From: Syntrophaceae bacterium
GTDB taxonomy: Bacteria > Desulfobacterota > Syntrophia > Syntrophales > PHBD01
Direction of reading: 5' to 3'
NCBI GenBank assembly: GCA_013177825.1
Contig: JABLXX010000002.1
Span: 248,001-312,000, forward strand
Length of the DNA: 64,000 nt
Under the pieces are notes generated by a model. It was not told the origin of the DNA. It made no database searches and was given only the letters and a program-made list of their open reading frames with translations. The translations under genes and the position numbers were made by a program. Positions 1 to 64,000 of this stretch are shown one piece after another. Numbering within the stretch: the first letter of the stretch is position 1; each line of letters opens with the position of its first letter.

Positions 1-1
1 A

Positions 2-2638
2 GAGGAGCAGCGACGGCAGGGGAAACTGAAGATTTTCTTCGGTGCCGCCCCCGGCGTGGGGAAGACCTACGCCATGCTGGAAGCCGCGGGGAAAAAGCGG
101 GAGGAAGGCATCGACATCGTGGCCGGGATCGTGGAGACCCACGGCCGCAGGGAGACGGAACAGCTCCTCGAAGGGATCGAGACGCTTCCCCGCCGGAACC
201 ATTCCTACAAGGGAAGCAACCTCCGGGAATTCGACCTCGATGCAGCTCTGGCCCGCCGTCCCGCCATCCTCCTGGTGGACGAACTCGCCCACACCAATGT
301 TCCCGGTGCCCGCCACGGGAAGCGCTGGCAGGATGTCCGGGAACTGCTCCACGCCGGAATTTCCGTTTATACGACCGTCAACGTCCAGCACCTCGAGAGC
401 CTCAACGACATCGTCTACCAGATCACCGGCGTCGTCGTCCGGGAGACCGTCCCGGACTCGTTCCTGGATAAAGCCGAGGAAATCGAATTGATCGATCTTC
501 CTCCCGACGACCTGTTGCAGCGTCTGAAGGAAGGGAAGGTATATGTCCCCGAGCAGGCCCGGAAAGCCATGGATCACTTTTTCCGGAAGGGGAACCTGCT
601 GGCCCTGAGGGAACTGGCCCTGCGCCGGACGGCTGAACGCGTCGACGAGCAGATGCAGCGCTACCGGCGGGACCAGGGGGTGCGGGCAATCTGGCCTGTG
701 GCGGAGAGGATCCTGGTCTGCGTGGGACCCAATCCACGCTCCGTCCGGCTGATCCGGGCGGCCCGGCGAATGGCGGCCGGGCTCCGCGCCGAATGGCTGG
801 CCGTGAACGTAGAAGCCCCGTCCCACGTCCGGGCCACGGCGGAAGACAAGAGGCTCCTGGCGGAACACCTCCGCCTGGCGGAAAGTCTTGGTGCGGAGGC
901 GGTGACGCTGACGGGGAGGCGCGTCAGCGAGGAGATTCTCAGCTATGCGCGGTCGCGGAACGTCAGCCGGATCATCGTCGGCAAGCCGACCCATGCGCGA
1001 TGGAAAGACAAAATCCTGGGATCCCCGCTGGATGAAATCGTCCGGGGCAGTGGCGACATAGACGTCTATGTCATCACCGGGGACGCGCCGGAGCAGGACT
1101 CCCGGCCGGCCGGCCGGAGGCCGCCGACGGCCTGGAAGGCCTCGGAATGGATCCGGGCGGCGGCCGCGGTCGCCGCGAGTACGGTTCTTTCGGCTATTCT
1201 TTTTCCCTACCTTGAACTTCTCGATCTGGCCATGATCTATCTCCTGGGCATCGTGGCAACGGCCGTTCGTACCAGCCGCTGGCCGACCCTGCTGGCCGCC
1301 TTTTTCAGCGTTGCGGCCTTCGATTTCTTTTTCGTTCCCCCCTACTATACCTTTGCTGTGGCCGATGCCCGATATATCGTAACGTTCGGGGTCATGTTCG
1401 TCGTGGCCCTGGTCATCAGTGGGCTGACCCTTCGGGTCCGCGAGCAGGCCGAGGCGGCGAGGGGGCGGGAAAGGAAGACAGCGGCCCTCTACGGCTTGAG
1501 CCGCGATCTCGCACGCCTGAGAAAGAAGGATGGAATCGGCGACGTTGCCGCAAGGCACATCGGCGGCGTGTTCCGCAGTTCCGTGGCCATCCTTCTTTCC
1601 GACGAAGAGGGACGGCTTGTCGCACTATCGGGAGGGGCCGACACCTACAGCCTGGATGAAAAGGAAATGGGCGTGGCGCAGTGGGTCCTGGAAAATCGCC
1701 AGGCTGCAGGCCTCGGGACCCAGACGCTGCCGGGGGCGCGGGCGCTGTACCTGCCCATGATCGCCTCGTCGGGCCCGGTTGGTGTCATCGGCATTCTGCC
1801 GGCGGATCCCTGGGAATGGTTCGACCCCGAGCAGGTCCATCTTCTCGAGACCTTCGCCAACCAGACGGCCATGACGATGGAGCGCGTCAATCTTGCCAAG
1901 GAAGCCCACCGGGAGCGGATGAATGCAGAGGCACAGGCCCTCCGGAACGTTTTCCTGAACGCTGTTTCCCATGACCTGAGAACCCCCCTGGCCGTCATCG
2001 GGGGGGCGGCCGATACACTGCTCCGGATGGGTGACCGCCTTCCGGCGGAAAAGAGGGAGGAACTGGCCGGGACCATTCAGGGCGAGGCGGAGCGCCTCCA
2101 CCGGATCGTCAGAAACGTGCTCTCTCTGACACGCCTGGAGTCGGGCGCCGTCAAGGTGCGCAGGGACTGGCAGTCCATGGAGGAGATCGCCGGCGCCGTG
2201 ATCGGGCGGCTTCAAACCCGCCTGAAAGGCCATCCCCTCTATGTACGGATTCCGGAAGACCTGCCGCTGATCCTCTTCGATCCGCTCTTGATGGAACAGA
2301 TTCTGACGAACCTGCTGGAGAATGCCACCCAGCATACTCCGATGGGCACACCCGTCGAATTGTCGGTTCAGGCACGGGAAAAGGATGTCCTCGTGGAAGT
2401 CGCCGACCGGGGCCCCGGGATTCCCGCAGGCCAGGAGGAGCGGATTTTCGAGAAGTTCAGCCGAGTTCGGGACGTCGGATCCGGCGTGGGGCTGGGACTG
2501 GCCATCTGCCGGGCGGCGGTGGAAGCGCACGGCGGCCACATCTGGGTTGAAAACCGCCCCGGTGGAGGCGCCTCGTTCCGTTTCACCTTTCCCCTCGGGG
2601 AGAATCCCGAGTTGCCTGTGGCGGGACGGGACTCCTGA
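2..2638 (+). CDS. kdpD: Sensor histidine kinase KdpD (5' end outside window)
   Basis: Membrane sensor kinase that, with KdpE, controls the high-affinity Kdp potassium pump. The reading frame is open from the first bases of the window, so the start codon lies upstream; about 878 residues are visible, against roughly 890-900 in the family. Domains in order: the KdpD N-terminal ATP-binding domain with a Walker A (GAAPGVGKT, visible residues 14-22) and a VDELAHTN stretch; a universal-stress-like domain (about nt 700-1080); a four-helix DUF4118 membrane domain (about nt 1140-1440); a GAF-like region; a HisKA phosphoacceptor SHDLRTPL (about nt 1965-1990); and a HATPase with GPGIP and GLGLAIC boxes. 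kdpE follows after 45 bp, so the two are probably cotranscribed. The structural kdp genes would lie upstream of the window. Confidence 0.97.
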   Translation, partial: EEQRRQGKLKIFFGAAPGVGKTYAMLEAAGKKREEGIDIVAGIVETHGRRETEQLLEGIETLPRRNHSYKGSNLREFDLDAALARRPAILLVDELAHTNVPGARHGKRWQDVRELLHAGISVYTTVNVQHLESLNDIVYQITGVVVRETVPDSFLDKAEEIELIDLPPDDLLQRLKEGKVYVPEQARKAMDHFFRKGNLLALRELALRRTAERVDEQMQRYRRDQGVRAIWPVAERILVCVGPNPRSVRLIRAARRMAAGLRAEWLAVNVEAPSHVRATAEDKRLLAEHLRLAESLGAEAVTLTGRRVSEEILSYARSRNVSRIIVGKPTHARWKDKILGSPLDEIVRGSGDIDVYVITGDAPEQDSRPAGRRPPTAWKASEWIRAAAAVAASTVLSAILFPYLELLDLAMIYLLGIVATAVRTSRWPTLLAAFFSVAAFDFFFVPPYYTFAVADARYIVTFGVMFVVALVISGLTLRVREQAEAARGRERKTAALYGLSRDLARLRKKDGIGDVAARHIGGVFRSSVAILLSDEEGRLVALSGGADTYSLDEKEMGVAQWVLENRQAAGLGTQTLPGARALYLPMIASSGPVGVIGILPADPWEWFDPEQVHLLETFANQTAMTMERVNLAKEAHRERMNAEAQALRNVFLNAVSHDLRTPLAVIGGAADTLLRMGDRLPAEKREELAGTIQGEAERLHRIVRNVLSLTRLESGAVKVRRDWQSMEEIAGAVIGRLQTRLKGHPLYVRIPEDLPLILFDPLLMEQILTNLLENATQHTPMGTPVELSVQAREKDVLVEVADRGPGIPAGQEERIFEKFSRVRDVGSGVGLGLAICRAAVEAHGGHIWVENRPGGGASFRFTFPLGENPELPVAGRDS

Positions 2639-2683
2639 ACCTCCGGTTGGGCGCTGCAGATCGTTAGAGCAAGGATCGAAGCG

Positions 2684-3385
2684 GTGGAAAAGGGACTCAT
2701 TCTCCTGGTGGAAGATGAAGTGCAGATGAGGCGCTTCCTCAAGGTGGCCCTCGAAGGGGACGGCTATCGCCTGGTGGAGGCCGAGACGGGGACGATGGGG
2801 CTTTCACAGGCGGCGTCCCGGAACCCCGATGCCGTTCTCCTCGATCTCGGCCTGCCCGACGTGGACGGCCTGGAAGTGATCCGAAGACTCCGGGAATGGA
2901 CTCTGGTGCCGATCATTGTCCTCTCTGCCCGGGAGCAGGAGCATGACAAGATCCGGGCTCTCGATGCCGGCGCCGACGATTACCTGACGAAACCGTTCGG
3001 TGTAGGCGAGTTGCTGGCCAGGATCCGCGTTGCAATCCGCCATGCCGACATGTGGAAAGGCGGATTGCAGGAAGCGGTGTTCATGACGGAGGGCCTGAAG
3101 GTAGACTTCACAAAACGGCAGGTCTGGCGGGACGACCGGGAAGTTCACCTGACGCCCCTGGAATACAAGCTTCTTGTCTATCTCGTGCGGAACGCCGGCA
3201 AAGTGGTGACCCACCGGCAGTTGCTCAAGGAAGTCTGGGGACCGAGCTGCGTCGAACACACCCAGTATCTGCGCGTGTACATGACCCAGTTGCGGCATAA
3301 GCTGGAGGAAGATCCCGCCCGCCCCGGCTATCTGATCAATGAGCCCGGGATCGGCTATCGCTTTCGATACGATCCCGGTTCATGA
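2684..3385 (+). CDS. kdpE: Response regulator KdpE
   Basis: OmpR/PhoB-type DNA-binding response regulator, partner of KdpD in potassium and osmotic control of kdp. It has 233 residues from a GTG start. The N-terminal receiver domain shows the acidic pair (EDE), the phosphoacceptor Asp in LLDLGLPD, and the conserved Lys in YLTKPFG. The C-terminal winged helix has the PhoB-like LTPLEYKLLVYLV and VYMTQLRHKLE segments. It lies 45 bp downstream of kdpD on the same strand. Confidence 0.96.
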   Translation: MEKGLILLVEDEVQMRRFLKVALEGDGYRLVEAETGTMGLSQAASRNPDAVLLDLGLPDVDGLEVIRRLREWTLVPIIVLSAREQEHDKIRALDAGADDYLTKPFGVGELLARIRVAIRHADMWKGGLQEAVFMTEGLKVDFTKRQVWRDDREVHLTPLEYKLLVYLVRNAGKVVTHRQLLKEVWGPSCVEHTQYLRVYMTQLRHKLEEDPARPGYLINEPGIGYRFRYDPGS

Positions 3386-3414
3386 GAATTCGCGCATCGC
3401 AAAAGGAGGACGCA

Positions 3415-4206
3415 ATGGACAGCCAGCAACGGATCGAAGCGGCGGAGTCCATCCGGAACACCCTGCGGCTCAGGACGTTTCCGGTGGCGGTTAAATTCCT
3501 CAAGGACAAAAAGGATTTTCCGGAAAAGACCCGCCGGCCCTCCACGGCGATGGGCAAGCGGGTGGCCGTCTGCCAGGCCGTTACCATGGCCCGGGTCTAC
3601 GGCTGGACCGTCGGACTCGCAAAGGAGGACCTGGTCTGCGTCCCGGCGGCCATCGCCTTCGGATTCAGCGATGCGGAAGACTCCGCGTCCGCCCTGGCCC
3701 GGCTCTTCTGTGGCGGAAGCTATTCCCGGAGCGAGGAAATCGGACGCATGGAGGCCGAGACGATCGTCCGTCTCGGGAAGAACGAGTATGAGGCCATCCT
3801 GCTGGCCCCCCTGCAGCGGGCGGCGTTCGAGCCGGATACCGTGGCCTTCTACGGGAACCCGGCTCAGCTCATGCGGCTCGTCCACGCCTGGACGTACCGG
3901 AGCGGGAAGCGCGTTGCGGGCCATTTCGGGGGGAAGGTGGAGTGCACGGAATACCTGCTGGCGCCTTTCCGGACACAGGAGGCACGCATCGCCGTTCCGG
4001 GCACGGGGGATCGCGTCTTCTCCCTGACACAGGACGACGAGATGGTCTTCTCCATCCCGGGAACGGCGCTCACGGATTTGGCGGCGGATCTCCGGGAGGC
4101 CGGGAAAAAGGTGGGCGCTTCGTATCCGATTCCGGTGTTTCTGAACTTCCAGCCGGAGTTCCCGCCCTTGTTCAGGGAACTGGGGAAGGAACTGGGGATC
4201 TTCTAG
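3415..4206 (+). CDS. DUF169 family protein
   Basis: 263-residue cytosolic protein of the DUF169 (ArCR, COG2043) family, whose biochemical role is not established. Visible family features are the N-terminal R-T-F-P-V-A-V-K-F segment, a central CQAV stretch and the GxxxCTEY region. An in-frame ATG exists 33 bp upstream, but this start is preferred because AAAGGAGGACGCA sits directly before it. It begins 29 bp after kdpE on the same strand, so it could be read through from kdpDE, although no functional link is evident. Such proteins occur widely in anaerobes, often near oxidoreductases; I assign no function. Confidence 0.85.
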   Translation: MDSQQRIEAAESIRNTLRLRTFPVAVKFLKDKKDFPEKTRRPSTAMGKRVAVCQAVTMARVYGWTVGLAKEDLVCVPAAIAFGFSDAEDSASALARLFCGGSYSRSEEIGRMEAETIVRLGKNEYEAILLAPLQRAAFEPDTVAFYGNPAQLMRLVHAWTYRSGKRVAGHFGGKVECTEYLLAPFRTQEARIAVPGTGDRVFSLTQDDEMVFSIPGTALTDLAADLREAGKKVGASYPIPVFLNFQPEFPPLFRELGKELGIF

Positions 4207-4210
4207 GCGG

Positions 4211-4593
4211 CTGCTGAAAAAGGACCGTCTGGCGATCACGCAAAAGGACCCGGATCCTGCGTTGCGCCGCATCCTTCGTCGCTGCGGCGTACGGGGAGGG
4301 AAAACCACGGCGAAGTATATTCAGCAAATCGCTAATTCCCTGTTCAAGTAGTTGGAGATGGCTCTCAGGATTTGCGCGCCTTGTCTGCGGGCCTTTTTCG
4401 AGATCGCCGCGCACGTTTTTCATGGAGGGGCGGCAGAGAGTGGTACGCCTCGCGGCCCGGGACATAGGGGGTTCTTTGGGGACAGCTTGGGAACGGCCCC
4501 AAAGAAAACCGGATGCAGCGTTGCGCTGCATCCGGCGTCGCTGCGGCATACGTGAAAAGTATGCCGGGGGGGGAGGTTTAAATTCTGTCCCTT
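4211..4593. repeat. Repeat-rich intergenic region with two degenerate copies of a hairpin repeat
   Basis: The gap between the DUF169 gene and the convergent barrel gene holds no convincing ORF. Two related segments lie at about 4249-4310 and 4507-4573. Both have GGAT..GCGTTGCG..GCATCC, then CGTCGCTGCGGC, then a TACG element. In the second copy GGATGCAGCG and CGCTGCATCC form a perfect 10-bp stem around TTG, and GGCATAC/GTATGCC forms a second stem. The first copy is flanked by TGCTGAA and TTCAGCA. A half-palindrome TTTAAATTCTGTCCC follows at about 4577-4591; a related full palindrome lies at 22736-22759. This is consistent with non-autonomous REP/MITE-like elements. Confidence 0.55.
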
Positions 4594-4642
4594 TCACCGA
4601 TTCCGGGGCGGGGCGACCGTTCCGGAATTGCCGGCGCGAGGG

Positions 4643-4668
4643 GCAGGGCGGCCGATGTACCGCCCTGC
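4643..4668. terminator. Strong hairpin between convergent genes
   Basis: GCAGGGCGG and CCGCCCTGC form a perfect 9-bp stem with an 8-nt loop, about 60 bp past the stop of the minus-strand barrel gene. There is no clear U-tract on either strand, so intrinsic termination is only a suggestion. Confidence 0.4.
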
Positions 4669-4729
4669 TCCATGCAGCCGGTATCTCTTCCTCTCTCACC
4701 GCCGGGCCGTCTCCATTCGCAGGATCATT

Positions 4730-5617
4730 TCAGAAGCTGTAAGTAAAATTAACCCCGCCATAGAAGAACGAACTCTCCCTGTCGCTGAAGGACTGGTCCG
4801 TCATTCCGTTGGCCTTGATGTAATACTTTGCATCATTGCTGAGGGGGAGCGAATACGACACGCTCGGCGTGATCGTGATGTGGTCCGTCACCTTCACGGG
4901 CAGGCTGGCCGTCAGGATGCCGTCCAGGAGGTTGTTGTACCGCTCGCTCAGGACGTTTCCCTGGCTGTCGGTTCTGTTCCGGCTGGTCCGAAGCAGATCG
5001 GGATCGGCCAGGCCCACCATGTATCCGGCCGTCGCCTTCAATTTAAAGGAAACTCTCTGGGTCAGCGGGAAGCTGTGGGAAACGCCGAGGTTGAGATACA
5101 ACCGTTTGTCCATGGAATTCCCGAACATGTAATAGACCTTCAGCGTGGGCTTCAGCAGAACATTCAACCCGGTCGTAATCCATGCCTCGTGCTGGTCGCG
5201 AAAATCGGACAGCCCGTTGTTGGAGGCGGCGTTCGCGTAGTAGCCGTAGTTCACGCTGCCGTTCACCAGTCCGAAGGAGCGGGAATACGACAGGATCACG
5301 TCCGTTTCCGTCCAGTTGCTCGATGTATTGGCCGTGGAGCTGCTCCAGGCATTCGATTGGTAGGGATTCGTATCCAGATTTCCCCAGATCGTGGTTGAGA
5401 ATCCGTTGTACTCGAGGGTCATGGAAGGTTGGATGACAATGCTGTTGCGGGTTTGCTGCATACCCTTGACCATGTAGTTGCTCATGACGTCAACGGAAAT
5501 TTCGCCTGTCGGTTTTACCGCGGCCTGCTGTTCGGCCGCCGCTTCCGCGGCTGAAGCGGGAAGGGCCGTGAAGACCAGGAGGCACAGCGACAATGTCGTA
5601 ACCAATATTCTTTTCAT
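4730..5617 (-). CDS. Outer-membrane beta-barrel protein (TorF/Gcw_chp-like)
   Basis: 295-residue protein with a clear Sec signal peptide (hydrophobic core followed by ALPASAAEA, about residues 1-23). Alternating aromatic/polar strands follow, ending in an aromatic YSF, as expected of an outer-membrane barrel. The early segment NYMVKGMQQTRNSIVIQPSM and the following G-F-S-T-T-I-W-G-N resemble the TorF/Gcw_chp putative porin family, in which an early strand carries Y-x-x-(R/K)-G. The substrate is unknown. GGGAAATAACG precedes the ATG as a weak ribosome-binding site. It stands alone, convergent with the DUF169 gene. Confidence 0.7.
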   Translation of the reverse strand: MKRILVTTLSLCLLVFTALPASAAEAAAEQQAAVKPTGEISVDVMSNYMVKGMQQTRNSIVIQPSMTLEYNGFSTTIWGNLDTNPYQSNAWSSSTANTSSNWTETDVILSYSRSFGLVNGSVNYGYYANAASNNGLSDFRDQHEAWITTGLNVLLKPTLKVYYMFGNSMDKRLYLNLGVSHSFPLTQRVSFKLKATAGYMVGLADPDLLRTSRNRTDSQGNVLSERYNNLLDGILTASLPVKVTDHITITPSVSYSLPLSNDAKYYIKANGMTDQSFSDRESSFFYGGVNFTYSF

Positions 5618-5737
5618 CGTTATTTCCCTTTCTTTTGTCGGTTCACTCGAGAGTGGTGATCATCTGTAAAATTTGAACCCTTTTGAGAGAGATGGAAGAT
5701 GCGTGTGATAGCGGATTCCTGCATGCCGGCTGCAGGC

Positions 5738-5755
5738 CCGGTCCTTTCGGACCGG
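5738..5755 (-). terminator. GNRA-capped hairpin after the CoA-transferase gene
   Basis: On the minus strand, CCGGTCC-GAAA-GGACCGG follows directly after the stop codon of the CoA-transferase gene. The stem is a perfect 7 bp with a GAAA tetraloop. No U-run follows; it may terminate the operon or protect its 3' end. Confidence 0.45.
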
Positions 5756-6940
5756 TCATATGATCCCCTCTTCCTTCATGCCGGGCATTTCCTCCGGACG
5801 GATGCCGACGGACGCAAGCACCTCTTCCGTGTGCTCGCCCAGAATGGGGGAGGGCGTACGGACGCTGCCGGGCGTCTGGGACAGTTTGATCGGCACGCCC
5901 TGGACCTTCAGGGGCCCCATGACCGGGTGCCGGATCTCGACGAGCATTTCCCGGGCCTCGATCTGCGGGTGCCTGGCTATCTCTTCCACGGAGTAAATGG
6001 ATGATACGGGCACTCCCTTCCCGGTAAGGCAGGACTCGATTTCTTCCTTGTCCCGGCCCGACGTCCATGCCCGGATGATGACGGACAAATCCTCCCTGTT
6101 GGTGCAGCGCAGGTCGTTGTTGGAGAATTTCCCGTTTTCGATGAGGTCCGTCCGGTTCATGGCTTCGCAGAGCCGGTTGAAGGTGTTGTTGTTCGCCGCG
6201 GCGATGACGACGTGCCCGTTCCTGCAGGGGAAAAGGTCATAAGGACTGGTTGCCGGATCGATGAACCCGTTCCTCTTGAGGCTCTCTCCCTTGACTGCCA
6301 GGACGGGAATGGCGTTCTCCAGGATGGAGAAGATCGTGTCGAGCATGGCGACGTCCACACACTGCCCGAGGCCCGTTTTTTCCCGATTGAAGAGGGCCAT
6401 GCAGATTCCGAGGGCCAGGTATGTGCCGGTGTAGTTGTCGCCGATGGCCGTTCCCGGCTTCATCGGGGGTCCATCGGCATCCCCCGTGATATCGCAGAGC
6501 CCGCCCATCGCCTGGGCGATGACGTCGTAGGCGGCCCGGTCCTTCAGCGGTCCGTACTGGCCGAACCCGGAGCCTTCGGCCAGGATGATGCGGGGATTGA
6601 TGCTTTTCAGCACGTCATATCCGAGACCCAGGCGGTCCATCGTGCCGGGCCGGAAATTGTTCACCACCACGTCGGCCGTTCTGACCAGCGTCTTGAAAAT
6701 TTCCTTTCCCCTGTCTTTTGTGATGTCCAGGCTGATGCTTTTCTTGTTGCGGTTGATCGCCGCATAGTAGCCGCTCTCGCCGTTCCGGATGGGCGGCCAC
6801 TCCCTCGTCATGTCCCCGACGCCGGGTTTTTCGATTTTCAGGATCTCGGCCCCGTGGTCCGCAAGGTGCATCGTGCAGAACGGGCCGTTGTAGGCATGAG
6901 TCAGATCAAGGATCCGGACTCCTTGTAATGCGCCACCCAT
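5756..6940 (-). CDS. CaiB/BaiF class III CoA-transferase
   Basis: 394-residue cytosolic enzyme of the family III CoA-transferases (formyl-CoA, carnitine and bile-acid CoA-transferases), which moves CoA between acyl donors and acceptors through an aspartyl intermediate. Family features are the N-terminal G-V-R-I-L-D-L-T-H, the G-A-E-I-L-K-I-E-K-P-G-V-G-D segment, N-K-K-S-I-S-L-D, and A-Y-D-V-I-A-Q-A-M-G-G carrying the expected catalytic Asp. GAAGGAGGTTGCC precedes the ATG. It lies 81 bp downstream of the carrier gene on the same strand, with a strong hairpin between them, so it is probably the second gene of that operon. The acyl substrate cannot be told from sequence. Confidence 0.93.
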   Translation of the reverse strand: MGGALQGVRILDLTHAYNGPFCTMHLADHGAEILKIEKPGVGDMTREWPPIRNGESGYYAAINRNKKSISLDITKDRGKEIFKTLVRTADVVVNNFRPGTMDRLGLGYDVLKSINPRIILAEGSGFGQYGPLKDRAAYDVIAQAMGGLCDITGDADGPPMKPGTAIGDNYTGTYLALGICMALFNREKTGLGQCVDVAMLDTIFSILENAIPVLAVKGESLKRNGFIDPATSPYDLFPCRNGHVVIAAANNNTFNRLCEAMNRTDLIENGKFSNNDLRCTNREDLSVIIRAWTSGRDKEEIESCLTGKGVPVSSIYSVEEIARHPQIEAREMLVEIRHPVMGPLKVQGVPIKLSQTPGSVRTPSPILGEHTEEVLASVGIRPEEMPGMKEEGII

Positions 6941-6965
6941 GGCAACCTCCTTCGTGGGTGCATTG

Positions 6966-6995
6966 TCCCGGGCATCCCCTGCGGGACGCCCGGGA
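6966..6995 (-). other. Intercistronic hairpin between carrier and CoA-transferase genes
   Basis: TCCCGGGC-A-TCCC and GGGA-C-GCCCGGGA form a 13-bp stem with one mismatch around a CTGC loop. It has no U-tract on the minus strand. It may stabilise the upstream carrier message or partly terminate before the CoA-transferase gene. Confidence 0.5.
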
Positions 6996-7021
6996 TGTAT
7001 GATCGATTCTCTATGGCTGCT

Positions 7022-8356
7022 TCAGGAAGCATTGGCCACTGCCAGTTCGTCCTTCCTGTCTTTCAGGTAATATCCGATCACCGCTCCGATGATCGTCGGA
7101 ATGAGCCAGGCCAGTCCGAAATCGGCTCCGGGCATGAGAGTGTAAAGCGCCTTCATGCCCGTAAGATCGACTTTGGCGAGCTCAAGGTAACCGATGAGAC
7201 AGTCCAGGCAGCCCCAGGCGAAGGCCACGATCGTCGCTCCTCCGATGATTCCGTAGCGCTTGTTCCCGAGAATGACGTAACCGAGCACGAGGGCGATACA
7301 GGGGGGATAGACAAGACTCAGAATCGGAGCGGTCAGCTTGATGATTGTTGTCAGGCCGAAGGAGCTGATCAGGGCGCTGATGACGAGCGTGATGACCGCC
7401 ACGCTCTTGTAAGACCACTTCTTCTCGCTCGCCTCCTCGAAATAGGCGGCCGTGCCTGCGGCAAGGCCCACGGCACTGGTGAGGGCGGCAAGGAAGAGGG
7501 CGATGTTGAAGACGGTTCCGCCGACGACGCCCCAGAGCTTGAGGATGATGGTCGCGTACAGCTTGGCGTAGGTTACGTCTTTGAAGAGGTAACCCGTGGA
7601 GGCCCCGACGAACATCTGGAGGACGTGGCTCATGGCCAGTAGTCCGAAACCGATGGCGCCGACGATGAGAAGGTACTTGCTGAGCTTGCGTCCCTCCATC
7701 TTGTTGGCCTTCAGGTCGGCGATGATGATCACGCCGTAGATCAGCGCGGCGGGAAGGTCCATCGTCTGGTATCCGTTGATGAAACCATAGGCGAATCCGC
7801 TTTCCGGGTAGAGCTTGGGCATCCATTCGGACATGGGAGAGAGGAGAGACTTGGCCACCACGGCGATGATGGTGACCACGAGAACGGGAACCAGATACTT
7901 CCCGATTTTCGGAAGCACCTCATCCAGTTTGAACAGAAACCAGTAGGTGATGAGGTAATAGACGATGGCAAAGATCAGCGCGGGCAGCATCTGGTCGGAA
8001 TTCCAGTTCCCGATCTTGCAGATGGCTTCCCAGGAAGCAGCGCTCATCCGGGGGATGACAAACAGCGGTCCCAGGACGGCCACCGTCAACCCCCCGAAGA
8101 TGAAGGCAAACTTCTTGTTGATCCGGCTTGCCAGCGCATAGAAGGATCCTTCCCCGCGGACAATGGCCAGATAGCCGAGGAAGGGGAAAATGATCGCCGT
8201 GATGATGATGCCCAGGGCCGCGGGAATGACCGAGCTTCCGCTTTGCTGGCCCCAGGTTACCGGCCACAGCATGCAGGATGCGCCGAAATGCATGGAGAAT
8301 ACGGCGACACCGAACATGATAATGATCCAAAGGCTTGCGCCATTCTTGCTTTGCAT
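7022..8356 (-). CDS. BrnQ-type branched-chain amino acid carrier (LIVCS family)
   Basis: 444-residue integral membrane protein with about 12 hydrophobic helices. The N-terminal half has BrnQ-like features: FGVAVFSMHFGA near the start, the PFLGYLAIVRGEGSFYAL region, and FIFGGLTVAVLGPLFVIPRM. BrnQ carriers import leucine, isoleucine and valine with Na+ or H+. The distance from typical BrnQ and the neighbouring CoA-transferase and crotonase leave open a related acid as the real substrate. A TetR-type operator candidate lies about 140 bp upstream, next to a TATAAC element. Confidence 0.85.
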   Translation of the reverse strand: MQSKNGASLWIIIMFGVAVFSMHFGASCMLWPVTWGQQSGSSVIPAALGIIITAIIFPFLGYLAIVRGEGSFYALASRINKKFAFIFGGLTVAVLGPLFVIPRMSAASWEAICKIGNWNSDQMLPALIFAIVYYLITYWFLFKLDEVLPKIGKYLVPVLVVTIIAVVAKSLLSPMSEWMPKLYPESGFAYGFINGYQTMDLPAALIYGVIIIADLKANKMEGRKLSKYLLIVGAIGFGLLAMSHVLQMFVGASTGYLFKDVTYAKLYATIILKLWGVVGGTVFNIALFLAALTSAVGLAAGTAAYFEEASEKKWSYKSVAVITLVISALISSFGLTTIIKLTAPILSLVYPPCIALVLGYVILGNKRYGIIGGATIVAFAWGCLDCLIGYLELAKVDLTGMKALYTLMPGADFGLAWLIPTIIGAVIGYYLKDRKDELAVANAS

Positions 8357-8496
8357 AGGATTGAAGGCCTCCCTTCAGCAATTTTTTATGCTAATCCATG
8401 TTGTTCCACTTTTCGAGACGGAATCCGGGTCTTGTGGATCCATCCATTCACTGTTTCTTGCATGGCACCTCGATTGGATGGCTGAACGTACGTTAT

Positions 8497-8510
8497 AACG
8501 AACGATCGGT
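8497..8510 (-). promoter_or_regulatory. Predicted TetR operator, copy A
   Basis: On the minus strand this reads ACCGATCGTTCGTT. It matches copy B at 12 of 14 positions and shares the ACCG-N-(T/C)CG--CGTT pattern with copy C. It lies upstream of the carrier gene, immediately before a TATAAC hexamer that could be its -10, so a bound repressor would block the promoter. The imperfect dyad and ACCGNYCG half-site are typical of TetR-family sites. Confidence 0.6.
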
Positions 8511-8546
8511 AGGCTACGTTTCAAAAAAAATAGTGCCTTTCGATTG

Positions 8547-9320
8547 TCACTCTTTCTTCATCCCGTGTTCCTTCATCCTCTTTTCAAGGAACGTTTTTTC
8601 ATTGCCCCCGCCGCCCACGGCCATCAGATGCGCGGCCTCGATCTCCAGAATCTGGTCGAAACCGCAGTTGAGACCGAGATCGATGGCGGAACGGGTCAGC
8701 CGGAGGGAAAGGGGAGAGCGCCTGCCGATTTTCTCGCATAATGCCAGCGTTTTCTCTTCCAGTTCGCCGGCACGGTAGACATAATTGACCATACCGATGC
8801 GGAGCGCTTCCTGGGCGTCGATGAATTCGCCTGTAAAGGCAAGTTCTTTTGCCTTTCCGAGGCCGACGATCTGGGAGAGCAGCTTGGTTCCCGCCTGGGT
8901 GATGGTCAGCCCGATTCCCGTTTCGGGAAATCCGAACTTGGCCGTCTCGTCGGCCACGCGGAAGTCGCAGCTCAGGGCGAATTCGCAGCCGCCGCCGACA
9001 GCGTACCCCCGCACCATGCCGATCAGCGGCTTGTTCAACCGCAGGGTCAGCCTCTGCACGTCCTGAAGCAGGTCCGCCTCCCGGATCCACTTCTCAAAAC
9101 TCTTTCCGGACGATGTTTCCTTCAGGTCTTCCCCGGCACAGAACGACTTGCCGGCTCCCGTCATGATCACCGTGACGGCCTCTTCATCCTTCATCGCCTT
9201 GATCAGGGCGGCCATGAAATGATCGAGAAATCCCTCGTTGATTGCATTCAGCCGATGAGGCCTGTTGAACGTGATGATGCCCACGTTGCCTTTTCGACTG
9301 TACTGTACCGATTCTTCCAT
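8547..9320 (-). CDS. Enoyl-CoA hydratase/isomerase (crotonase) family protein
   Basis: 257-residue cytosolic crotonase-fold protein that probably hydrates or isomerises an enoyl-CoA. It shows the oxyanion-hole region (MTGAGKSFCAGEDL), the GGGCEFALSCDFRVA segment with the first catalytic-type Glu, and the PETGIG segment with the second Glu, so it looks catalytically competent. In-frame codons extend to 9437, but ATG at 9320 is chosen because TCAGGAGGTTAGTAAG precedes it. It follows the tetR gene on the same strand, with operator copy B in between. Confidence 0.92.
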   Translation of the reverse strand: MEESVQYSRKGNVGIITFNRPHRLNAINEGFLDHFMAALIKAMKDEEAVTVIMTGAGKSFCAGEDLKETSSGKSFEKWIREADLLQDVQRLTLRLNKPLIGMVRGYAVGGGCEFALSCDFRVADETAKFGFPETGIGLTITQAGTKLLSQIVGLGKAKELAFTGEFIDAQEALRIGMVNYVYRAGELEEKTLALCEKIGRRSPLSLRLTRSAIDLGLNCGFDQILEIEAAHLMAVGGGGNEKTFLEKRMKEHGMKKE

Positions 9321-9440
9321 CTTACTAACCTCCTGAATCATTGATTGAAGCGACCCGGAAGCGGCCGGCCGATCCGGGGCGCGTGAAGCCCTGAAAAGCG
9401 TTGTGCCTTTTTGTGTTGAATGCCACGGCCGAGTCAATAG

Positions 9441-9454
9441 AACGAACGGCCGGT
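9441..9454 (-). promoter_or_regulatory. Predicted TetR operator, copy B
   Basis: On the minus strand this reads ACCGGCCGTTCGTT, flanked by TAG and CTA to give a longer imperfect palindrome. It sits between the tetR stop and the crotonase start, just before a TTGACT hexamer. Confidence 0.6.
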
Positions 9455-9473
9455 CTAAATATCGGTAAAAAAA

Positions 9474-10037
9474 TTACTTCTTGATTTTCAACCCGTCAAA
9501 AATCATTTTCGTGTAAATATCAATAATCTCATCCTTGGATAGATTTCCCAGGGGATTGAACCAGGTGGATATCTGGGAGCACATGGTGACAATCGCGTTC
9601 GTCACAACCCTGGGATCCCTGTTAATGAAGATTCCTTCATCAATTCCTTTTTTTATGATCTCCTTGATTTTCTTGTCATAATCGTCGCGCATCCGGATCA
9701 CGGATCTCAGGTTGTCAGCCGTGAGTCCGCGCAGTTCCGAGTCCGCAATGATGACTTCCTTCTGTCGTTCCATGTGAAAATGAAGATGATTCCCGATGAT
9801 CGCCTTCAATTGACCTTCGGTGCCTTCAGTGTTTGTGATGATTTCGTGAAGACTCTTATTCAGGTCATCCATGGTTTTCTTCAGGATGTCGTACAGAAGT
9901 TCTTCCTTGTTCATGTAATGATAATAGATACTTGATTTCTGAATGCCGGCTCTCTCGGCAATGTTGCTGATGCTGCAGGCATGATAACCCTTCTGGTAGA
10001 ACAGCTGAATGGCGATGGATTTGAGTTTATCCTTCAT
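9474..10037 (-). CDS. TetR/AcrR family transcriptional regulator
   Basis: 187-residue regulator. The N-terminal helix-turn-helix is clear (Y-H-A-C-S-I-S-N-I-A-E-R-A-G, then SSIYYHYMNKEELLY). The C-terminal ligand domain is of the long-chain or CoA-ester-sensing type by general composition, with no diagnostic residue seen. Its AT content is higher than that of its neighbours. The gene lies beside the crotonase, carrier and CoA-transferase genes. The three matching 14-bp motifs before tetR, the crotonase and the carrier make it the likely local repressor, probably responding to an acyl-CoA or its acid. Confidence 0.92.
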   Translation of the reverse strand: MKDKLKSIAIQLFYQKGYHACSISNIAERAGIQKSSIYYHYMNKEELLYDILKKTMDDLNKSLHEIITNTEGTEGQLKAIIGNHLHFHMERQKEVIIADSELRGLTADNLRSVIRMRDDYDKKIKEIIKKGIDEGIFINRDPRVVTNAIVTMCSQISTWFNPLGNLSKDEIIDIYTKMIFDGLKIKK

Positions 10038-10075
10038 TGCAACACCGTTATCCTTGTCGGCATTTCTCTTCGTAA

Positions 10076-10089
10076 ACCGACCGACCGTT
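10076..10089 (-). promoter_or_regulatory. Predicted TetR operator, copy C, in tetR promoter
   Basis: The + strand reads ACCGACCGACCGTT, agreeing with copies A and B at the ACCG-N-(T/C)CG and CGTT positions. It lies about 40 bp before the tetR start codon. On the minus strand a TTGACA hexamer (10125-10120) lies 17 bp before a weak TAGCCG, so the site falls just downstream of the putative core promoter, which fits autorepression. Confidence 0.55.
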
Positions 10090-10310
10090 AGACAGCCGGC
10101 TACACCTTCTTTTAGACATTGTCAATCTTTTTTTCTGAGCCGCTTGAAAGTCCGTTCGTCTCCAGGAGTTGGCCAAACCTGACAGCAAGGGAAGCGATGA
10201 AATGCCCTTGGAAGAATATGCTCTGGAAGACGGTGACGCTGTCTTGGTGCATGACTGCGCACGGCGGGGCGATTCGTCCTTTGCCGGCCGGTCAGGTCGA
10301 AACGGCATTC

Positions 10311-10937
10311 TCAGAGGTACTTCACCCGATAGGCCCTGCTGGATCCCGGCGGAACCTCGTCGATTTCCTCGAACCCGAGGCCCTGGATGTCTTTCGCACT
10401 TTCATAAACCGCCTGCGTCATCAGGATCTCCCAGGCCTTCGCGGTGTCCTCCCCGAGCTTGCTGGCGGCGTTGACTTCCGCGCCGAAGACGTCGGTGTCC
10501 CCGATCCTGAGGATCCGGCCGTAGCCCAGTCCGACGCAGAGGAGAATCCGCTCCTCCTCGGGCCGGTTTTCGTTGTACGTCATGAGTGTGTGCTGCATCG
10601 CGATCGAGCAATCCAACGCCTTCCGGACGTTCCGGAAGATCACCAGGAAACTGTCCCCCTCCACCTTCAGCAGGATGCCGTCGTGGTCCTCGATGATCGG
10701 GATCAGGATGCGCTGGGATTCAAAGATCGTCTGCAGGAAATGGATGATCCCGAATCGGGCGACGTTGCGGGAGAATCCCGAGAGATCGGTGAACATGACG
10801 CACCAGTGTTCCCCGAACAGATCCCAGATGCGGCTGTCGATTTTTTCCTTGTCCGCTCCCGGCTGCATCCGGTCTTCGATCAGCTTTTCCAGCCGGTCCT
10901 CCGACGCGCTGAGATAAATGGATTTCTTGTACGACAT
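10311..10937 (-). CDS. Stand-alone class III adenylate/guanylate cyclase domain protein
   Basis: 208-residue protein that is essentially one class III cyclase homology domain plus a short N-terminal segment. The first metal-binding Asp is in FTDLSGFS and the second is expected in LKVEGDSFLVIF. A GLGYG and FGAEVNAASKL stretch matches the dimer and transition-state region, so activity is plausible. The nucleotide specificity (cAMP or cGMP) is unclear. The ATG is preceded by GGGAGGTGCTT. No receptor domain is fused, so its input must come from elsewhere. About 270 bp between this gene and tetR hold only the tetR promoter. Confidence 0.82.
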   Translation of the reverse strand: MSYKKSIYLSASEDRLEKLIEDRMQPGADKEKIDSRIWDLFGEHWCVMFTDLSGFSRNVARFGIIHFLQTIFESQRILIPIIEDHDGILLKVEGDSFLVIFRNVRKALDCSIAMQHTLMTYNENRPEEERILLCVGLGYGRILRIGDTDVFGAEVNAASKLGEDTAKAWEILMTQAVYESAKDIQGLGFEEIDEVPPGSSRAYRVKYL

Positions 10938-11043
10938 GAAGCACCTCCCTGTTCGGAGCGCTGGATGTCCGGGGAAACGGGGCTTTCCGGGCGGCCTGAC
11001 GGTCATCCGCCCTGGATCGGGACGTCCTTCCGATGGACCTCTT

Positions 11044-12024
11044 TCAGCGCCTTCTCTTCTTCCGGGGATGCCTGGCCTTGCCGCTCTTGGACGGCTCGCT
11101 GGCCAGGAGTTCCGGCAATGCGGCCTTGAAGCGCTCCGCCTTGCCGCGCGGGACGTACAGGCTATGTCGGCCCGCGGGGAGAGCGTCTCCCCGTATCTCC
11201 GGGTTCATCTCCCGGATGTCCTTGTAGGTGGTGTCACAGGCCTTGGCCAGCAGGGTCACGGGGATCTCCCGGGGGGCATCGAACTCCACCCGGTCGAAGA
11301 CAAGAGGCGGATAGAGGAGGCTGGCGGGGATCCGGTAGCCGAAGAACTGCGGATTCGAAAGGATGATTTTGGCGGCGAGGATGCGGAAGATGTACTGCTC
11401 CGTTTCGATGGGCAGGTTCAGGTTGAAATAGTCCTTCTGGCCCTGGGTGGCGATGGCGTTGGTGATCCGCTGCTCCCCGGAGTTGTACGCGGCGGCGGCG
11501 AGGGTCCAGGAGCCGAATTTCTTGTAAAGGACCTCAAAGTAACTCAGGGCGGCCTCGGTGGATCGCTCAAAACTGAGCCGGTCGTCGAACCAGGCGTTGA
11601 CCCGGAGGCCATTTCGCTTTGCCGTGGCTTCGATGAACTGCCAGGGGCCCACGGCTCGCGCCGAGGAGTACGCATAGGTGCGGAGCGAGCTCTCCGCAAC
11701 GGCGACGTACTTCAAATCGTCCGGGAGCCCGCGCTCGTGGAGCTTTTTCTCCAGGTACGGGAAATAGCGGGCGGCCCGCTTCATCAACAGGATGACCCGC
11801 TCGTAATTATAGGCGGTAATGACGAGCGATTCGTCCAGGATCTCCCGCAGATCCCGCCGCTCCAGGGGAACGGTCTCGCCGAAGAGGGTCGCCTGAGCCG
11901 GAATGTCGAAATAAGGGACCGATGGGGCGGGTCTGTTCTGGGCAAAAGCGACGACCGGCAACAGAAAGAGTGCAAGGGACAGGATCACCGCCAGCCGGGT
12001 CCAGGCCCGTCGAAGGGTTCTCAT
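11044..12024 (-). CDS. Lytic murein transglycosylase with C-terminal LysM-like region (MltD-like)
   Basis: 326-residue exported enzyme predicted to cleave peptidoglycan glycan strands. It has a signal peptide (about residues 1-29, ending VVAFAQ). The SLT/GEWL-type catalytic segment is VAVAESSLRTYAYSSARAVG, with the catalytic Glu in AESS, followed by the AAYNSGE motif. The last 90 residues (ITLLAKACDTTYKDIREMNPEI-like, then a YVPRG element) resemble a divergent LysM as in MltD. ATG at 12024 is chosen because the codons upstream overlap the next gene and a signal peptide starts here. The C-terminus is highly basic. Confidence 0.86.
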   Translation of the reverse strand: MRTLRRAWTRLAVILSLALFLLPVVAFAQNRPAPSVPYFDIPAQATLFGETVPLERRDLREILDESLVITAYNYERVILLMKRAARYFPYLEKKLHERGLPDDLKYVAVAESSLRTYAYSSARAVGPWQFIEATAKRNGLRVNAWFDDRLSFERSTEAALSYFEVLYKKFGSWTLAAAAYNSGEQRITNAIATQGQKDYFNLNLPIETEQYIFRILAAKIILSNPQFFGYRIPASLLYPPLVFDRVEFDAPREIPVTLLAKACDTTYKDIREMNPEIRGDALPAGRHSLYVPRGKAERFKAALPELLASEPSKSGKARHPRKKRRR

Positions 12025-12038
12025 GAGGCCGCTCCTCC

Positions 12039-12614
12039 TCAGCCGTGGAGCTTTTTCAAGAGCCAGGCCATGTTCTGCCCCAGGTCTTTCATGGTTTGAA
12101 CCCCTTCCTTGTCGTTCAGGACTTCGCCGGGATCCCGGCCGATCCCGAGGCTCCAGTAGCTCGAGCCGGGCATGACCGTCTGCATGTAATGGAGAAACAG
12201 GTTCATGGAATTGAAAGCGGGGACGGCACCGGCCCGGCGGACGGCCACCACGGAGGCGGCGACCTTGCGCTTGAACATGTAGTCGTTGGCCCGGCCGACG
12301 AATCCGCAGCGCTCGATGAAGGCCCGCATGCCCGCCGACACGTCGGAGAAATAGGTGGGCGAACCGAGCAGGATACCATCGGCATCGAGCATCTTCCCGA
12401 TCACCTCGTTGACCATGTCCTTGTCGACGGAGCAGCGCCGGTCCTTGTTCTTGAAGCACTTGTAGCAGGCGAGGCATCCCTGGGGGGCCCGGCCGGCCAT
12501 CTGAATCAGCTCCGTTCCGATGCCCTCCGCCTTCAGTTCGTCCAGGACCAGGTTGAGGAGGATGGCGGTGTTTCCGTCCTTGCGGGCGCTTCCGTTGAGT
12601 GCGACGACTTTCAT
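12039..12614 (-). CDS. Flavodoxin family / iron-sulfur flavoprotein-like NAD(P)H oxidoreductase
   Basis: 191-residue FMN-binding protein. The N-terminal VVALNGSARKDGNT is the phosphate-binding loop of NADPH-dependent FMN reductases. CLACYKC (about residues 47-53) and a further C in DRRCSV give a compact cysteine cluster like that of archaeal iron-sulfur flavoproteins. The GSPTYFSDVSAGMRAFIERC segment is typical of the family. It overlaps the upstream MBL gene by 4 bp (ATGA type), so the two are translationally coupled. It is likely an electron-transfer protein, possibly handling oxygen or reactive species with its MBL partner; that role is inferred. Confidence 0.85.
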   Translation of the reverse strand: MKVVALNGSARKDGNTAILLNLVLDELKAEGIGTELIQMAGRAPQGCLACYKCFKNKDRRCSVDKDMVNEVIGKMLDADGILLGSPTYFSDVSAGMRAFIERCGFVGRANDYMFKRKVAASVVAVRRAGAVPAFNSMNLFLHYMQTVMPGSSYWSLGIGRDPGEVLNDKEGVQTMKDLGQNMAWLLKKLHG

Positions 12615-13516
12615 GAGGTTTCTCCTTTGGCGGATTGTCGGCTCCGGCGGAGCAGCAGCCGGCAGCAGCCGATGATGTTTTCCTGCGAGTAGATGGTCAG
12701 TTCGTCCCGGTAACTCCGGTGATAGAGGTCCCGGAGGATGTCCTCGTCGGGCCGGGCATCGCCGAGGATTCGCGCCCGGGTTTCCCGGGCCGCACGGCGG
12801 GCCTCCGCGAAAGCCCGGGGTGTTTCCTCCTCTCCCGAAAAGCAGCCGTGATGGGGAAGGCCGATGAAGCGGGGCTTCAGGGTCTCGAACCGGTCGATGG
12901 TGGCCATGTAGTCGTCATAGCCGGTGAAGAAGATGGGAAAGAAACCCTGCCTCGGAAGGTGATAACCCAGGCTGTCGGAGGCCAGGAGGACACCGGTTTC
13001 CGGGACGTGAACGGCCAGGTTGCCCGGCGAGTGCCCCGGGGCGGCCAGGAATACCAGTGTCCGTCCGCCCAGGTCGATCCGCTCCCCATCGCGAACGATC
13101 CGGCATCCATCGAGCGACGGCGGCTCCTCGATCGGAGGACGCTTTGTCCTCAGGCCCTTGCCGGCGAGAAATTGAGTGATGAAACGGTCGTCCGCCACCA
13201 GGGAGGTCTTCGTCCCGGGATGGGCGAGGAACTCCGGTGCGCCCTCCCCGGCGATGACGGTGGCGTCCGGAAAGGCTGTGCGCAGGGCGGGGAGGCCGTT
13301 GATGTGGTCCACATGGGGGTGGCTGACGACAAGATAATCGGGACGGACTCCGAGAGACTCGAGCTGGCCGAGGACGAGATCCGCCGTGGCCGAGACACCG
13401 GCCTCCACCAGGGCTGTCCGCTCTCTGCCTTCCATAAGGTAATGGTGGAAATAGTCGTGTCCCAGGACGATGAGACCTTCCGAGAGGCGGGTCGGGTACT
13501 GCCGGTTTCCCTCCAT
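12611..13516 (-). CDS. MBL-fold metallo-hydrolase
   Basis: About 301 residues with the metallo-beta-lactamase signature SHPHVDH and the downstream metal ligands G-H-S-P-G-N and L-P-H-H-G. It is predicted to be a cytosolic Zn or Fe hydrolase; the substrate is unknown. Two starts are possible: GTG at 13576, or the ATG at 13516 used here, which follows GGAGGAAACGC at a slightly long spacing. It is translationally coupled with the flavodoxin-like gene. The 220-bp gap upstream to the divergent lipoprotein gene probably holds both promoters, though no clear hexamers were found. Confidence 0.85.
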   Translation of the reverse strand: MEGNRQYPTRLSEGLIVLGHDYFHHYLMEGRERTALVEAGVSATADLVLGQLESLGVRPDYLVVSHPHVDHINGLPALRTAFPDATVIAGEGAPEFLAHPGTKTSLVADDRFITQFLAGKGLRTKRPPIEEPPSLDGCRIVRDGERIDLGGRTLVFLAAPGHSPGNLAVHVPETGVLLASDSLGYHLPRQGFFPIFFTGYDDYMATIDRFETLKPRFIGLPHHGCFSGEEETPRAFAEARRAARETRARILGDARPDEDILRDLYHRSYRDELTIYSQENIIGCCRLLLRRSRQSAKGETS

Positions 13517-13797
13517 GGGCCAGGCGTTTCCTCCGGATTCTTTGATGCGGCGCGGGGTTCCCGTTGACCTTGCCACAACCGACCCGGAAAATCAACCGCC
13601 GTCCGGTGTGTGGCCGATTCCCGCCCGGCCTATCCGGCCGGACCAGAAAGAATTCGGACCTGCTTCTCATGAGGATGGGCAAATTGCAGATCCATCCCCC
13701 TGCGCTCCAGCGGGACGTCCTGCAACGCGGCGATTGACAAGCCGTGCCTCTGCGGATAGATAGAAGACCATTCAACGATCGGGGGAGGTGGCGCAAT

Positions 13798-14433
13798 ATG
13801 GGAAGGAAGTCATTGCTTGTCCTGTCGGGTCTGATTCTCTTTCTGGCGGCTGGCTGCGCCCCGCCGGTGATCCACAAGATCAACGCCTCACGGGAATTTG
13901 ACGCGGCCCGCATTCAGCGCATCGCCATCCTGAACTTCGACCGCGGATCGGGAACGAACCTGGCGCGGGAAGTCCTGGTCGACAAGTTCACCGCCGCCCT
14001 CGTGGACTCCAAGTTCCGGATCGTGGACCGGACGGACACGAGGAAAATCATGGAAGAGGCTAAGTTCCAGCAGGCCGGCGGGGCGATGATCGACGAAACG
14101 ACCCGGGAAAAGCTGCGACAGCTGGGCGCCGACACCATCCTGACGGGAACGCTTCACACCTACCAGGAGGAACGGAAGGGGAACTTCGTCCTCTACTCGG
14201 AAGTCCACCTCACCGCCAAGCTCCTCAAGGTCGAGACGGGCGAGGTCCTCTGGTCCGGCGAGATCATGAAACGGTCCAAGGCCAAGAACCTGGGTGAGAA
14301 GAAACTCCTGAACGTGATCGACCGGGAGTCCGAGGCCGATTCTGCCGGAAAGCTCCTGGACGACATCATCTCCGACATGGCCGACTCCTTCAAGGAAAAG
14401 AAGCCCCTCCTGGAAAAAATCAAGATCTGGTAA
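13798..14433 (+). CDS. Lipoprotein with CsgG/LpoB-like fold
   Basis: 211-residue predicted lipoprotein. The signal sequence ends in the lipobox LAAGC (Cys about residue 18). The mature part has IAILNFDRGSG, a short linker and QLGADTILTGTLHTYQ, the pattern of CsgG/LpoB/GNA1162-like periplasmic lipoproteins. The residue after Cys is Ala-Pro-Pro. The ATG is preceded by GGGGGAGGTGGCGCAAT; an upstream in-frame ATG at 13744 is rejected because it lacks a signal. It begins a short + strand pair with the flavodoxin 10 bp downstream. Confidence 0.75.
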   Translation: MGRKSLLVLSGLILFLAAGCAPPVIHKINASREFDAARIQRIAILNFDRGSGTNLAREVLVDKFTAALVDSKFRIVDRTDTRKIMEEAKFQQAGGAMIDETTREKLRQLGADTILTGTLHTYQEERKGNFVLYSEVHLTAKLLKVETGEVLWSGEIMKRSKAKNLGEKKLLNVIDRESEADSAGKLLDDIISDMADSFKEKKPLLEKIKIW

Positions 14434-14443
14434 GGAATCTCCC

Positions 14444-14899
14444 ATGATCAGAATCCTCATCGTCTATGCCTCCCAGACGGGCAGCACGGAGCGGATGGCC
14501 CGTGCCGTGGCGGAGGGCGTAAGCCGGATCGAAGGCGCCGTCGCGGTCCTGAAGCGGGCCGGCGAGGCGACCCTGGACGACCTTCTGTCCGCCGACGGCC
14601 TGGCCGTCGGGACGCCGGAGAATTTCGGCTACATGGCCGGGGCCGTGAAGGACTTCTTCGACCGGACCTTCTATCCGGCGCAGGACAAGGTGTTCCGAAA
14701 GCCTTACGCGGTTTTCATCAGCGCCGGAAACGACGGGACGGGGGCCCTGGCGGCGGTCGAGCGAATCGCCCTGGGGTACAAGTTCAAGCGGGTCTTCGAG
14801 CCGGTGATCTCCAGGGGTGTCCTGAAGGAGGAGGTCCTGGAACAGTGTCGGGAGCTGGGAGGGGTCCTGGCCGGCGGATGCGAGGCGGGGATTTTCTGA
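14444..14899 (+). CDS. Flavodoxin-like protein
   Basis: 151-residue FMN-binding flavodoxin-fold protein. It begins with the phosphate loop IVYASQTGSTERMA, and GTPENFGYMAGAVKDFFDR is the second FMN-contact region. It could be an electron carrier or an NAD(P)H-dependent FMN reductase-like protein; there is no extra domain. It starts 10 bp after the lipoprotein stop, so the two are cotranscribed. Confidence 0.85.
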   Translation: MIRILIVYASQTGSTERMARAVAEGVSRIEGAVAVLKRAGEATLDDLLSADGLAVGTPENFGYMAGAVKDFFDRTFYPAQDKVFRKPYAVFISAGNDGTGALAAVERIALGYKFKRVFEPVISRGVLKEEVLEQCRELGGVLAGGCEAGIF

Positions 14900-14930
14900 A
14901 GAGCCGAGGGCGGCTCTGCCCCTCTTTTCT
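14900..14930 (+). terminator. Candidate Rho-independent terminator
   Basis: AGAGCC and GGCTCT form a 6-bp stem around GAGGGC, followed by TGCCCCTCTTTTCTTTCC. It lies just after the flavodoxin stop codon. Confidence 0.45.
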
Positions 14931-15007
14931 TTCCGCAGGATGTCGTGGCCTGGAGAGTCGAAAACCGGAGCGGGGCGCTTTCGGCCGGGCGGCGGAGGGC
15001 GGTCCGG

Positions 15008-16003
15008 TCAGGTCAGGCAGACCTGGGAAAGGCGCGCCACGTTTTCGTCCTCCCCCATGGCGATGAGCTTGTCTCCCCGTTCGATCCGGTAGGTCGCCAG
15101 GGGATTGAAGATCATCCGTCCGGATTCCTTCTTCACCGCCACGATGATGAGGCCGTACTGCAGGCGGATCTCCGATTCCTCCAGCGTTTTGCCGATGATG
15201 GGGGAGCCGTCGCAGACGGTCATCTCCTCCATGCGCAGCTCCAGGCTGGCCCGGCTGGTGGTGATCTCGATGAAGTCGAGCATCGCGGGCCGGAGAATGG
15301 CCATGGACATCCTCATTCCCCCGAATGTGTAGGGGGACATGACCCGGTTGGCCCCGGCCCGGAGAAGCCGGTGCTCCGAGACCTCGTCCTCGGAGCGGGA
15401 GAGGATCCAGATGTCCGGGTTGAGCTCCTTGGCGGTCAGGATTACGTAAAGATTCTCGGCGTCCGAGGGAAGGACGCAGACGATCCCCTTGGCCCGTTTT
15501 ACCCCCGCCTCGACAAGGCACTTGTCGTGGGTGGCGTCTCCCTTGCAGTAGACGAAGCCCTCTTCGGCAATCCGCTCGATGACCTCCGTGTTGCTGTCGA
15601 TCACCACAAAGGGGACTTTTTCCGTCTGCAGTTCCTTGCCGATGAGATGCCCGATCCGGCCGCAGCCGCAGATGATGTAGTGATTGCTCATTTTTTCGAT
15701 CATTTTTTCCAGCCTTCCCCTCCCGAGAACGACCCGCAGCCTTCCTTCCACCATGTTCTGGGCCAGGAGGCCCACCGTGTAGAACATGGTTCCCACACCG
15801 AACAGAATCAGGATGATGGTGAACAGACGCCCCTGCAGGGTCCGGGGCATGAAATCGCCATAGCCTACCGTGGAGATCGTAACGATTGTCGCATAGAAAG
15901 AGTCCAGGGGAGCCCAGCCCTCGGTGAGATTGTAGCCGATCGTGCCCGCGACGATGAGGAAAACCAGACCCGTGGCCGCAATGCTGAGCTTGTTGGTGAA
16001 CAT
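15008..16003 (-). CDS. TrkA-N/RCK-gated potassium channel protein
   Basis: 331-residue protein (352 if the GTG at 16063 is used; 335 from the ATG at 16015). Two transmembrane helices flank a pore loop with the K+ selectivity filter TVGYGD. A Rossmann RCK (TrkA-N) domain follows with the nucleotide-binding loop GCGRIG, then a TrkA-C domain near the end (ERGDKLIAMGEDENV). It is a ligand-gated K+ channel of the MthK/Kch class. The start is uncertain because the purine-rich GGGAGGGG sits awkwardly with respect to all candidates. It follows the binding-protein/pseudo-deaminase gene on the same strand within about 80 bp, so the two are probably cotranscribed. Confidence 0.9.
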   Translation of the reverse strand: MFTNKLSIAATGLVFLIVAGTIGYNLTEGWAPLDSFYATIVTISTVGYGDFMPRTLQGRLFTIILILFGVGTMFYTVGLLAQNMVEGRLRVVLGRGRLEKMIEKMSNHYIICGCGRIGHLIGKELQTEKVPFVVIDSNTEVIERIAEEGFVYCKGDATHDKCLVEAGVKRAKGIVCVLPSDAENLYVILTAKELNPDIWILSRSEDEVSEHRLLRAGANRVMSPYTFGGMRMSMAILRPAMLDFIEITTSRASLELRMEEMTVCDGSPIIGKTLEESEIRLQYGLIIVAVKKESGRMIFNPLATYRIERGDKLIAMGEDENVARLSQVCLT

Positions 16004-16080
16004 CGTCCTGTGCATCCCCTCCCGAAAGGTCCGCCGTGTAGACAAGAATGCCGCCGGTGTCAAAGAATCCGGGACATCTC

Positions 16081-17262
16081 CTACTGCAGCGGGAAGACGT
16101 AAGGCAGAAGTTCCGATACCGTCACCGTCCGGTATCCGCCGCTCCCGTCCTCCACCAGGACCAGGGTTTCCCCGCCGAACTCATAGAGCAGCTGCCGTTC
16201 CTCTGCCGTCGGGGCGGCCATTTTGTCGCCCGGCTGGAGGTTGACCGCCGCCCGGAACCGGGTCTCTCCGGCGGCCACGGCATTGTGGACCGCCACCGAC
16301 AGGGCCGTCTCCGTATAGGGGAAAATGCCGTTTTCGATGTTGCAGCCGGTGAAGATATTTCCCGAGGCCATCAGAACCGCCGCCCCCACGGGGAAGTTCG
16401 AGTAGGGCGCGTAGGCGAAGCGGGAGGCCTGCCGGGCGCTGTCCTTGAGAGCCTGGATCTCGGCGGCGGTGAGCTCCTCCACGAACCAGCGGCGGTAGAT
16501 CTTTTCGTAGGTGCCGTCCGTACGGATCCGGAAGAGGCCTTCGTTGAGCCAGGAGAGGAGTTCCGTGTCGGTCTTCCGGACGGCGAAATAGAGGGAGGAG
16601 ACCATCAGCGGTGTGCTCAGGGGGTGCAGGTTCTTGAGGCCGTGTTTCTTCATGTTGAAATAGGCCGTTTTTTCCGAGCCGACGAAGGCCTCCGCCACTC
16701 CCTTCGAGAGGGCCATAAGGGCATTGGCCTCCGTATCGAAAAGAACGGTCCGGATTCCCTTCTGTTCCGCCAGGCCGACGTAGAGGGAGCCCTTCTGCGT
16801 GGCGGCTGTGCGATCCTTGAGGTCGGCGGGAATCCGGTAGGGCTTTCCTGTCGTCGTGAAGAGACTGACCTTGAACTCCGTCAGGGGCAGGTTCGGAAAG
16901 ACATATCGCCCCTTGCGCTCCTCCGTCTTCTTCATCCCCGAGGTCAGGTGTACTTCTCCGGAGGCTAGTCTCTTCTGCGCCTCATCCCACTGCATGGGCA
17001 GGAGGACCAGCTTTGCGTCCCGTCCCTGGAGGGCGGCCCTCAGGATGTCGATGTCGAATCCCGTCGGCTGGCCCTTTTCGAGGTAGGTATAAGGCGGATA
17101 GTCCTCGTCGAAGACATAGATGACGTCCCGGGGAGCCGCCCAGGCGGTGGAAATCCCGGCCAGGAAAATCCAGAGAACCATCAGGGGTGCCGCAATCAGC
17201 AGGGTGGCGGAGGGAACGGTGCAGCGGATGAGGAAGGGTGATCGCCGGAGCGGATATGCCAT
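16081..17262 (-). CDS. Periplasmic solute-binding protein fused to a degenerate cytidine-deaminase domain
   Basis: 393 residues. Residues 1-43 are an extended basic N-terminus and signal or anchor helix ending AWAAP. Residues about 45-262 are a family 3 solute-binding domain (YPPYTYLEKGQPTGFDIDIL; FAVRKTDTELLSWLNEGL; RTDGTYEKIYRRWF). Residues about 268-393 match cytidine deaminase: APYSNFPVGAAVL and TGCNIEN with the ribose-contact Asn308 and Glu310. The catalytic C-A-E triplet is replaced by T-A-L (319-321), and PCxxC by P-T-A-E-E (351-355), so all three Zn cysteines and the proton-shuttle Glu are absent. It is therefore predicted to bind but not deaminate. GAAGGAGAAGACCC precedes the ATG. 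It is upstream of the K+ channel gene. What it binds is unknown. Confidence 0.82.
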   Translation of the reverse strand: MAYPLRRSPFLIRCTVPSATLLIAAPLMVLWIFLAGISTAWAAPRDVIYVFDEDYPPYTYLEKGQPTGFDIDILRAALQGRDAKLVLLPMQWDEAQKRLASGEVHLTSGMKKTEERKGRYVFPNLPLTEFKVSLFTTTGKPYRIPADLKDRTAATQKGSLYVGLAEQKGIRTVLFDTEANALMALSKGVAEAFVGSEKTAYFNMKKHGLKNLHPLSTPLMVSSLYFAVRKTDTELLSWLNEGLFRIRTDGTYEKIYRRWFVEELTAAEIQALKDSARQASRFAYAPYSNFPVGAAVLMASGNIFTGCNIENGIFPYTETALSVAVHNAVAAGETRFRAAVNLQPGDKMAAPTAEERQLLYEFGGETLVLVEDGSGGYRTVTVSELLPYVFPLQ

Positions 17263-17482
17263 GGGTCTTCTCCTTCGGGGGCGGGGCGGTCTGGCAGGAC
17301 TCGACCCGTCGGATTCGTGATTTTGGCTGGCGTTGCCCTATTGGTGAAGGGATTTGTTTTTCCTGTCAAGAACAAAGGCGCGTTCCGCCGGATGTATCGG
17401 CGGAGGAAGAGGTCCGGCCGGGAGGCGGGCCGGCGGCCCGACTCCGGTGCTCGCCTGCCGTGATTTTCCTCTGAAAAAATGT

Positions 17483-17511
17483 TTGACGGCGGGGGAAAAA
17501 CTCCATATGCT
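17483..17511 (+). promoter_or_regulatory. Candidate sigma-70 promoter for miaB
   Basis: TTGACG (17483-17488), a 17-bp spacer and TATGCT (17506-17511). The start of transcription would be about 220 bp before the chosen miaB ATG. A hairpin with 8-bp arms ACCGGAAC/GTTCCGGT (17565-17592) lies in the leader. Confidence 0.5.
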
Positions 17512-17738
17512 TCCTGCGTTTCGTCCTTTCCCTCGGCGGGGACGCGGCGGGTCCGACGGAGCTGACCGGAACGGGTTGGTTCCTGTTCCGGTGAGCCTGC
17601 CGAACCGGGCGCACCATGCCTCTGGAATTTTTCGACGCCGTCAGGAAAAACAGCACGCCCGGCTTTTCATGTATCGTCACGGATCAAGGGCTGCCGGAAC
17701 GGGCCGATGTTTCCCGTTGCGGCGGCAGTTATTTGGAT

Positions 17739-19115
17739 ATGGAAACGGCAACGCAGCGGAAAACCTTCTTTATCCGGACCTTCGGGTGCCAGATGAATGT
17801 CCATGACGCCGGGCGGATGGCGGACCTTCTGCGCGAGGCCGGATGGGAAGATGCGGCCGGCGAGCGTGATGCCCGCCTGATTCTCATCAACACGTGCAGC
17901 ATCCGGGAAAAGGCCGCCCAGAAGGTATACAGCCTTCTGGGACGTCTCCAGGAAATGAAGCGGTGCCGGCCGGACCTGATTCTGGGAGTGGCGGGCTGCC
18001 TTGCCCAGCAGCTGGGAGGGCAACTGGTAAGGAAGATCCCCGCCGTGGACCTCGTCTTCGGGACGCACCAGGCCCACCGTCTGCCGGAATTCATCCGGAC
18101 CGTGGAGGGGGGAGGCCGGGTGGTCGAGACGGCCTTCACCGAATCCGTCTGCTCCCTGCACCGGATCGTCCTGCCGCCGGCCGGGACGATCAGCGCCTTC
18201 GTGACCATCATGCAGGGCTGCGACAACTATTGCGCCTTCTGCGTGGTTCCGTACCTCCGGGGCCGGGAGGAAAGCAGGCCCTGCCGGGAGATCCTGGAGG
18301 AGATCCGCCTGCTTGCCGGCCGGGGCGTCCGCGAGGTGGTCCTCCTGGGACAGAATGTCAACTCCTACGGGCGGAACCTGGCGGAGGGGGCGGATTTCCC
18401 GGACCTGCTCCAGGCCGTATCGGGAGTGGAGGGGATCGAGCGGATCCGGTTTACCACGTCCCATCCGAAGGACCTGTCGGACAAGCTGATCCGGGCCTTC
18501 CGGGAGATCGGGCCGCTGTGCGGGCACATCCATCTCCCCGTGCAGTCCGGGTCGGACCGGATTCTTGCCCGGATGAACAGGGGATACACCCGGGACGATT
18601 ACCTCGGGAAGGTGGCGCGCCTGCGGGACGCCTGCCCGGAAGTGGCCATCTCCTCGGACATGATCGCGGGTTTCCCGGGCGAGACCGAGGAGGATTTCGA
18701 AGACACGCTGGCCCTGATGGAAGAAGTTCGCTTTGACAGCCTCTTCTCCTTCAAGTATTCCGAGCGTGAAGGAACGGCGGCGCTTCTTCTGGACGGCAAG
18801 CTGGACGAGCGGGTCAAGGGCCGCCGGCTCCGGATCCTGCAGGATCTCCAGGACCGGCATACCCTGGAGAAGCATCGGCGGGACGTGGGACGCACCCTGG
18901 AAGTGCTGGTGGAGGGAACCAGCCGGAACAGCGACGCGGACCTGACGGGAAGGACCCGGACGAACCGGATCGTCAATTTCCCGGGCGACGGGGCCTGGAT
19001 CGGCCGGACCGTCCGGGTGGCCATCCGGGAGGCCTTTCTCCATTCCCTCCGGGGCGAGGCGATTTTGCCCGGTCTGCGCTCACCGGCGCTGCCGGCGAAC
19101 CCGAAAGCGGCATAA
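17739..19115 (+). CDS. miaB: tRNA-2-methylthio-N6-dimethylallyladenosine synthase MiaB
   Basis: 458-residue radical-SAM methylthiotransferase that converts i6A37 to ms2i6A37 in tRNAs reading UNN codons. The N-terminal UPF0004 domain supplies the auxiliary cluster cysteines (TFGCQMNVHDAGRM, NTCSIREKA, VAGCLAQQ). The radical-SAM cluster is CDNYCAFC (about residues 160-167). The C-terminal TRAM region includes GRTRTNRIVNF. The frame is open upstream to 17616, but ATG at 17739 gives the normal family length and N-terminus; no strong ribosome-binding site is present. Confidence 0.95.
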   Translation: METATQRKTFFIRTFGCQMNVHDAGRMADLLREAGWEDAAGERDARLILINTCSIREKAAQKVYSLLGRLQEMKRCRPDLILGVAGCLAQQLGGQLVRKIPAVDLVFGTHQAHRLPEFIRTVEGGGRVVETAFTESVCSLHRIVLPPAGTISAFVTIMQGCDNYCAFCVVPYLRGREESRPCREILEEIRLLAGRGVREVVLLGQNVNSYGRNLAEGADFPDLLQAVSGVEGIERIRFTTSHPKDLSDKLIRAFREIGPLCGHIHLPVQSGSDRILARMNRGYTRDDYLGKVARLRDACPEVAISSDMIAGFPGETEEDFEDTLALMEEVRFDSLFSFKYSEREGTAALLLDGKLDERVKGRRLRILQDLQDRHTLEKHRRDVGRTLEVLVEGTSRNSDADLTGRTRTNRIVNFPGDGAWIGRTVRVAIREAFLHSLRGEAILPGLRSPALPANPKAA

Positions 19116-19146
19116 GCGGACGAGAACCGGGCGGGGGTGGCAAGCA

Positions 19147-19647
19147 ATGATGATCGAAATGAAAGTGGCGGGCCTGACGATCGATCCAGTGACGAATACG
19201 CCCATCGTGATCCTGAAGGACCGGGAAGAAAAGAGAGTTCTGCCGATCTGGATCGGCCTGTTCGAGGCGAGCGCCATTGCCACGGAACTGGAGGGGATCA
19301 ACTTCTCGCGGCCCATGACGCACGATCTGATCCGGGATATCCTGACGAACCTCGGAATCGAGGTGCTGAAGGTCGAGGTCCATGATCTCCGGAACAATAC
19401 CTTCTTCGCGAACATTCATCTCCTGCGGGAGGGAAAGACGCAGGTCATCGATTCCCGTCCCAGCGACGCCCTGGCCCTGGCGCTTCGGGCAAGCGCCCCC
19501 ATCTACGTGGAGGAACGGGTGATCGAGAAATCCCGGAGCATCGATGTGGGTGCGAAGATCACCGACCTGGAGAAGGAGAAGGAAGACAAACTCAAGGATT
19601 TCCTGGAAAACCTGGATCCCGACGACTTCGGGAAATACAAGATGTAA
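19147..19647 (+). CDS. Bifunctional nuclease family protein (DUF151)
   Basis: 166-residue cytosolic protein of the bifunctional nuclease (BFN/DUF151) family, some members of which have DNase/RNase activity. Family landmarks are LPIWIGLFEASAIA, RPMTHDLIRDIL, the Asp/Ser/Arg-rich DSRPSDALALALR and the IYVEE stretch, followed by an acidic/basic UVR-like C-terminal tail. It begins 31 bp after miaB. The same kind of miaB neighbour occurs in many deltaproteobacteria, which suggests cotranscription. Confidence 0.88.
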   Translation: MMIEMKVAGLTIDPVTNTPIVILKDREEKRVLPIWIGLFEASAIATELEGINFSRPMTHDLIRDILTNLGIEVLKVEVHDLRNNTFFANIHLLREGKTQVIDSRPSDALALALRASAPIYVEERVIEKSRSIDVGAKITDLEKEKEDKLKDFLENLDPDDFGKYKM

Positions 19648-19721
19648 GGCCGGCGGACCGGGACTTTCCCGGGAAGCCGGATCGGGGTCCCGGTGGTGGA
19701 TCCCTCCTGCCACGAAGGCCG

Positions 19722-19756
19722 AGCCTCTCCGGCGGCCGGTTTTTTCGTGGCCCTGT
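19722..19756 (+). terminator. Candidate Rho-independent terminator before xerC
   Basis: A GGCCG...CGGCC stem in a GC-rich stretch followed by GGTTTTTTCG. It lies between the nuclease stop and the xerC start. Stem boundaries are approximate. Confidence 0.4.
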
Positions 19757-19774
19757 TTTTTTGCGGGGCATGGA

Positions 19775-20710
19775 ATGACGGAGGAAGCCCTCGCGGCCTT
19801 CGAGCGGCACCTGCGGGTGGAGCGGAACCTCTCCCCCCAGACGGTTCGGGCATACCTGGCGGACCTGAGGCAGTTCCGCGGATTCCTGGCGCAGGGACCG
19901 TCGGGCCGGACGGTCGGCGGGGACCTCCTGGAGCAGGCCGATTCCCTGGCCCTCAGGAGCTATCTGGCGGACCTGTACCGGAAAAAGCTCCGGAAGACGT
20001 CGATCGGCCGGAAACTGGCGGCCCTGAAGACGTTTTATGCGTTCCTCCTGCGACAGGGAAGGATCCGGTCCAATCCGGCGGAGCTCATTCAGGCCCCGAA
20101 GGCGGAAACGTACGTGCCGAAGGTGTTGTCGGTGGACGACGTATTCGTCCTCCTGGGGGACCGGTTCGGAGCGGGGCCCGAGGGCCGGCGCGACCGGGCG
20201 ATCCTGGAGCTGTTTTACGGGTCCGGTGTCCGGCTGAGCGAACTGGCGGGGCTGAACGTAACGGACGTGGACCTGGACGGGAGCCTGGTGAAGGTCCGGG
20301 GCAAGGGCGCCCGAGAACGCCTCATCCCGATGGGACCGCCCTGCCGCGAGGCCCTGGCCCGCTGGATCGAGGAGCGGAGCGCCCTTGTCCGGGAAGGGCA
20401 TACGGAACCCGGGAACCCCCTGTTTCTCAATCGTTCGGGAGAACGGCTGTCGGGGCGGTCCGTAGCCCGCCTGTTGGACGATTACGTACGGAAGAGCGGG
20501 ATCGGGCGGAAGATCAGCCCCCACTCGCTCAGGCACAGTTTCGCGACGCACCTCCTGGACGCCGGGGCGGATCTCCGGTCCATCCAGGAAATGCTGGGAC
20601 ACAAGAGCCTGTCGACGACGCAGAAATACACCGCCGTCAGCATCGGCAGGCTCATGGAAGTATACGACCGGGCCCATCCGAAGGCCCGGGAAGGAGAGGA
20701 GGAATCATGA
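19775..20710 (+). CDS. xerC: Tyrosine recombinase XerC
   Basis: 311-residue site-specific recombinase that resolves chromosome dimers at dif with XerD. The N-terminal SAM-like domain begins [18 protein letters not shown]. The catalytic domain shows the first Arg in [12 protein letters not shown], the [10 protein letters not shown] box, the later His in LGHKSLSTT and the nucleophilic Tyr in TQKYT. ATG at 19775 is chosen over longer in-frame extensions because the family domain starts here. The stop overlaps the hslV start (ATGA). The xerC-hslV-hslU order is the codV-codW-codX arrangement of Bacillus. Confidence 0.95.
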
Positions 20711-21297
20711 AGATTCGCGGGACCACCATCGTGGCCGTCCGGCACAGGGGAAAAGTCGTCGTGGCCGGCGACGGTCAGGTGACCGTGGACATGACCGTTA
20801 TGAAGCACGGGGCCCGCAAGGTCCGGCGTCTCTATCACGACGAGGTCGTCGTCGGTTTTGCCGGGGCCACGGCGGATGCCTTCACCCTCTTCGAGCGCTT
20901 CGACCAGAAGCTCGAGCAGTTCGGAGGCAATCTACTTCGGGCCGCCGTGGAACTGACCAAGGACTGGCGGACGGACCGGGTGCTCCGGCACCTGGAGGCC
21001 CTGATGATCGCCGTAAGCCGCGACGCGTTCCTGATGATTTCGGGAAACGGGGACGTCATCGAGTCGGACGACGAGGTGATGGCCATCGGCTCCGGAGGTC
21101 CTTACGCCCTGGCGGCCGCCCGGGCGATGGTCCGCCATGCCGCCGATCTGGATGCCGCCGAGATCGCCCGGGAGTCGGTTCGCATCGCCTCGGAAATCTG
21201 TATTTACACGAATGACCGGATCATCGTGGAAGAGCTGGACATGACGGAAGAGCCCGGAGAGGGGAACCGCATCCCCCGGGGCCGCAGGAAGGAGTAA
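20707..21297 (+). CDS. hslV: ATP-dependent protease proteolytic subunit HslV
   Basis: 196-residue N-terminal-threonine peptidase that assembles as a double hexamer with HslU. The propeptide is short (MKIRG) and the nucleophile is the first Thr of the TTIVAVR segment. The G-D-G-Q-V-T and A-I-G-S-G-G segments are typical. It is coupled to xerC by a 4-bp overlap and lies 10 bp before hslU. Confidence 0.97.
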
Positions 21298-21307
21298 CCG
21301 TTTTCCT

Positions 21308-23678
<2,371 letters not shown>

Positions 23679-23697
23679 GAAAGGAAAGCAAACCAAG

Positions 23698-24885
23698 ATG
23701 ACTTCCCAGGAATGGATGGAGCGGTTCGATCGGTCCGTCATGGGGACCTACAAGCGGTATCCCCTGGTCCTGAGCCGGGGCGAAGGGTGCCGGGTCTGGG
23801 ACCTGGAGGGAAAAGAGTACCTGGACTGCGTCGCCGGGATCGCCGTCTGCAGTCTCGGCCACAGCCACCCTCGGGTGGTCGAGGCCGTCCGGAAGCAGGC
23901 AGGAATCCTCACGCACATTTCGAACCTCTACTATACCGAGGCCCAGGCCCTGCTGGCGGAGCGTCTCGTCCGGGCGTCCTTCGCCGACAAGGTCTTTTTC
24001 TGCAACAGCGGCGCCGAGGCGAACGAGGCGGCCATCAAGCTGGCCCGGAAATACGGGAACGAGATCCTCGGCGGGAAGAACGAGATCATCACGATGGAAG
24101 GCTCCTTCCACGGCCGGACGCTGGCGACGATCACGGCGACGGGACAGGCGAAGTTCCAGGCGGGCTTCGAGCCCCTGCCGGCGGGCTTCCGCTATGTGCC
24201 CTACAACGACCTTTCCGCACTGGAGGCGGCCGTCGACGGGAAGACCTGCGCTATCCTCGTCGAGCCCGTCCAGGCCGAAGGGGGCGTCCGGGTGCCCGAT
24301 CCGGGATACCTGAAGGGCGTGCGGGAGATCTGCGACCGGAAAGGAATCCTCCTGGTCCTCGACGAGGTCCAGACGGGAACGGGCCGGACGGGAACGTTTC
24401 TCGCCCATGAAGCGGAGGGAATCGAGCCGGACATCGCGACCCTGGCCAAGGCCCTGGGAAACGGTTTCCCCGTCGGGGCGATGCTGGCCACCGACAAAGC
24501 CGCCGCGGCCTTCGTTCCCGGAAACCATGCCTCCACCTTCGGCGGCAACCTGCTGGCCATGGCGGCGGGCCTGGCGGTCATGGATGTCCTCCTGGAGGGG
24601 GGCCTCCTGGAGAAGGGAGCGAAGGCAGGACGGTATTTTCTGGAGAAACTGCAGGCGCTCAGCGCGAAGCACGCCTCGATCCGGGACGTCCGGGGAAAGG
24701 GACTCCTACTCGGCGTGGAGATGGATCGGGAAGTCGCCGGGATCCTGGCCCGGTGCACGGAGAAGGGCCTTCTCGTCGCCACGGCGGGGACCCATGTCGT
24801 GCGGTTCGTTCCGCCCCTCGTCATCACCGAGGGGGAGATTGACCGGGCGGTGGAGATTCTGGGCGGCGTTCTGGAGGAGCGATGA
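23698..24885 (+). CDS. argD: Acetylornithine aminotransferase
   Basis: 395-residue class III PLP aminotransferase, converting N-acetylglutamate semialdehyde to N-acetylornithine. It shows FCNSGAEANEAAIKLARKY, FHGRTLATITATGQ, and LVLDEVQTGTGRTG. The PLP Lys is in TLAKALGNGFP. The ribosome-binding site is AAAGGAAAGC. The last 4 bp overlap the argF start, so argD and argF are coupled. Such enzymes may also act as succinyldiaminopimelate aminotransferases, relevant because lysine genes follow downstream. Confidence 0.95.
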   Translation: MTSQEWMERFDRSVMGTYKRYPLVLSRGEGCRVWDLEGKEYLDCVAGIAVCSLGHSHPRVVEAVRKQAGILTHISNLYYTEAQALLAERLVRASFADKVFFCNSGAEANEAAIKLARKYGNEILGGKNEIITMEGSFHGRTLATITATGQAKFQAGFEPLPAGFRYVPYNDLSALEAAVDGKTCAILVEPVQAEGGVRVPDPGYLKGVREICDRKGILLVLDEVQTGTGRTGTFLAHEAEGIEPDIATLAKALGNGFPVGAMLATDKAAAAFVPGNHASTFGGNLLAMAAGLAVMDVLLEGGLLEKGAKAGRYFLEKLQALSAKHASIRDVRGKGLLLGVEMDREVAGILARCTEKGLLVATAGTHVVRFVPPLVITEGEIDRAVEILGGVLEER

Positions 24886-25796
24886 AGAAAGACCTGCTGA
24901 CGGAATTTGACCTGGCCATCGACGATTTCGACCGGCTCTTCGCCCGGAGTGCGGAAATGAAGGCGGAACTGCGGCAGGGCCGACTTTGCCCGTCCCTGGC
25001 CGGGAAGGTGCTGGGGATGATCTTCGAGAAGTCCTCGACCCGCACCAGGCTCTCCTTCGAGGTGGCCATGATCCAGCTCGGCGGGACGGCGATCTTTCTC
25101 TCCAGCAGGGACATCCAGATCGGCCGGGGGGAGACGGTGGCCGATACGGCCCGGATCCTCTCCCGCTACGTCAACGGCGTCATGATCCGGACTTTCGGCC
25201 AGGAGATGGTGGAGGAATTCGCCCGGTACGCGACGATCCCGGTCGTCAACGGCCTGACGGATCTCCTGCATCCCTGTCAGATCCTGAGCGACCTGTTCAC
25301 CGTCATCGAAAAGCGGGGCCGCTATGAAGACCTGAAGATCGCCTATGTGGGAGACGGGAACAACATTGCCAACTCGTGGCTGAATGCGGCCGCACGGCTC
25401 CCCTTCCACTTGACCCTGGCCTGCCCGGAAGGGTATGAGCCGAATCGGGAGATCCTCGACCGGGCCCTCCGTGAGGCGCCCCGCTCGATAAGCCTTTATC
25501 GCAGCCCGAGGGAGGCCGTCCGGGAGGCCGACATCGTCTACACGGACGTCTGGGCCAGCATGGGGCAGGAGAGCGAGAAGGACGTCCGGGCCCGGGCGTT
25601 CCAGGGCTACTGCATCGATGACGCACTTCTGGAGCAGGCCGGGCCGGAGGTCCTCGTCATGCACTGCCTGCCGGCCCACCGCGGGGAGGAAATCTCCGCC
25701 GCCGTCATGGACGGGCCGCGTTCCATCGTTTTCGACCAGGCGGAGAACCGCCTGCATGTACAGAAAGCCATCCTGGAGATGCTCATGGGCCGCTGA
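24882..25796 (+). CDS. argF: Ornithine carbamoyltransferase
   Basis: 304-residue transcarbamylase making citrulline from ornithine and carbamoyl phosphate. The carbamoyl-phosphate loop is SSTRTR. LHPCQ carries the active-site His-Pro-Cys-Gln. The ornithine site [10 protein letters not shown] is near the C-terminus. It overlaps argD by 4 bp. Confidence 0.97.
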
Positions 25797-25805
25797 AAGC
25801 GGCCC
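25787..25805 (+). other. Hairpin over the argF stop codon
   Basis: GGGCCGC-TGAAA-GCGGCCC, a perfect 7-bp stem whose loop begins with the argF TGA. It has no U-tract. It could modulate readthrough into argG or protect the message. Confidence 0.4.
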
Positions 25806-25870
25806 GGGCGAAACGTCAAGCGTTAAAAAATACTTCGGGATTGAGAAGACACACAGGAGGAAAACAGATC

Positions 25871-27244
25871 ATGGTGCAATCGGTAAAAAAAGTGGTTCTT
25901 GCCTATTCGGGCGGGCTCGACACATCCGTGATCGTCCGCTGGCTCATCGAGACGTACGGCTGCGAGGTCATCGCCTTCGCCGCCGACGTGGGCCAGAAGG
26001 AGGAACTGGACGGGCTCAGGGAAAAGGCGATCAGCACGGGGGCGAGCCGATGCTACATCGACGATCTCCGGGACGAGTTCGCCCGGGACTTCATCTTCCC
26101 GGCGCTGAGGGCCAACGCCATCTACGAGGGGGTATACCTCCTGGGAACCTCCCTGGCGCGGCCGCTGATCGCGAAGCGGCAGCTCGAGATCGCCCTCCTC
26201 GAGGGGGCCGATGCCGTCTGCCATGGCGCCACCGGAAAGGGGAACGACCAGGTTCGCTTCGAGCTGACCTACATGGCGCTCAATCCGAACATCCGGATCA
26301 TCTCCGCCTGGAAGGATCCCAACTGGACGTTCGATTCCCGGGAGTCGATGTTCGATTATGCCGAGAAGTACGGGATCCCGCTGCCGCTGACGAAGGACAA
26401 GCCCTATTCGAGCGACCGGAATTCGCTCCACATTTCCCATGAGGGGGCGATCCTGGAAGATCCCTGGGCGGAACCGCCGGAAGACATCTTCGTTCTCACC
26501 GTTTCGCCCGAGGCGGCGCCCGACCGGCCCACGTACGTGGAGATCGACTTCGTCAAGGGCGTTCCCGTGGCGGTCGATGGTGTCCGCATGTTCCCCGCGG
26601 AGCTGATGGACCACCTGAACGGGATCGCCGGCGCCAACAGTGTCGGGCGGGTCGACATGGTGGAGAACCGGTTTGTGGGCATGAAGTCCCGGGGCGTGTA
26701 TGAGACCCCCGGCGGGACCGTGCTGTGGGCCGCCCACCGGGCCCTCGAGTCCATCACCATGGACCGGGAGGTCATGTTCCTCCGGGATTCCCTGATTCCC
26801 AAGTACTCCCAGCTTGTCTACAACGGTTTCTGGTATGCCCCAGAGATGCAGGCCCTGCAGCGCTTCATCGACGAGACCCAGGAGAACGTCACCGGCACCG
26901 CCAGGGTCAAGCTCTACAAGGGAAACTGCATTGTCGTCGGCAGGAAATCCCCCCTGTCCCTCTACCGTGAGGACTTCGCAACGTTCGAGAAGGACCAGGT
27001 CTACAACCAGATGGACGCCACGGGATTCATCCGCCTCAACGCCCTCCGGCTCCGCATCAAGGCCATGGTCGAACAGGAGAGGGTCCGGCAGGAGGGAAAC
27101 CGGCGCAGCATGAACCGCCGGCTCAGCGAGCGCCGGGACGGCGACCGGCGGGGTGCGAAAGTACCGATCCAGTCGGAGAAGGAAATGCGCGCTTCGGAAC
27201 GCCGCCGGCGCGATCGCCGCACAAAGGAACGCCGGCAGAAATAG
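25871..27244 (+). CDS. argG: Argininosuccinate synthase with arginine-rich C-terminal tail
   Basis: 457-residue enzyme joining citrulline and aspartate at the cost of ATP to AMP. The ATP pyrophosphatase loop is [10 protein letters not shown], and the [15 protein letters not shown] and [12 protein letters not shown] segments are typical. ATG at 25871 follows CACAGGAGGAAAACAGATC. After the usual C-terminal [13 protein letters not shown] region, about 59 extra residues (27065-27241) are strongly basic, with 19 Arg, including SERRDGDRR and [15 protein letters not shown]. Family members are usually near 400 residues, so this tail is unusual. Its function is unknown; RNA or membrane binding, or arginine-dependent translation, are possibilities. 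Confidence 0.95.
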
Positions 27245-27255
27245 GACGGAGAGCC

Positions 27256-28650
27256 ATGGCGCGAAAGGAGAAACCCTGGGGAGGGCGTTTCAAGGGTGGG
27301 ACGGACCGGGAGGTGGAAGCCTTCACGGCATCCATCGCCTTCGACCGCCGCCTCTGCCGCCACGACATCGAGGGCAGCATCGCCCATGCACGCATGCTGG
27401 CCCGGCAGGGCGTCCTCACGGCCCGGGAGGAAAAGTCCATCGTTGCGGGTCTCCGGGGTATCCGGAAGGACTTCGAACGGGGAGTCTTGGTCTTTGCCGA
27501 CGCCGACGAGGACATCCACATGGCGGTGGAGAAGGAGCTCATCCGGCGTGTCGGAGAGGCCGGAGCCAAGCTCCACACGGGGAGGAGCCGCAACGATCAG
27601 GTGGCCCTGGACCTGCGGCTCTACCTGCGGGAGGAGATCGGCCACATCCTGGACGGCATCGGGGGTCTCAAGGATGCCCTGGCGGACCTGGCAGGCCGGG
27701 AACTGGACACGGTCCTGCCGGGATATACCCATCTCCAACGCGCCCAGCCGATCCTGCTGTCCCATTACCTCCTGGCCTACCGGGAGATGCTGGACCGCGA
27801 CGAAAGCCGCTTCCGGGAATGCCGGGTCCGGGTCAACGTGATGCCCCTCGGGGCGGGCGCCCTGGCCGGGACCGGGATCCCCATCGACCGGCGCGTCACG
27901 GCGGAGATCCTGGGGTTCCCGGAGATGACCCGGAACAGCCTGGACGCCGTTTCGGACCGGGATTTCGCGGCGGAGTTTCTCTTCGACTGCGCCCTGCTGA
28001 TGATGCACCTGAGCCGGTTCTGCGAGGACCTGATTCTCTGGTCCACCGAGGAGTTCCGCTTCATCGAGATCTCCGACGCCTTCACCACCGGCAGCAGCCT
28101 GATGCCCCAGAAGAAGAATCCCGACGTGGCGGAACTCGTGCGGGGAAAGACGGGTCGGATTTACGGGCACCTGATGGCGCTGCTCACGATCCTCAAGGGT
28201 CTGCCGATGACCTACAACCGCGACCTCCAGGAGGACAAGGAGCCGGTCTTCGACGCGGTGGATACCATCCGGGCCAGCCTGTCGGTGTTTACCCGGATGC
28301 TGGGGCAGGTCGCTTTCCACCGGGACGGGATGGAGAAGGCCGCCGCAGGGGGCTTTTCCACGGCGACGGATGTGGCCGAATACCTCGTGAAAGCGGGGGT
28401 TCCCTTCCGGGAGGCCCACGGCATCGCGGGCCGGATCGTCGCCTTCTGCCTGGAGAGGGGAAAGACCCTGTCGGAACTGACGCTGGAGGAATACAAGGAC
28501 TTTCACAAGGCTTTCCGTGGGGACATCCATGAGGCAGTCACGGTCCGCAGCTCCATCGGCGTTCGGAACATCCCCGGCGGAACCTCCGGGAAAGCGGTCC
28601 GGCAGAGACTCCGGGAGATCGGGAGGCAGCGTGGGCGGACGAAGAGCTGA
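27256..28650 (+). CDS. argH: Argininosuccinate lyase
   Basis: 464-residue fumarase/aspartase-superfamily enzyme releasing fumarate to make arginine. It begins with WGGRFKGGTDREVEAFTASI. The signature GSSLMPQKKNP carries the catalytic Ser region, and HTGRSRNDQ and GYTHLQRAQP are conserved. It lies 11 bp after argG. Its 3' end overlaps the start of the downstream lipoprotein by 20 bp. Confidence 0.97.
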   Translation: MARKEKPWGGRFKGGTDREVEAFTASIAFDRRLCRHDIEGSIAHARMLARQGVLTAREEKSIVAGLRGIRKDFERGVLVFADADEDIHMAVEKELIRRVGEAGAKLHTGRSRNDQVALDLRLYLREEIGHILDGIGGLKDALADLAGRELDTVLPGYTHLQRAQPILLSHYLLAYREMLDRDESRFRECRVRVNVMPLGAGALAGTGIPIDRRVTAEILGFPEMTRNSLDAVSDRDFAAEFLFDCALLMMHLSRFCEDLILWSTEEFRFIEISDAFTTGSSLMPQKKNPDVAELVRGKTGRIYGHLMALLTILKGLPMTYNRDLQEDKEPVFDAVDTIRASLSVFTRMLGQVAFHRDGMEKAAAGGFSTATDVAEYLVKAGVPFREAHGIAGRIVAFCLERGKTLSELTLEEYKDFHKAFRGDIHEAVTVRSSIGVRNIPGGTSGKAVRQRLREIGRQRGRTKS

Positions 28651-29080
28651 CAGGCTGGTGATCCTGGTCCTGTCGCTGCTGATCGTGGCGGTCGGGACTG
28701 GGTGCGGCAAGAAGGGCGATCCCCTTCCGCCGGACGTGGTGCTGCCGGCGGCGGCCCACGATCTCCGCATCGGGAAGGACGCGGAGAGCATCCGCGTTTC
28801 CTGGCTCCTGCCGGAGAGAGAACGGGACATCCGCCGAATCGTCATCCAGCGAAGCGAGTTCCAGACGGTGCTGGATCGGTGCCCCGATTGCCCCCAGGAC
28901 TTCCGGATTCTGGCGGATCTCCCGCCGGGGGACCCTCGCTTCGACCGGACGGAGGGACGCGGAATGGCTTATCTGGACCGGGACATCCGGAGCGGGCGGC
29001 TGTACATGTATCGGATTATCGTATGCAATGGCGGGGGAGCCTGCAGCGACCCATCCATGACGGTTGAACTCAAATATTGA
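28631..29080 (+). CDS. Lipoprotein with LptM-like N-terminus and fibronectin-like extension
   Basis: 149 residues from a GTG start preceded by GGGAGGCAGC. The signal helix ends in the lipobox-like VGTGC, followed by GKKGDPLPP, the LptM/YifL N-terminal pattern. That small lipoprotein assists LptD assembly and its gene commonly precedes lysA, as here. About 110 further residues form a beta-rich segment (HDLRIGKDAESIRVSW ... YMYRIIVCNGGGACS) like a fibronectin type III domain, which ordinary LptM lacks. Cys pair C-P-D-C is present. Whether it serves LPS transport is unproven. Confidence 0.7.
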   Translation: MGGRRADRLVILVLSLLIVAVGTGCGKKGDPLPPDVVLPAAAHDLRIGKDAESIRVSWLLPERERDIRRIVIQRSEFQTVLDRCPDCPQDFRILADLPPGDPRFDRTEGRGMAYLDRDIRSGRLYMYRIIVCNGGGACSDPSMTVELKY

Positions 29081-29087
29081 AGGGCTG

Positions 29088-29210
29088 TTGAAAAGCGCCC
29101 GCCTGCTGCGTTTCCCTCATCCCTCGCCACTCAACGTACAATAAAGTACGACTCGTGGCTCGGGACTTCGGGGGCCTTGCATCCGGTCACGTTTGAACAG
29201 CCCTGGGAAG
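29088..29210. repeat. MITE-like inverted-repeat element before lysA
   Basis: A stretch bounded by GGGCTGTTGAAAA and TTTGAACAGCCC (inverted) with an internal nested palindrome: GCCACTCAACGTAC ... GTACGACTCGTGGC around AATAAA. Its right end lies in the lysA leader. Partial relatives (CTGTTGAAAAAG-type ends) are at about 60533-60545 and 33741-33750. The structure suggests a non-autonomous mobile element; the consensus should be checked across the genome. Confidence 0.6.
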
Positions 29211-29230
29211 GGATTTTCTCTAAGGGAGCC

Positions 29231-30490
29231 ATGAACGATTTCCACTACCGGAACAACGAGCTGTGGTGCGAGGAGGTGCCCCTGAGGACCGTTGCGCGGA
29301 AGGCAGGGACCCCATCTTACGTTTACAGCCGCCACACCCTGGAGCGGCATTTTTCCGTATTCGACAAGGCCTTCGAGAAGATCGACCACCTGGTCTGCTT
29401 CGCCGTGAAGTCGAACTCCAACACGGCGATTCTCCGGATCTTCGCCCGGCAGGGCGGCGGCGTGGACATCGTTTCCGGCGGGGAGCTGTACCGGGCCCTC
29501 CAGGCCGGCGTGGATCCGGGCAAGGTGGTTTACTCGGGCGTAGGGAAGCGGGTGGACGAAATCGAATTCGCCCTGGAAGCGGGCATCCTCCTGTTCAACA
29601 TCGAATCCCTGCAGGAGCTCGAGGTGATCGACGCCTGCGCCGGCCGCTTCGGAAAGAAGGCGCCCATCGCCCTCCGGGTGAATCCCGACGTAGACCCCCA
29701 GACGCATCCTTACATCTCCACGGGTCTCAAGGAGAACAAGTTCGGCATCGACGTGAAAAAGTCGGTGGAGGCCTATCGGCAGGCCCGGAACCTGTCCAAC
29801 GTCGAGATCCTGGGAGTCAGCTGCCACATCGGGTCCCAGCTGACGAAAATATCCCCCTTTGTGGATGCCCTCAAGCGCCTGAAACGGCTGATCGGGCTTC
29901 TCCGGAAGGAAGGGATCCGCATCCGCTACCTGGATCTGGGCGGGGGCCTGGGGATCACCTACCGCGAGGAGGAGCCGCCCCACCCGTCCGAGTACGCTCG
30001 CGCCATCATCAAGGCCGCGAAGGACCTGGACGTCACGTTCATCTTTGAGCCGGGCCGGGTCATTGTGGGGAATGCGGGGATTCTTCTCACGAAGGTCCTG
30101 TACACGAAGACAAATGATGACAAGCGGTTCATCGTGGTGGACGCAGGGATGAACGACCTCATCCGGCCCAGCCTGTATTCGTCGTACCACGGGATCAAGC
30201 CGGTGCTGAAGACCCCCCGGGAGACCGCGCCGGCGGATGTCGTGGGGCCCATTTGCGAGACGGGAGACTACCTGGCGAAGGGGAGGGATCTGCCGCTGTT
30301 CGAGCGGAATGAGCTGATGGCCGTCATGAGCGCCGGAGCCTACGGGTTCACCATGTCGTCGAACTACAATTCACGGCCCCGGGCGGCGGAGGTTCTCGTA
30401 GACGGGAACCGGATCGAAGTCATCCGGAAACGGGAGACGTACCGGGACCTCGTGAGGGGGGAACGGATACCGGAGTTTCTTGCGGAATAG
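29231..30490 (+). CDS. lysA: Diaminopimelate decarboxylase
   Basis: 419-residue PLP enzyme converting meso-diaminopimelate to lysine. The PLP Lys lies in FAVKSNSN. The HIGSQLTKI and GGGLGITYR segments are typical, and EPGRVIVGNAG and CETGDYLAK complete the fold. ATG at 29231 with AAGGGAGCC is preferred; an upstream in-frame start at 29177 would be inside the repeat. It heads lysA-dapA-dapB. Confidence 0.96.
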   Translation: MNDFHYRNNELWCEEVPLRTVARKAGTPSYVYSRHTLERHFSVFDKAFEKIDHLVCFAVKSNSNTAILRIFARQGGGVDIVSGGELYRALQAGVDPGKVVYSGVGKRVDEIEFALEAGILLFNIESLQELEVIDACAGRFGKKAPIALRVNPDVDPQTHPYISTGLKENKFGIDVKKSVEAYRQARNLSNVEILGVSCHIGSQLTKISPFVDALKRLKRLIGLLRKEGIRIRYLDLGGGLGITYREEEPPHPSEYARAIIKAAKDLDVTFIFEPGRVIVGNAGILLTKVLYTKTNDDKRFIVVDAGMNDLIRPSLYSSYHGIKPVLKTPRETAPADVVGPICETGDYLAKGRDLPLFERNELMAVMSAGAYGFTMSSNYNSRPRAAEVLVDGNRIEVIRKRETYRDLVRGERIPEFLAE

Positions 30491-30528
30491 GGATTAAAAA
30501 AACATCAAGAATGATGGAGGAGGAAGTT

Positions 30529-31404
30529 ATGTTCAAGGGAGCAATCGTCGCCATTGTGACCCCTTTCCGGAACGGGAAGGTGGATGAGGAGGCGTACCGG
30601 AACCTGATCGAGTTCCAGATCGCCAACGGCACGGACGGCATCGTGCCCTGCGGGACGACGGGGGAATCGTCCACCCTGTCCCACGAGGAGCACGACCGGG
30701 TCATCGACATCTGTGTGGACGCGGTGAAGAAGCGCGTTCCCGTCATCGCCGGCACGGGGTCCAACAGCACCGAGGAGGCGATCCGGATGACGCGCCACGC
30801 CTACGAAGTGGGCGCCGACGGGGCCCTGATGGTCTGCCCATACTACAACCGGCCCACCCAGGAAGGCCTGTACCAGCACTACAAGGCGGTGGCGGAGGCC
30901 GTTCCGATCCCCATCATCGTCTACAACATTCCCAGCCGCACCGGCGTCAACCTGTTGCCGGACACGCTGGCCCGCCTGGCAAAGATCCCCAATATCGTGG
31001 GCGTCAAGGAGGCCTCGGGATTGATCAAGCAGATGAGCGACATCATCGCCCTCTGCGGGAAGGACTTCACGGTGCTCTCCGGAGACGACGGCTTTACGCT
31101 TCCGCTCATGGCCGTGGGCGGCCACGGGATCATCTCCGTTATCTCCAATGTCGCCCCGGCGGACATGGCAGGCATGGTGGACGCTTTCTTCGCCGGAGAC
31201 CTCAAGAAGGCGCAGGAGCTGCATCACAAGATGGCGCCCCTCATCGACGCCATGTTCATCGAGACGAATCCGACGCCCGCCAAGGCGGCCCTCGCCATGA
31301 TGGGCAAGATCGCCTACGAGGTCCGGCTGCCCCTCTGGAAGCTCTCCGAGGCCAACCACGAGAAGCTCCGGAAGGTCATGCAGAACTACGGGCTCATCAA
31401 GTAA
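30529..31404 (+). CDS. dapA: 4-hydroxy-tetrahydrodipicolinate synthase
   Basis: 291-residue aldolase-family enzyme condensing pyruvate and aspartate semialdehyde. It shows PCGTTGESSTLSHEEH, YYNRPTQEGLYQHYKA, YNIPSRTGVN with the catalytic Tyr, and the Schiff-base Lys in GVKEASG. The ATG is preceded by GGAGGAGGAAGTT. Confidence 0.97.
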   Translation: MFKGAIVAIVTPFRNGKVDEEAYRNLIEFQIANGTDGIVPCGTTGESSTLSHEEHDRVIDICVDAVKKRVPVIAGTGSNSTEEAIRMTRHAYEVGADGALMVCPYYNRPTQEGLYQHYKAVAEAVPIPIIVYNIPSRTGVNLLPDTLARLAKIPNIVGVKEASGLIKQMSDIIALCGKDFTVLSGDDGFTLPLMAVGGHGIISVISNVAPADMAGMVDAFFAGDLKKAQELHHKMAPLIDAMFIETNPTPAKAALAMMGKIAYEVRLPLWKLSEANHEKLRKVMQNYGLIK

Positions 31405-31414
31405 GGAGGATGCC

Positions 31415-32221
31415 ATGGTGAAAGCCGTCGTCACCGGTGCGGGCGGAAAGATGGGCGGTCGGATCATCAACATGATCCAGGCCGCCGAAGGGATCGAACT
31501 GGCCGGCGCCGTGGAGCGGAAGGACCACCCCTGGCAGGGCCGGGACATCGGCGAATGCCTGGGCCTGGCCATCCGGGGCATCCGGGTCGGCGACGACCTG
31601 ACCGCCGCCCTGGCCGGCGCGGACGTGGTCATCGACTTCACCCACCACGAGGCGTCGATCCGGCACCTGGAAATCGCCCGGGACCTGGGGAAGGCCATCG
31701 TGATCGGCACGACGGGGTTTCCCGCCTCCGGGATGGAGAAGGCCCGGGAAATCGGCAAGGATGCCCGGTGTGTCCTGGCGCCGAACATGAGCGTCGGCGT
31801 GAACGTCCTCTTCAAGGTCCTGGATCTCGTGGCGGGGATCCTGGGGGATGACTACGACGTGGAGATCGTCGAGTCCCATCACAACCTGAAGAAGGATGCT
31901 CCCAGCGGGACGGCCATGAAGATGGCCCAGGTCATCGCCGCCCGGCTGGGCCGCGACCTGGACCAGGTGGGCGTCTACGAGCGGAAGGGGCTGATCGGCG
32001 AACGGACGAAGAAGGAAATCGGCATCCAGACCCTGCGGGGCGGAGACATCGTCGGGGAGCACACGGTGATGTTCGTCACCGGCGGCGAGCGGCTGGAGCT
32101 GATCCACCGCGCTCACAGCCGCGACAACTTCGCCCGGGGCGCCGTCCGGGCGGCCAAATGGATCGTCGACCGGCCCAAGGGCTTCTACGACATGCAGGAC
32201 GTCCTGGGGCTTCGTTCCTGA
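31415..32221 (+). CDS. dapB: 4-hydroxy-tetrahydrodipicolinate reductase
   Basis: 268-residue NAD(P)H-dependent reductase, the step after DapA. The Rossmann loop is VTGAGGKMGGRI. The signature HHNLKKDAPSGTAMKMA carries the catalytic His and Lys. AAGGAGGATGCC precedes the ATG, 10 bp after dapA. Confidence 0.97.
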   Translation: MVKAVVTGAGGKMGGRIINMIQAAEGIELAGAVERKDHPWQGRDIGECLGLAIRGIRVGDDLTAALAGADVVIDFTHHEASIRHLEIARDLGKAIVIGTTGFPASGMEKAREIGKDARCVLAPNMSVGVNVLFKVLDLVAGILGDDYDVEIVESHHNLKKDAPSGTAMKMAQVIAARLGRDLDQVGVYERKGLIGERTKKEIGIQTLRGGDIVGEHTVMFVTGGERLELIHRAHSRDNFARGAVRAAKWIVDRPKGFYDMQDVLGLRS

Positions 32222-32226
32222 GGGAA

Positions 32227-32760
32227 ATGACCGGAGAAAATCCGTCGCGGGGGGACGAATCCGCCGTTTTCGGCGTCCTCTGCTTCATCGGGATCGGGTC
32301 CAACCTGGACCGGCCGCTGGAGCGCTGCCGGGAGGCCGTCCGCAGGCTGGCGAAAACGGACGGAATCGGATTCCTTCGCCGGGCGCCGTACTACAAGTCG
32401 GAGCCGGCGGGTTTGTCGGACCAGCCCTGGTTCGTCAACACCGTGGCGGAAGTCCGCACCTCCCTGCCGCCGCGGGAACTGCTGGTAAGGCTGAAAGAGA
32501 TCGAGGAGGCCATGGGGCGGACGCCCGGCCCGCGGTGGGGGCCCCGGAGGATCGACCTGGACCTCCTCCTCTATGGCCAGGATGTAATCAGGGAGGAGGG
32601 CCTCGCCGTTCCCCACCCGGAAATGCACCGGCGGCGGTTTGTCCTGGCTCCCCTCAACGAGATCGCCCCCTGGGCGATCCATCCCGCCTTCGGAGTGTCC
32701 ATGGCGGGACTCATGGAAAGGCTGGAAGATCCGCTCCGGGTCTTTCTGCTGGAGGAATAA
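32227..32760 (+). CDS. folK: 2-amino-4-hydroxy-6-hydroxymethyldihydropteridine pyrophosphokinase
   Basis: 177-residue folate enzyme transferring pyrophosphate from ATP to hydroxymethyldihydropterin. It shows [10 protein letters not shown], the Y-Y-K-S-E-P-A-G region and the HPPK signature [15 protein letters not shown], then [16 protein letters not shown]. It begins 5 bp after dapB. The first 17 residues are a short charged lead. No other folate gene is adjacent. Confidence 0.96.
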
Positions 32761-32765
32761 AAGGC

Positions 32766-33047
32766 ATGTTCGGACTGATACGGCTGGCGATCATTCTCCT
32801 GATCCTGTATCTTCTGTACCGGCTGTTCCGCTGGATTTTCCTGCCTGCGGGGAAGGTCGTGAAGCCCCTGCCCCGGGAGGGCGACGGATCGCCCCGGGAG
32901 GATCTGGTGGAGGATCCTGTCTGTCACACCTATCTGCCGGCCAGCCAGGCGCGAATGGCCCGGTTCGGCGAACGGGATCTGTATTTCTGCAGCGAGGAGT
33001 GCATCGAGAAGTACCGAAAGGAAATCGGAGGAGAGGAAAAGGAATGA
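32766..33047 (+). CDS. Small membrane-anchored protein with YHS/TRASH-like metal site
   Basis: 93 residues. An N-terminal transmembrane helix ([18 protein letters not shown]) is followed by a basic linker. The C-terminal part [10 protein letters not shown] ... [13 protein letters not shown] has C...C-x3-C spacing like YHS or TRASH metal-binding domains. It is probably membrane-tethered with the metal site facing the cytosol. The ATG is 5 bp after folK and the 3' end overlaps the next gene by 4 bp (ATGA). The function is unknown. Confidence 0.7.
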
Positions 33048-33691
33048 AATTTTTCATCGACACGGCGAACATTCAGGAGATCAGGGAAGGGCTCAGCCTC
33101 GGGATGGTGGACGGGGTCACCACGAATCCGAGCCTGGTGGCGAAGGAGAAGCGCGGATTTCAGGAGGTGGTCAAGGAGATCCTGGAGATCGTCGACGGGC
33201 CGGTCAGCCTCGAGGTCGTCAGCCTGGACGCGCCGGGCATGGTCAAGGAAGGCCGGAAGCTGGCGAAGCTGGGAAAGAACGTCGTGGTCAAGGTGCCGAT
33301 GACGACGGAGGGCTTGAAGGCAACGAAGATCTTCGCCGGCGAGGGAATTGCCGTCAACCAGACACTCATTTTCTCTCCCCTCCAGGCGCTGATGGCGGCC
33401 AAGGCCGGGGCGGCTTACGTGAGCCCGTTCGTGGGCCGGCTGGACGACGTCTCCGCGCGGGGCATGGAACTGGTGGAGCAGATCCTGACCATCTACGGAA
33501 ATTACGGTTTCGAGACGGAGGTCATCGTGGCCAGTGTCCGCCATCCCATGCACGTGCTGGAGGCGGCCCTCATGGGTGCGGATATCGCAACGATCCCCTT
33601 CAAGGTCATTGCCCAGCTGGCCCGCCACCCCCTGACGGATCGGGGGATCGAGGCCTTCCTGGAGGACTGGAAAAAGGTTCCCAGGAAGTGA
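33044..33691 (+). CDS. Fructose-6-phosphate aldolase / transaldolase-like protein
   Basis: 215-residue TalC/FSA-type (short transaldolase) protein that handles dihydroxyacetone units through a Schiff base. The N-terminus [16 protein letters not shown] is diagnostic. The Schiff-base Lys is in [10 protein letters not shown], and PFVGRLDD is conserved. The subfamily includes both true transaldolases and F6P aldolases, so the activity is uncertain. It overlaps the upstream small gene by 4 bp. Confidence 0.92.
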
Positions 33692-33786
33692 CGGCCCCGG
33701 AGACGGTCCGGAGCAAGGGAATGGAATAAGGAAACGCAGATTCAACAGCCTGTCGAAACCGGCGCGCCAACGCGTGCATACCGCTC

Positions 33787-34407
33787 ATGCTGATCGACGT
33801 CCTCAAGCAGTGGTTCGACCGACTGCCTCTCTCGCCGGCGGAGCGGAAGATCTTCAATCTTCCGAATACGCTGACGATGCTCCGCATCGCCGTCGTTCCC
33901 GTCCTCTTCTTCCTGCTCCTGTCGCCCGGAGAGACCTGGAGCCTCGTCATCGCCGGGCTCTTCGTCCTGGCCTCCTTCACGGACATGCTCGACGGCTGGG
34001 TCGCCCGCCGGTACGGGATCGTCACCACCATGGGGAAATTCCTGGACCCCATCGCCGACAAACTCGTGGTGAACACGGCCATGATCCTGATGATCCCCAT
34101 CGGGCGCATTCCCGCCTGGGTGGCGGCGATCATCGTGATCCGCGACTTCGTCGTCGACGGGATCCGCTCCATTTCGTCGGCCGACGGGATCGTGATCTCC
34201 GCCAGTCCCCTGGGGAAGCAGAAGACCGTCTGCCAGGCCTTCGCCGTGACGGCCCTCATCATCCATTACCCGTTCCTGGGGGCGGACGCACACCTGGTCG
34301 GGACGGTCCTGGTCTATCTGGCCCTGATTCTGACCGTCTGGTCCGGTTTCGACTACCTGTTGAAATTCTACCGATCGGCCATCAGAAAGGACATAGGGAG
34401 CGAATGA
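33787..34407 (+). CDS. pgsA: CDP-diacylglycerol-glycerol-3-phosphate 3-phosphatidyltransferase
   Basis: 206-residue membrane enzyme that makes phosphatidylglycerophosphate. The CDP-alcohol phosphotransferase motif D-x2-D-G-x2-A-R-x8-G-x3-D-x3-D is visible in TDMLDGWVARRYG ... GKFLDPIADK. The N-terminus (NLPNTLTMLRI) and 5-6 helices are typical. It overlaps the next gene by 4 bp. A remnant of the TTCAACAGCCTG repeat lies about 45 bp upstream. Confidence 0.93.
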   Translation: MLIDVLKQWFDRLPLSPAERKIFNLPNTLTMLRIAVVPVLFFLLLSPGETWSLVIAGLFVLASFTDMLDGWVARRYGIVTTMGKFLDPIADKLVVNTAMILMIPIGRIPAWVAAIIVIRDFVVDGIRSISSADGIVISASPLGKQKTVCQAFAVTALIIHYPFLGADAHLVGTVLVYLALILTVWSGFDYLLKFYRSAIRKDIGSE

Positions 34408-35210
34408 ACGCGCCTGCTGGGAAATCGTACGAGGCCCTGGATCGACCGGAAATCCTGCGAGTCCTGTTCTATCCACGCCCGGAGTGGGGCTATCCCGACC
34501 GGGGCGCCTTCGAGCCCGTCCTCATCCCCGTGGGAGGGGACATCGTCGTGGGAGGCCGGTTTCATCCGAGTCGGAAAGAGGGGCCGAATCTCCTCTTTTT
34601 CCACGGCAACGGCGAGATCGTGGCGGACTATGACGACATGGCGCCCCTGTTCACCCGGAGGGGCATGAACCTGCTCGCCGTGGACTACCGGGGATACGGC
34701 CGTTCCAACGGATTCCCGTCGCTGGCGTCGATGATGGCGGACAGCCACGCGGCCCTCGCGTTCGTCCGCGAATGGATGCAGCAAAACGGCCATACGGGGC
34801 CTCTCATCGTCATGGGCCGCTCCCTCGGCAGCGCCTCTGCCCTGGAACTGGCCTCCGGCCACCCCGACGAGATCGACGGCCTGATCATCGAGAGCGGCTT
34901 TGCCTGGATCGGGCCGCTCCTGGCCCTCATGGGATTCCGCCTTGAATTCTTCGGGCTTTCGGAAGAGGACGGGCCGGAAAACATCAAGAAGATCGAATCG
35001 TTCAAAAAGCCGACCCTGGTAATTCACGCCGAGTTCGACCACATCATTTCCCATACGGAGGGCCAGGCCCTCTACGATGCCTCCCCGGCAGCGGTCAAGC
35101 GGATGCTGACCATCGAAGGGGCCAACCACAACGACATCTTCTACCAGGGTATGGACCGATACCTCGATGCCGTCGAGTGGCTGGCAAAAGAGGCGGCGGC
35201 CGCTCGCTGA
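34404..35210 (+). CDS. Alpha/beta hydrolase
   Basis: 268-residue cytosolic alpha/beta hydrolase. The oxyanion region is LFFHGNGE. The nucleophile elbow is MGRSLGSASA, with the catalytic Ser. The acid and His are in EFDHIIS and GANHNDIF. It has no signal peptide. It is coupled to pgsA by a 4-bp overlap, so a lipid or phospholipid ester is a possible but unproven substrate. Confidence 0.85.
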   Translation: MNAPAGKSYEALDRPEILRVLFYPRPEWGYPDRGAFEPVLIPVGGDIVVGGRFHPSRKEGPNLLFFHGNGEIVADYDDMAPLFTRRGMNLLAVDYRGYGRSNGFPSLASMMADSHAALAFVREWMQQNGHTGPLIVMGRSLGSASALELASGHPDEIDGLIIESGFAWIGPLLALMGFRLEFFGLSEEDGPENIKKIESFKKPTLVIHAEFDHIISHTEGQALYDASPAAVKRMLTIEGANHNDIFYQGMDRYLDAVEWLAKEAAAAR

Positions 35211-35230
35211 GAAAAAAAGGCAGAAATTTT

Positions 35231-36181
35231 TCAGGTCAGCCTTGACAGCCGTGCCAGGGTTACCTCGCAGCCGCGGGCGATCCAGCGGATGACGTCCCCG
35301 GCGGGGAGGATCTCCCGGACGGCGCCGACGGCCTGGCCGATTTGCAGTTCTCCCTCGGATAGATCCCCGTCGAACATCCCCAGCTTCGTCCGCTTTTCCC
35401 CGATGAGATCGAGAAGCTCCTGCTCGCCGGCACCGCGGGCCTCCGCATCGAGGACCCGGCGGGTCCACTCGTTCACGATGACCCGGGCGGGGACGAGCTT
35501 CTTGAGAACGAGGAACGTGCCCGTGGGGGAGGCGTCCACCATGGCCCGCTTGAAGTTTTCGTGGGCGCTCGACTCGACCGTGGCGGCCAGGCGGGTCCCG
35601 ATCTGCACGCCCTCGGCTCCCAGGGCCAGTGCCGCCGCCATGCCCCGGCCGTCGTAGATGCCCCCGGCGGCGATCACGGGAATCCGGACGGCCGCAGCGG
35701 CCTGCGGAACCAGGACCATCGTGGTCAACTCATCCCGGCCGTTGTGGCCTCCCGCCTCGAACCCTTCCACCACCACCGCGTCGACCCCCGCCCCCTCGCA
35801 CTTTCCCGCCAGCTCCGGCGTGGCGGTGACATGGACGACCTTCATCCCGGCGTCCTTGAAGCGGGGCGTGAATTTCTTCGGGCTGCCGCCGGAGGTGAAG
35901 ACGATCCGGACCTTCTCCTCGACGAGAATCCGGGCCATCTCCTCGGCGTACTGGAAGAAGAGGGGCAGGTTCACCCCCCAGGGTTTGTCCGGGCAGGCAT
36001 CACGCATCTTCCGGAGATGCTCCCGGAGCAGGTCCGGGGTCATGGAGCCGGCGCCGATGAGGCCCAGGGCTCCCGCTTCGGCGGAGGCCGACGCCAGCCG
36101 CCAGCCGCTGACCCAGATCATGCCCGCCTGGATGATGGGAAACTCGATGCCGAAAAGTTCCGTGATGCGCGTCCGGATCAT
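35231..36181 (-). CDS. Nitronate monooxygenase / FabK-like flavoprotein
   Basis: 316-residue FMN TIM-barrel protein of the nitronate monooxygenase (2-nitropropane dioxygenase) / FabK superfamily. It begins with ITELFGIEFPIIQAGM. The FMN site is visible in VVEGFEAGGHNG and IPVIAAGGI. The C-terminal GVQIGTRLAAT completes the fold. AGGAGGTCTGCC precedes the ATG. It is convergent with the hydrolase. It may be an enoyl-ACP reductase II or a nitronate oxidase; the GGH signature does not separate them. Confidence 0.88.
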   Translation of the reverse strand: MIRTRITELFGIEFPIIQAGMIWVSGWRLASASAEAGALGLIGAGSMTPDLLREHLRKMRDACPDKPWGVNLPLFFQYAEEMARILVEEKVRIVFTSGGSPKKFTPRFKDAGMKVVHVTATPELAGKCEGAGVDAVVVEGFEAGGHNGRDELTTMVLVPQAAAAVRIPVIAAGGIYDGRGMAAALALGAEGVQIGTRLAATVESSAHENFKRAMVDASPTGTFLVLKKLVPARVIVNEWTRRVLDAEARGAGEQELLDLIGEKRTKLGMFDGDLSEGELQIGQAVGAVREILPAGDVIRWIARGCEVTLARLSRLT

Positions 36182-36646
36182 GGCAGACCTCCTCCCGAAT
36201 TGGTTGTCAAAGGCATTGTATCAGAAGTGACACATTGAAACTTCAAATGATCCGTGTATGTTAAAAGAAACACGACAACCGATATTCTCTGCAAACGAAG
36301 GGTTCGTCAATCTGATTTCTCGTGGGAACCCCCTGGTTCCGCCGGGGGCTCCCGGACTTGACGGCGTGCGGGCATGCTGCTGCCGTCTGGACGGGATGAG
36401 CCGGTTAAACGAACCTTGCGACATTTTACAAGAAAGGAGGCCATTGTTCAAAAGCAAATGAACGCTGAAATGTGAAAGGATTCATCCTGTCCGGAGAGGA
36501 TTGGGGTTATCTGCCGGTTGGCGAAAGAGATGGGAATCGCCTTTGGTCTTCTCGCAGTCAGAGATCTTTCGGCAGCCTTCCAGATAACCGGAACGTCGGC
36601 AACCCATGTTTTCAGGAGCAAACCCGTTCAGAAAGGGGGGCTGAAT
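36182..36646. promoter_or_regulatory. Divergent intergenic region with hairpin before aor
   Basis: About 465 bp with no good ORF, between the divergent nitronate monooxygenase gene and the aldehyde oxidoreductase gene. A hairpin is formed by GGGAACCCCC (36324-36333) and GGGGGCTCCC (36344-36353), with one mismatch and a 10-nt loop. GGAGGCCATTG occurs at about 36436, without a matching ORF. The region should hold both promoters; no clear -35/-10 pair was found. It may be a structured leader for the oxidoreductase. Confidence 0.4.
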
Positions 36647-38383
36647 ATGGATAAACTGCTCCGAATCAATATGAGTGTCGAAGGGGGACCCAAGGCGATC
36701 GTGGATCCGATGGGGGAATACGCAGGGCTGGCAGGCAGGGCGTTGACGTCCGCCGTTGTCGCCCGGGAAGTGCCACCCCTGGCCCACCCCTTGAGTGAGG
36801 ACAACAAACTGGTCATCGCCCCGGGGATGCTGAGCGGCTCCCTCGCGGCCATGTCCGGGCGCATGTCCGTTGGCTGCAAGAGCCCTCTCACCGGGGGGAT
36901 CAAGGAGGCCAATTCGGGCGGCCAGGCCTCCCAGGTCCTGGCCCGGCTCGGCTATGCCGCGATCATCCTGGAGGGAAAGCCCCGGGACAGCGATCTCTAC
37001 AGGATATTCATCAACAAGGACGGTGTGAACATCATCCCGGACAACAGTCTGAAACTGCTCGGCAACTACGACCTGGTCGAAAAAATGAAAAGGGAGTATG
37101 GGGACAAAATCGCCTGCATTTCCATCGGCCAGGCCGGGGAGATGAAGATGTCCGCCGCAACCGTGGCCTTTACGGACATGGAGCTCCGGCCCACCCGTCA
37201 TGCCGGGCGCGGCGGGGTCGGGGCGGTCATGGGCGCCAAGGGGGTGAAGGTCATCGTCCTCGACGATACCGGGATGACGGCCCGTGCCCCGAAAGATCCG
37301 GAAAAATTCAGGGCCGCCAACAAAACGTTTGTCGAGGGGCTCCGGAAGCACCCGGTCACCGGTGAAGGTCTCCCCGCTTTCGGGACCAATGTGCTCGCGA
37401 ATGTCATCAACGAGGCGGGCGGATATCCCACCCACAATTTCCTGTGGGGCCGCTTTGCGGGGGTGTCCAGGATCAGCGGAGAGACGGAAGCCGAGACGGA
37501 GGTTGCCCGCGGCGGCGTTGCAACCCATGGCTGCCATCGGGGCTGCACGATACAATGCTCCGGTATTTACATGGACAAGGACGGCCACTACTTGTCGAAG
37601 CAGCCGGAATATGAGACGGTCTGGGCTCACGGTGCGAACTGCGGGATCGACGACCTGGATGCGATTGCCATGCTGGACCGTCTGGACGACGATTTTGGCC
37701 TGGATACCATCGAGATGGGGGCGACCATCGGGGTGGCCATGGAGGCAGGCCTGGCCAGGTTTGGCGACGCCCAGGCGGCCATCCGCCTCATCCGGGAAGT
37801 CGGCAAGGGAACCCCATTGGGGCGCATCCTGGGGAATGGGGCCGCCGTGACGGGCAAGGTGTTCGGCGTGGAGCGGGTGCCCGTCGTCAAGGGCCAGGCC
37901 CTGCCGGCCTACGATCCCCGCGCTATCCAGGGCATGGGGGTTACCTATGCGACATCGACCATGGGCGCCGATCACACGGCGGGTTACGCGGTCACCGCAA
38001 ACGTCCTTCAGGTGGGGGGATTTGTGGATCCTCTGAAGGCGGAAGGCCAGATCGAGCTTTCCCGAAATTTGCAGATTGCCACGGCGGCCATCGACTCGAC
38101 GGGGATGTGCCTCTTCATCGCCTTTGCGGTTCTGGATCAGCCCCAGACCTTCCAGGCCCTGCTGGATCTGCTCAATTCGTTTTACGGGCTGGAGCTGACC
38201 GCAGACGACGTGACCGCGCTGGGCAAGAAGGTTCTGACCATGGAGCGGGACTTCAACCAGAGGGCCGGATTTACCAGCAAGCAGGATCGCCTGCCTGAGT
38301 TCTTCAAAAAAGAGCTCCTCCCGCCCCACAATGCCGTTTTTCAGGTCTCTGATGAAGAGCTGGACAAGGTTTTCAACTGGTAA
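36647..38383 (+). CDS. aor: Aldehyde:ferredoxin oxidoreductase family protein
   Basis: 578-residue tungsten- or molybdenum-pterin enzyme that oxidises aldehydes with ferredoxin (or reduces acids in reverse). Near residue 290 the cluster motif is HGCHRGCTIQCSG, C-x3-C-x3-C, the spacing of one AOR subfamily rather than C-x2-C-x3-C. GGVGAVMGAKGVKVIV is the pterin-contact region, and TMGADHTAGYAV is conserved. GAAAGGGGGGCTGAAT precedes the ATG. The stop overlaps the next gene's start by 1 bp (TAATG). MoaD-like and ThiF-like genes lie nearby, consistent with a pterin-cofactor supply. Confidence 0.92.
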   Translation: MDKLLRINMSVEGGPKAIVDPMGEYAGLAGRALTSAVVAREVPPLAHPLSEDNKLVIAPGMLSGSLAAMSGRMSVGCKSPLTGGIKEANSGGQASQVLARLGYAAIILEGKPRDSDLYRIFINKDGVNIIPDNSLKLLGNYDLVEKMKREYGDKIACISIGQAGEMKMSAATVAFTDMELRPTRHAGRGGVGAVMGAKGVKVIVLDDTGMTARAPKDPEKFRAANKTFVEGLRKHPVTGEGLPAFGTNVLANVINEAGGYPTHNFLWGRFAGVSRISGETEAETEVARGGVATHGCHRGCTIQCSGIYMDKDGHYLSKQPEYETVWAHGANCGIDDLDAIAMLDRLDDDFGLDTIEMGATIGVAMEAGLARFGDAQAAIRLIREVGKGTPLGRILGNGAAVTGKVFGVERVPVVKGQALPAYDPRAIQGMGVTYATSTMGADHTAGYAVTANVLQVGGFVDPLKAEGQIELSRNLQIATAAIDSTGMCLFIAFAVLDQPQTFQALLDLLNSFYGLELTADDVTALGKKVLTMERDFNQRAGFTSKQDRLPEFFKKELLPPHNAVFQVSDEELDKVFNW

Positions 38384-39084
38384 TGAACACGTTTCGTTTG
38401 GAAATGGGGAGAGCCGCGTGCGGCCTCCCCGTTCTCTTGTCCATTTGGGGTGCCGGCATGAGCCATGAGTCGTCGCATCAAATCCCTGCCAACGGATCGA
38501 ACCGCCTCCACTTGACCGTGAAGCCGGGGTTTGTTCCGTTCTTCTTTCCGCTCCTGCAGAAGGGGTTCGTGTTGAAGACGGAGGTCGGCTGCAGCCTCCG
38601 GGAGCTCCTGGCCGAACGGTTCGGCATCTCCATTGAGTACATCGAAAACAGAATCCAGACGGTCTTTCTGGACGGCAAGCCCGTCGACGACGTGGATGCG
38701 GCTGTTGTGCGGGACGGGGCGGTCCTTGCGCTCTCCTCCGCCATGCCCGGCCTGCTGGGTGCGATCATGCGAAAGGGGGGATACTATTCCCGGTTGCGCA
38801 GTCCCGTCAGCCATGCGGAAAACGAGGAAGCGGCCCGGCGGATGGATGGACAGGTCACCGTGAAGCTCTTCAACCTCACCATCCCGGAACTGGGGCCCCT
38901 GTTTCTCAAACGGGGAATCTGGGTTGACGCGGAGGATTTAAGAAATCTCTTCAGGAGCCGGCCGCAGGATCTGGAGGAGGGCTGCGAGGAGGCCGCGGTG
39001 GACGGCCGACAGGTCGATCCGGCGATGCTCCCGTCCTGGGACTTTACAGCCGTACAGGCATATCTCAAGCTCCGAATGGTTTGA
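38383..39084 (+). CDS. Uncharacterised AOR-partner protein with two tandem modules
   Basis: 233 residues (208 if the ATG at 38458 is used), translated immediately after the oxidoreductase. Two similar modules are visible: about 42-125 (LTVKPGF ... PLLQKGFVLKTEVGCSLRELL ... DGKPVDDVDAAVVRDGAVL) and about 156-230 (VTVKLFN ... LGPLFLKRGIWVDAEDLRNLF ... VDGRQVDP). Each is a beta-rich segment with weak similarity in length and DG-turns to ubiquitin-like (beta-grasp) proteins. No catalytic motif is seen. Gene order suggests a role in maturation or as an electron-transfer or assembly partner of the oxidoreductase. Confidence 0.6.
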   Translation: MNTFRLEMGRAACGLPVLLSIWGAGMSHESSHQIPANGSNRLHLTVKPGFVPFFFPLLQKGFVLKTEVGCSLRELLAERFGISIEYIENRIQTVFLDGKPVDDVDAAVVRDGAVLALSSAMPGLLGAIMRKGGYYSRLRSPVSHAENEEAARRMDGQVTVKLFNLTIPELGPLFLKRGIWVDAEDLRNLFRSRPQDLEEGCEEAAVDGRQVDPAMLPSWDFTAVQAYLKLRMV

Positions 39085-39085
39085 A

Positions 39086-39328
39086 TCAGCCTCCCGCCAC
39101 CGGCGGGAAAACGCCCACCCGGTCTCCCTCGTGCAGGATCTCGTCGCCACGGGCATGAAGCCCGTTCAGAAAGATGAGCTTGACTTTGTCCATGGGGACC
39201 TGGAGACTCCGGAGAAGTTCGAGGATGGTGGTTCCCTCGCTCACCTCACGGATTCTGTCGCCGGGCGCTCGTGTGTCACGGGGGAGGTAGCGGGCCAGGG
39301 AGGCGTAAAGGTTCAGCTCGATTTTCAT
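39086..39328 (-). CDS. MoaD/ThiS-like sulfur carrier
   Basis: 80-residue ubiquitin-fold protein that ends in the Gly-Gly needed for C-terminal thiocarboxylation (PVAGG). The MoaD-like features are the N-terminal ELNLYASLARYLP, and the hydrophobic core LIFLNGLHARGDEILHEGDRVGVFPP. ATG at 39328 has a GGAGGGATATCCTGAC leader. It is transcribed toward the oxidoreductase partner gene and divergently from the ThiF-like gene, which could activate it. It is likely a supplier for molybdopterin or tungstopterin. Confidence 0.82.
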   Translation of the reverse strand: MKIELNLYASLARYLPRDTRAPGDRIREVSEGTTILELLRSLQVPMDKVKLIFLNGLHARGDEILHEGDRVGVFPPVAGG

Positions 39329-39463
39329 GTCAGGATATCCCTCCATTCCTGCGAAATCCACCCCCGTTTCATACACCCTTTTGTTGTTTTTCTCCCAACA
39401 GGATTTCCTGCCCTGGGGGTGCCGGGTGACCGGCGGTCGTGAAGCAGGAAATGGGTATTTCCG

Positions 39464-40321
39464 ATGATTTCGGACATTCAGCGGCAGATAAGGGAAAAGG
39501 CGGCACGGATCACCGACCCGGCGGGGCGTGAGGTTCACGTCATGGAGGATCGGGTCGCCCTGGAAATCGCCGGCCGGTATGGCCTGAGCCTGCCGGAGAT
39601 CTATACGGAGGCCCTGAGGATCGCCGTTTATCCCTGCCGCTACGTCCGCAACCTGGACATCATCTCTCCGGCGGAGCAGTTAAAGCTCGCCGAGTCGCAA
39701 GTTGCCGTTGCCGGTGCGGGCGGGCTGGGCGGGCAGGTCATCCTGCTCCTGGCGCGGATCGGAGTCGGCCGGCTGGTTGTCGTCGATCACGACCGGTTTG
39801 ACGAAACGAACCTGAACCGTCAGGCCCTGTGCAGCCTGGAATCCCTGCATAAGTCGAAAGCGGAGGCCGCCGTGGAGACCGTGGCCTCCATCAATCCCGG
39901 GATCCTGGTCATTCCTCACCGGGCGAGAATAGACGCCGCGAATGTCGATCCGATAGTAGCCGGCGCCGATGTGATTGTCGATGCCCTGGACAATGTGCCC
40001 GATCGTTTTGTACTGCAGGGGGCGGCCCGCCGGCTGGGGGTTCCCCTGGTGCACGGTGCGCTGGCGGGTTTTGAGGGCCGGGTCATGACGGTCTATCCGG
40101 GAGATCCGGGCCTGGAGCAGCTTTACGAACCTGCGGCTTCGGAAGCCGACCCGGAGCGGCCGGAGGACCTCCTGGGCGTTCCGGCGGTGACCGCCGCCGC
40201 CGTCGGCACCCTCCAGGCCATGGAGGTGCTCAAGATCCTCCTGCGCCGCGGGAAGGTATTCCGACACATCATGGCGCACATCGACCTGGAAAACGGCCGT
40301 TTCGAAGAGTTCCGCTTTTAA
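39464..40321 (+). CDS. ThiF/MoeB/HesA family adenylyltransferase lacking zinc cysteines
   Basis: 285-residue E1-like protein. A 70-residue N-terminal extension is followed by the Rossmann loop VAVAGAGGLGGQ, the Asp in VVDHDRFDETNLNRQ, and DALDNVPDRF. These make ATP-dependent adenylation of a MoaD-like C-terminus likely. The usual Zn-binding CxxC ... CxxC of MoeB/ThiF is missing; the region reads YPGDPGLEQLYEPAASEADP. Its last 16 codons are repeated as a relic at 51126. Divergent from the MoaD-like gene, with about 135 bp between starts. Confidence 0.82.
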   Translation: MISDIQRQIREKAARITDPAGREVHVMEDRVALEIAGRYGLSLPEIYTEALRIAVYPCRYVRNLDIISPAEQLKLAESQVAVAGAGGLGGQVILLLARIGVGRLVVVDHDRFDETNLNRQALCSLESLHKSKAEAAVETVASINPGILVIPHRARIDAANVDPIVAGADVIVDALDNVPDRFVLQGAARRLGVPLVHGALAGFEGRVMTVYPGDPGLEQLYEPAASEADPERPEDLLGVPAVTAAAVGTLQAMEVLKILLRRGKVFRHIMAHIDLENGRFEEFRF

Positions 40322-40394
40322 TGGAACGGCGGAAGGAGCATCGCCGCATCGGGAATCGCCGGCCCACTCTATTCAATCATCATCGCAAAGGAAC

Positions 40395-41387
40395 ATGGAA
40401 CCGATCTTCCTAAGTGGAATTGCATTCATCACCTGGTTGCAGGGGCTGGGTGAGTGGCTTGTCGTTCCCATGCAACTGTTTTCCTTCCTGGGGACGGAGG
40501 AATTCTTCCTGCTGGTCCTGCCGATCATCTATTGGAGCGTGGATGCCGATGCAGGCTTGCGGGTCGGGATGATCCTGCTGCTCTCCGGCGGCCTGAATGA
40601 CACTCTGAAACTCGCCTTTCACGGCCCGCGGCCCTACTGGTTCAGCACACAGGTGAAAGCGCTCGCACCGGAAACCTCTTTCGGAATGCCGTCAGGGCAT
40701 GCGCAGATTGCAGCCAGCCTCTGGGGTCTGGGGGCGTCACTGGTAAAGCGTCCGTGGGCATGGGGGGCGGCTGTTTTCATCATTCTCATGATCGGGCTTT
40801 CGCGCCTGTATCTGGCCGCCCATTTCCCGCACGATGTTCTCGTGGGCTGGATTACGGGTGCGCTGGTGCTGTGGGTTTTCCTGCAGGGGTGGGATGCCGT
40901 TGCGGCCTGGGCGAAAAGGAAGTCGCCCGGAGAGAAGGTTGGATTGGCCTTCGCCCTCTCGATGGCAATGCTCGCCTCCGGGGTGATCGCCTTTGTTTCC
41001 TGGAACGGATGGGTGCTGCCCGCCGACTGGGTGGCGAATGCCCGGCAGGCGGGAGCGAATCCGCTTCCGGCACCCGTGACGCTCAACGGGGCCGTTACAT
41101 TCTCTGCGGCATTGTTCGGTATGCTGGCAGGCCTGGTCTGGATGGATTCGAAGGGGGGGTATGGTTCGGACGGGAGTTTCCGGGGGAGGTGCGGACGTCT
41201 TTTGCCCGGTTTCGCAGGGCTTCTGATGATCTATCTTGGCCTGCGGGCGATTTTCCCTCATGGAGAAACGGTGAGTTCCTATGCCTTGCGCTACCTGCGC
41301 TTTGCCCTCGTCGGTCTGTGGATTTCTGCGGGTGCGCCGTGGCTGTTCATGAAACTGAACATGGCCCGGAGCTTGAAAACCGAGTGA
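40395..41387 (+). CDS. PAP2-family phosphatase
   Basis: 330-residue integral membrane protein. The PAP2 motifs are in order: K-L-A-F-H-G-P-R-P (KxxxxxxRP), PSGH, and SRLYLAAHFPHDV (SRxxxxxHxxxD). It probably removes a phosphate from a lipid phosphate or undecaprenyl pyrophosphate. Several transmembrane helices follow beyond the motifs, so it is longer than a minimal PAP2 protein. GCAAAGGAAC precedes the ATG. Confidence 0.88.
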   Translation: MEPIFLSGIAFITWLQGLGEWLVVPMQLFSFLGTEEFFLLVLPIIYWSVDADAGLRVGMILLLSGGLNDTLKLAFHGPRPYWFSTQVKALAPETSFGMPSGHAQIAASLWGLGASLVKRPWAWGAAVFIILMIGLSRLYLAAHFPHDVLVGWITGALVLWVFLQGWDAVAAWAKRKSPGEKVGLAFALSMAMLASGVIAFVSWNGWVLPADWVANARQAGANPLPAPVTLNGAVTFSAALFGMLAGLVWMDSKGGYGSDGSFRGRCGRLLPGFAGLLMIYLGLRAIFPHGETVSSYALRYLRFALVGLWISAGAPWLFMKLNMARSLKTE

Positions 41388-41447
41388 CATCGCTGCAGTT
41401 CCTTCCCCAAACCATTCCGGTTTTGGGGGCGTATCCATTGCAATCGG

Positions 41448-42002
41448 GTGGACAAATTGTCTGAGCAAGAGACGGCCCGAGCGATGCCAGCCTATGCTGC
41501 CAGGCTGTTGGAGCCTCTTGAAGGAGTCCGCTACCTCACGCGGCCCCGCCTGCTGTCGCTGGGCATGCTTGTGGTTATGACCGCGGTGGTTCTCGGTCTG
41601 GTTGTATTCTCGATCGTCGTGGAACCGGGGTTCATCCGACTGCTGAGCCTTCCCGCATTTCCGCTTCTGGGCGGCCTTATCGCCTCCCTGATGCACGCTC
41701 CGGTGATTTTCGTGACGGACCGCCGCATCGTATTCGCACGCCGTTTTCTGAAACCGCTGTCCCTCGGACTCGAACGGCTGGAGGCAACTCAAGTCCGGCA
41801 GAACCCGCTGGGGCGCCTGCTCGGCTACGGCGAACTGAATCTGCTCTTCCAACCTCCCCAGGATCTCGGCGAAGGAATCTTCCTCCGGTTCACGCTGTCC
41901 AAGCTTCCCGATGCCGCCTCTCTCAACTCGGCAATATCCGTCTCCGCCGATGCCTTCAAGAAGAACGTGGCGGCGGATGGTTCGTTTCCTGCGGGCCTGT
42001 GA
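41448..42002 (+). CDS. Membrane protein with bacterial PH-like (bPH2) domain
   Basis: 184 residues from a GTG start (ATG at 41484 also possible). Two transmembrane helices (about residues 33-58 and 65-85) precede a YdbS/YdbT-type domain (IFVTDRRIVFARRF ... LEATQVRQNPLGRLLGYGELNLLF). It has no catalytic motif, and its role is unknown; the family is membrane-associated. There is no strong ribosome-binding site. Confidence 0.65.
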   Translation: MDKLSEQETARAMPAYAARLLEPLEGVRYLTRPRLLSLGMLVVMTAVVLGLVVFSIVVEPGFIRLLSLPAFPLLGGLIASLMHAPVIFVTDRRIVFARRFLKPLSLGLERLEATQVRQNPLGRLLGYGELNLLFQPPQDLGEGIFLRFTLSKLPDAASLNSAISVSADAFKKNVAADGSFPAGL

Positions 42003-42044
42003 AGCCGCCGAGCAGGTGCGTCATATGAATCGGCTGAAGACTAC

Positions 42045-42190
42045 ACCCCTGCGGTGGAATCAATCTGATGCAGGTTCATGATGTCTCGCATCGGCGGTGC
42101 GCCGAACAGGCGGCTGTACTCACGGCTGAACGGGGAAGGACTCTCATAGCCGAGCTGGAACGCCGCAGACGCTGCATCCATTTGAATGAA
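42045..42190 (-). pseudogene. Remnant of AraC-family regulator C-terminus
   Basis: On the minus strand, [20 protein letters not shown] and then [14 protein letters not shown] match the last helix-turn-helix of AraC proteins. No N-terminal ligand domain or first HTH remains; the codons upstream are unrelated. It is divergent from and next to the aldo/keto reductase, the position an AraC activator often has. This is a truncated relic, not a functional regulator. Confidence 0.75.
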
Positions 42191-42257
42191 AATCCGTAGA
42201 GCGGGAAAAATGATACGCTCCGGATTCGAGATGATGTGGGCCGATCCAAAAGAATGA

Positions 42258-43289
<1,032 letters not shown>

Positions 43290-43355
43290 GCGGTATGCAT
43301 GAGAGTCGCCATCCAATGATTGAGAGGCTCCTGCCCGAAAGCATTGTGCGGCAAC

Positions 43356-43619
43356 ATGAAGAAACATGTTCTGTATGACAGACTGATGATCAAGGAAACC
43401 GAGGCGCCGCAGGGTAGCATACGCGTGACCTGGCTCGGAACGGCCGGCGTTTTTATGACCGACGGGAAAACGGGAATCCTGATCGACCCTTATGTGAGCA
43501 GGTTCAGCCTCGGCAGGGTTGCGTTCCAATCGCCCCTGCGCCTTTTTTTTCCCCGATCATTCCATTTCTTCTGTAATCCTCCATTTTGCCAATCGCCTGC
43601 TGATGAAAATTTTCGCTAA
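43356..43619 (+). pseudogene. N-terminal remnant of an MBL-fold hydrolase
   Basis: The codons give IRVTWLGTAGVFMTDGKTG and then ILIDPYVSR, the typical first strands of an MBL-fold hydrolase. The frame then runs into low-complexity sequence (FFPRSFHFFCNPP) and stops without any HxHxDH motif. It is truncated and probably inactive. Confidence 0.6.
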
Positions 43620-43759
43620 TGAACGTCCAGAATTCTCAGAAGGACGCCGGGCGGGGCAAATCCTTTAAAGTGCTGTACGGTGGAGTTCCGTTGACAGATT
43701 ACATAAAGACGGCAATAGAAAGTGATTTCCAGAAGTTGAGCATTCCAAAAATCTACTGA
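43619..43759 (+). other. Small ORF, possible 3' remnant
   Basis: A 46-codon frame from ATG. The second half reads YGGVPLTDYIKTAIESDF and ends SIPKIY, which resembles a genuine protein C-terminus. It could be the tail of the broken MBL gene upstream after an internal deletion. There is no strong ribosome-binding site. Confidence 0.3.
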
Positions 43760-44090
43760 TAATAAATCTTTCTACTCATAATTGTTATTGTTCAGAAAGA
43801 AGATGGAGCGAACACATGCGCGCCTTCCGTTTATTATGTCTGTATGGGATTTTAAGATAACGTGACAGGCGAGGACGATTGTGATCTATGTCATTAATGT
43901 CATAATTGAATTCCCGTTGACGAAGTTGAAGAACTATGAAAATTCTCCGTGATATAAAGAATAAAATACCTAATTATTTAGTCTAGCTAATGGTTGGATT
44001 CTAGCAAAGCCTTGTTAAGCTGCTCAGACTTCTCCTTTTAATGGGTCCAGGTTTTTCCTGACCTGTAAATACAGCTCAAGGTACTTTCAG
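43760..44090. other. AT-rich intergenic stretch
   Basis: About 330 bp, visibly poorer in GC than the rest of the window, with no ORF, hairpin or clear promoter that I can support. It precedes the hybrid sensor kinase and probably contains its promoter. Confidence 0.4.
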
Positions 44091-47000
44091 ATGAACATGT
44101 ACGATTTGACCACCAGACTGTTTTCCCACCGGAAGTGGCCGCTTTATCTGTTCTTTATCATTACCTTGATGTCCCAGTTATTTACGGCACTTATGAATGT
44201 CATCAACAGTGTGGTCTGGTGGGGACGCATCGATCTCGATCTTATTCTGATCGGATGCATCGATTCATTCGTCGTCACATCACTGATCGCCCCTGTGGCA
44301 ATTTACTTGATTCGGCACTCCTTTAACCTCGAAGAGGTGAATCGAAGCCTGAAGTGGGAGATCGATGATCGAATCAGGGTTGAAGAGGCACTGAAGCAAG
44401 CCGAAAAGCATTTCAAAATCGTGACGGATAACTCGGCGGATGTCATCTGGATGATGGATACCGACCTTCGTTTTACTTATGTAAGTCCGGCAATCGAAAA
44501 ACTGACGGGGTACCCCCTGGAGGAATACTTAACCAAGCCGCATCAGGAGATCATCGCACCCGCCGATTTCAACCTGCTCATGACCATCCTGGCCGAAGAG
44601 TCGGAAATTGAGAAATTGCCGGAAAAAGATTTGTTCCGCGCACGGACCATTGAAGTTGAAGAGATTCGCAAAGACGGCTCGAGAATATGGGTTGAACTGA
44701 GGATAACCGGCATTCGGGATGCCGATGGGACGCCCATCGGCTTGTTGGGTTTCTCTCGGGATATCACGGAACGCAAAAAAGTAGAGAATGAGTTGAAGGC
44801 GAGCGAAGAAAAATTCAGGTTTCTTGCCGAAAAAATGAGCGATGTCATCTGGACCGTCGATAATAATCTCCGTCTTGTCTACGTCAGCCCGTCCATCGAA
44901 GGAATGCTCGGATTTACCGTAGAAGAACACCTGGGCAGGAGCATCGACGAGCAGGTAACCCCGGCGTCCATGTCCATCATTCAGGGTACCATTGCCAGAG
45001 AGCTTGCCTTGGAAAAAGAGGGCAAAGAGGACCCGGACAGGACCGTTACCCTCGAGCTGGAATTCTACCATAAGAACGGCACAACACGATGGGTTGAGCA
45101 GGCGGTAAGCGGAATTCGTAACGAGAGAGGTGCTGTTACAGGGTTCTATGGCGTTGGCCGCGACATTACGGATCGCAAGCGCACAGAAGAAATCCTCAGG
45201 CAAAGCGAAGCGAAATATCGGCTGATCACGGAAAAAATGAATGACGCGATATGGACTTCCGATCTGGGGCTGCGTCTCACCTACGTAAGCCCGTCGGACG
45301 AGAGGCTTTACGGCTTCACCGCAGAGGAGAGGCTGAATCAGAGTTTTGATGAAATGCTTACCCCCGCTTCTATGGAAAAAGCCCTTGAAACGCTGTTGCA
45401 GGAGTTGGCCCGTGAAGAGGCGGGTCAGGCCGATCCCAACCGCACGATCTCCCTCGAATTGGAATATTACCGAAAAGACGGCTCGACGATCTGGGTGGAA
45501 TCCATTGTCAGCGCGATGCGGGATGAAAAGGGGGTGGCCATCGGCCTGCACGGCGTGGATCGCGACATAACCGAACGCAGGCGGGCGGAACAGATTCTTC
45601 GGGAAAGCGAGGAGCGTTACAAGAACTTTGTCGAAAAATCATTTGCAGGCGTCTACCTCGTTCAAGATGGAATCTTCTTGTTTCTGAACGATACTGCAGC
45701 CGCAATTGCCGGCTATATGCCGCAAGAGTTGATCGGCAGAAAGTCGGACAGTCTGGTCCATCCGGAAGATCGGGCAACGATTAAGGAAAAAGTAAAGAAG
45801 ATGCTCCGTGAAGAGGAGTTGTCTCCGTATGAATTCAGGATCGTAACGAAAGAGGGACAGGTCCGTTGGGTCATGGAGACGGTCACGTCCATTCAGTACG
45901 GCGGCAGGAGGGCCATCCTGGGCAATTCGATGGACATCACCGATCATAAGCGATCGGAGGCGGATCGGGACAAGGCTGAGTATCTTTACCGGACCCTGGC
46001 TATGCATGCACAGTCGGCGGTATTTATTATCCAGGAAGGGCGTTTTCGTTTCGTCAATCGTTACGTGAGTGCTTATTCCGGGTACGAAGAATCGGAATTG
46101 ATGGGCATGGATCCCGTATGCCTGGTTCATCCGGACGATAGGGCGATTGCCAGAAGCAACGCTGTCCGAATGATCAAGGGAGAAATATTGGCGCCTTACG
46201 AGTTCAGAATTGTATCCAAAAACGGGGACATCCGGTGGATCCTCGAAGTGTGCACACCCATCGAACTCGATGGAAAGCCCGCTGTTCTCATGAATTCAAT
46301 GGATTTTACGGAGCGCAGGTATGCCGAAGAGATGTCGCGCCAGTCCGAAGAGAAGTTTTCAACCATCTTCATGACGGCGCCGGACTGCATCGCCATTACG
46401 AGGATCGAGGATGGGCTGATCACGGAAGTCAACTTGGGATTCGAAGAAATTACGGGATGGGGCCGAAGCGAAGCCGTAGGAAAGACCTCCCTGGAAATCG
46501 AGTTCTGGGTTGAGGAGTCGGCAAGAGATTTCATGGTGGAAGAACTGAAGGCGGGCTGTGAGATCATGCACAGGGAATTCCTCTTCCGCCGAAAGGACGG
46601 ATTGGTGCGGAACGGCATATATTCCGCCCGCCCCATCAATGTATCGGGCGAGCGATGCCTTGTCTTCATTCTGCAGGATATGACGGATCGGTTGCGATTG
46701 GAGGATGAGCGACAAAAGCTTGAACAGCAGCTGGCAAAAGCCCAGAAGCTGGAAGCAATCGGAACGCTGGCTGGCGGCATTGCCCACGACTTCAACAATC
46801 TGCTCATGGGCATACAGGGACATGCGTCGCTGATGAAAATCGACCTTGAATCCTCCAGCGGCCACCATGCACGCCTCAGGCACATCGAGGAACTGGTGAT
46901 GAGCGGCTCGGATCTGACAAACCAGCTCCTCGGCTTTTCCCGGGGCGGCAGGTATGCGGTCAGGCCGACGGTCATGAATGACATCGTTGAGAAGACCTCG

Positions 47001-47888
47001 GGCATGTTTGGAAGGACCCGGAAGGAAATCATCATTCACAAAAAGTTCAGGGAAGATCTCTGGACTGTGGAAGTGGACTGGTCCCAGTTGGAGCAGGTTT
47101 TCATGAACCTCTACGTGAACGCCTGGCACGCCATGCCGGGAGGTGGGGAGATCCTCCTGGAGACAGACAACATACTCCTGAAGGAGAACGAAATCCTTGC
47201 CCTTCCTCCTGGAAAATATGTGAGGATAACTGTCAGTGACACGGGAACGGGAATGGACGCCCAAACCCGGGAACGGATCTTTGAGCCCTTTTTTACGACA
47301 AAGGGAATGGGGCGCGGGACCGGGCTGGGATTGGCCATGGTATACGGGATCATTTGCGGGCATGGCGGTTTTATCGATGTCATGAGCACGCCCGGCCAGG
47401 GGACGACGTTTCATATTTACCTGCCGGCGACGGAGAAAGCCGTCGTCAAGGAGCAGGCCACATCAGAGAAGGAGGCTCCCAGAGGAACCGGGACGGTGCT
47501 TCTGGTGGATGACGAAGCGATGGTTCTGGACGTTGCCGGGGAGATGCTGCAACACCTTGGATACCGGATCCATCGTGTGGGCAGCGGCCAGGAAGCCTTG
47601 GCCGTTTATCATGAAAAGAAGGATGAAATCGACCTGGTCATCCTGGACATGATCATGCCGGGAATGCAGGGCGGAGATACCTTTGATCGCTTGAGAGAAA
47701 TCAATCCGCAGGTCAAAGTCATCCTGTCCAGCGGTTACAGCATCGACGGCCAGGCACAGGGAATCATTGAAAGGGGCTGCAACGGCTTTATCCAGAAACC
47801 CTTCATGCTGGAACAACTGGCCTCGAAGGTCAGGACCATTCTGGACCAGCCCGACCCGAGCAAGCCCTCCCATCTTCAGACTGTATAA
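44091..47888 (+). CDS. Hybrid sensor histidine kinase with six PAS domains and a receiver
   Basis: 1265 residues. Two N-terminal transmembrane helices (about 17-38 and 50-76) are followed by six tandem PAS domains, each starting with an S-E/A-E-x-x-(F/Y) helix (about residues 102, 233, 364, 495, 624, 751) and ending with DITE- or D(M/F)T-type motifs. The HisKA is of the GGIAHDFNNLL type, followed by a HATPase (GTGMDAQTRERIFEPFFTTK, GTGLGLAMVYGI). A C-terminal receiver has VDDE, the Asp in VILDMIMPG, and QKPF. There is no DNA-binding output. It lies upstream of the TRAP transporter genes, so its ligand may be related to the transporter substrate. Confidence 0.93.
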   Translation: MNMYDLTTRLFSHRKWPLYLFFIITLMSQLFTALMNVINSVVWWGRIDLDLILIGCIDSFVVTSLIAPVAIYLIRHSFNLEEVNRSLKWEIDDRIRVEEALKQAEKHFKIVTDNSADVIWMMDTDLRFTYVSPAIEKLTGYPLEEYLTKPHQEIIAPADFNLLMTILAEESEIEKLPEKDLFRARTIEVEEIRKDGSRIWVELRITGIRDADGTPIGLLGFSRDITERKKVENELKASEEKFRFLAEKMSDVIWTVDNNLRLVYVSPSIEGMLGFTVEEHLGRSIDEQVTPASMSIIQGTIARELALEKEGKEDPDRTVTLELEFYHKNGTTRWVEQAVSGIRNERGAVTGFYGVGRDITDRKRTEEILRQSEAKYRLITEKMNDAIWTSDLGLRLTYVSPSDERLYGFTAEERLNQSFDEMLTPASMEKALETLLQELAREEAGQADPNRTISLELEYYRKDGSTIWVESIVSAMRDEKGVAIGLHGVDRDITERRRAEQILRESEERYKNFVEKSFAGVYLVQDGIFLFLNDTAAAIAGYMPQELIGRKSDSLVHPEDRATIKEKVKKMLREEELSPYEFRIVTKEGQVRWVMETVTSIQYGGRRAILGNSMDITDHKRSEADRDKAEYLYRTLAMHAQSAVFIIQEGRFRFVNRYVSAYSGYEESELMGMDPVCLVHPDDRAIARSNAVRMIKGEILAPYEFRIVSKNGDIRWILEVCTPIELDGKPAVLMNSMDFTERRYAEEMSRQSEEKFSTIFMTAPDCIAITRIEDGLITEVNLGFEEITGWGRSEAVGKTSLEIEFWVEESARDFMVEELKAGCEIMHREFLFRRKDGLVRNGIYSARPINVSGERCLVFILQDMTDRLRLEDERQKLEQQLAKAQKLEAIGTLAGGIAHDFNNLLMGIQGHASLMKIDLESSSGHHARLRHIEELVMSGSDLTNQLLGFSRGGRYAVRPTVMNDIVEKTSGMFGRTRKEIIIHKKFREDLWTVEVDWSQLEQVFMNLYVNAWHAMPGGGEILLETDNILLKENEILALPPGKYVRITVSDTGTGMDAQTRERIFEPFFTTKGMGRGTGLGLAMVYGIICGHGGFIDVMSTPGQGTTFHIYLPATEKAVVKEQATSEKEAPRGTGTVLLVDDEAMVLDVAGEMLQHLGYRIHRVGSGQEALAVYHEKKDEIDLVILDMIMPGMQGGDTFDRLREINPQVKVILSSGYSIDGQAQGIIERGCNGFIQKPFMLEQLASKVRTILDQPDPSKPSHLQTV

Positions 47889-48275
47889 TCGGACAGGGAC
47901 TTTCGGGATTTCGCGGGATCGTTCTCATAACACGACATGGGATTCGGGAAGCGGCTTTTTTCTTATCGCCACCATTGAATCCGTAGTCGTCAAATCTGAG
48001 TAATGCTTCTTCCTGTACGGTTGATTTTTTTCATCCGTCCACAACTCGCACATCACTTCACCCGGAAATCGTGTGTGAGCATCATCCCGACAACGGCATC
48101 TTGCACTCCGGCATCCCAACGAGATAAAGACCTCCACACCCTTCCCGCAATCATCATCATGGCATTCAACATGTGCCGTCCAGGTTTCCGTTGACACGAA
48201 ATGTTGTCGTATCTTATGGTTCTGCCACAAAAAATACTTTTTGGAGGGCAACTAATTACAAGGAGGGAAAGACGG
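47889..48275. other. Intergenic region before TRAP operon
   Basis: About 390 bp without a credible ORF between the sensor kinase and dctP. It ends with the dctP ribosome-binding site AAGGAGGGAAAGACGG. No consensus sigma-54 or sigma-70 promoter stood out. Confidence 0.35.
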
Positions 48276-49238
48276 ATGAAGAGATTGCTGTCATGCTTGA
48301 TGATAGTGGTGTTCACCTTGGCCGGATCCGCATTTGCCATGGAAATCAAGTTTGCGCACGTGGTGAACGAGAAAGACGCTTTTCAAGTGGCGGCAGTGAA
48401 GTTCAAGGAACTCGTGGAGAGCCGCTCCCAGGGCGCTCTTACCGTCAACATCTTTCCCAACGCGAAACTCGGAGACGAACGCACGCTTCTGGAACGGATG
48501 AAGATGGGCATCGTCGATGCGGGAATCATCACCAGCGGTCCGATTATCAATTTCGTTCCTTCCTTTGGGGTGATCGATCTGCCTTTCCTTTTCCGGGATC
48601 CCAAACACGCTTACAAAGTCCTGGACGGAAGCATCGGACAGAAACTGATGGCTGATCTGGAATCCCAGGGCTGGAAGGGTCTGGCCTTCGGCGAGAGGGG
48701 ATTCCGCAACCTGACGAACAGCAAGCACCCCGTGAATACCCCCAAGGACATCAATGGTTTGAAGATCCGGGTCATGCAGAATCCGGTCTATGTTGATTCT
48801 TTCAAGGCGCTGGGAGCCAATGCCGTGCCGATGGCCTGGACGGAGGTCCTCACGGCGCTTCAGCAGGGGACGGTGGACGGGCAGGAGAACCCCCTCAATG
48901 TCATCATGGCTTTCAAACTGTACGAAACGCAGAAATATTTGAGCATCACGCGCCACGCCTATGCTCCCGCCCCCATCATCATGAGCATGAGCACCTGGAA
49001 AAAGCTCACCCCCGCCCAGCAGGGAATCGTCAAGAAAGCCGCTCAGGAAGCGGCCGAGTACGAGCGAGCCTGGGACAACCGGATGGAGGCGGGCTGGCTG
49101 AAGGAGCTCAAGGCGAAAGGCATGGTCGTGGCGACGCCGGACTTGAAGCTCTTCCGCAAGGCCGTCAAGCCGGTCTATGACCAGTACACGCCCAAATATG
49201 GAAAAGGCCTGATCGAGTCCATCCAGAACACGAAGTGA
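48276..49238 (+). CDS. dctP: TRAP transporter substrate-binding protein DctP
   Basis: 320-residue periplasmic receptor with a signal peptide (MKRLLSCLMIVVFTLAGSAFA). It shows IKFAHVV near the mature start, the F-P-N-A-K-L-G-D-E-R-T-L-L-E segment, the substrate-carboxylate Arg in GLKIRVMQNPVYV, and QGTVDGQENPLNVI. Family members bind C4-dicarboxylates or other organic acids; the substrate is not identifiable here. ATG at 48276 follows a strong ribosome-binding site. It is first in dctP-dctQ-dctM. Confidence 0.94.
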   Translation: MKRLLSCLMIVVFTLAGSAFAMEIKFAHVVNEKDAFQVAAVKFKELVESRSQGALTVNIFPNAKLGDERTLLERMKMGIVDAGIITSGPIINFVPSFGVIDLPFLFRDPKHAYKVLDGSIGQKLMADLESQGWKGLAFGERGFRNLTNSKHPVNTPKDINGLKIRVMQNPVYVDSFKALGANAVPMAWTEVLTALQQGTVDGQENPLNVIMAFKLYETQKYLSITRHAYAPAPIIMSMSTWKKLTPAQQGIVKKAAQEAAEYERAWDNRMEAGWLKELKAKGMVVATPDLKLFRKAVKPVYDQYTPKYGKGLIESIQNTK

Positions 49239-49762
49239 TGGAATCCGTGACGGCGTCGGAGCGGAAACGGGGAGAGGGGGCGGCAACCGCCTCCTCCCGC
49301 CTTTTGCAGTTGAGCGACCGGATCAACGGCTGGAGTGAAAAACTCCTGTTTGTGCTGATGCTGGCCATGATCTTTTTCACCACGATCCAGGTCGTCTTTC
49401 GGGTCCTCTTCACCGCATTTTCCTGGACCGAAGAGATCACCTGCTTCCTCCTGTTCTTCGCATCCCTGGTGGGAACCTCCGTGGCATTCAAGAGAGGCGC
49501 CCACATTGCCGTGACGTTCATCGTCCAGCGCCTTCCCGGAGCAGGGCAAAAGGCCCTGGCGATTGGGGTTCATCTCCTCGGGATCCTTTTCTTCGCTGTC
49601 ATTGCAATTTACGGAACCCTGCTCATGGGGACCGAATCCCAACAGCTGTCTCCAGGCCTGCAAATTCCGATGCTCTGGATCTATATCGCATTTCCCGTCA
49701 TGGGTGCGGTGATCATCCTCCACCTTCTGGCCGGGATCCGGCAGACAATCGGGAAGGCCTGA
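49238..49762 (+). CDS. dctQ: TRAP transporter small permease DctQ
   Basis: 174-residue protein with four transmembrane helices, typical of the small TRAP subunit. The region SWTEEITCFLLFFASLVGTSVAFKRGAHI is the diagnostic cytoplasmic loop and helix (shown here in part: SWTEEI, FKRGAHI). Either ATG at 49238 or GTG at 49235 may be used; both touch the dctP stop. It is 3 bp from dctM. Confidence 0.9.
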   Translation: MESVTASERKRGEGAATASSRLLQLSDRINGWSEKLLFVLMLAMIFFTTIQVVFRVLFTAFSWTEEITCFLLFFASLVGTSVAFKRGAHIAVTFIVQRLPGAGQKALAIGVHLLGILFFAVIAIYGTLLMGTESQQLSPGLQIPMLWIYIAFPVMGAVIILHLLAGIRQTIGKA

Positions 49763-49765
49763 GTC

Positions 49766-51049
49766 ATGGGCTGGATCCTGTTCGGAAGCTTTTTCTTCCT
49801 CCTGCTCGTCGGCGTTCCCGTCGGACTGGCGGTGGGCCTCTCCGCACTCATCATCTTTGTGGTTTCAGGCATTCCCCTGCAGATGGTGCCCCAGACCTTC
49901 TTTGAAGGAAGCAGCTCCTATGCCCTGGTTGCGGTTCCCTTTTTCATCCTTGCCGGAGACATTCTGGCCCGGGGAGGCATCTCGGAGCGGATTCTGGCCA
50001 TCGCCGAAGCGACCATCGGGCGAATCCGGGGGGGCCTCGGAATCGTGGCCACATGTGCGTCCATGTTTATCGCCGCGATTTCCGGTTCGGGGGCGGCGAC
50101 CACGGCGGCAGTGGGCGCATCGCTCCTGCCGGAGATGAACAAGAAAAAATACGACACGGATTTTTCCGCAGCCCTCATCGCTTCCTCCGGATCCATTGGT
50201 GTCGTCATCCCGCCCAGCGTCCCCATGGTACTTTATGCGGTCATCGCCGGGGAATCCGTAGCCAAGCTCTTCCTGGGAGGCTTTATTCCGGGAACACTGA
50301 TGGGCACAGGCCTGATCGCCTATGCCGTCTGGTATTCGAACAGGCAGGGCTATCCCGCCAGCGAAAAGCTGCCGACCCGAATGGTCGTCCGGCGTTTTTT
50401 CGATTCCCTCTGGGGGCTTGTGACCCCCGTGATCATTCTGGGCGGGATTTTTGCGGGCTATTTCACCCCTTCGGAAGCGGCTGCCATCGCCGTTGATTAT
50501 ACGCTGCTCATCGCCTGGCTCGTCTACAGGACCCTGACCTTCCGGCGGTTTTATGAACTGGTGGTCGGCGCAGGGGTCACGTCCGCCCTGATCATGTTCA
50601 TCATCGGCACCGCGAAAATTTTCGGTTGGGGGCTTGCCTTCTATGAAATCCCCGAAGCCGTTGCCAGATCCATGGTCGTCATTGCGGGAAACAGCTCTCT
50701 TCTGATCTACCTGATGATCAACGTCATTATCCTGATCGCCGGTTTTTTCATGGAGACGGCGTCCGCCCTGATCATTTTGACCCCCATCTTTCTTCCCCTG
50801 ATTGCCGCCGTCGGCGGGGACGCCATCCATTTCGGCGTGATCATGACGATCGGCCTGGCCATCGGCATGGCGACCCCACCCATGGCCATCAACATTTTCG
50901 TGGCCAGTGCGATCAGCAGCCGCTCTCTGGAGCAGATCAGCAGGGCAATCTGGCCCATGGTCATCATTCTCATCGCCGTGCTTCTGATCTGCACCTATTT
51001 CCCCTGGTTTGTCATGGTCCTGCCGAAGGCCTTCATGGGCGTGCAATAA
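49766..51049 (+). CDS. dctM: TRAP transporter large permease DctM
   Basis: 427-residue, 12-13-helix Na+-coupled permease. It shows PQTFFEGSSSYALVAVPFFI, ISGSGAATTAAVGASLLPEM and SSGSIGVVIPPSVPMVLY, which are DctM signatures. ATG is 3 bp after dctQ. It completes a full TRAP system. Confidence 0.95.
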   Translation: MGWILFGSFFFLLLVGVPVGLAVGLSALIIFVVSGIPLQMVPQTFFEGSSSYALVAVPFFILAGDILARGGISERILAIAEATIGRIRGGLGIVATCASMFIAAISGSGAATTAAVGASLLPEMNKKKYDTDFSAALIASSGSIGVVIPPSVPMVLYAVIAGESVAKLFLGGFIPGTLMGTGLIAYAVWYSNRQGYPASEKLPTRMVVRRFFDSLWGLVTPVIILGGIFAGYFTPSEAAAIAVDYTLLIAWLVYRTLTFRRFYELVVGAGVTSALIMFIIGTAKIFGWGLAFYEIPEAVARSMVVIAGNSSLLIYLMINVIILIAGFFMETASALIILTPIFLPLIAAVGGDAIHFGVIMTIGLAIGMATPPMAINIFVASAISSRSLEQISRAIWPMVIILIAVLLICTYFPWFVMVLPKAFMGVQ

Positions 51050-51098
51050 AAGACGCCTGTCCCTCCATGATCCGTGTTAAAAAATCTTTCGCTTTTTG

Positions 51099-51124
51099 CA
51101 CTGCCGGAAGCCGTTCCGGCAGTG
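51099..51124. other. Perfect inverted repeat at the relic junction
   Basis: CACTGCCGGAA and TTCCGGCAGTG (11 bp each) around GCCG, 50 bp after dctM. It could terminate dctM transcription but has no U-tract. It abuts the thiF-like relic, so it might also mark a recombination end. Confidence 0.5.
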
Positions 51125-51125
51125 C

Positions 51126-51180
51126 ATGGCGCACATCCACTTGGAGAATGGCCGTTTTGAAGAGTTCCGTTTCGATGGAA
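51126..51180 (+). pseudogene. Relic of a ThiF/MoeB-like gene 3' end
   Basis: The codons M-A-H-I-H-L-E-N-G-R-F-E-E-F-R-F nearly repeat the last 16 residues of the ThiF-like gene at 39464-40321, and the nucleotide sequence also continues to match past its stop (ATGGAACG). Everything upstream is absent. This is a decayed duplicate. Confidence 0.75.
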
Positions 51181-51649
51181 CGACGGGGGCGACGACGATC
51201 CCGGTTCGGGACATGAACCCCACATGTCGATTCCATGCGGTGTCAATCCGCCGGACGGAACGGGAATTCCAGCCGCCATGACGTTATTGTCTCCGGTTTT
51301 CTAAAACCATGCAATCTCCGAATGGACGGGTGTCGACGCCGGCGACACGTCCTGCAGGGTGGACCGGCTTTCAGAATATTGGAGCTACCCTTTTAAGAGT
51401 GGTGCTTGAAGCCGTAGTTTTTTGTCATTTAGCAGACCGTCAAGACTCCTTCCTGAAAGCGCTGACTGGCCATACTTCATTTGTATCGTAGCTTTCTCAA
51501 GCAAATGATGGTACTCGGGAACTGGCATGAACAACGTTGACTGATCTAAGACCCATCTGACCCTGCCAGGTGGCGAAATGGGATGGTAAATGCAAACCCC
51601 GTTCCTCGTAAGAGTGCGGGGTTTATTATTTAAGATCAGACAGGAGATT
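51181..51649. other. Leader region of the E1 genes
   Basis: About 470 bp with no credible gene. AAACCCCG (51594-51601) and CGGGGTTT (51617-51624) form an 8-bp hairpin followed by ATTATTT, a possible terminator or attenuator 26 bp before the E1 alpha ATG. The ribosome-binding site is CAGGAGATT. Confidence 0.45.
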
Positions 51650-52681
51650 ATGATGCTGCCCGATTTATGGTCACTTTATGCGCTGATGTTGAAAAGCCGC
51701 TTGTTTGAAGAAGTTATCGCAAAACTCTGGCATGACGGCTTGATCTCGGGTGAGATGCACCTGGGCACGGGTGAAGAAGCGATTATTGCGGGTGTTGTTG
51801 CCCAGTTGCGTGAAGGTGACGCCATGGCCTTGGATCATCGCGGCACTGCGGCACTGCTCATTCGCGGTGTGGACCCTGTCCTGATTCTTCGCGAACTGCT
51901 TGGATGTCCGGACGGGCTGTGCGGAGGCATGGGCGGGCATATGCACCTGTTCTCTAAAGAGCATCTGGCTGCTTCTTCAGGGATTGTTGGTGCAGAAGGA
52001 CCCACCGCAGCCGGGTTTGCAATCGCAGCACAATATTCGAATCCGGGTGCGGTCGCCGTTGCTTTCTTTGGGGACGGAGCGATGAACCAGGGCATGTTGA
52101 TGGAATCGATGAACCTGGCTTCTGTGTGGAACTTGCCGGTTCTATTTGTCTGCAAGGACGACGGCTGGGCCATAACCACCCAGTCTGCCAATATGACCGG
52201 CGGTAATTTGAACGAACGCGCGCAAGGATTTGGCATTCCGGCTGTTGAAGTGGACGGTCGCGATGTATTTGCGGTATGGGCCGCCGCAAATGCCGCCATC
52301 GAACGCGCCCGTTCCGGTCAGGGACCAACGTTCTTGAAGGCCCGCTGTGTGCATTTCGAAGGACACTTTTTGGGCTTTCAACTGATACGGATCGCACGCA
52401 ATCCGCTCAAAGAAATGCCCGAAATTGCCCTACCGCTGACAAAATCATTCTTGCGTTTGACGGGTGCCACCATGCGTGAACGCTCGGCAGGGCTGAAAAC
52501 CGTTATGGCGTCCGTGCTCTCAACCCTACGCGACCCACGACGGGATCCAACCAATGATCCCGTGCCACGTGCCCGTGCCTCCTTACAGTCGGACCCGGAG
52601 CGTTTGCGGGAACTGGAAGACCAAATCGAGAAAGATGTGAGTGACATCGCAGCATCTGCGTTGGTGGAGGTGGCGTCATGA
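51650..52681 (+). CDS. 2-oxoacid (pyruvate/acetoin-type) dehydrogenase E1 alpha subunit
   Basis: 343-residue thiamine-diphosphate enzyme subunit. The ThDP motif is GDGAMNQGMLMESMNLASVW; MHLGTGEEA and ALDHRGTAALLI lie in the N-terminal half. It decarboxylates a 2-oxoacid or acetoin with E1 beta. The ATG is preceded by CAGGAGATT. Its codons look less GC-rich than the neighbours, and no E2 or E3 gene is nearby. The last 4 bp overlap the beta gene (ATGA). Confidence 0.9.
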   Translation: MMLPDLWSLYALMLKSRLFEEVIAKLWHDGLISGEMHLGTGEEAIIAGVVAQLREGDAMALDHRGTAALLIRGVDPVLILRELLGCPDGLCGGMGGHMHLFSKEHLAASSGIVGAEGPTAAGFAIAAQYSNPGAVAVAFFGDGAMNQGMLMESMNLASVWNLPVLFVCKDDGWAITTQSANMTGGNLNERAQGFGIPAVEVDGRDVFAVWAAANAAIERARSGQGPTFLKARCVHFEGHFLGFQLIRIARNPLKEMPEIALPLTKSFLRLTGATMRERSAGLKTVMASVLSTLRDPRRDPTNDPVPRARASLQSDPERLRELEDQIEKDVSDIAASALVEVAS

Positions 52682-53691
52682 GAACAATGTTTTTCTCACA
52701 GGCCATAGATGACGCGCTTGCACAGGCCATGGCGGATGACCCGCGCATCATACTTTTTGGTGAGGATATCCCCTTGCTGAGACGTGACCTCCTTGTACGA
52801 TTCGGACCCAGGCGCGTGCGAGGGACTCCTATCAGCGAAAGCGCATTCCTGGGGGCAGGCGTAGCCGCCGCGATGGCTGGATTGCGCCCGGTCGTTGAAA
52901 TGTATATGGTGGATTTCCTGGGTGTATGCATGGATGCCCTGCTCAACCATGCGGCCAAAGTGGAAGCATTTTCAGGCGGAAAATGGACTGCGCCTGTGGT
53001 GGTCCGTGCTCCCTGTGGCGGCGGCTATGGAGATGGGGGGCAGCACGAGCAGTCTCTATGGGGATGGCTGGCTCACATCCCGGGGTTATCCGTAGTTGTT
53101 CCCTCCACTCCTGCTGACGCGGGGGGACTATTGCTGGCCGCTTTACAGCTTGATGGTCCTGTCATCTTTCTGGAACACAAGTTGCTCTCAGAGACCTGGC
53201 TGGAATTTTTGGGTTCCGGGGGACGACGTACCGTACAGTATGATGTGCCTGCAAATGGAGCGAAGGGAGTCGTGCCCAGAAGATGGGAGCCACTCCCCAT
53301 TGGCAAAGCCATGGTCCGACGAACCGGAAACGATGTGACCATCGTGAGCGTGGGCGTGGGTGTACACCGTGCTCTCCAAGCAGCTGAGGCTGCAGAGCGG
53401 GAAGGAATATCAGCAGCGGTATTGGACTTGCGAACGATCTCTCCTCTTGACAGGACGACCTTATGTGAAATGGTCACCCAGACAGGACGTCTCCTGGTCG
53501 TGGATGAAGATTACGAGGGATTCGGCCTGTCGGGCGAACTGGGAGCAGTAGCACTGGAGGCGGGCATCTCATTCAAGTATGCCCGAGTGTGCACACAGAC
53601 AACCATACCTTATACCCGCGAACGTGAAGACCAGGCTCTGCCAAACGTGAAACGGATCTGTTCTGCAATTGTTCAGCTTGCCGGGGAATGA
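52678..53691 (+). CDS. 2-oxoacid (pyruvate/acetoin-type) dehydrogenase E1 beta subunit
   Basis: 337-residue transketolase-like beta subunit. It shows FGEDIPLLRRD, PISESAFLGAGVAAAMAGLRP and PTADAGG-type core segments, VSTPADAGGLLL-like in the PP module, and the C-terminal domain VDEDYEGFGLSGELGA. It is coupled to the alpha subunit. The real substrate (pyruvate, acetoin, branched-chain oxoacid) cannot be assigned; the missing lipoyl E2 and E3 must be encoded elsewhere or shared. Confidence 0.9.
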   Translation: MRTMFFSQAIDDALAQAMADDPRIILFGEDIPLLRRDLLVRFGPRRVRGTPISESAFLGAGVAAAMAGLRPVVEMYMVDFLGVCMDALLNHAAKVEAFSGGKWTAPVVVRAPCGGGYGDGGQHEQSLWGWLAHIPGLSVVVPSTPADAGGLLLAALQLDGPVIFLEHKLLSETWLEFLGSGGRRTVQYDVPANGAKGVVPRRWEPLPIGKAMVRRTGNDVTIVSVGVGVHRALQAAEAAEREGISAAVLDLRTISPLDRTTLCEMVTQTGRLLVVDEDYEGFGLSGELGAVALEAGISFKYARVCTQTTIPYTREREDQALPNVKRICSAIVQLAGE

Positions 53692-53946
53692 CGAGGGGGG
53701 TATCTGACGGGTGTGAACACCTATGAGAAACTGTTCAAACTATAAATTGCAGTGAGTATTTCAATCAGAAACCTGCAACCAGAGTGAAGATACGATTTCG
53801 TGGATAAATAGGTGAAATCAGATTAGGGACGTTCCCCCAAGAGATGTCACAGGAATCATCTCCCTTATGACTTGGACGACGCTGAAGCCACTTCAGGATC
53901 AATGATTTCTGGAGACCTTCACGGGCAGGTTCTATAGATCGCAACG
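53692..53946. other. Intergenic, no gene
   Basis: About 255 bp between the E1 beta gene and the convergent PfkB gene. It contains AT-rich sequence and a GGGACGTTCCCCC element, reminiscent of the REP-like palindromes. No terminator with a U-tract is visible. Confidence 0.35.
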
Positions 53947-54867
53947 TCACCGATATCCCGCCGCCCGGACCTGGCGGAGCGTCGGGATTCCCGCCCGGCC
54001 GCCGAGGCGGCGGCTCACCCGGGCGGCGGCCCAGGCGCCGAAGTCGAGGGAGCGTGCGTGCTCCCAGCCGTTCAGGAGGCCGTAGACGAATCCGGCGTGG
54101 AAGACGTCGCCGCAGCCCGTGGTGTCCACCGCCCTGGCCGGCCAGGCGGGCTTCCGGACGATCCGCCCGTCGAGAAGGGCGGCATATCCCTCTGCGCCCA
54201 GGGTGACGGCGACGAGACCCGGCCCCAGGGCCGACATCTGCTTCAGGGCCTCCCGGGGGAAGTCGTCCCCTGCCAGGGCGCGGCCGAAGGTCTCCGAGGC
54301 GATGAAGCAGTCGCTCCGTCTCGCCAGGTCCAGCATTCCCTCCCGGAGGGTCCCCGCATCGACCACGACCGGGATTCCCGCCTTCCGGGCCTCGTGCGAG
54401 GCGAAAAGGGCGGCCTCGATGAACAGGCCGTCGGTGTGGAAGGCGTGGGCCCGCCGGAGTTTCTCCATGTCCACCTCGTCGGGGAGGAGGGGATTGCCGG
54501 TGGGACGCTGCCAGAAGATGGTGCGGCGGCCTTCCCGGGCCGGTTCGGCGAAGATGAAGGCGTGCTGGGAGAGGGCGCCCAGGCGGGTGAGGAGTCCGGC
54601 CGTGTCGATGCCCTCGGCACGGAGGGACGCGCGGATGGCATCGCCGGCTGCATCGTCGCCGACGACCCCCGCGAAGGTGCAGGCGATTCTCCAGCGGGAC
54701 AGGGCTGCCAGGGCCGTGGCGACGGGTCCGCCCCCCTGGACGGTCAGTCCGGAAAACTCGCATTTCACATCCGGCGGCGGGTAGGCTGCGATCCTTCCCA
54801 GGGCATCCAGGGAGCACTGCCCGAGGCCGAACACGCGATGCTGCGGGGAGGTCGTTTTCCGTCTCAT
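53947..54867 (-). CDS. PfkB-family carbohydrate kinase
   Basis: 306-residue ribokinase-superfamily kinase. The N-terminal GGPVATALAALSRW and the C-terminal signature DTTGCGDVFHAGF (anion hole and catalytic Asp) are clear. The substrate is not identifiable: ribokinase, fructokinase and adenosine-kinase types share these motifs. It is 10 bp downstream of the cupin gene, so the two are cotranscribed. No strong ribosome-binding site. Confidence 0.88.
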   Translation of the reverse strand: MRRKTTSPQHRVFGLGQCSLDALGRIAAYPPPDVKCEFSGLTVQGGGPVATALAALSRWRIACTFAGVVGDDAAGDAIRASLRAEGIDTAGLLTRLGALSQHAFIFAEPAREGRRTIFWQRPTGNPLLPDEVDMEKLRRAHAFHTDGLFIEAALFASHEARKAGIPVVVDAGTLREGMLDLARRSDCFIASETFGRALAGDDFPREALKQMSALGPGLVAVTLGAEGYAALLDGRIVRKPAWPARAVDTTGCGDVFHAGFVYGLLNGWEHARSLDFGAWAAARVSRRLGGRAGIPTLRQVRAAGYR

Positions 54868-54877
54868 CCGCGAACGG

Positions 54878-55639
54878 TCAGAGGGGCGGTTCCTGCCGGA
54901 CCGGCGTTTCCCGGCCGTTGTTCACGGCGGACAGGGCAAGATCGCATTCCCGGCGGATGTGGTCCGGCATGGAGTTCCGGGATGCATGGGTCAGGATCTC
55001 CTCCGCCCAGGGCTCCCGGATCGTCCCGAGGGAGCGGAGCAGGAGGACTTCCTTGTAGGTCCGCGGGGGGTAGACCCGCTGCACGGCCTTCTTCTCCGGG
55101 TAGAAGTACTGGCTGTAGCCCTTGCGGACGGTCCTCCCGTATACGTTGATCGTGACGGCCACGGTGTCGGTGATGTTTTCCATCTGGTGAATCCCGTCGT
55201 CCAGGGGGCGCACCACGGTGATTTCCCGGGGCATCAGGATGCGGTCCGCCGATTCCTCCAGCTCCGCGTATCCCTCCGTGCTCCCGTCGTCAAGGCGCCG
55301 GTATTTCCGCTCCCGGACCTTGTTGATGTAAGCCCCGATGATTCCCCATGCGCCGTGGTCGTGGATCGTATCGACGGCACCGGGCTCCCAGATGTACGCC
55401 AGGACCATGAACGAGCCGTCGGGATGGCGGTGGAGGGTGATCTCGTTGGGCCAGAGGGAGGGCTTCTGCTCGGCCAGGAGCGCCCGGTCCGTCAGGAGCC
55501 GGTGGATGAACCCGGCGAACCATTCGCGGCGGCCCAGGAGCTCCGTCAGGAGCAGGCGCCCCTCGCGAAGGACGGTCGCCGTGTCCTGCTCCGCCTCCAG
55601 GAGGCTGTGAAAGAGAGAATTGAACTCGGTCAGATTCAT
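54878..55639 (-). CDS. Cysteine dioxygenase-like cupin protein
   Basis: 253-residue protein with the CDO type I pattern: H-x-H in TIHDHGAWGIIG and a third His in DGIHQMENITD, which would bind the non-haem Fe(II). In true enzymes this oxidises cysteine to cysteine sulfinate with O2. Possible substrates in an anaerobe are uncertain; 3-mercaptopropionate dioxygenase-like proteins share this fold. ATG at 55639 is chosen; a longer in-frame extension to 55864 is not family-like. It is upstream of the PfkB kinase gene and downstream of the Fe-S protein gene. Confidence 0.8.
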   Translation of the reverse strand: MNLTEFNSLFHSLLEAEQDTATVLREGRLLLTELLGRREWFAGFIHRLLTDRALLAEQKPSLWPNEITLHRHPDGSFMVLAYIWEPGAVDTIHDHGAWGIIGAYINKVRERKYRRLDDGSTEGYAELEESADRILMPREITVVRPLDDGIHQMENITDTVAVTINVYGRTVRKGYSQYFYPEKKAVQRVYPPRTYKEVLLLRSLGTIREPWAEEILTHASRNSMPDHIRRECDLALSAVNNGRETPVRQEPPL

Positions 55640-55719
55640 GGGCAGCGAAACCTCCGTCGTTTTCCTGTTCCCGGCGGTCCGCACCGGGGCGGTCCGGATC
55701 ATGCCGATCCGGCTTTTTC

Positions 55720-56541
55720 TCATGGAGTCCCGTACCGCCGGATGTGGGTCCAGGAGCGGTATCGCGGATCGTTCGGATCCGCCGCCAGCGCCTCGGCCTC
55801 CTGGCGGTACTTTTTCATAATCCCTTTTTCCCGATAGAGTTTGCGGTCTTCCCCGATGGGGCAAACCTTCGTGCAGATCCCGCAGGGGTAACAGCGGCGG
55901 CGGGTCAGCTCCTCCGCCATTTCCAGGCAGGCGGGCATGTCGTAGTCGCCGACGATCCGGTCCTTCCGGAGGGTGATGGCCTTCTTGGGGCAGCAGTCGG
56001 CGCAGGCGCCGCAGCGGATGCAGAGGTCTTTTTCCAGGGGGGCGTCGGCGGGCAGGTCGGCCGACGTGAAGATCGAGACGAAGCGGACCCGGGGACCGAA
56101 CGTCGGGGTCAGGAGACAGTGGCTCGCCCCGACGGTTCCCAGTCCGGCGTAGTAAGCCGCCATGACGTGGCTGAAGGCCGCCACGGGCCTTTCATGGAAA
56201 GGCTTCAGGCTGCTGAAGCCGTCCCGGGGAAAAAAGAAGGATGCCGCCCCCAGGCGATTCAGGAGCATGGTGAGATCGTAGGCCAGAAGGTCCAGCTTCC
56301 GGTTGACCGTGCGGTACAGCTCCATGTGGACGATGGAGGGAGTCGTTTCCACCATGGGTAGAGGCATTCCCAGGCCGAGCACGATGACGCTCCGGGCGGG
56401 GGTCCAGAGGGCGGCCGGGCGGAAGTCCGGCGGGACGCGCCCGTCTTCATCCCAGCGTTCCGCCGGGGCGATTCCGACCATGTCGACGCCGACGTCCCGG
56501 CAGAATTGGATGACGATCTCTTTCAGGGCCTGGGGTTCCAA
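55720..56541 (-). CDS. 4Fe-4S protein related to epoxyqueuosine reductase QueG
   Basis: 273 residues from a TTG start. The C-terminal ferredoxin cores CIRCGACADCCP and CYPCGICTKVCPIG supply two [4Fe-4S] clusters. The N-terminal half resembles the DUF1730/QueG substrate domain (VGIAPAERWDE; VIVLGLGMPLP), but it is shorter than QueG (about 350-380). Function is uncertain; perhaps a corrinoid- or flavin-linked reductase component. It is divergent from the rhomboid gene and leads into the cupin and PfkB genes. Confidence 0.75.
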   Translation of the reverse strand: MEPQALKEIVIQFCRDVGVDMVGIAPAERWDEDGRVPPDFRPAALWTPARSVIVLGLGMPLPMVETTPSIVHMELYRTVNRKLDLLAYDLTMLLNRLGAASFFFPRDGFSSLKPFHERPVAAFSHVMAAYYAGLGTVGASHCLLTPTFGPRVRFVSIFTSADLPADAPLEKDLCIRCGACADCCPKKAITLRKDRIVGDYDMPACLEMAEELTRRRCYPCGICTKVCPIGEDRKLYREKGIMKKYRQEAEALAADPNDPRYRSWTHIRRYGTP

Positions 56542-56644
56542 GGGGAAGTCTCGATTTCCGTTGCAATTCAGGGAACTCTAATCTATTTTGCCTGCGGTGT
56601 AAACGTCGAAGTCCGACCGTTCCGGAAGAAACCAGGCCGATTCC

Positions 56645-57613
56645 ATGATCCCCATCCGCGATTCCGTCCGCTCCCGTCGCTTCCCGGCCGTCAACACGGC
56701 CCTGATCGTTCTCAACGTCGCCGTGTTCCTGCTGGAGGTTCTGCAGGGAGGAGCTCTGGAATCTTTCATGATGACCTGGAGCCTGATTCCGGCCCGGCTC
56801 ACCGATCCGTCCCTGGCGGCCTACTTTACCGGGGTCCACCAGGCACTGACGTTCGTCACCTACATGTTTCTCCACGGCGGCTTCTGGCACCTGCTGGGCA
56901 ACATGTGGTTTCTTTACATCTTCGGCGACAATGTGGAAGACCGGCTGGGCCATCCCCGGTACCTCCTGTTTTACCTTCTGTGCGGGGTCGCCTCCGGGGT
57001 GATCCATTTCCTGTCGGCACCGGGATCGCCCATGCCCACGGTGGGCGCCAGCGGGGCCATCGCCGGCGTCATGGGGGCCTATCTCGTCCTCTATCCCCGG
57101 GCACGGGTCCTGACGCTGATCCCGATCATCATCTTTCCCTGGTTCGTCGAGATTCCCGCCTTTGTCTTCCTGGGGATCTGGATCCTCATCCAGTTCCTGA
57201 GCGCCACCCTGACCGCCGGCCAGGTTTCCGGCGTGGCGTGGTGGGCTCATGTGGGCGGATTCGTCGCGGGCATCGTTTTTCTGAAGATGCTGCTCCTGCT
57301 CCCCGAGACGGGGGTGTCCCGGAAACTGGGCGAGACCACCGTCCGGGAGCGCAGCCCGCGCCTTCAGAAAACCGCTGCCGTGGCGGGGGAGGAGGAGGGA
57401 AATCTCCTGGGCATCCTGGAGATCACCCCCCGGGAGGCCCGGGAGGGGGCTAAAAAGGTCGTGACGGTCCGGAGCGGCCTCCGGGACCGGCTGATCCGGG
57501 TGGCGGTACCGCCGGGTGTCCGGGACGGGACGGTCCTGCGCCTGCGGGGAAGGGGGGCGCAGGGGGAAACGGACGGGCGCGGCGATCTGCTCCTGACGAT
57601 CCGCGTGTCCTGA
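56645..57613 (+). CDS. Rhomboid protease fused to a DnaJ C-terminal-like domain
   Basis: 322 residues. Residues 15-220 are a six-helix rhomboid: HGGFWHLLGNMWFL (membrane motif), the nucleophile Ser136 in GASGAIAGVMG, and His202 in AHVGGF, so it looks catalytically intact. After a linker, residues about 254-322 (LLGILEITPREAREG, VRSGLRDRLIRVAVPPGVRD, GTVLRLRGRGA) match the DnaJ/Hsp40 C-terminal substrate-binding region, with the IPPGVxDGTxLRLRGxG pattern read as VPPGVRDGTVLRLRGRG. There is no J-domain. It is presumably an intramembrane protease with a cytosolic or periplasmic substrate-binding tail. Confidence 0.82.
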   Translation: MIPIRDSVRSRRFPAVNTALIVLNVAVFLLEVLQGGALESFMMTWSLIPARLTDPSLAAYFTGVHQALTFVTYMFLHGGFWHLLGNMWFLYIFGDNVEDRLGHPRYLLFYLLCGVASGVIHFLSAPGSPMPTVGASGAIAGVMGAYLVLYPRARVLTLIPIIIFPWFVEIPAFVFLGIWILIQFLSATLTAGQVSGVAWWAHVGGFVAGIVFLKMLLLLPETGVSRKLGETTVRERSPRLQKTAAVAGEEEGNLLGILEITPREAREGAKKVVTVRSGLRDRLIRVAVPPGVRDGTVLRLRGRGAQGETDGRGDLLLTIRVS

Positions 57614-57653
57614 GCGCGGGCCGCCGATGGGACGGGCGTCAGAAGCTTGCCGC

Positions 57654-58487
57654 TTATTTCCAGGTGGCGATGTATTCTGTTCCGGGACCCGCCGGCGGGG
57701 ACGTCTCGACGATCCATCCCCCGTCCAGGCCGAGTTCCCGGGCCGCCGCCTCGAAGTGGCACATGGCGATGCCCAGGTCGACATTCTGGAGGCGGACGCC
57801 GCCGGGGAGATCCCCATACAGGGGCGTCCGTTTCAGAAACAGGTGGTGATCCGCTTCCCGGCGGAGGATGCGCCAGGGCTGCTTGTTCGACGCCGACGGA
57901 CCGAGCCGGACGCATTCGAGCGCCTCGGCCCAGGGGCCCGCCTCTTCGCGCTCCAGGGGACGGTCCCAGGACTCCAGGAAGAAAAGGTCCTTCCATGGCT
58001 TCCGTTTGTCCGACGAGGCGACGTAACGGAAGATCCGGTCCATCAAGGTGCGTTTTCCCGCCGGATAGCCCACCGGGGTCACGGCGGGAATGATTTCACC
58101 CTTCGCGAGGGCCATGGCGGAGGCGAACCCGCTCCGGCTGAAGGTGCCCCCGAGCCAGCAGGTTCCCAGGCCCCGCCCGGTTGCAAGGAGGATCATCGTC
58201 TCCATGGCGTGGCCGAAGTCCTCCATGGCGCGCCCCCCGGCCGATACCGCGCCGGCGAGGAAGGTCCGGGCGCCCCGGACGACGCCGTAGGTCCCCAGAC
58301 GGCGCATTTCCACGGGATTCCCGCCGTCGAGGTCGAGCAGGGCGAAGCGGACCCGGTTTCCGAAAGGCGTTCGGGGGACCTCCGCCAGAACGTGTTTGAG
58401 CGCATCGGCGTCCATCGGATCGAGTGGCCGCCCGTCGTAAGAACGGCAGGAGACACGCCTGCCGATGATCTCGATCATGGATGCCAT
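57654..58487 (-). CDS. Nitroreductase family protein
   Basis: 277-residue FMN-dependent nitroreductase-like protein. An N-terminal RRVSCRSYDGRPLD and the central GLGTCWLGGTFSRSGFA are typical of the family. The C-terminal LGPSASNKQPWR carries the second FMN/partner motif. It resembles the longer nitroreductases in which two half-domains form the FMN site in one chain. ATG at 58487 follows CCGGAGGTTGTG. It is convergent with the rhomboid gene, with about 40 bp between, and divergent from the exporter. Confidence 0.85.
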   Translation of the reverse strand: MASMIEIIGRRVSCRSYDGRPLDPMDADALKHVLAEVPRTPFGNRVRFALLDLDGGNPVEMRRLGTYGVVRGARTFLAGAVSAGGRAMEDFGHAMETMILLATGRGLGTCWLGGTFSRSGFASAMALAKGEIIPAVTPVGYPAGKRTLMDRIFRYVASSDKRKPWKDLFFLESWDRPLEREEAGPWAEALECVRLGPSASNKQPWRILRREADHHLFLKRTPLYGDLPGGVRLQNVDLGIAMCHFEAAARELGLDGGWIVETSPPAGPGTEYIATWK

Positions 58488-58562
58488 CACAACCTCCGGG
58501 ATTACAGGCGCCGCCGGGGTGCCGAACCGGCCGGATCCGGCCGGGGAAAGCGATGAACCAGC

Positions 58563-60014
58563 GTGTCGGAAAAAGCGGAAAGAAGAAAGTACTATCCCGT
58601 CATTATCTGCATCGCCTTTGCCGTTTTCATGGTGCGCCTGGACGGCTACATCGTCAACATCTCGCTGCCGACCATCGCCCGGTATTTCCAGGTGGGCACC
58701 ACAGAGGTGTCGTGGATCGTCCTGATCTACCTCCTGGTCATGACCGGCTGCATGCTGATCCTGGGGAAACTCGGCGACCGGTTCGGCCTGAAACGGATCT
58801 TTCTCTTGGGCTACCTCGTCTTTTCCGTCTCGTCGTTCTTCTGCGGCCTCGCCCCGACGATCCTTACCCTCGACCTGGCCAGGGCCGTCCAGGGGATCGG
58901 CGGCGCCATGATGATCGTCAGCGCCTTCGCGATCGTCTCCAGGCTCCTTCCGGAGCATCTCACCGGCTGGGCCTTCGGCGTGTGCTCCATCGCCAACTCG
59001 CTGGGTATCATGGCCGGTTCCCCGCTGGGGGGCTTCATCACGGGATTTTTCTCCTGGAAGTGGATCTTCCTCATCAACGTTCCAATCGGGCTTCTGGCCC
59101 TGTTCCTGTCCTGGAAAATCCTGCCGGCCATCGAGCCCGACCGCCATGCCGGGGCGAAGGCCCCGTTTGACGTCTCCGGTTCGGTGCTGAGCTTCCTCTT
59201 CTTCACCACGCTGGTCTATGGATTCAGCATGGGACAGGAGGAGGGATGGGGCTCGCCCCTCATCCTCGGCTCCTTCGCGGTCGCGGTCGCGTCCCTGGGG
59301 GCCTTCTGGGTGCGGGAAAAGCGGGCCGCCGATCCGGTCCTCCGTTTCAGCCTGCTGGCCAGGCGGGACTTCGGCTTCGCCGTGGTGACCACCTTTCTGG
59401 CGATGATGCTCCTGGCCGGGGGTAATTTCCTGATGCCCTTCTACCTGGAGCTGACGAAGGGGCTGGCCCCGGAGGCGGTAGGCGCCGTCATCATGATCTA
59501 CTCGATTGTGTACATGCCCATCGGGCCCTACTCGGGACGCCTCTCGGACCGTGTCGATCCGGCCCGGATCTGTGTCGCTGCGACGTTCCTCTGCCTGGCG
59601 ACCTGCCTTGTGTTCGCCTTCACCCTGTCCCGTCCCGGGCTGCTGCCGGCGGTCCTTTTCCTGGTACTCCTGGCGGTGTCCTACGGCCTCTTCTTCGCTT
59701 CGAACAACCACCTCGTCATGAGCCTCGCCCCGCGGGATTCCCAGGGCGTCGCCTCGGGTCTCTACACCACCCTCATGAATGTGGGCATGCTTCTGGGCAT
59801 CTGCCTGTTCGAGACAGTCTTCTCCGGGTCTCTGCCGGAAGGCGTCTCCATCCGCCATCTGACTCCCGAAGAGGCCCGCCTTGTCTCCGGCCCGCTCCTT
59901 TCCGCCTTCCGGAACGCATTCCTGGCCGGCGGCGCGGTGTGTGCCCTGGCGTTTCTCTCCTCCCTGGTGACCCTGCGTGCCAAGCGGAACCGTGTTCAGG
60001 CGGACGGGATGTGA
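58563..60014 (+). CDS. DHA2-type multidrug MFS transporter
   Basis: 483-residue, 14-helix exporter (EmrB/QacA family). It shows FAVFMVRLDGYIVNISLPTI (motif D1-like), LGDRFGLKRIFLLG (motif A) and an intermediate RAVQGIGGAMMI (motif B). Start is GTG. Its 3' end overlaps the convergent unknown gene by 19 bp. The substrate is unknown. Confidence 0.92.
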   Translation: MSEKAERRKYYPVIICIAFAVFMVRLDGYIVNISLPTIARYFQVGTTEVSWIVLIYLLVMTGCMLILGKLGDRFGLKRIFLLGYLVFSVSSFFCGLAPTILTLDLARAVQGIGGAMMIVSAFAIVSRLLPEHLTGWAFGVCSIANSLGIMAGSPLGGFITGFFSWKWIFLINVPIGLLALFLSWKILPAIEPDRHAGAKAPFDVSGSVLSFLFFTTLVYGFSMGQEEGWGSPLILGSFAVAVASLGAFWVREKRAADPVLRFSLLARRDFGFAVVTTFLAMMLLAGGNFLMPFYLELTKGLAPEAVGAVIMIYSIVYMPIGPYSGRLSDRVDPARICVAATFLCLATCLVFAFTLSRPGLLPAVLFLVLLAVSYGLFFASNNHLVMSLAPRDSQGVASGLYTTLMNVGMLLGICLFETVFSGSLPEGVSIRHLTPEEARLVSGPLLSAFRNAFLAGGAVCALAFLSSLVTLRAKRNRVQADGM

Positions 60015-60505
60015 ACCTGGCGGGTCAGGTTGTGTTCCTCGCCGAGGCGGCGGGCCAGGGCCATGAAGGCGTCCGGCAGCGGCAGGTCACGCTCGAGCAT
60101 CAGGATGCCCAGGTCCCTTGCCTGCACGAGGAGCCGCGGGTCGTCAAATCCTTCCCGGCTGTCGCAGAGGAACTGGATCCTGAGCGCATCCGTGAGCGGG
60201 ATTTTCATTTCCGGATATTCCACGGCGAGCCGTTTCATCTCCGCCCGGATCTTTGACCGGTTGTCCCGGGAGAAGGAGAGAAAGGGCTCCTCCCGGTTCG
60301 GTGTTCCGAAAATTTCATTGACGACGGCGCCGGCCAGTTTGCTCGCCTGGTCGTCGTCCAGCGAACAATCCCCTTCGACGAGCCCTTCCTTCAGGATCCG
60401 GTAGAGCACCATCTTGACGATGTGAATCCCTTCCCGGAGGACGGGGACGATTTTGCTTTCCGCGTTCATGATTCCATCCCGAAAAATTTCTTCGACCCTT
60501 ATCAT
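59996..60505 (-). CDS. Uncharacterised protein, convergent with the exporter
   Basis: 169 residues from ATG at 60505 (a later ATG at 60469 is also possible). It is alpha-helical by composition, has no signal peptide or transmembrane helix, and shows no motif I recognise. A D-D-D-Q-A-S-K-L-A-G-A-V-V-N-E-I-F-G segment and a C-terminal PLPDAFMALARRLGEEH are notable. It has a 19-bp overlap with the MFS gene. The frame continues upstream to 60592 through a remnant of the CTGTTGAAAAAG repeat, which is unlikely to be coding. Confidence 0.5.
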   Translation of the reverse strand: MIRVEEIFRDGIMNAESKIVPVLREGIHIVKMVLYRILKEGLVEGDCSLDDDQASKLAGAVVNEIFGTPNREEPFLSFSRDNRSKIRAEMKRLAVEYPEMKIPLTDALRIQFLCDSREGFDDPRLLVQARDLGILMLERDLPLPDAFMALARRLGEEHNLTRQVHIPSA

Positions 60506-60530
60506 GGGAAGGCGCCCCGCACAATCCCGG

Positions 60531-60600
60531 CAAGCTGTTGAAAAAGCCGTCTGCGGCGTTCTCCCCGTCCGGCCCTTGCATTCGAAAACCACCCTCCCTT
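60531..60600. repeat. Partial CTGTTGAAAAAG-type repeat
   Basis: AAGCTGTTGAAAAAGCCGTC followed by a GC-rich stretch resembles one end of the element at 29088. No matching right end was found. Confidence 0.4.
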
Positions 60601-60680
60601 GCGTCCGTGCCCCGAAGATGTCGCCCGGACATGCGGATCTGCAGAACCCGGGAGTATGTCGGAGCGGAAACGATTTGCCC

Positions 60681-60720
60681 TTGACACGAAGGGACGTTTT
60701 TTATATCTCGTATGCAAGAC
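60681..60720 (+). promoter_or_regulatory. Candidate marR promoter with operator copy 1
   Basis: TTGACA at 60681-60686, with a weak TATCTC hexamer 17 bp downstream. The operator TCGTATGCAAGAC (60708-60720) overlaps the end of this -10. The same 13-mer, with 11 identities, recurs at 61171-61183. Confidence 0.55.
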
Positions 60721-60740
60721 ATCGAAAGGGGGCGGGAGCT

Positions 60741-61151
60741 TTGCATTACGAAGACGTCATCCTGTTCATCCTGGCGAAGGCCAACCAGCGGGTCCACAGC
60801 CGGTTCAAGCCCATGTTCCAGCGTTACGGCCTCACGCCCATGCAGTCCCTCGTTCTCACCGCTCTCTTCCAGGACGAGGGGCTCCCGGCGGGGGAAATCG
60901 GCCGGCGGCTCGTCCTGGACAGTGCCACCCTCTCGGGCGTCCTGGCCAGGATGGAGGAGGGCGGGTGGCTCATCCGGAGCACGCCAGACGGGGACCGGCG
61001 GGTCACGAATCTCCACCTGACGGAGAAAGCCATCGGCATCCGCGACGCGATGCTGAACGATGTCGAGGCCATGAACAGGGAGGTCCTGTCCGTTTTCAAG
61101 CCGGAGGAAAGGCTGCTTCTCGAACGGATGCTGAAGGACCTGTGGTGCTGA
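60741..61151 (+). CDS. MarR family transcriptional regulator
   Basis: 136-residue winged-helix regulator, from a TTG start preceded by GGGGGCGGGAGC. The core is LTPMQSLVLTALFQDEGL, the recognition helix SATLSGVLARMEEGGWL and the wing PDGDRRVTNLHLTEKA. Operator-like 13-mers occur before this gene and before the acyl-CoA synthetase genes, so it probably represses both in response to a substrate acid. Confidence 0.9.
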   Translation: MHYEDVILFILAKANQRVHSRFKPMFQRYGLTPMQSLVLTALFQDEGLPAGEIGRRLVLDSATLSGVLARMEEGGWLIRSTPDGDRRVTNLHLTEKAIGIRDAMLNDVEAMNREVLSVFKPEERLLLERMLKDLWC

Positions 61152-61170
61152 AATGTTTTGCCATGAAAGA

Positions 61171-61183
61171 TCGTATACAAGAT
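61171..61183 (+). promoter_or_regulatory. Predicted MarR operator, copy 2
   Basis: TCGTATACAAGAT between the marR stop and the acyl-CoA synthetase alpha start. It matches the marR promoter copy at 11 of 13 positions and has an ATC...GAT dyad around GTATAC. Confidence 0.55.
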
Positions 61184-61223
61184 AAATAGCAGAACGGAAA
61201 ACAGGACGCAGAAAGGAGGCGGC

Positions 61224-62747
61224 ATGAGAACGGAAAACGGCGGTTCTTCCGGCACTGCGGATCGCGATGCGGTCCGTGCGGGGGGAACGGACTATGAGCG
61301 GATCTTCCATCCGCGCCGGGTAGCCGTGGTCGGGGTATCCCCGGGCGGCGGCATCGGTTTCGGGACACGATACCTGACATCCCTCCTGGCCATGGGCTTC
61401 GAGGGGGAGGTCTTCCCCGTCAATCCGAAAGGCGGGGAGATCGCCGGGCTGAGCATTCATAAAAACGTGGAGGACATTCCGGGCGAACTGGACCTGATTG
61501 TCATCGCCGTGGCCGCGGAGGCGGTCATCCCGATCCTCGAGGCCGGCCGGCAAAAAGGTGCCGCCGGGGCCGTCATCATCACCTCCGGGTTCAAGGAGCT
61601 CGGGACCCCCGAGGGGATGGGCCGTGAGGACGAGGTCCGACGGATCGCCGCATCGGGAATCCGGGTGATCGGGCCCAACTGCTTCGGCATCTACTGCCCG
61701 AAGAGCGGCCTCACCTTCTTCCCGAATCCCGACCTGTCGCGGGAAAGCGGCCCCGTCGCCTTCCTGTCGCAGAGCGGCGGCCTGGCGAGCGACTTCATGA
61801 TGACGGGGATGTGGATGGGGCTGCGCTTCAGCAAGGTCGTCAGCTTCGGGAACGGGGCCGACCTGCGGGAGGCGGAGCTCCTGCGCTACCTGGCGGACGA
61901 TCCGGAGACCGGGGTCATCGCCATGTATGTGGAAGGGGTCCGCGACGGAAGCGAATTTCTGGACGCCCTGAAGGCCGCCTCGGGCAAGAAGCCCGTCGTG
62001 ATCCTCAAGGGCGGCCTGTCGTCGGCGGGCGGCCGGGCCGTCGTGAGCCACACGGCATCCCTGGGCGGCAGCCGGGTGATCTGGGAGTCCGTTCTCCGGC
62101 AGGCCGGAGCGGTCCAGGTGCGGGATCTGCAGGAGATGGCCCAGGCCTGCCTGGCCTTTTCGCTGCTCCCCGGAAAAGTGTACCGCGGCCTTTCCTTCAC
62201 CGGCGGGGGAGGGGCCCTGGGCATCGCCGCCTGCGACGCCGCGGAGACATTCGGTCTCGAAGCCCCGCCCCTGGGCGCCGATGCGAGGGGCCAGGTCGAG
62301 GCCCTGCTGCCCAAGTCGGGTGCGAGCGGCGTCAACCCCGTTGACGTTGCGAATCCCTATGCGCCACCGGTGCTCTTGGAGAAGATTTTCCGTGCCGTGG
62401 CCGGCGACAGCCGGATCGATCTGCAGATCCTGATCGTCCTCACCCACCATTTCAAGGGGCTGGCGCAGGACCAGGGCAAGACGGTCGAAGAGGTGTTTCC
62501 ATACCGGGAGCTGGCAGACCGGATGAAGGCCGTGGCCGTGGAAACGGACAAGCCCGTCGTCTTCGTCCTTCCGAACGCCAAGAGAGGATTCCCCGACATG
62601 GACGTCGTGGAGATTCATGCGAAGGTCCGCGAGGCGTTCCTGGAACGGGGACTGCCCGTTTTTGACGAGATCGGGGATGCCATGCGGGCCATCGGGCACG
62701 TCAACCGTTACTACGGGTGCTGCTGCGGGAAGGGGGTAGAGTCATGA
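61224..62747 (+). CDS. ADP-forming acyl/acetyl-CoA synthetase alpha subunit (CoA-binding)
   Basis: 507-residue subunit of the NDP-forming acyl-CoA synthetase (ACD), which makes ATP from acyl-CoA and phosphate. It holds the CoA-binding Rossmann domain (GVSPGGGIGFGTRYL), the ligase domain (VAFLSQSGG), and the phosphohistidine region SHTASLGGS. The larger domain set 1-2-5 is typical of the archaeal alpha type. It overlaps the beta gene by 4 bp. AGAAAGGAGGCGGC precedes the ATG. Confidence 0.93.
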   Translation: MRTENGGSSGTADRDAVRAGGTDYERIFHPRRVAVVGVSPGGGIGFGTRYLTSLLAMGFEGEVFPVNPKGGEIAGLSIHKNVEDIPGELDLIVIAVAAEAVIPILEAGRQKGAAGAVIITSGFKELGTPEGMGREDEVRRIAASGIRVIGPNCFGIYCPKSGLTFFPNPDLSRESGPVAFLSQSGGLASDFMMTGMWMGLRFSKVVSFGNGADLREAELLRYLADDPETGVIAMYVEGVRDGSEFLDALKAASGKKPVVILKGGLSSAGGRAVVSHTASLGGSRVIWESVLRQAGAVQVRDLQEMAQACLAFSLLPGKVYRGLSFTGGGGALGIAACDAAETFGLEAPPLGADARGQVEALLPKSGASGVNPVDVANPYAPPVLLEKIFRAVAGDSRIDLQILIVLTHHFKGLAQDQGKTVEEVFPYRELADRMKAVAVETDKPVVFVLPNAKRGFPDMDVVEIHAKVREAFLERGLPVFDEIGDAMRAIGHVNRYYGCCCGKGVES

Positions 62748-63430
62748 ACAGGGAGCCGGCCATGAAGATCATCGAGGGTGTCCTCGGGGAAGGGCGCAAG
62801 GTCCTGTCGGAGTACGAGTCGAAGCGGGTCCTCGAGGCCTGCGGGATCCCCGTGACGCGGGAAGTCCTTGTCGGCGAGGAAAAGGAAGTCCCCAGGGCGG
62901 CGGCGGAGATCGGGTATCCGCTCGTCATGAAGGGATGCTCCGCCGAGGTCGCCCACAAAACGGAAAAGGGGCTGATCCGCGTGGATGTCCGGACGAACGC
63001 CGAGGCCCTGGCGGCCTTCCGGGAGATCAAGCAAGGTCTGGAGGGCCACAAGGGCGGCGTCCTGATCCAGGAGATGGTCAAGGGGCGCCGCGAACTCGTC
63101 ATGGGACTGACCCGGGACGGCCAGTTCGGACCCTGCGTCATGTTCGGCCTCGGCGGGATCTTCACGGAGATCCTGAAGGACATCGTCTTCCGGAGAGCCC
63201 CCCTCTCCGTGGAGGACGCCATGGCGATGATGCGGGAGATCCGGGCCCACGCGATTCTCGACGCGGTCCGGGGCATGGCGGCGGCGGACCGCGACCGCCT
63301 TGCCGATATGCTGATCCGGTTGGGACGGATCGGGCTTGATTTCGGTTCCGTTCAGGAGATCGACCTGAACCCGGTGATTCTCTCCGGGAAAGACCCCGTC
63401 GTCGTGGACGCCCTGATCGTCCTGACATAA
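62744..63430 (+). CDS. ADP-forming acyl/acetyl-CoA synthetase beta subunit (ATP-grasp)
   Basis: 228-residue ATP-grasp subunit that pairs with the alpha subunit. It shows LEACGIPVTREVLV, GYPLVMKGCSAEVAHKTEKG, VLIQEMVKGRRELVMG and VMFGLGGIFTEILKD. The catalytic pair supports substrate-level phosphorylation from acetyl-, benzoyl- or other acyl-CoA; substrate unknown. Coupled to alpha by an ATGA overlap. Confidence 0.95.
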   Translation: MNREPAMKIIEGVLGEGRKVLSEYESKRVLEACGIPVTREVLVGEEKEVPRAAAEIGYPLVMKGCSAEVAHKTEKGLIRVDVRTNAEALAAFREIKQGLEGHKGGVLIQEMVKGRRELVMGLTRDGQFGPCVMFGLGGIFTEILKDIVFRRAPLSVEDAMAMMREIRAHAILDAVRGMAAADRDRLADMLIRLGRIGLDFGSVQEIDLNPVILSGKDPVVVDALIVLT

Positions 63431-63440
63431 GCATTGTGCC

Positions 63441-63485
63441 GCGGCGGGACATGGAGACCGCTCCTACGGCCCCGTGTCCCGCCGC
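63441..63485 (+). terminator. Long hairpin after the acyl-CoA synthetase operon
   Basis: GCGGCGGGACATGG pairs with CCGTGTCCCGCCGC (14 bp, with one G-T wobble) around a 17-nt loop, starting 11 bp after the beta stop. The following sequence is pyrimidine-rich but has no U-run. Likely terminator or 3' stabiliser. Confidence 0.5.
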
Positions 63486-63601
63486 CTTCCCTTCCGTCCA
63501 CGATCTTGGTCGCTCCTTCGGCTCCGACCGCAATCCACCCCCTGGCTCCTCATCATCGCAAAAGGCGTAATAGCCGGGACCGCTTCATAAGTAGTGGCTC
63601 T

Positions 63602-63632
63602 CAACATATGGAGGCTAATGCGCAACATATGG
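63602..63632 (+). repeat. 21-bp-spaced direct repeats upstream of sigma-54 promoter
   Basis: CAACATATGG at 63602-63611 and again at 63623-63632, exactly two helical turns apart, about 80-110 bp before the sigma-54 promoter. This is the location expected for an enhancer-binding-protein site. Confidence 0.45.
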
Positions 63633-63708
63633 TGCGTTTGCTTTCCCTTCGAGGAGCAGCCATAAAGATTCGTCAATTAATACAAATTGATAGAAGCTGA
63701 CCGCCGGT

Positions 63709-63724
63709 TGGCACCCCTCTTGCA
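63709..63724 (+). promoter_or_regulatory. Consensus sigma-54 (RpoN) promoter
   Basis: TGGCAC-CCCTC-TTGCA, the exact -24/-12 consensus with the right 5-bp spacing. Transcription would start about 12 bp downstream, near 63735, some 80 bp before the TetR gene's ATG. No activator gene is in the window. Confidence 0.75.
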
Positions 63725-63815
63725 AAAAATACTGCGTTTATTGCGGAATACCGCACAACCTTCACTTGCAGCCATTTGCATACGAACGGCCCGCCTCGGG
63801 TTTCAGAACGCTGTG

Positions 63816-64000
63816 ATGGGATTCGAAGAAAGACGACAACGGGAAAAAGACAGCCGCAGAAACTCCATCCTCAAAGCGGCCCGGAGACTCTTCCTGGAGA
63901 AGGGTTTCCGGAACGTCACCGTGGAGAGCATCGCCCGGAAAGCCGAATTCAGCAAGGGGTCCATCTACCTTTACTTCTCCGGAAAGGAAGAGATTTACAC
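63816..64000 (+). CDS. TetR/AcrR family regulator (3' end outside window)
   Basis: The first 61 codons are visible. The helix-turn-helix reads SILKAARRLFLEKGFRNVTV, then SIARKAEFSKGSIYLYFSGK, which is clear for TetR. It is preceded by a consensus sigma-54 promoter, unusual for a TetR gene. The C-terminal ligand domain lies beyond the window. Confidence 0.9.
   Translation, partial: MGFEERRQREKDSRRNSILKAARRLFLEKGFRNVTVESIARKAEFSKGSIYLYFSGKEEIY

Follow-up and report, generated by a model that had tools for sequence, protein, structure and literature searches.

A gene in the window (the whole 64,000-nucleotide stretch analyzed here) encodes a family 3 solute-binding domain fused to a cytidine deaminase (CDA) domain in which all three zinc ligands and the catalytic glutamate are replaced. 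Roughly 60 genomes share this zinc-less fusion; they belong to several lineages of bacteria and to a single archaeal one. Its deaminase domain is a maintained pseudoenzyme under purifying selection stronger than that on the binding domain. Such a broken enzyme has almost certainly taken on a new function. The features of the gene and of its downstream neighbor are collected in Table 1.

Table 1. Features of the fusion gene and the adjoining channel gene in the window
Feature	Positions	Strand	Details and basis
SBP_bac_3/pseudo-cytidine-deaminase fusion gene	16081..17262	-	393 aa, ATG start, stop included; ORF and translation, Pfam, NCBIfam
Putative N-terminal signal sequence, residues ~1-43 (AWA before APRD)	17134..17262	-	Sequence reading; helix 18-40 in model
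Family 3 solute-binding domain, residues 44-261	16480..17133	-	Pfam SBP_bac_3, E 8e-28; GlnP SBD1 match, Z 24.9
Predicted pseudo-cytidine-deaminase domain, residues 262-393	16084..16479	-	NCBIfam, E 5e-27; model pLDDT 93; Z ~20 to tetrameric CDAs
T319-A320-L321, replacing the C-A-E zinc/catalytic triplet	16300..16308	-	B. subtilis Cdd alignment; counts over 53 fusions
P351-T-A-E-E355, replacing P-C-x-x-C	16198..16212	-	B. subtilis Cdd alignment; counts over 53 fusions
N308-I-E310-N311, retained ribose-contact motif	16330..16341	-	Fusion counts; residue roles from PMC9897663, PMC6686228
Two-helix K+ channel with TrkA_N/TrkA_C (RCK) domains	15008..16063	-	Pfam; same strand, ~17 bases downstream of the fusion gene

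Pfam places SBP_bac_3 at residues 49 to 261 (97 bits against a curated cut-off of 26.4; E 8e-28) and two deaminase families behind it, dCMP_cyt_deam_2 (residues 268 to 334, E 1e-7) and dCMP_cyt_deam_1 (residues 270 to 336, E 3e-6), both above their curated cut-offs. The NCBIfam cytidine deaminase model NF004064 spans residues 268 to 391 (94.7 bits against a cut-off of 74; E 5e-27). At the N terminus, a hydrophobic segment that is helical from residue 18 to residue 40 in the structural model ends in AWA followed by APRD. This junction is a likely signal peptidase I site, and the fusion protein is likely exported. Both the signal sequence and the family 3 domain had been proposed in an earlier sequence-only reading; our own reading of the N terminus supports the former, and the latter is borne out by the Pfam match and by a match to the Venus-flytrap fold. 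That reading had placed the gene correctly but left its strand unstated: it is encoded on the minus strand, the frame on the plus strand containing two stops.

The C-terminal domain of the window protein is 34% identical to B. subtilis Cdd and retains AYAPYSNFPVGAA and NIEN. In the alignment, C53-A-E55 of Cdd becomes T319-A-L321, and P-C86-x-x-C89 becomes P351-T352-A-E-E355. We compared 53 distinct full-length fusions from the fetched loci with 33 canonical CDAs. The zinc ligands Cys53, Cys86, and Cys89 and the catalytic Glu55 are each present in all 33 canonical proteins and in none of the 53 fusions. In their place, Ser, Thr, or Gly stands at position 53 in 52 of 53 fusions; position 86 has Ser, Thr, Ala, or Gly (50 fusions) and position 89 an acid, Asp or Glu (51), while the catalytic position 55 carries Leu, Ile, Val, or Met (48). 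The CDA alignment and the loss of the three cysteines and the glutamate, first read from the window protein alone, are thus seen here again, and the loss extends to the homologues: no fusion among the 53 keeps C-A-E or PCxxC. Loss of the zinc ligands and Glu55 predicts that the fusion would not deaminate cytidine. NF004064, an equivalog model named "cytidine deaminase," scores the zinc-less domain above its cut-off, and automatic annotation that follows this label may credit the fusions with a role in pyrimidine salvage that they should lack.

An AlphaFold2 model of the full-length fusion, built from eight full-length fusions, has an overall pLDDT of 86. Its N-terminal part matches Venus-flytrap binding proteins with Z scores up to 24.9 (4la9, GlnP SBD1). 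The full-length fold search returned solute-binding proteins alone, one domain filling the list, so the C-terminal domain was modeled separately from an alignment mixing fusions and canonical CDAs. This second model has a pLDDT of 93, and its best matches among solved structures are tetrameric-class CDAs, with Z scores of 17 to 21 (4f3w: Z 20.6, rmsd 1.8 over 118 residues); Foldseek agrees. Residues 268 to 391 are accordingly predicted to adopt a cytidine deaminase fold, as had been proposed from the primary sequence, and one of the tetrameric class.

To place the retained residues, we converted published residue numbers to B. subtilis Cdd by alignment. The substrate-binding equivalents are F24, N42, E44, A54, and F125, and the tetramer-contact equivalents are Y21, S22, R90, Q91, E95, and L121 (PMC6686228); N42 and E44 contact the ribose (PMC9897663). 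The window protein keeps N42 (N308), E44 (E310), F24 (F290), and F125. Across the 53 fusions, E44 and A54 are each kept in 51 and N42 in 36 (the others have mostly Thr or Ser), while the base-contacting F24 and F125 are kept in 4 and 11, respectively. The losses follow lineage. Of the 11 fusions on the window side (n = 5) and the archaeal side (n = 6), 8 carry Phe or Tyr at position 24 and 10 carry F125. By contrast, those on the Desulfovibrionaceae side (n = 42) have mostly lost both positions and retain mainly the ribose-contacting Glu44. The claim that the nucleoside-contact residues remain is therefore correct for the window protein with its clade, where, as in the archaeal clade, the set is mostly retained, but not for the family as a whole: in 42 of 53 fusions, positions 24 and 125 are largely lost. 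Because of these losses, use of the pocket cannot be identical across the family. Among the tetramer contacts, Tyr21 is kept in 47 of 53 fusions, Gln91 in 46, Glu95 in 50, and L121 in 39; Ser22 (31/53) and Arg90 (29/53) are less well kept. The helix residues Ala54, Ala58, and Ala62, which form a small-residue face, are kept in 51, 53, and 48 fusions.

In the binding domain, R116 is kept in all 53 fusions and aligns to a position that we take, from known solute-binding protein structures, to be the carboxylate-binding Arg of amino-acid-binding proteins. In family 3 proteins that bind amino acids, an Asp holds the alpha-amino group. At the aligned position, 196, this Asp is absent from 53 of 53 fusions (Pro, Ala, Gly, Ser, Leu, Thr, or Gln is found there); the adjacent position 197 is Asp or Glu in 27 of 53. 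This domain probably binds a carboxylate, though not clearly one that is an amino acid. Elsewhere in the window genome are three more SBP_bac_3 genes and four more PF00383 genes. One of the latter, at locus L004 (G000:C1:1015653-1015958), encodes a 174-aa CDA-like protein with intact CAE and PCxxC motifs but with NID replacing NxE, and its substrate is possibly something other than cytidine.

In a tree of deaminase domains, all 53 fusion domains fall on one side of a branch separating them from the 33 canonical CDAs, with an SH-aLRT of 99 obtained by a quick method on a short alignment from which the zinc-site columns were left out. On this tree the zinc-less deaminase domains are one clade. 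Between the window protein and its sister species, the one pair within the genus on which these values rest, dN/dS is 0.049 for the deaminase domain, 0.117 for the binding domain, and ~0.9 for the signal region, the last value being compatible with a signal region. The low dN/dS, the regular replacements, and the single clade make it very unlikely that the deaminase domain is a relic.

The fusion of SBP_bac_3 with a deaminase domain recurs in Desulfobacterota and in Methanotrichales, answering the question of recurrence that the sequence-only reading had raised; all 9 fusions scanned match SBP_bac_3 (PF00497). A second species of the window's genus carries it, with a C-terminal domain 96% identical, as do three further genomes of the window's order and a one-contig 3.7-Mb Desulfobacterota genome. 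When one genome was scanned for each species, named loci came from HGW-Deltaproteobacteria-19, Syntrophaceae UBA6252 and fen_1087, a Lac Pavin metagenome-assembled genome (MAG), and a Methanosaeta MAG, and also from three gut MAGs whose fusions group with those of Desulfovibrionaceae. Counted within samples, of which the bacterial phylum-wide draw was thin, the fusion is present in 47 of 348 Desulfovibrionia genomes (the Desulfovibrionaceae family sample comprised 199 genomes) and in 7 of 50 genomes of the archaeal order Methanotrichales. Among 393 genomes drawn from the archaeal phylum, no fusion was found outside Methanotrichales, both matches lying within that order. Matches in plasmids are all below 60% identity. 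The copy in the Syntrophaceae fen_1087 MAG (L019), one of the three further genomes of the window's order, has one in-frame stop, at ~847-849, inside the binding domain, which may be an assembly error or the mark of a dying copy.

Recurrence in the second species of the genus, in the one-contig genome, and in archaea excludes an assembly artifact. Contamination was likewise rejected as the origin of the archaeal copy: the same contig has a SepSecS-family gene and PyrI, and six further Methanotrichales genomes are positive. Several other candidates proved to be different proteins. Matches in viral contigs were CDAs only, and the two loci that were translated (L014 and L015) keep CAE and PCxxC. 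The three weakest Desulfovibrionaceae matches (L163-L165) are ordinary CDAs, and the N-terminal extension of an 809-aa frame in L150 resembles noncoding read-through. The PF00383 frames of ~390 aa in most Methanotrichales belong, where read, to another family with an intact zinc site, an F420-ligase/CDA fusion. In these loci (L117-L129), where read, F420-0:gamma-glutamyl ligase is joined to a cytidine deaminase whose CAE and PCxxC motifs are intact; L124 is an example, and there Pfam recognizes the two domains.

The surroundings of the gene vary with lineage. In the sister species, a K+ channel also lies directly downstream of the fusion, at 87% identity to that of the window; none of the other fusion loci tested yielded an RCK-domain K+ channel. 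GluR0 joins a solute-binding-protein-type domain to a K+ channel, which it gates. We dropped the idea of the channel as a general partner on this model, as it adjoins the fusion in the window's genus only; there it is a candidate operon partner, and a functional link is conceivable by analogy. Several Desulfovibrionaceae genomes have a same-strand glucokinase gene directly downstream and, upstream, a CinA-family gene in the opposite orientation (for example, L026 6426-7508 and L027 4606-5205), which looks like ordinary synteny. A conserved operon was rejected on the basis of this variation. Motif patterns for an ABC ATPase and a histidine kinase gave no match in 42 fusion-locus neighborhoods, up to ~6 kb per side, and the pattern for an ABC permease gave one match across the 42, apparently in a noncoding frame. 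With no partner common to all lineages, a linked partner is seemingly not part of the system.

Our preferred reading, which we put at slightly less than an even chance, is that the fusion is an exported, transporter-independent binding protein of two modules, probably tetrameric, in which the CDA core would be a scaffold whose ligand-binding pocket has been repurposed. An intracellular tetrameric CDA would have been fused once behind an exported binding domain. A three-thiolate zinc site may be a liability outside the cytosol, and it would have been exchanged for a fixed nonmetal site consisting of Ser/Thr, a small residue, and Asp/Glu, and the catalytic Glu for a hydrophobic residue. The Venus-flytrap domain would bind a small ligand, presumably of the carboxylate type, and the pseudo-CDA domain most likely serves to hold four copies of the protein together as a tetramer. 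The pseudo-CDA pocket, which keeps the ribose-contacting Glu, may still bind a ligand; this Glu and the new acid are near-invariant, suggesting that the pocket is kept in use. In the window's clade and the archaeal clade, the ligand could be a nucleoside. The ligand state might be read by an unlinked partner, or the ligand might simply be held.

Retention of Tyr21, Gln91, and Glu95 in fusions of a family whose Desulfovibrionaceae members lose the base contacts, together with the small-residue helix face, is also what one would see if the pseudo-CDA domain bound nothing and acted purely as an oligomerization scaffold, displaying four binding domains as a tetramer for avidity or for a multivalent partner. 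Most nucleoside contacts are no better conserved than these tetramer contacts, which makes such a scaffold as serious a reading as nucleoside sensing. A pure scaffold would have no need of a conserved pocket, however, and Glu44 and the acidic replacement of Cys89 are each found in 51 of 53 fusions; we regard it as possible but unlikely. An exported two-input sensor of nucleosides or pyrimidines, taking an amino-acid-like ligand in the solute-binding domain and a nucleoside in the pseudo-CDA pocket, would fit the tetrameric CDA fold and the Syntrophales-side and Methanotrichales-side fusions, where F/Y24, N42, E44, and F125 are mostly all present. It fits poorly with the 42 of 53 fusions that have mostly lost positions 24 and 125, with the disappearance of the base-acting Glu55 and the zinc-bound water from all fusions, and with the motif scan of 42 neighborhoods, which found no signaling gene nearby. 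We consider this sensor rather doubtful. A two-input tetrameric sensor whose zinc-less CDA domain binds nucleosides or ribosyl compounds outside the cytosol, while the solute-binding domain reports a second ligand, is conceivable, if unlikely.

The regularity of the replacements, with Asp or Glu at one ligand position in 51 of 53 fusions, could alternatively mark a new catalytic activity, in which Ser/Thr (C53), a small residue (C86), and Asp/Glu (C89) together make up another kind of active site that possibly hydrolyzes a substrate or binds a metal. Yet 48 of 53 fusions have a hydrophobic residue (Leu, Ile, Val, or Met) where canonical CDAs have the proton-shuttling Glu55. Glu44 and Glu95, the remaining acids present in at least 90% of fusions, are likewise conserved in canonical CDAs, making new catalysis improbable. 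That the deaminase half is instead a decaying remnant, drifting since the fusion, might be suggested by the lost catalytic residues and the in-frame stop in the fen_1087 copy, but the dN/dS of 0.049, the regular replacements, and 53 full-length open copies across two domains of life leave this reading with hardly any credibility.

Inactive members of the deaminase superfamily are known as intracellular partners of active deaminase domains. The fusion shares with tetrameric CDAs (B. subtilis Cdd and human CDA; NF004064/PF00383) the fold of the whole domain and the AYAPYS..VGAA, NxEN, RQ...E, and LLP motifs; unlike them, it has no zinc ligand or catalytic Glu in 53 of 53 cases, is predicted to be exported, and is joined to a binding domain. 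With family 3 solute-binding proteins (PF00497; ArtJ, GlnH, and the GlnP SBDs) it shares the Venus-flytrap fold, export, and the carboxylate-binding Arg, but it lacks the aligned alpha-amino Asp, has no linked ABC transporter that we found, and carries an extra C-terminal domain. In dimeric E. coli-type CDAs, a "broken active site" part completes the active site of a working CDA within the same enzyme (PMC6686228). That part likewise has a CDA fold without a working zinc site, kept for a supporting role, whereas the fusion protein contains no working CDA domain. In MltF, muropeptide binding to an N-terminal family 3 domain switches a C-terminal lytic transglycosylase domain (PMC10746161). Both proteins place an enzyme-type domain C-terminal to an exported binding domain; in MltF this is an active peptidoglycan enzyme, whereas the fusion has a CDA fold without catalytic residues and no lytic transglycosylase domain. 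We found no earlier description of the SBP_bac_3 plus pseudo-CDA architecture in the open-licence literature. The parts are all of known kinds (CDA fold, SBP_bac_3, pseudoenzyme, fusion of a solute-binding protein to an enzyme), and the combination appears new.

The fusion would offer a testable case of an intracellular thiolate-zinc enzyme altered for life outside the cytosol. The known uses of the CDA fold would be extended by an exported, inactive form that is joined to a binding protein, is under tighter constraint than that partner domain, and occurs in both Desulfobacterota and methanogenic archaea. Should the two-input sensor prove correct, a pseudoenzyme sensor would be common to syntrophic and sulfate-reducing bacteria and to methanogenic archaea.

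Follow-up and report, generated by a model that had tools for sequence, protein, structure and literature searches.

The region at positions 63602-63724 of the window, i.e., the whole 64,000-bp stretch of Syntrophaceae DNA that was analyzed, is probably a sigma-54 promoter with a tandem activator site, which apparently replaced TetR/sigma-70 control in this genus. The elements themselves, their conservation, a second target, and the contrast with related loci can be read directly from the genomes compared. Here, G000 refers to the genome containing the window and G001 to the sole other genome of the same genus included in the comparison.

Sigma-54 box, paired repeats, and operon organization

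The initial annotation described TGGCAC-N5-TTGCA as an exact RpoN consensus, and the box is present in that form, with GG at -24 and GC at -12 as in the sigma-54 promoter pattern TGGCAC-N5-TTGCW (Table 1). It is the only exact copy in the window, where three copies are found when one mismatch is allowed (1.2 expected). The 4.24-Mb G000 genome contains seven exact boxes and three occurrences of the reversed pattern; by count, the box taken alone is modestly enriched and not beyond chance. By our own reading of the loci, all seven exact boxes are located shortly 5' of a start codon in the correct orientation.

The repeat with 21-bp spacing reported upstream of this box was found as described. 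The starts of the two CAACATATGG sites are 21 bp apart, both copies are exact, and no others occur in the whole window (63602 and 63623 only). For an exact pair, the expectation is 8e-6 per genome at equal base frequencies. The sites begin 107 and 86 bp before the TGG of the -24 box. Sites for enhancer-binding proteins are tandem, in phase, and roughly 80 to 150 bp upstream of the transcription start, and the pair has this arrangement, with a 21-bp spacing that recurs at a second promoter (see below). The 16 bp around site 2 (63623-63632) are nearly palindromic, and the remaining sites are weakly so. From the position of the -12 element, transcription is predicted to start at approximately 63735. 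The reading as a sigma-54 promoter with activator repeats gains support from the conservation in G001 and from the sigma-54 machinery of G000, with its single RpoN, 37 strong activator domains, and 3 weak ones. A search of 63400-63900 found no sigma-70-like site.

The sequence beyond position 64000, to which the initial annotation had looked for the identity of the operon, reveals a beta-oxidation operon. The TetR gene is followed by genes for an acyl-CoA dehydrogenase (621 amino acids [aa]), a 3-hydroxyacyl-CoA dehydrogenase/enoyl-CoA hydratase fusion (806 aa), and a thiolase (396 aa), after which comes a PAS hybrid histidine kinase. The choice of 63816 as the TetR start codon is plausible, since the related gene in G001 also begins with ATG. 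As expected of a FadR-like protein, the regulator has a TetR_N domain and is linked to beta-oxidation genes; its best NCBIfam model is FadR, at 70.4 bits, which is below the cut-off of 200. Upstream of the spacer, an ADP-forming acyl-CoA ligase is encoded by two overlapping genes, alpha then beta (61224-62747 and 62717-63430). The hairpin predicted after this upstream gene possibly insulates the operon.

TABLE 1 Features of the predicted sigma-54 promoter region and its surroundings (positions in the window)
Feature	Position	Strand	Remarks
Spacer, 385 bp, from upstream ligase gene to TetR gene	63431..63815	.	No sigma-70-like site found
Strong G+C-rich hairpin after upstream gene, without T run	63441..63485	+	RNA fold of 63431-63540, z-score -3.96
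Upstream activator site 1 (putative), CAACATATGG	63602..63611	+	Exact; identical in G001 (10/10 bases)
Upstream activator site 2 (putative), CAACATATGG	63623..63632	+	Exact; 9/10 bases kept in G001
Degenerate TetR operator-like sequence TGACCGCCGGTTG	63698..63710	.	8/10 letters of TGACCN3GGTCA; abuts the -24 element with a 2-bp overlap
Sigma-54 promoter (predicted), TGGCAC-N5-TTGCA (-24/-12), TGGCACCCCTCTTGCA	63709..63724	+	Exact consensus; 15/16 bases kept in G001
TetR-family regulator, 209 aa, first gene of operon	63816..64000, continues to L009:6445	+	Pfam TetR_N, 5.8e-17

Conservation of the elements in G001

When the spacer was aligned to its counterpart in G001, 41 of the 44 element positions (93%) were the same, whereas identity over the remaining 341 spacer positions was 44% (Fisher P of 6e-11, from this single genome pair). 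These 44 positions comprise the repeats and the box, both named in the initial annotation, plus an 8-bp stretch before the -24 element that was added after the alignment had been made. Of the four longest conserved runs of the spacer, 63695-63706 precedes the -24 element, 63718-63728 covers the -12 part, 63601-63611 the first repeat, and 63708-63716 the -24 part. Since they are conserved within an otherwise diverged spacer, this supports a functional role for the box and the repeats. The acyl-CoA dehydrogenase of the same operon in G001 is 96% identical to that of G000.

TetR-linked operons of relatives and the apparent change of promoter class

Relatives of the TetR protein were present in 95 of 119 genomes (116 matches listed, own count). 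Upstream regions were inspected for 70 rows, mostly the best-scoring ones with some gaps, which represent 69 distinct loci, as one G001 locus was counted twice (L038 and L041); three rows have less than 450 bp of upstream sequence. The comparison set besides the studied locus thus consists of 69 rows (68 distinct loci). At 29 of the 32 loci checked, the TetR gene directly precedes the same acyl-CoA dehydrogenase gene.

None of the 69 rows has a sigma-54 score above 0.85 upstream of the TetR gene; the best, 0.84, lies 427 bp upstream, and the studied locus scores 0.98. TTGACA occurs upstream in 64 of the 69 rows (8.7 expected), and a TGACCN3GGTCA operator with 9 to 10 of 10 letters in 64 of the 69, versus 9 of 1,380 random controls. 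Both are absent at the studied locus. G000 and G001 each also carry a paralogous operon (TetR 57% identical) that keeps the canonical TGACCN3GGTCA operator. A search for -35/-10 elements there recovered a sigma-70-like pair in G001 and none in G000, although this is a weak test that also scores 47 of 70 random controls as positive. Among the named genomes scanned, no close relative turned up; the best outside matches were 52 to 60% identical. For six other large acyl-CoA dehydrogenase paralogs, the only box scoring at least 0.88 in the fetched upstream stretches lies inside an open frame, and sigma-54 control of these paralogs was rejected on that ground.

As the 68 other TetR loci have no comparable sigma-54 box and possess TTGACA and the operator instead, the studied locus appears to have undergone a switch. 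By parsimony, its direction was apparently from sigma-70/TetR to sigma-54/activator within the genus. The claim that sigma-54 control of a TetR-family gene is uncommon holds insofar as such control was seen at none of the other loci sampled for this family; the interest lies more in that contrast than in control of a TetR gene as such. A different history, in which the sigma-54 promoter is ancestral or arrived with a transferred operon, would be compatible with the same mechanism. It is in keeping with the long branch of the TetR protein (0.84, see below) and with the acyl-CoA dehydrogenase and TetR trees, neither of which places the locus firmly. However, none of the 68 other sampled loci of the family, which cover many families of the order, carries such a box, and the dehydrogenase is closest (about 75% identity) to the TetR-linked copies of relatives. 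We therefore consider this history rather unlikely and favor replacement within the genus.

State of the TetR gene and its putative operator

The operator-like sequence TGACCGCCGGTTG adjoining the -24 element is possibly what remains of a TetR operator. By chance, at least 8/10 letters would match in 1.5% of 67-bp stretches and in 11.6% of whole spacers of this size. The match is therefore significant for the neighborhood of the box but not for the spacer as a whole, and the sequence is suggestive only. Its counterpart in G001 matches at 7/10 letters and keeps the TGACC half and the GCCG that follows. The DNA-binding helix of the TetR protein, SKGSIYLYF, is identical to that of its paralog, so the protein may still recognize TGACC half-sites.

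In G001, the TetR gene has been reduced to a remnant (L118, G001:C25) in which most of the interior is missing and the reading frame stops after 54 codons, with the promoter elements kept. Given that G001 is in about 90 contigs, this deletion could be a misassembly. The end branch of the G000 TetR protein is the longest in its tree (0.84, compared to 0.26 for the paralog pair), and the dehydrogenase is not accelerated. In our reading, the TetR protein is a repressor that is probably being lost in the wake of the promoter change. This also bears on the initial proposal that the promoter drives a TetR gene. TetR is indeed the first gene of the operon, but selection more likely acts on the beta-oxidation enzymes, since G001 retains the promoter and the repeats and has a TetR gene with an internal deletion.

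A second promoter with the same repeat pair

Scanning for the repeat near other sigma-54 promoters, as the initial annotation had advised, yielded the pair at one more promoter, with the same spacing, in both G000 and G001. Absence of the repeat from other relevant promoters had been named there as grounds for refutation, and the reading passed this check. With up to three mismatches, the pair occurs at two places in G000 and two in G001, which are the same two promoters. The other 117 genomes gave 16 matches, and the reversed pattern gave 15 over all 119. Because the rates are equal, the matches in the other 117 genomes are read as chance, being judged by count against the control.

At the second promoter (G000:C1:929943-930063; G001:C6:18768), the pair lies 106 to 107 bp before TGGCACTTTCTTTGCG, and the distance from site 1 to the TGG is 106 or 107 bp at all four promoters, two in each genome. 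The gene downstream encodes a flavin-dependent oxidoreductase of 539 aa (Pfam Amino_oxidase and NAD_binding_8). The second site at this promoter is CAACATACCG or CAACATTCCG, which shrinks the core common to the eight sites to CAACAT (CAATAT in one), and the palindrome that a dimeric activator would be expected to bind is poor here. Sites in inverted orientation before TGGCAC gave no match in G000 or G001. A third match of CAACATAT followed by TGGCAC in G001 (G001:C8:89393) was rejected, as it lacks a second repeat and, judged by eye, resembles coding sequence. A looser motif search of 197 genomes returned 15 single matches outside the genus, compared to 7 for the reversed pattern, and is uninformative on a wider regulon.

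PAS-rich hybrid histidine kinases with similar N-termini are encoded beside both promoters (L009:12533-16477; L165:18347 onward). They may or may not be related to the regulation of these targets.

The gene of a large sigma-54 activator beginning MSRND (L166:13622-16867) is located near the second promoter in both G000 and G001. The region in which it stands divergent from an acyl-CoA dehydrogenase gene is L166:13622-17066 (G000:C1, about 945.6 to 949.1 kb) and L167:1400-4851 in G001. The protein contains a weak TPR match, a GAF domain, a sigma-54 activation domain, and a Fis-type helix-turn-helix. The divergent dehydrogenase gene is preceded by the box TGGCACCTTTTGTGCA, conserved as TGGCATCTTTTGTGCA in G001, and is a candidate for a further sigma-54-controlled gene. 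Since this sigma-54-like box comes without CAACATATGG, we do not name the MSRND protein as the activator, and a role for it as the regulator of CAACATATGG is not supported.

It is also conceivable that the sigma-54 promoter is real and that the regulator binding the CAACATATGG pair is not an enhancer-binding protein but, for instance, TetR itself or a loop-modulating response regulator. The sites look less like palindromes than like direct repeats sharing a CAACAT core, no activator gene is adjacent, and both targets have a hybrid histidine kinase gene next to them. Activator sites nevertheless usually lie where sites starting 86 and 107 bp before a -24 box fall. As for TetR, the motif of its family is TGACCN3GGTCA, G001 retains the sites even though its local TetR gene is not intact, and no TetR gene was seen adjoining the second promoter. 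Binding by such a regulator is distinctly unlikely, and we retain a tandem enhancer-binding site as the preferred reading. That the box and repeats are products of chance, and that the operon is read from an unrecognized sigma-70-type promoter under TetR, is hardly credible: with seven exact boxes per genome against three reversed, a single box would not be surprising in 64 kb, but the G001 conservation is concentrated on the elements, a second promoter has the same pair and spacing, no sigma-70-like site turned up in 63400-63900, and TTGACA, present in 64 of the 69 comparison rows, is absent.

Discussion

In the mechanism proposed here, an enhancer-binding protein would bind the two CAACATATGG sites, which are two helical turns apart and centered at about -128 and -107 relative to the predicted start. 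The bound activator would then loop to RNA polymerase-sigma-54 at TGGCAC-N5-TTGCA and open the promoter via ATP hydrolysis. For activator binding, looping, ATP-driven opening, and the start site, we infer from general sigma-54 biology. The transcript would comprise the TetR-family regulator and the beta-oxidation genes (dehydrogenase, hydroxyacyl-CoA dehydrogenase/hydratase, and thiolase), and elsewhere in the genome, the same activator would drive the flavin-dependent oxidoreductase gene. In the ancestral state, a sigma-70-type promoter would have been blocked by the TetR protein at TGACCN3GGTCA. The weakest step, to which we give somewhat less than even credence, is that the degenerate operator abutting the -24 box may still let the TetR protein brake the operon.

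Several parts of this scheme have counterparts in known systems. The Escherichia coli atoDAEB operon has a sigma-54 promoter at which the NtrC-type AtoC acts through a paired upstream site (PMC3118216). It thus resembles the present locus in combining a sigma-54 promoter on a fatty-acid-catabolic operon with a paired upstream site. However, the AtoC sites are two inverted 20-bp sequences with a known activator, whereas here the sites are tandem copies of CAACATATGG, the activator is putative, and the first gene encodes a TetR-type protein. In Vibrio harveyi, qrr4 has a sigma-54 promoter at which the TetR-type LuxR and LuxO act together (PMC2628434). There, too, a TetR-type protein and a sigma-54 activator share one promoter, although TetR binding is putative here, the genes differ, and LuxR activates at qrr4, whereas the TetR protein, if bound, would repress against the -24 box.

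Like PsrA, FadP, and Bacillus FadR, the regulator studied here is a TetR-type protein associated with beta-oxidation genes, with FadR as its best NCBIfam model. It scores far under the FadR cut-off, and the motif of its family is TGACCN3GGTCA. As far as is known, the regulons of PsrA, FadP, and Bacillus FadR are of the sigma-70 type. PsrA and FadP act as TetR repressors of beta-oxidation genes (PMC5343134). For Bacillota, acyl-CoA and hydroxyacyl-CoA dehydrogenases have been predicted as sigma-54 targets (PMC12316311); this is a different phylum, and the accessible part of that study describes no TetR replacement. Synthetic sigma-54 enhancers in which TetR between the activator sites and the promoter alters expression (PMC4740811) were engineered in E. 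coli, unlike the natural locus here. A survey of sigma-54 regulation in Desulfovibrio gives many activator motifs (PMC4641369). Our literature search, conducted largely without subscription papers, returned no report of this operon, the motif, or its sigma-54 control in Syntrophales.

AtoC thus already provides a case of sigma-54 control of short-chain fatty-acid catabolism, and Vibrio LuxR one of a TetR-type protein acting at a sigma-54 promoter. The newer part would be a swap of promoter class that leaves the former repressor in place, as suggested by two genomes against 68 other loci, and as a case of apparent rewiring it seems unusually clear. Syntrophic fatty-acid degraders carry out beta-oxidation at the energetic limit, and little is known of how their operons are switched. 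A sigma-54 promoter would provide a low-leak off-state and tie expression to an ATP-using activator. With a paralog that keeps the older operator and a sister species that lacks the repressor, the proposed change of promoter class is directly testable. It is about equally likely to be right or wrong that one of two paralogous operons swapped its promoter class and joined a small new regulon, with the repressor serving as a brake in one species and lost in the sister. If true, intermediate stages of a regulatory takeover would be visible side by side.
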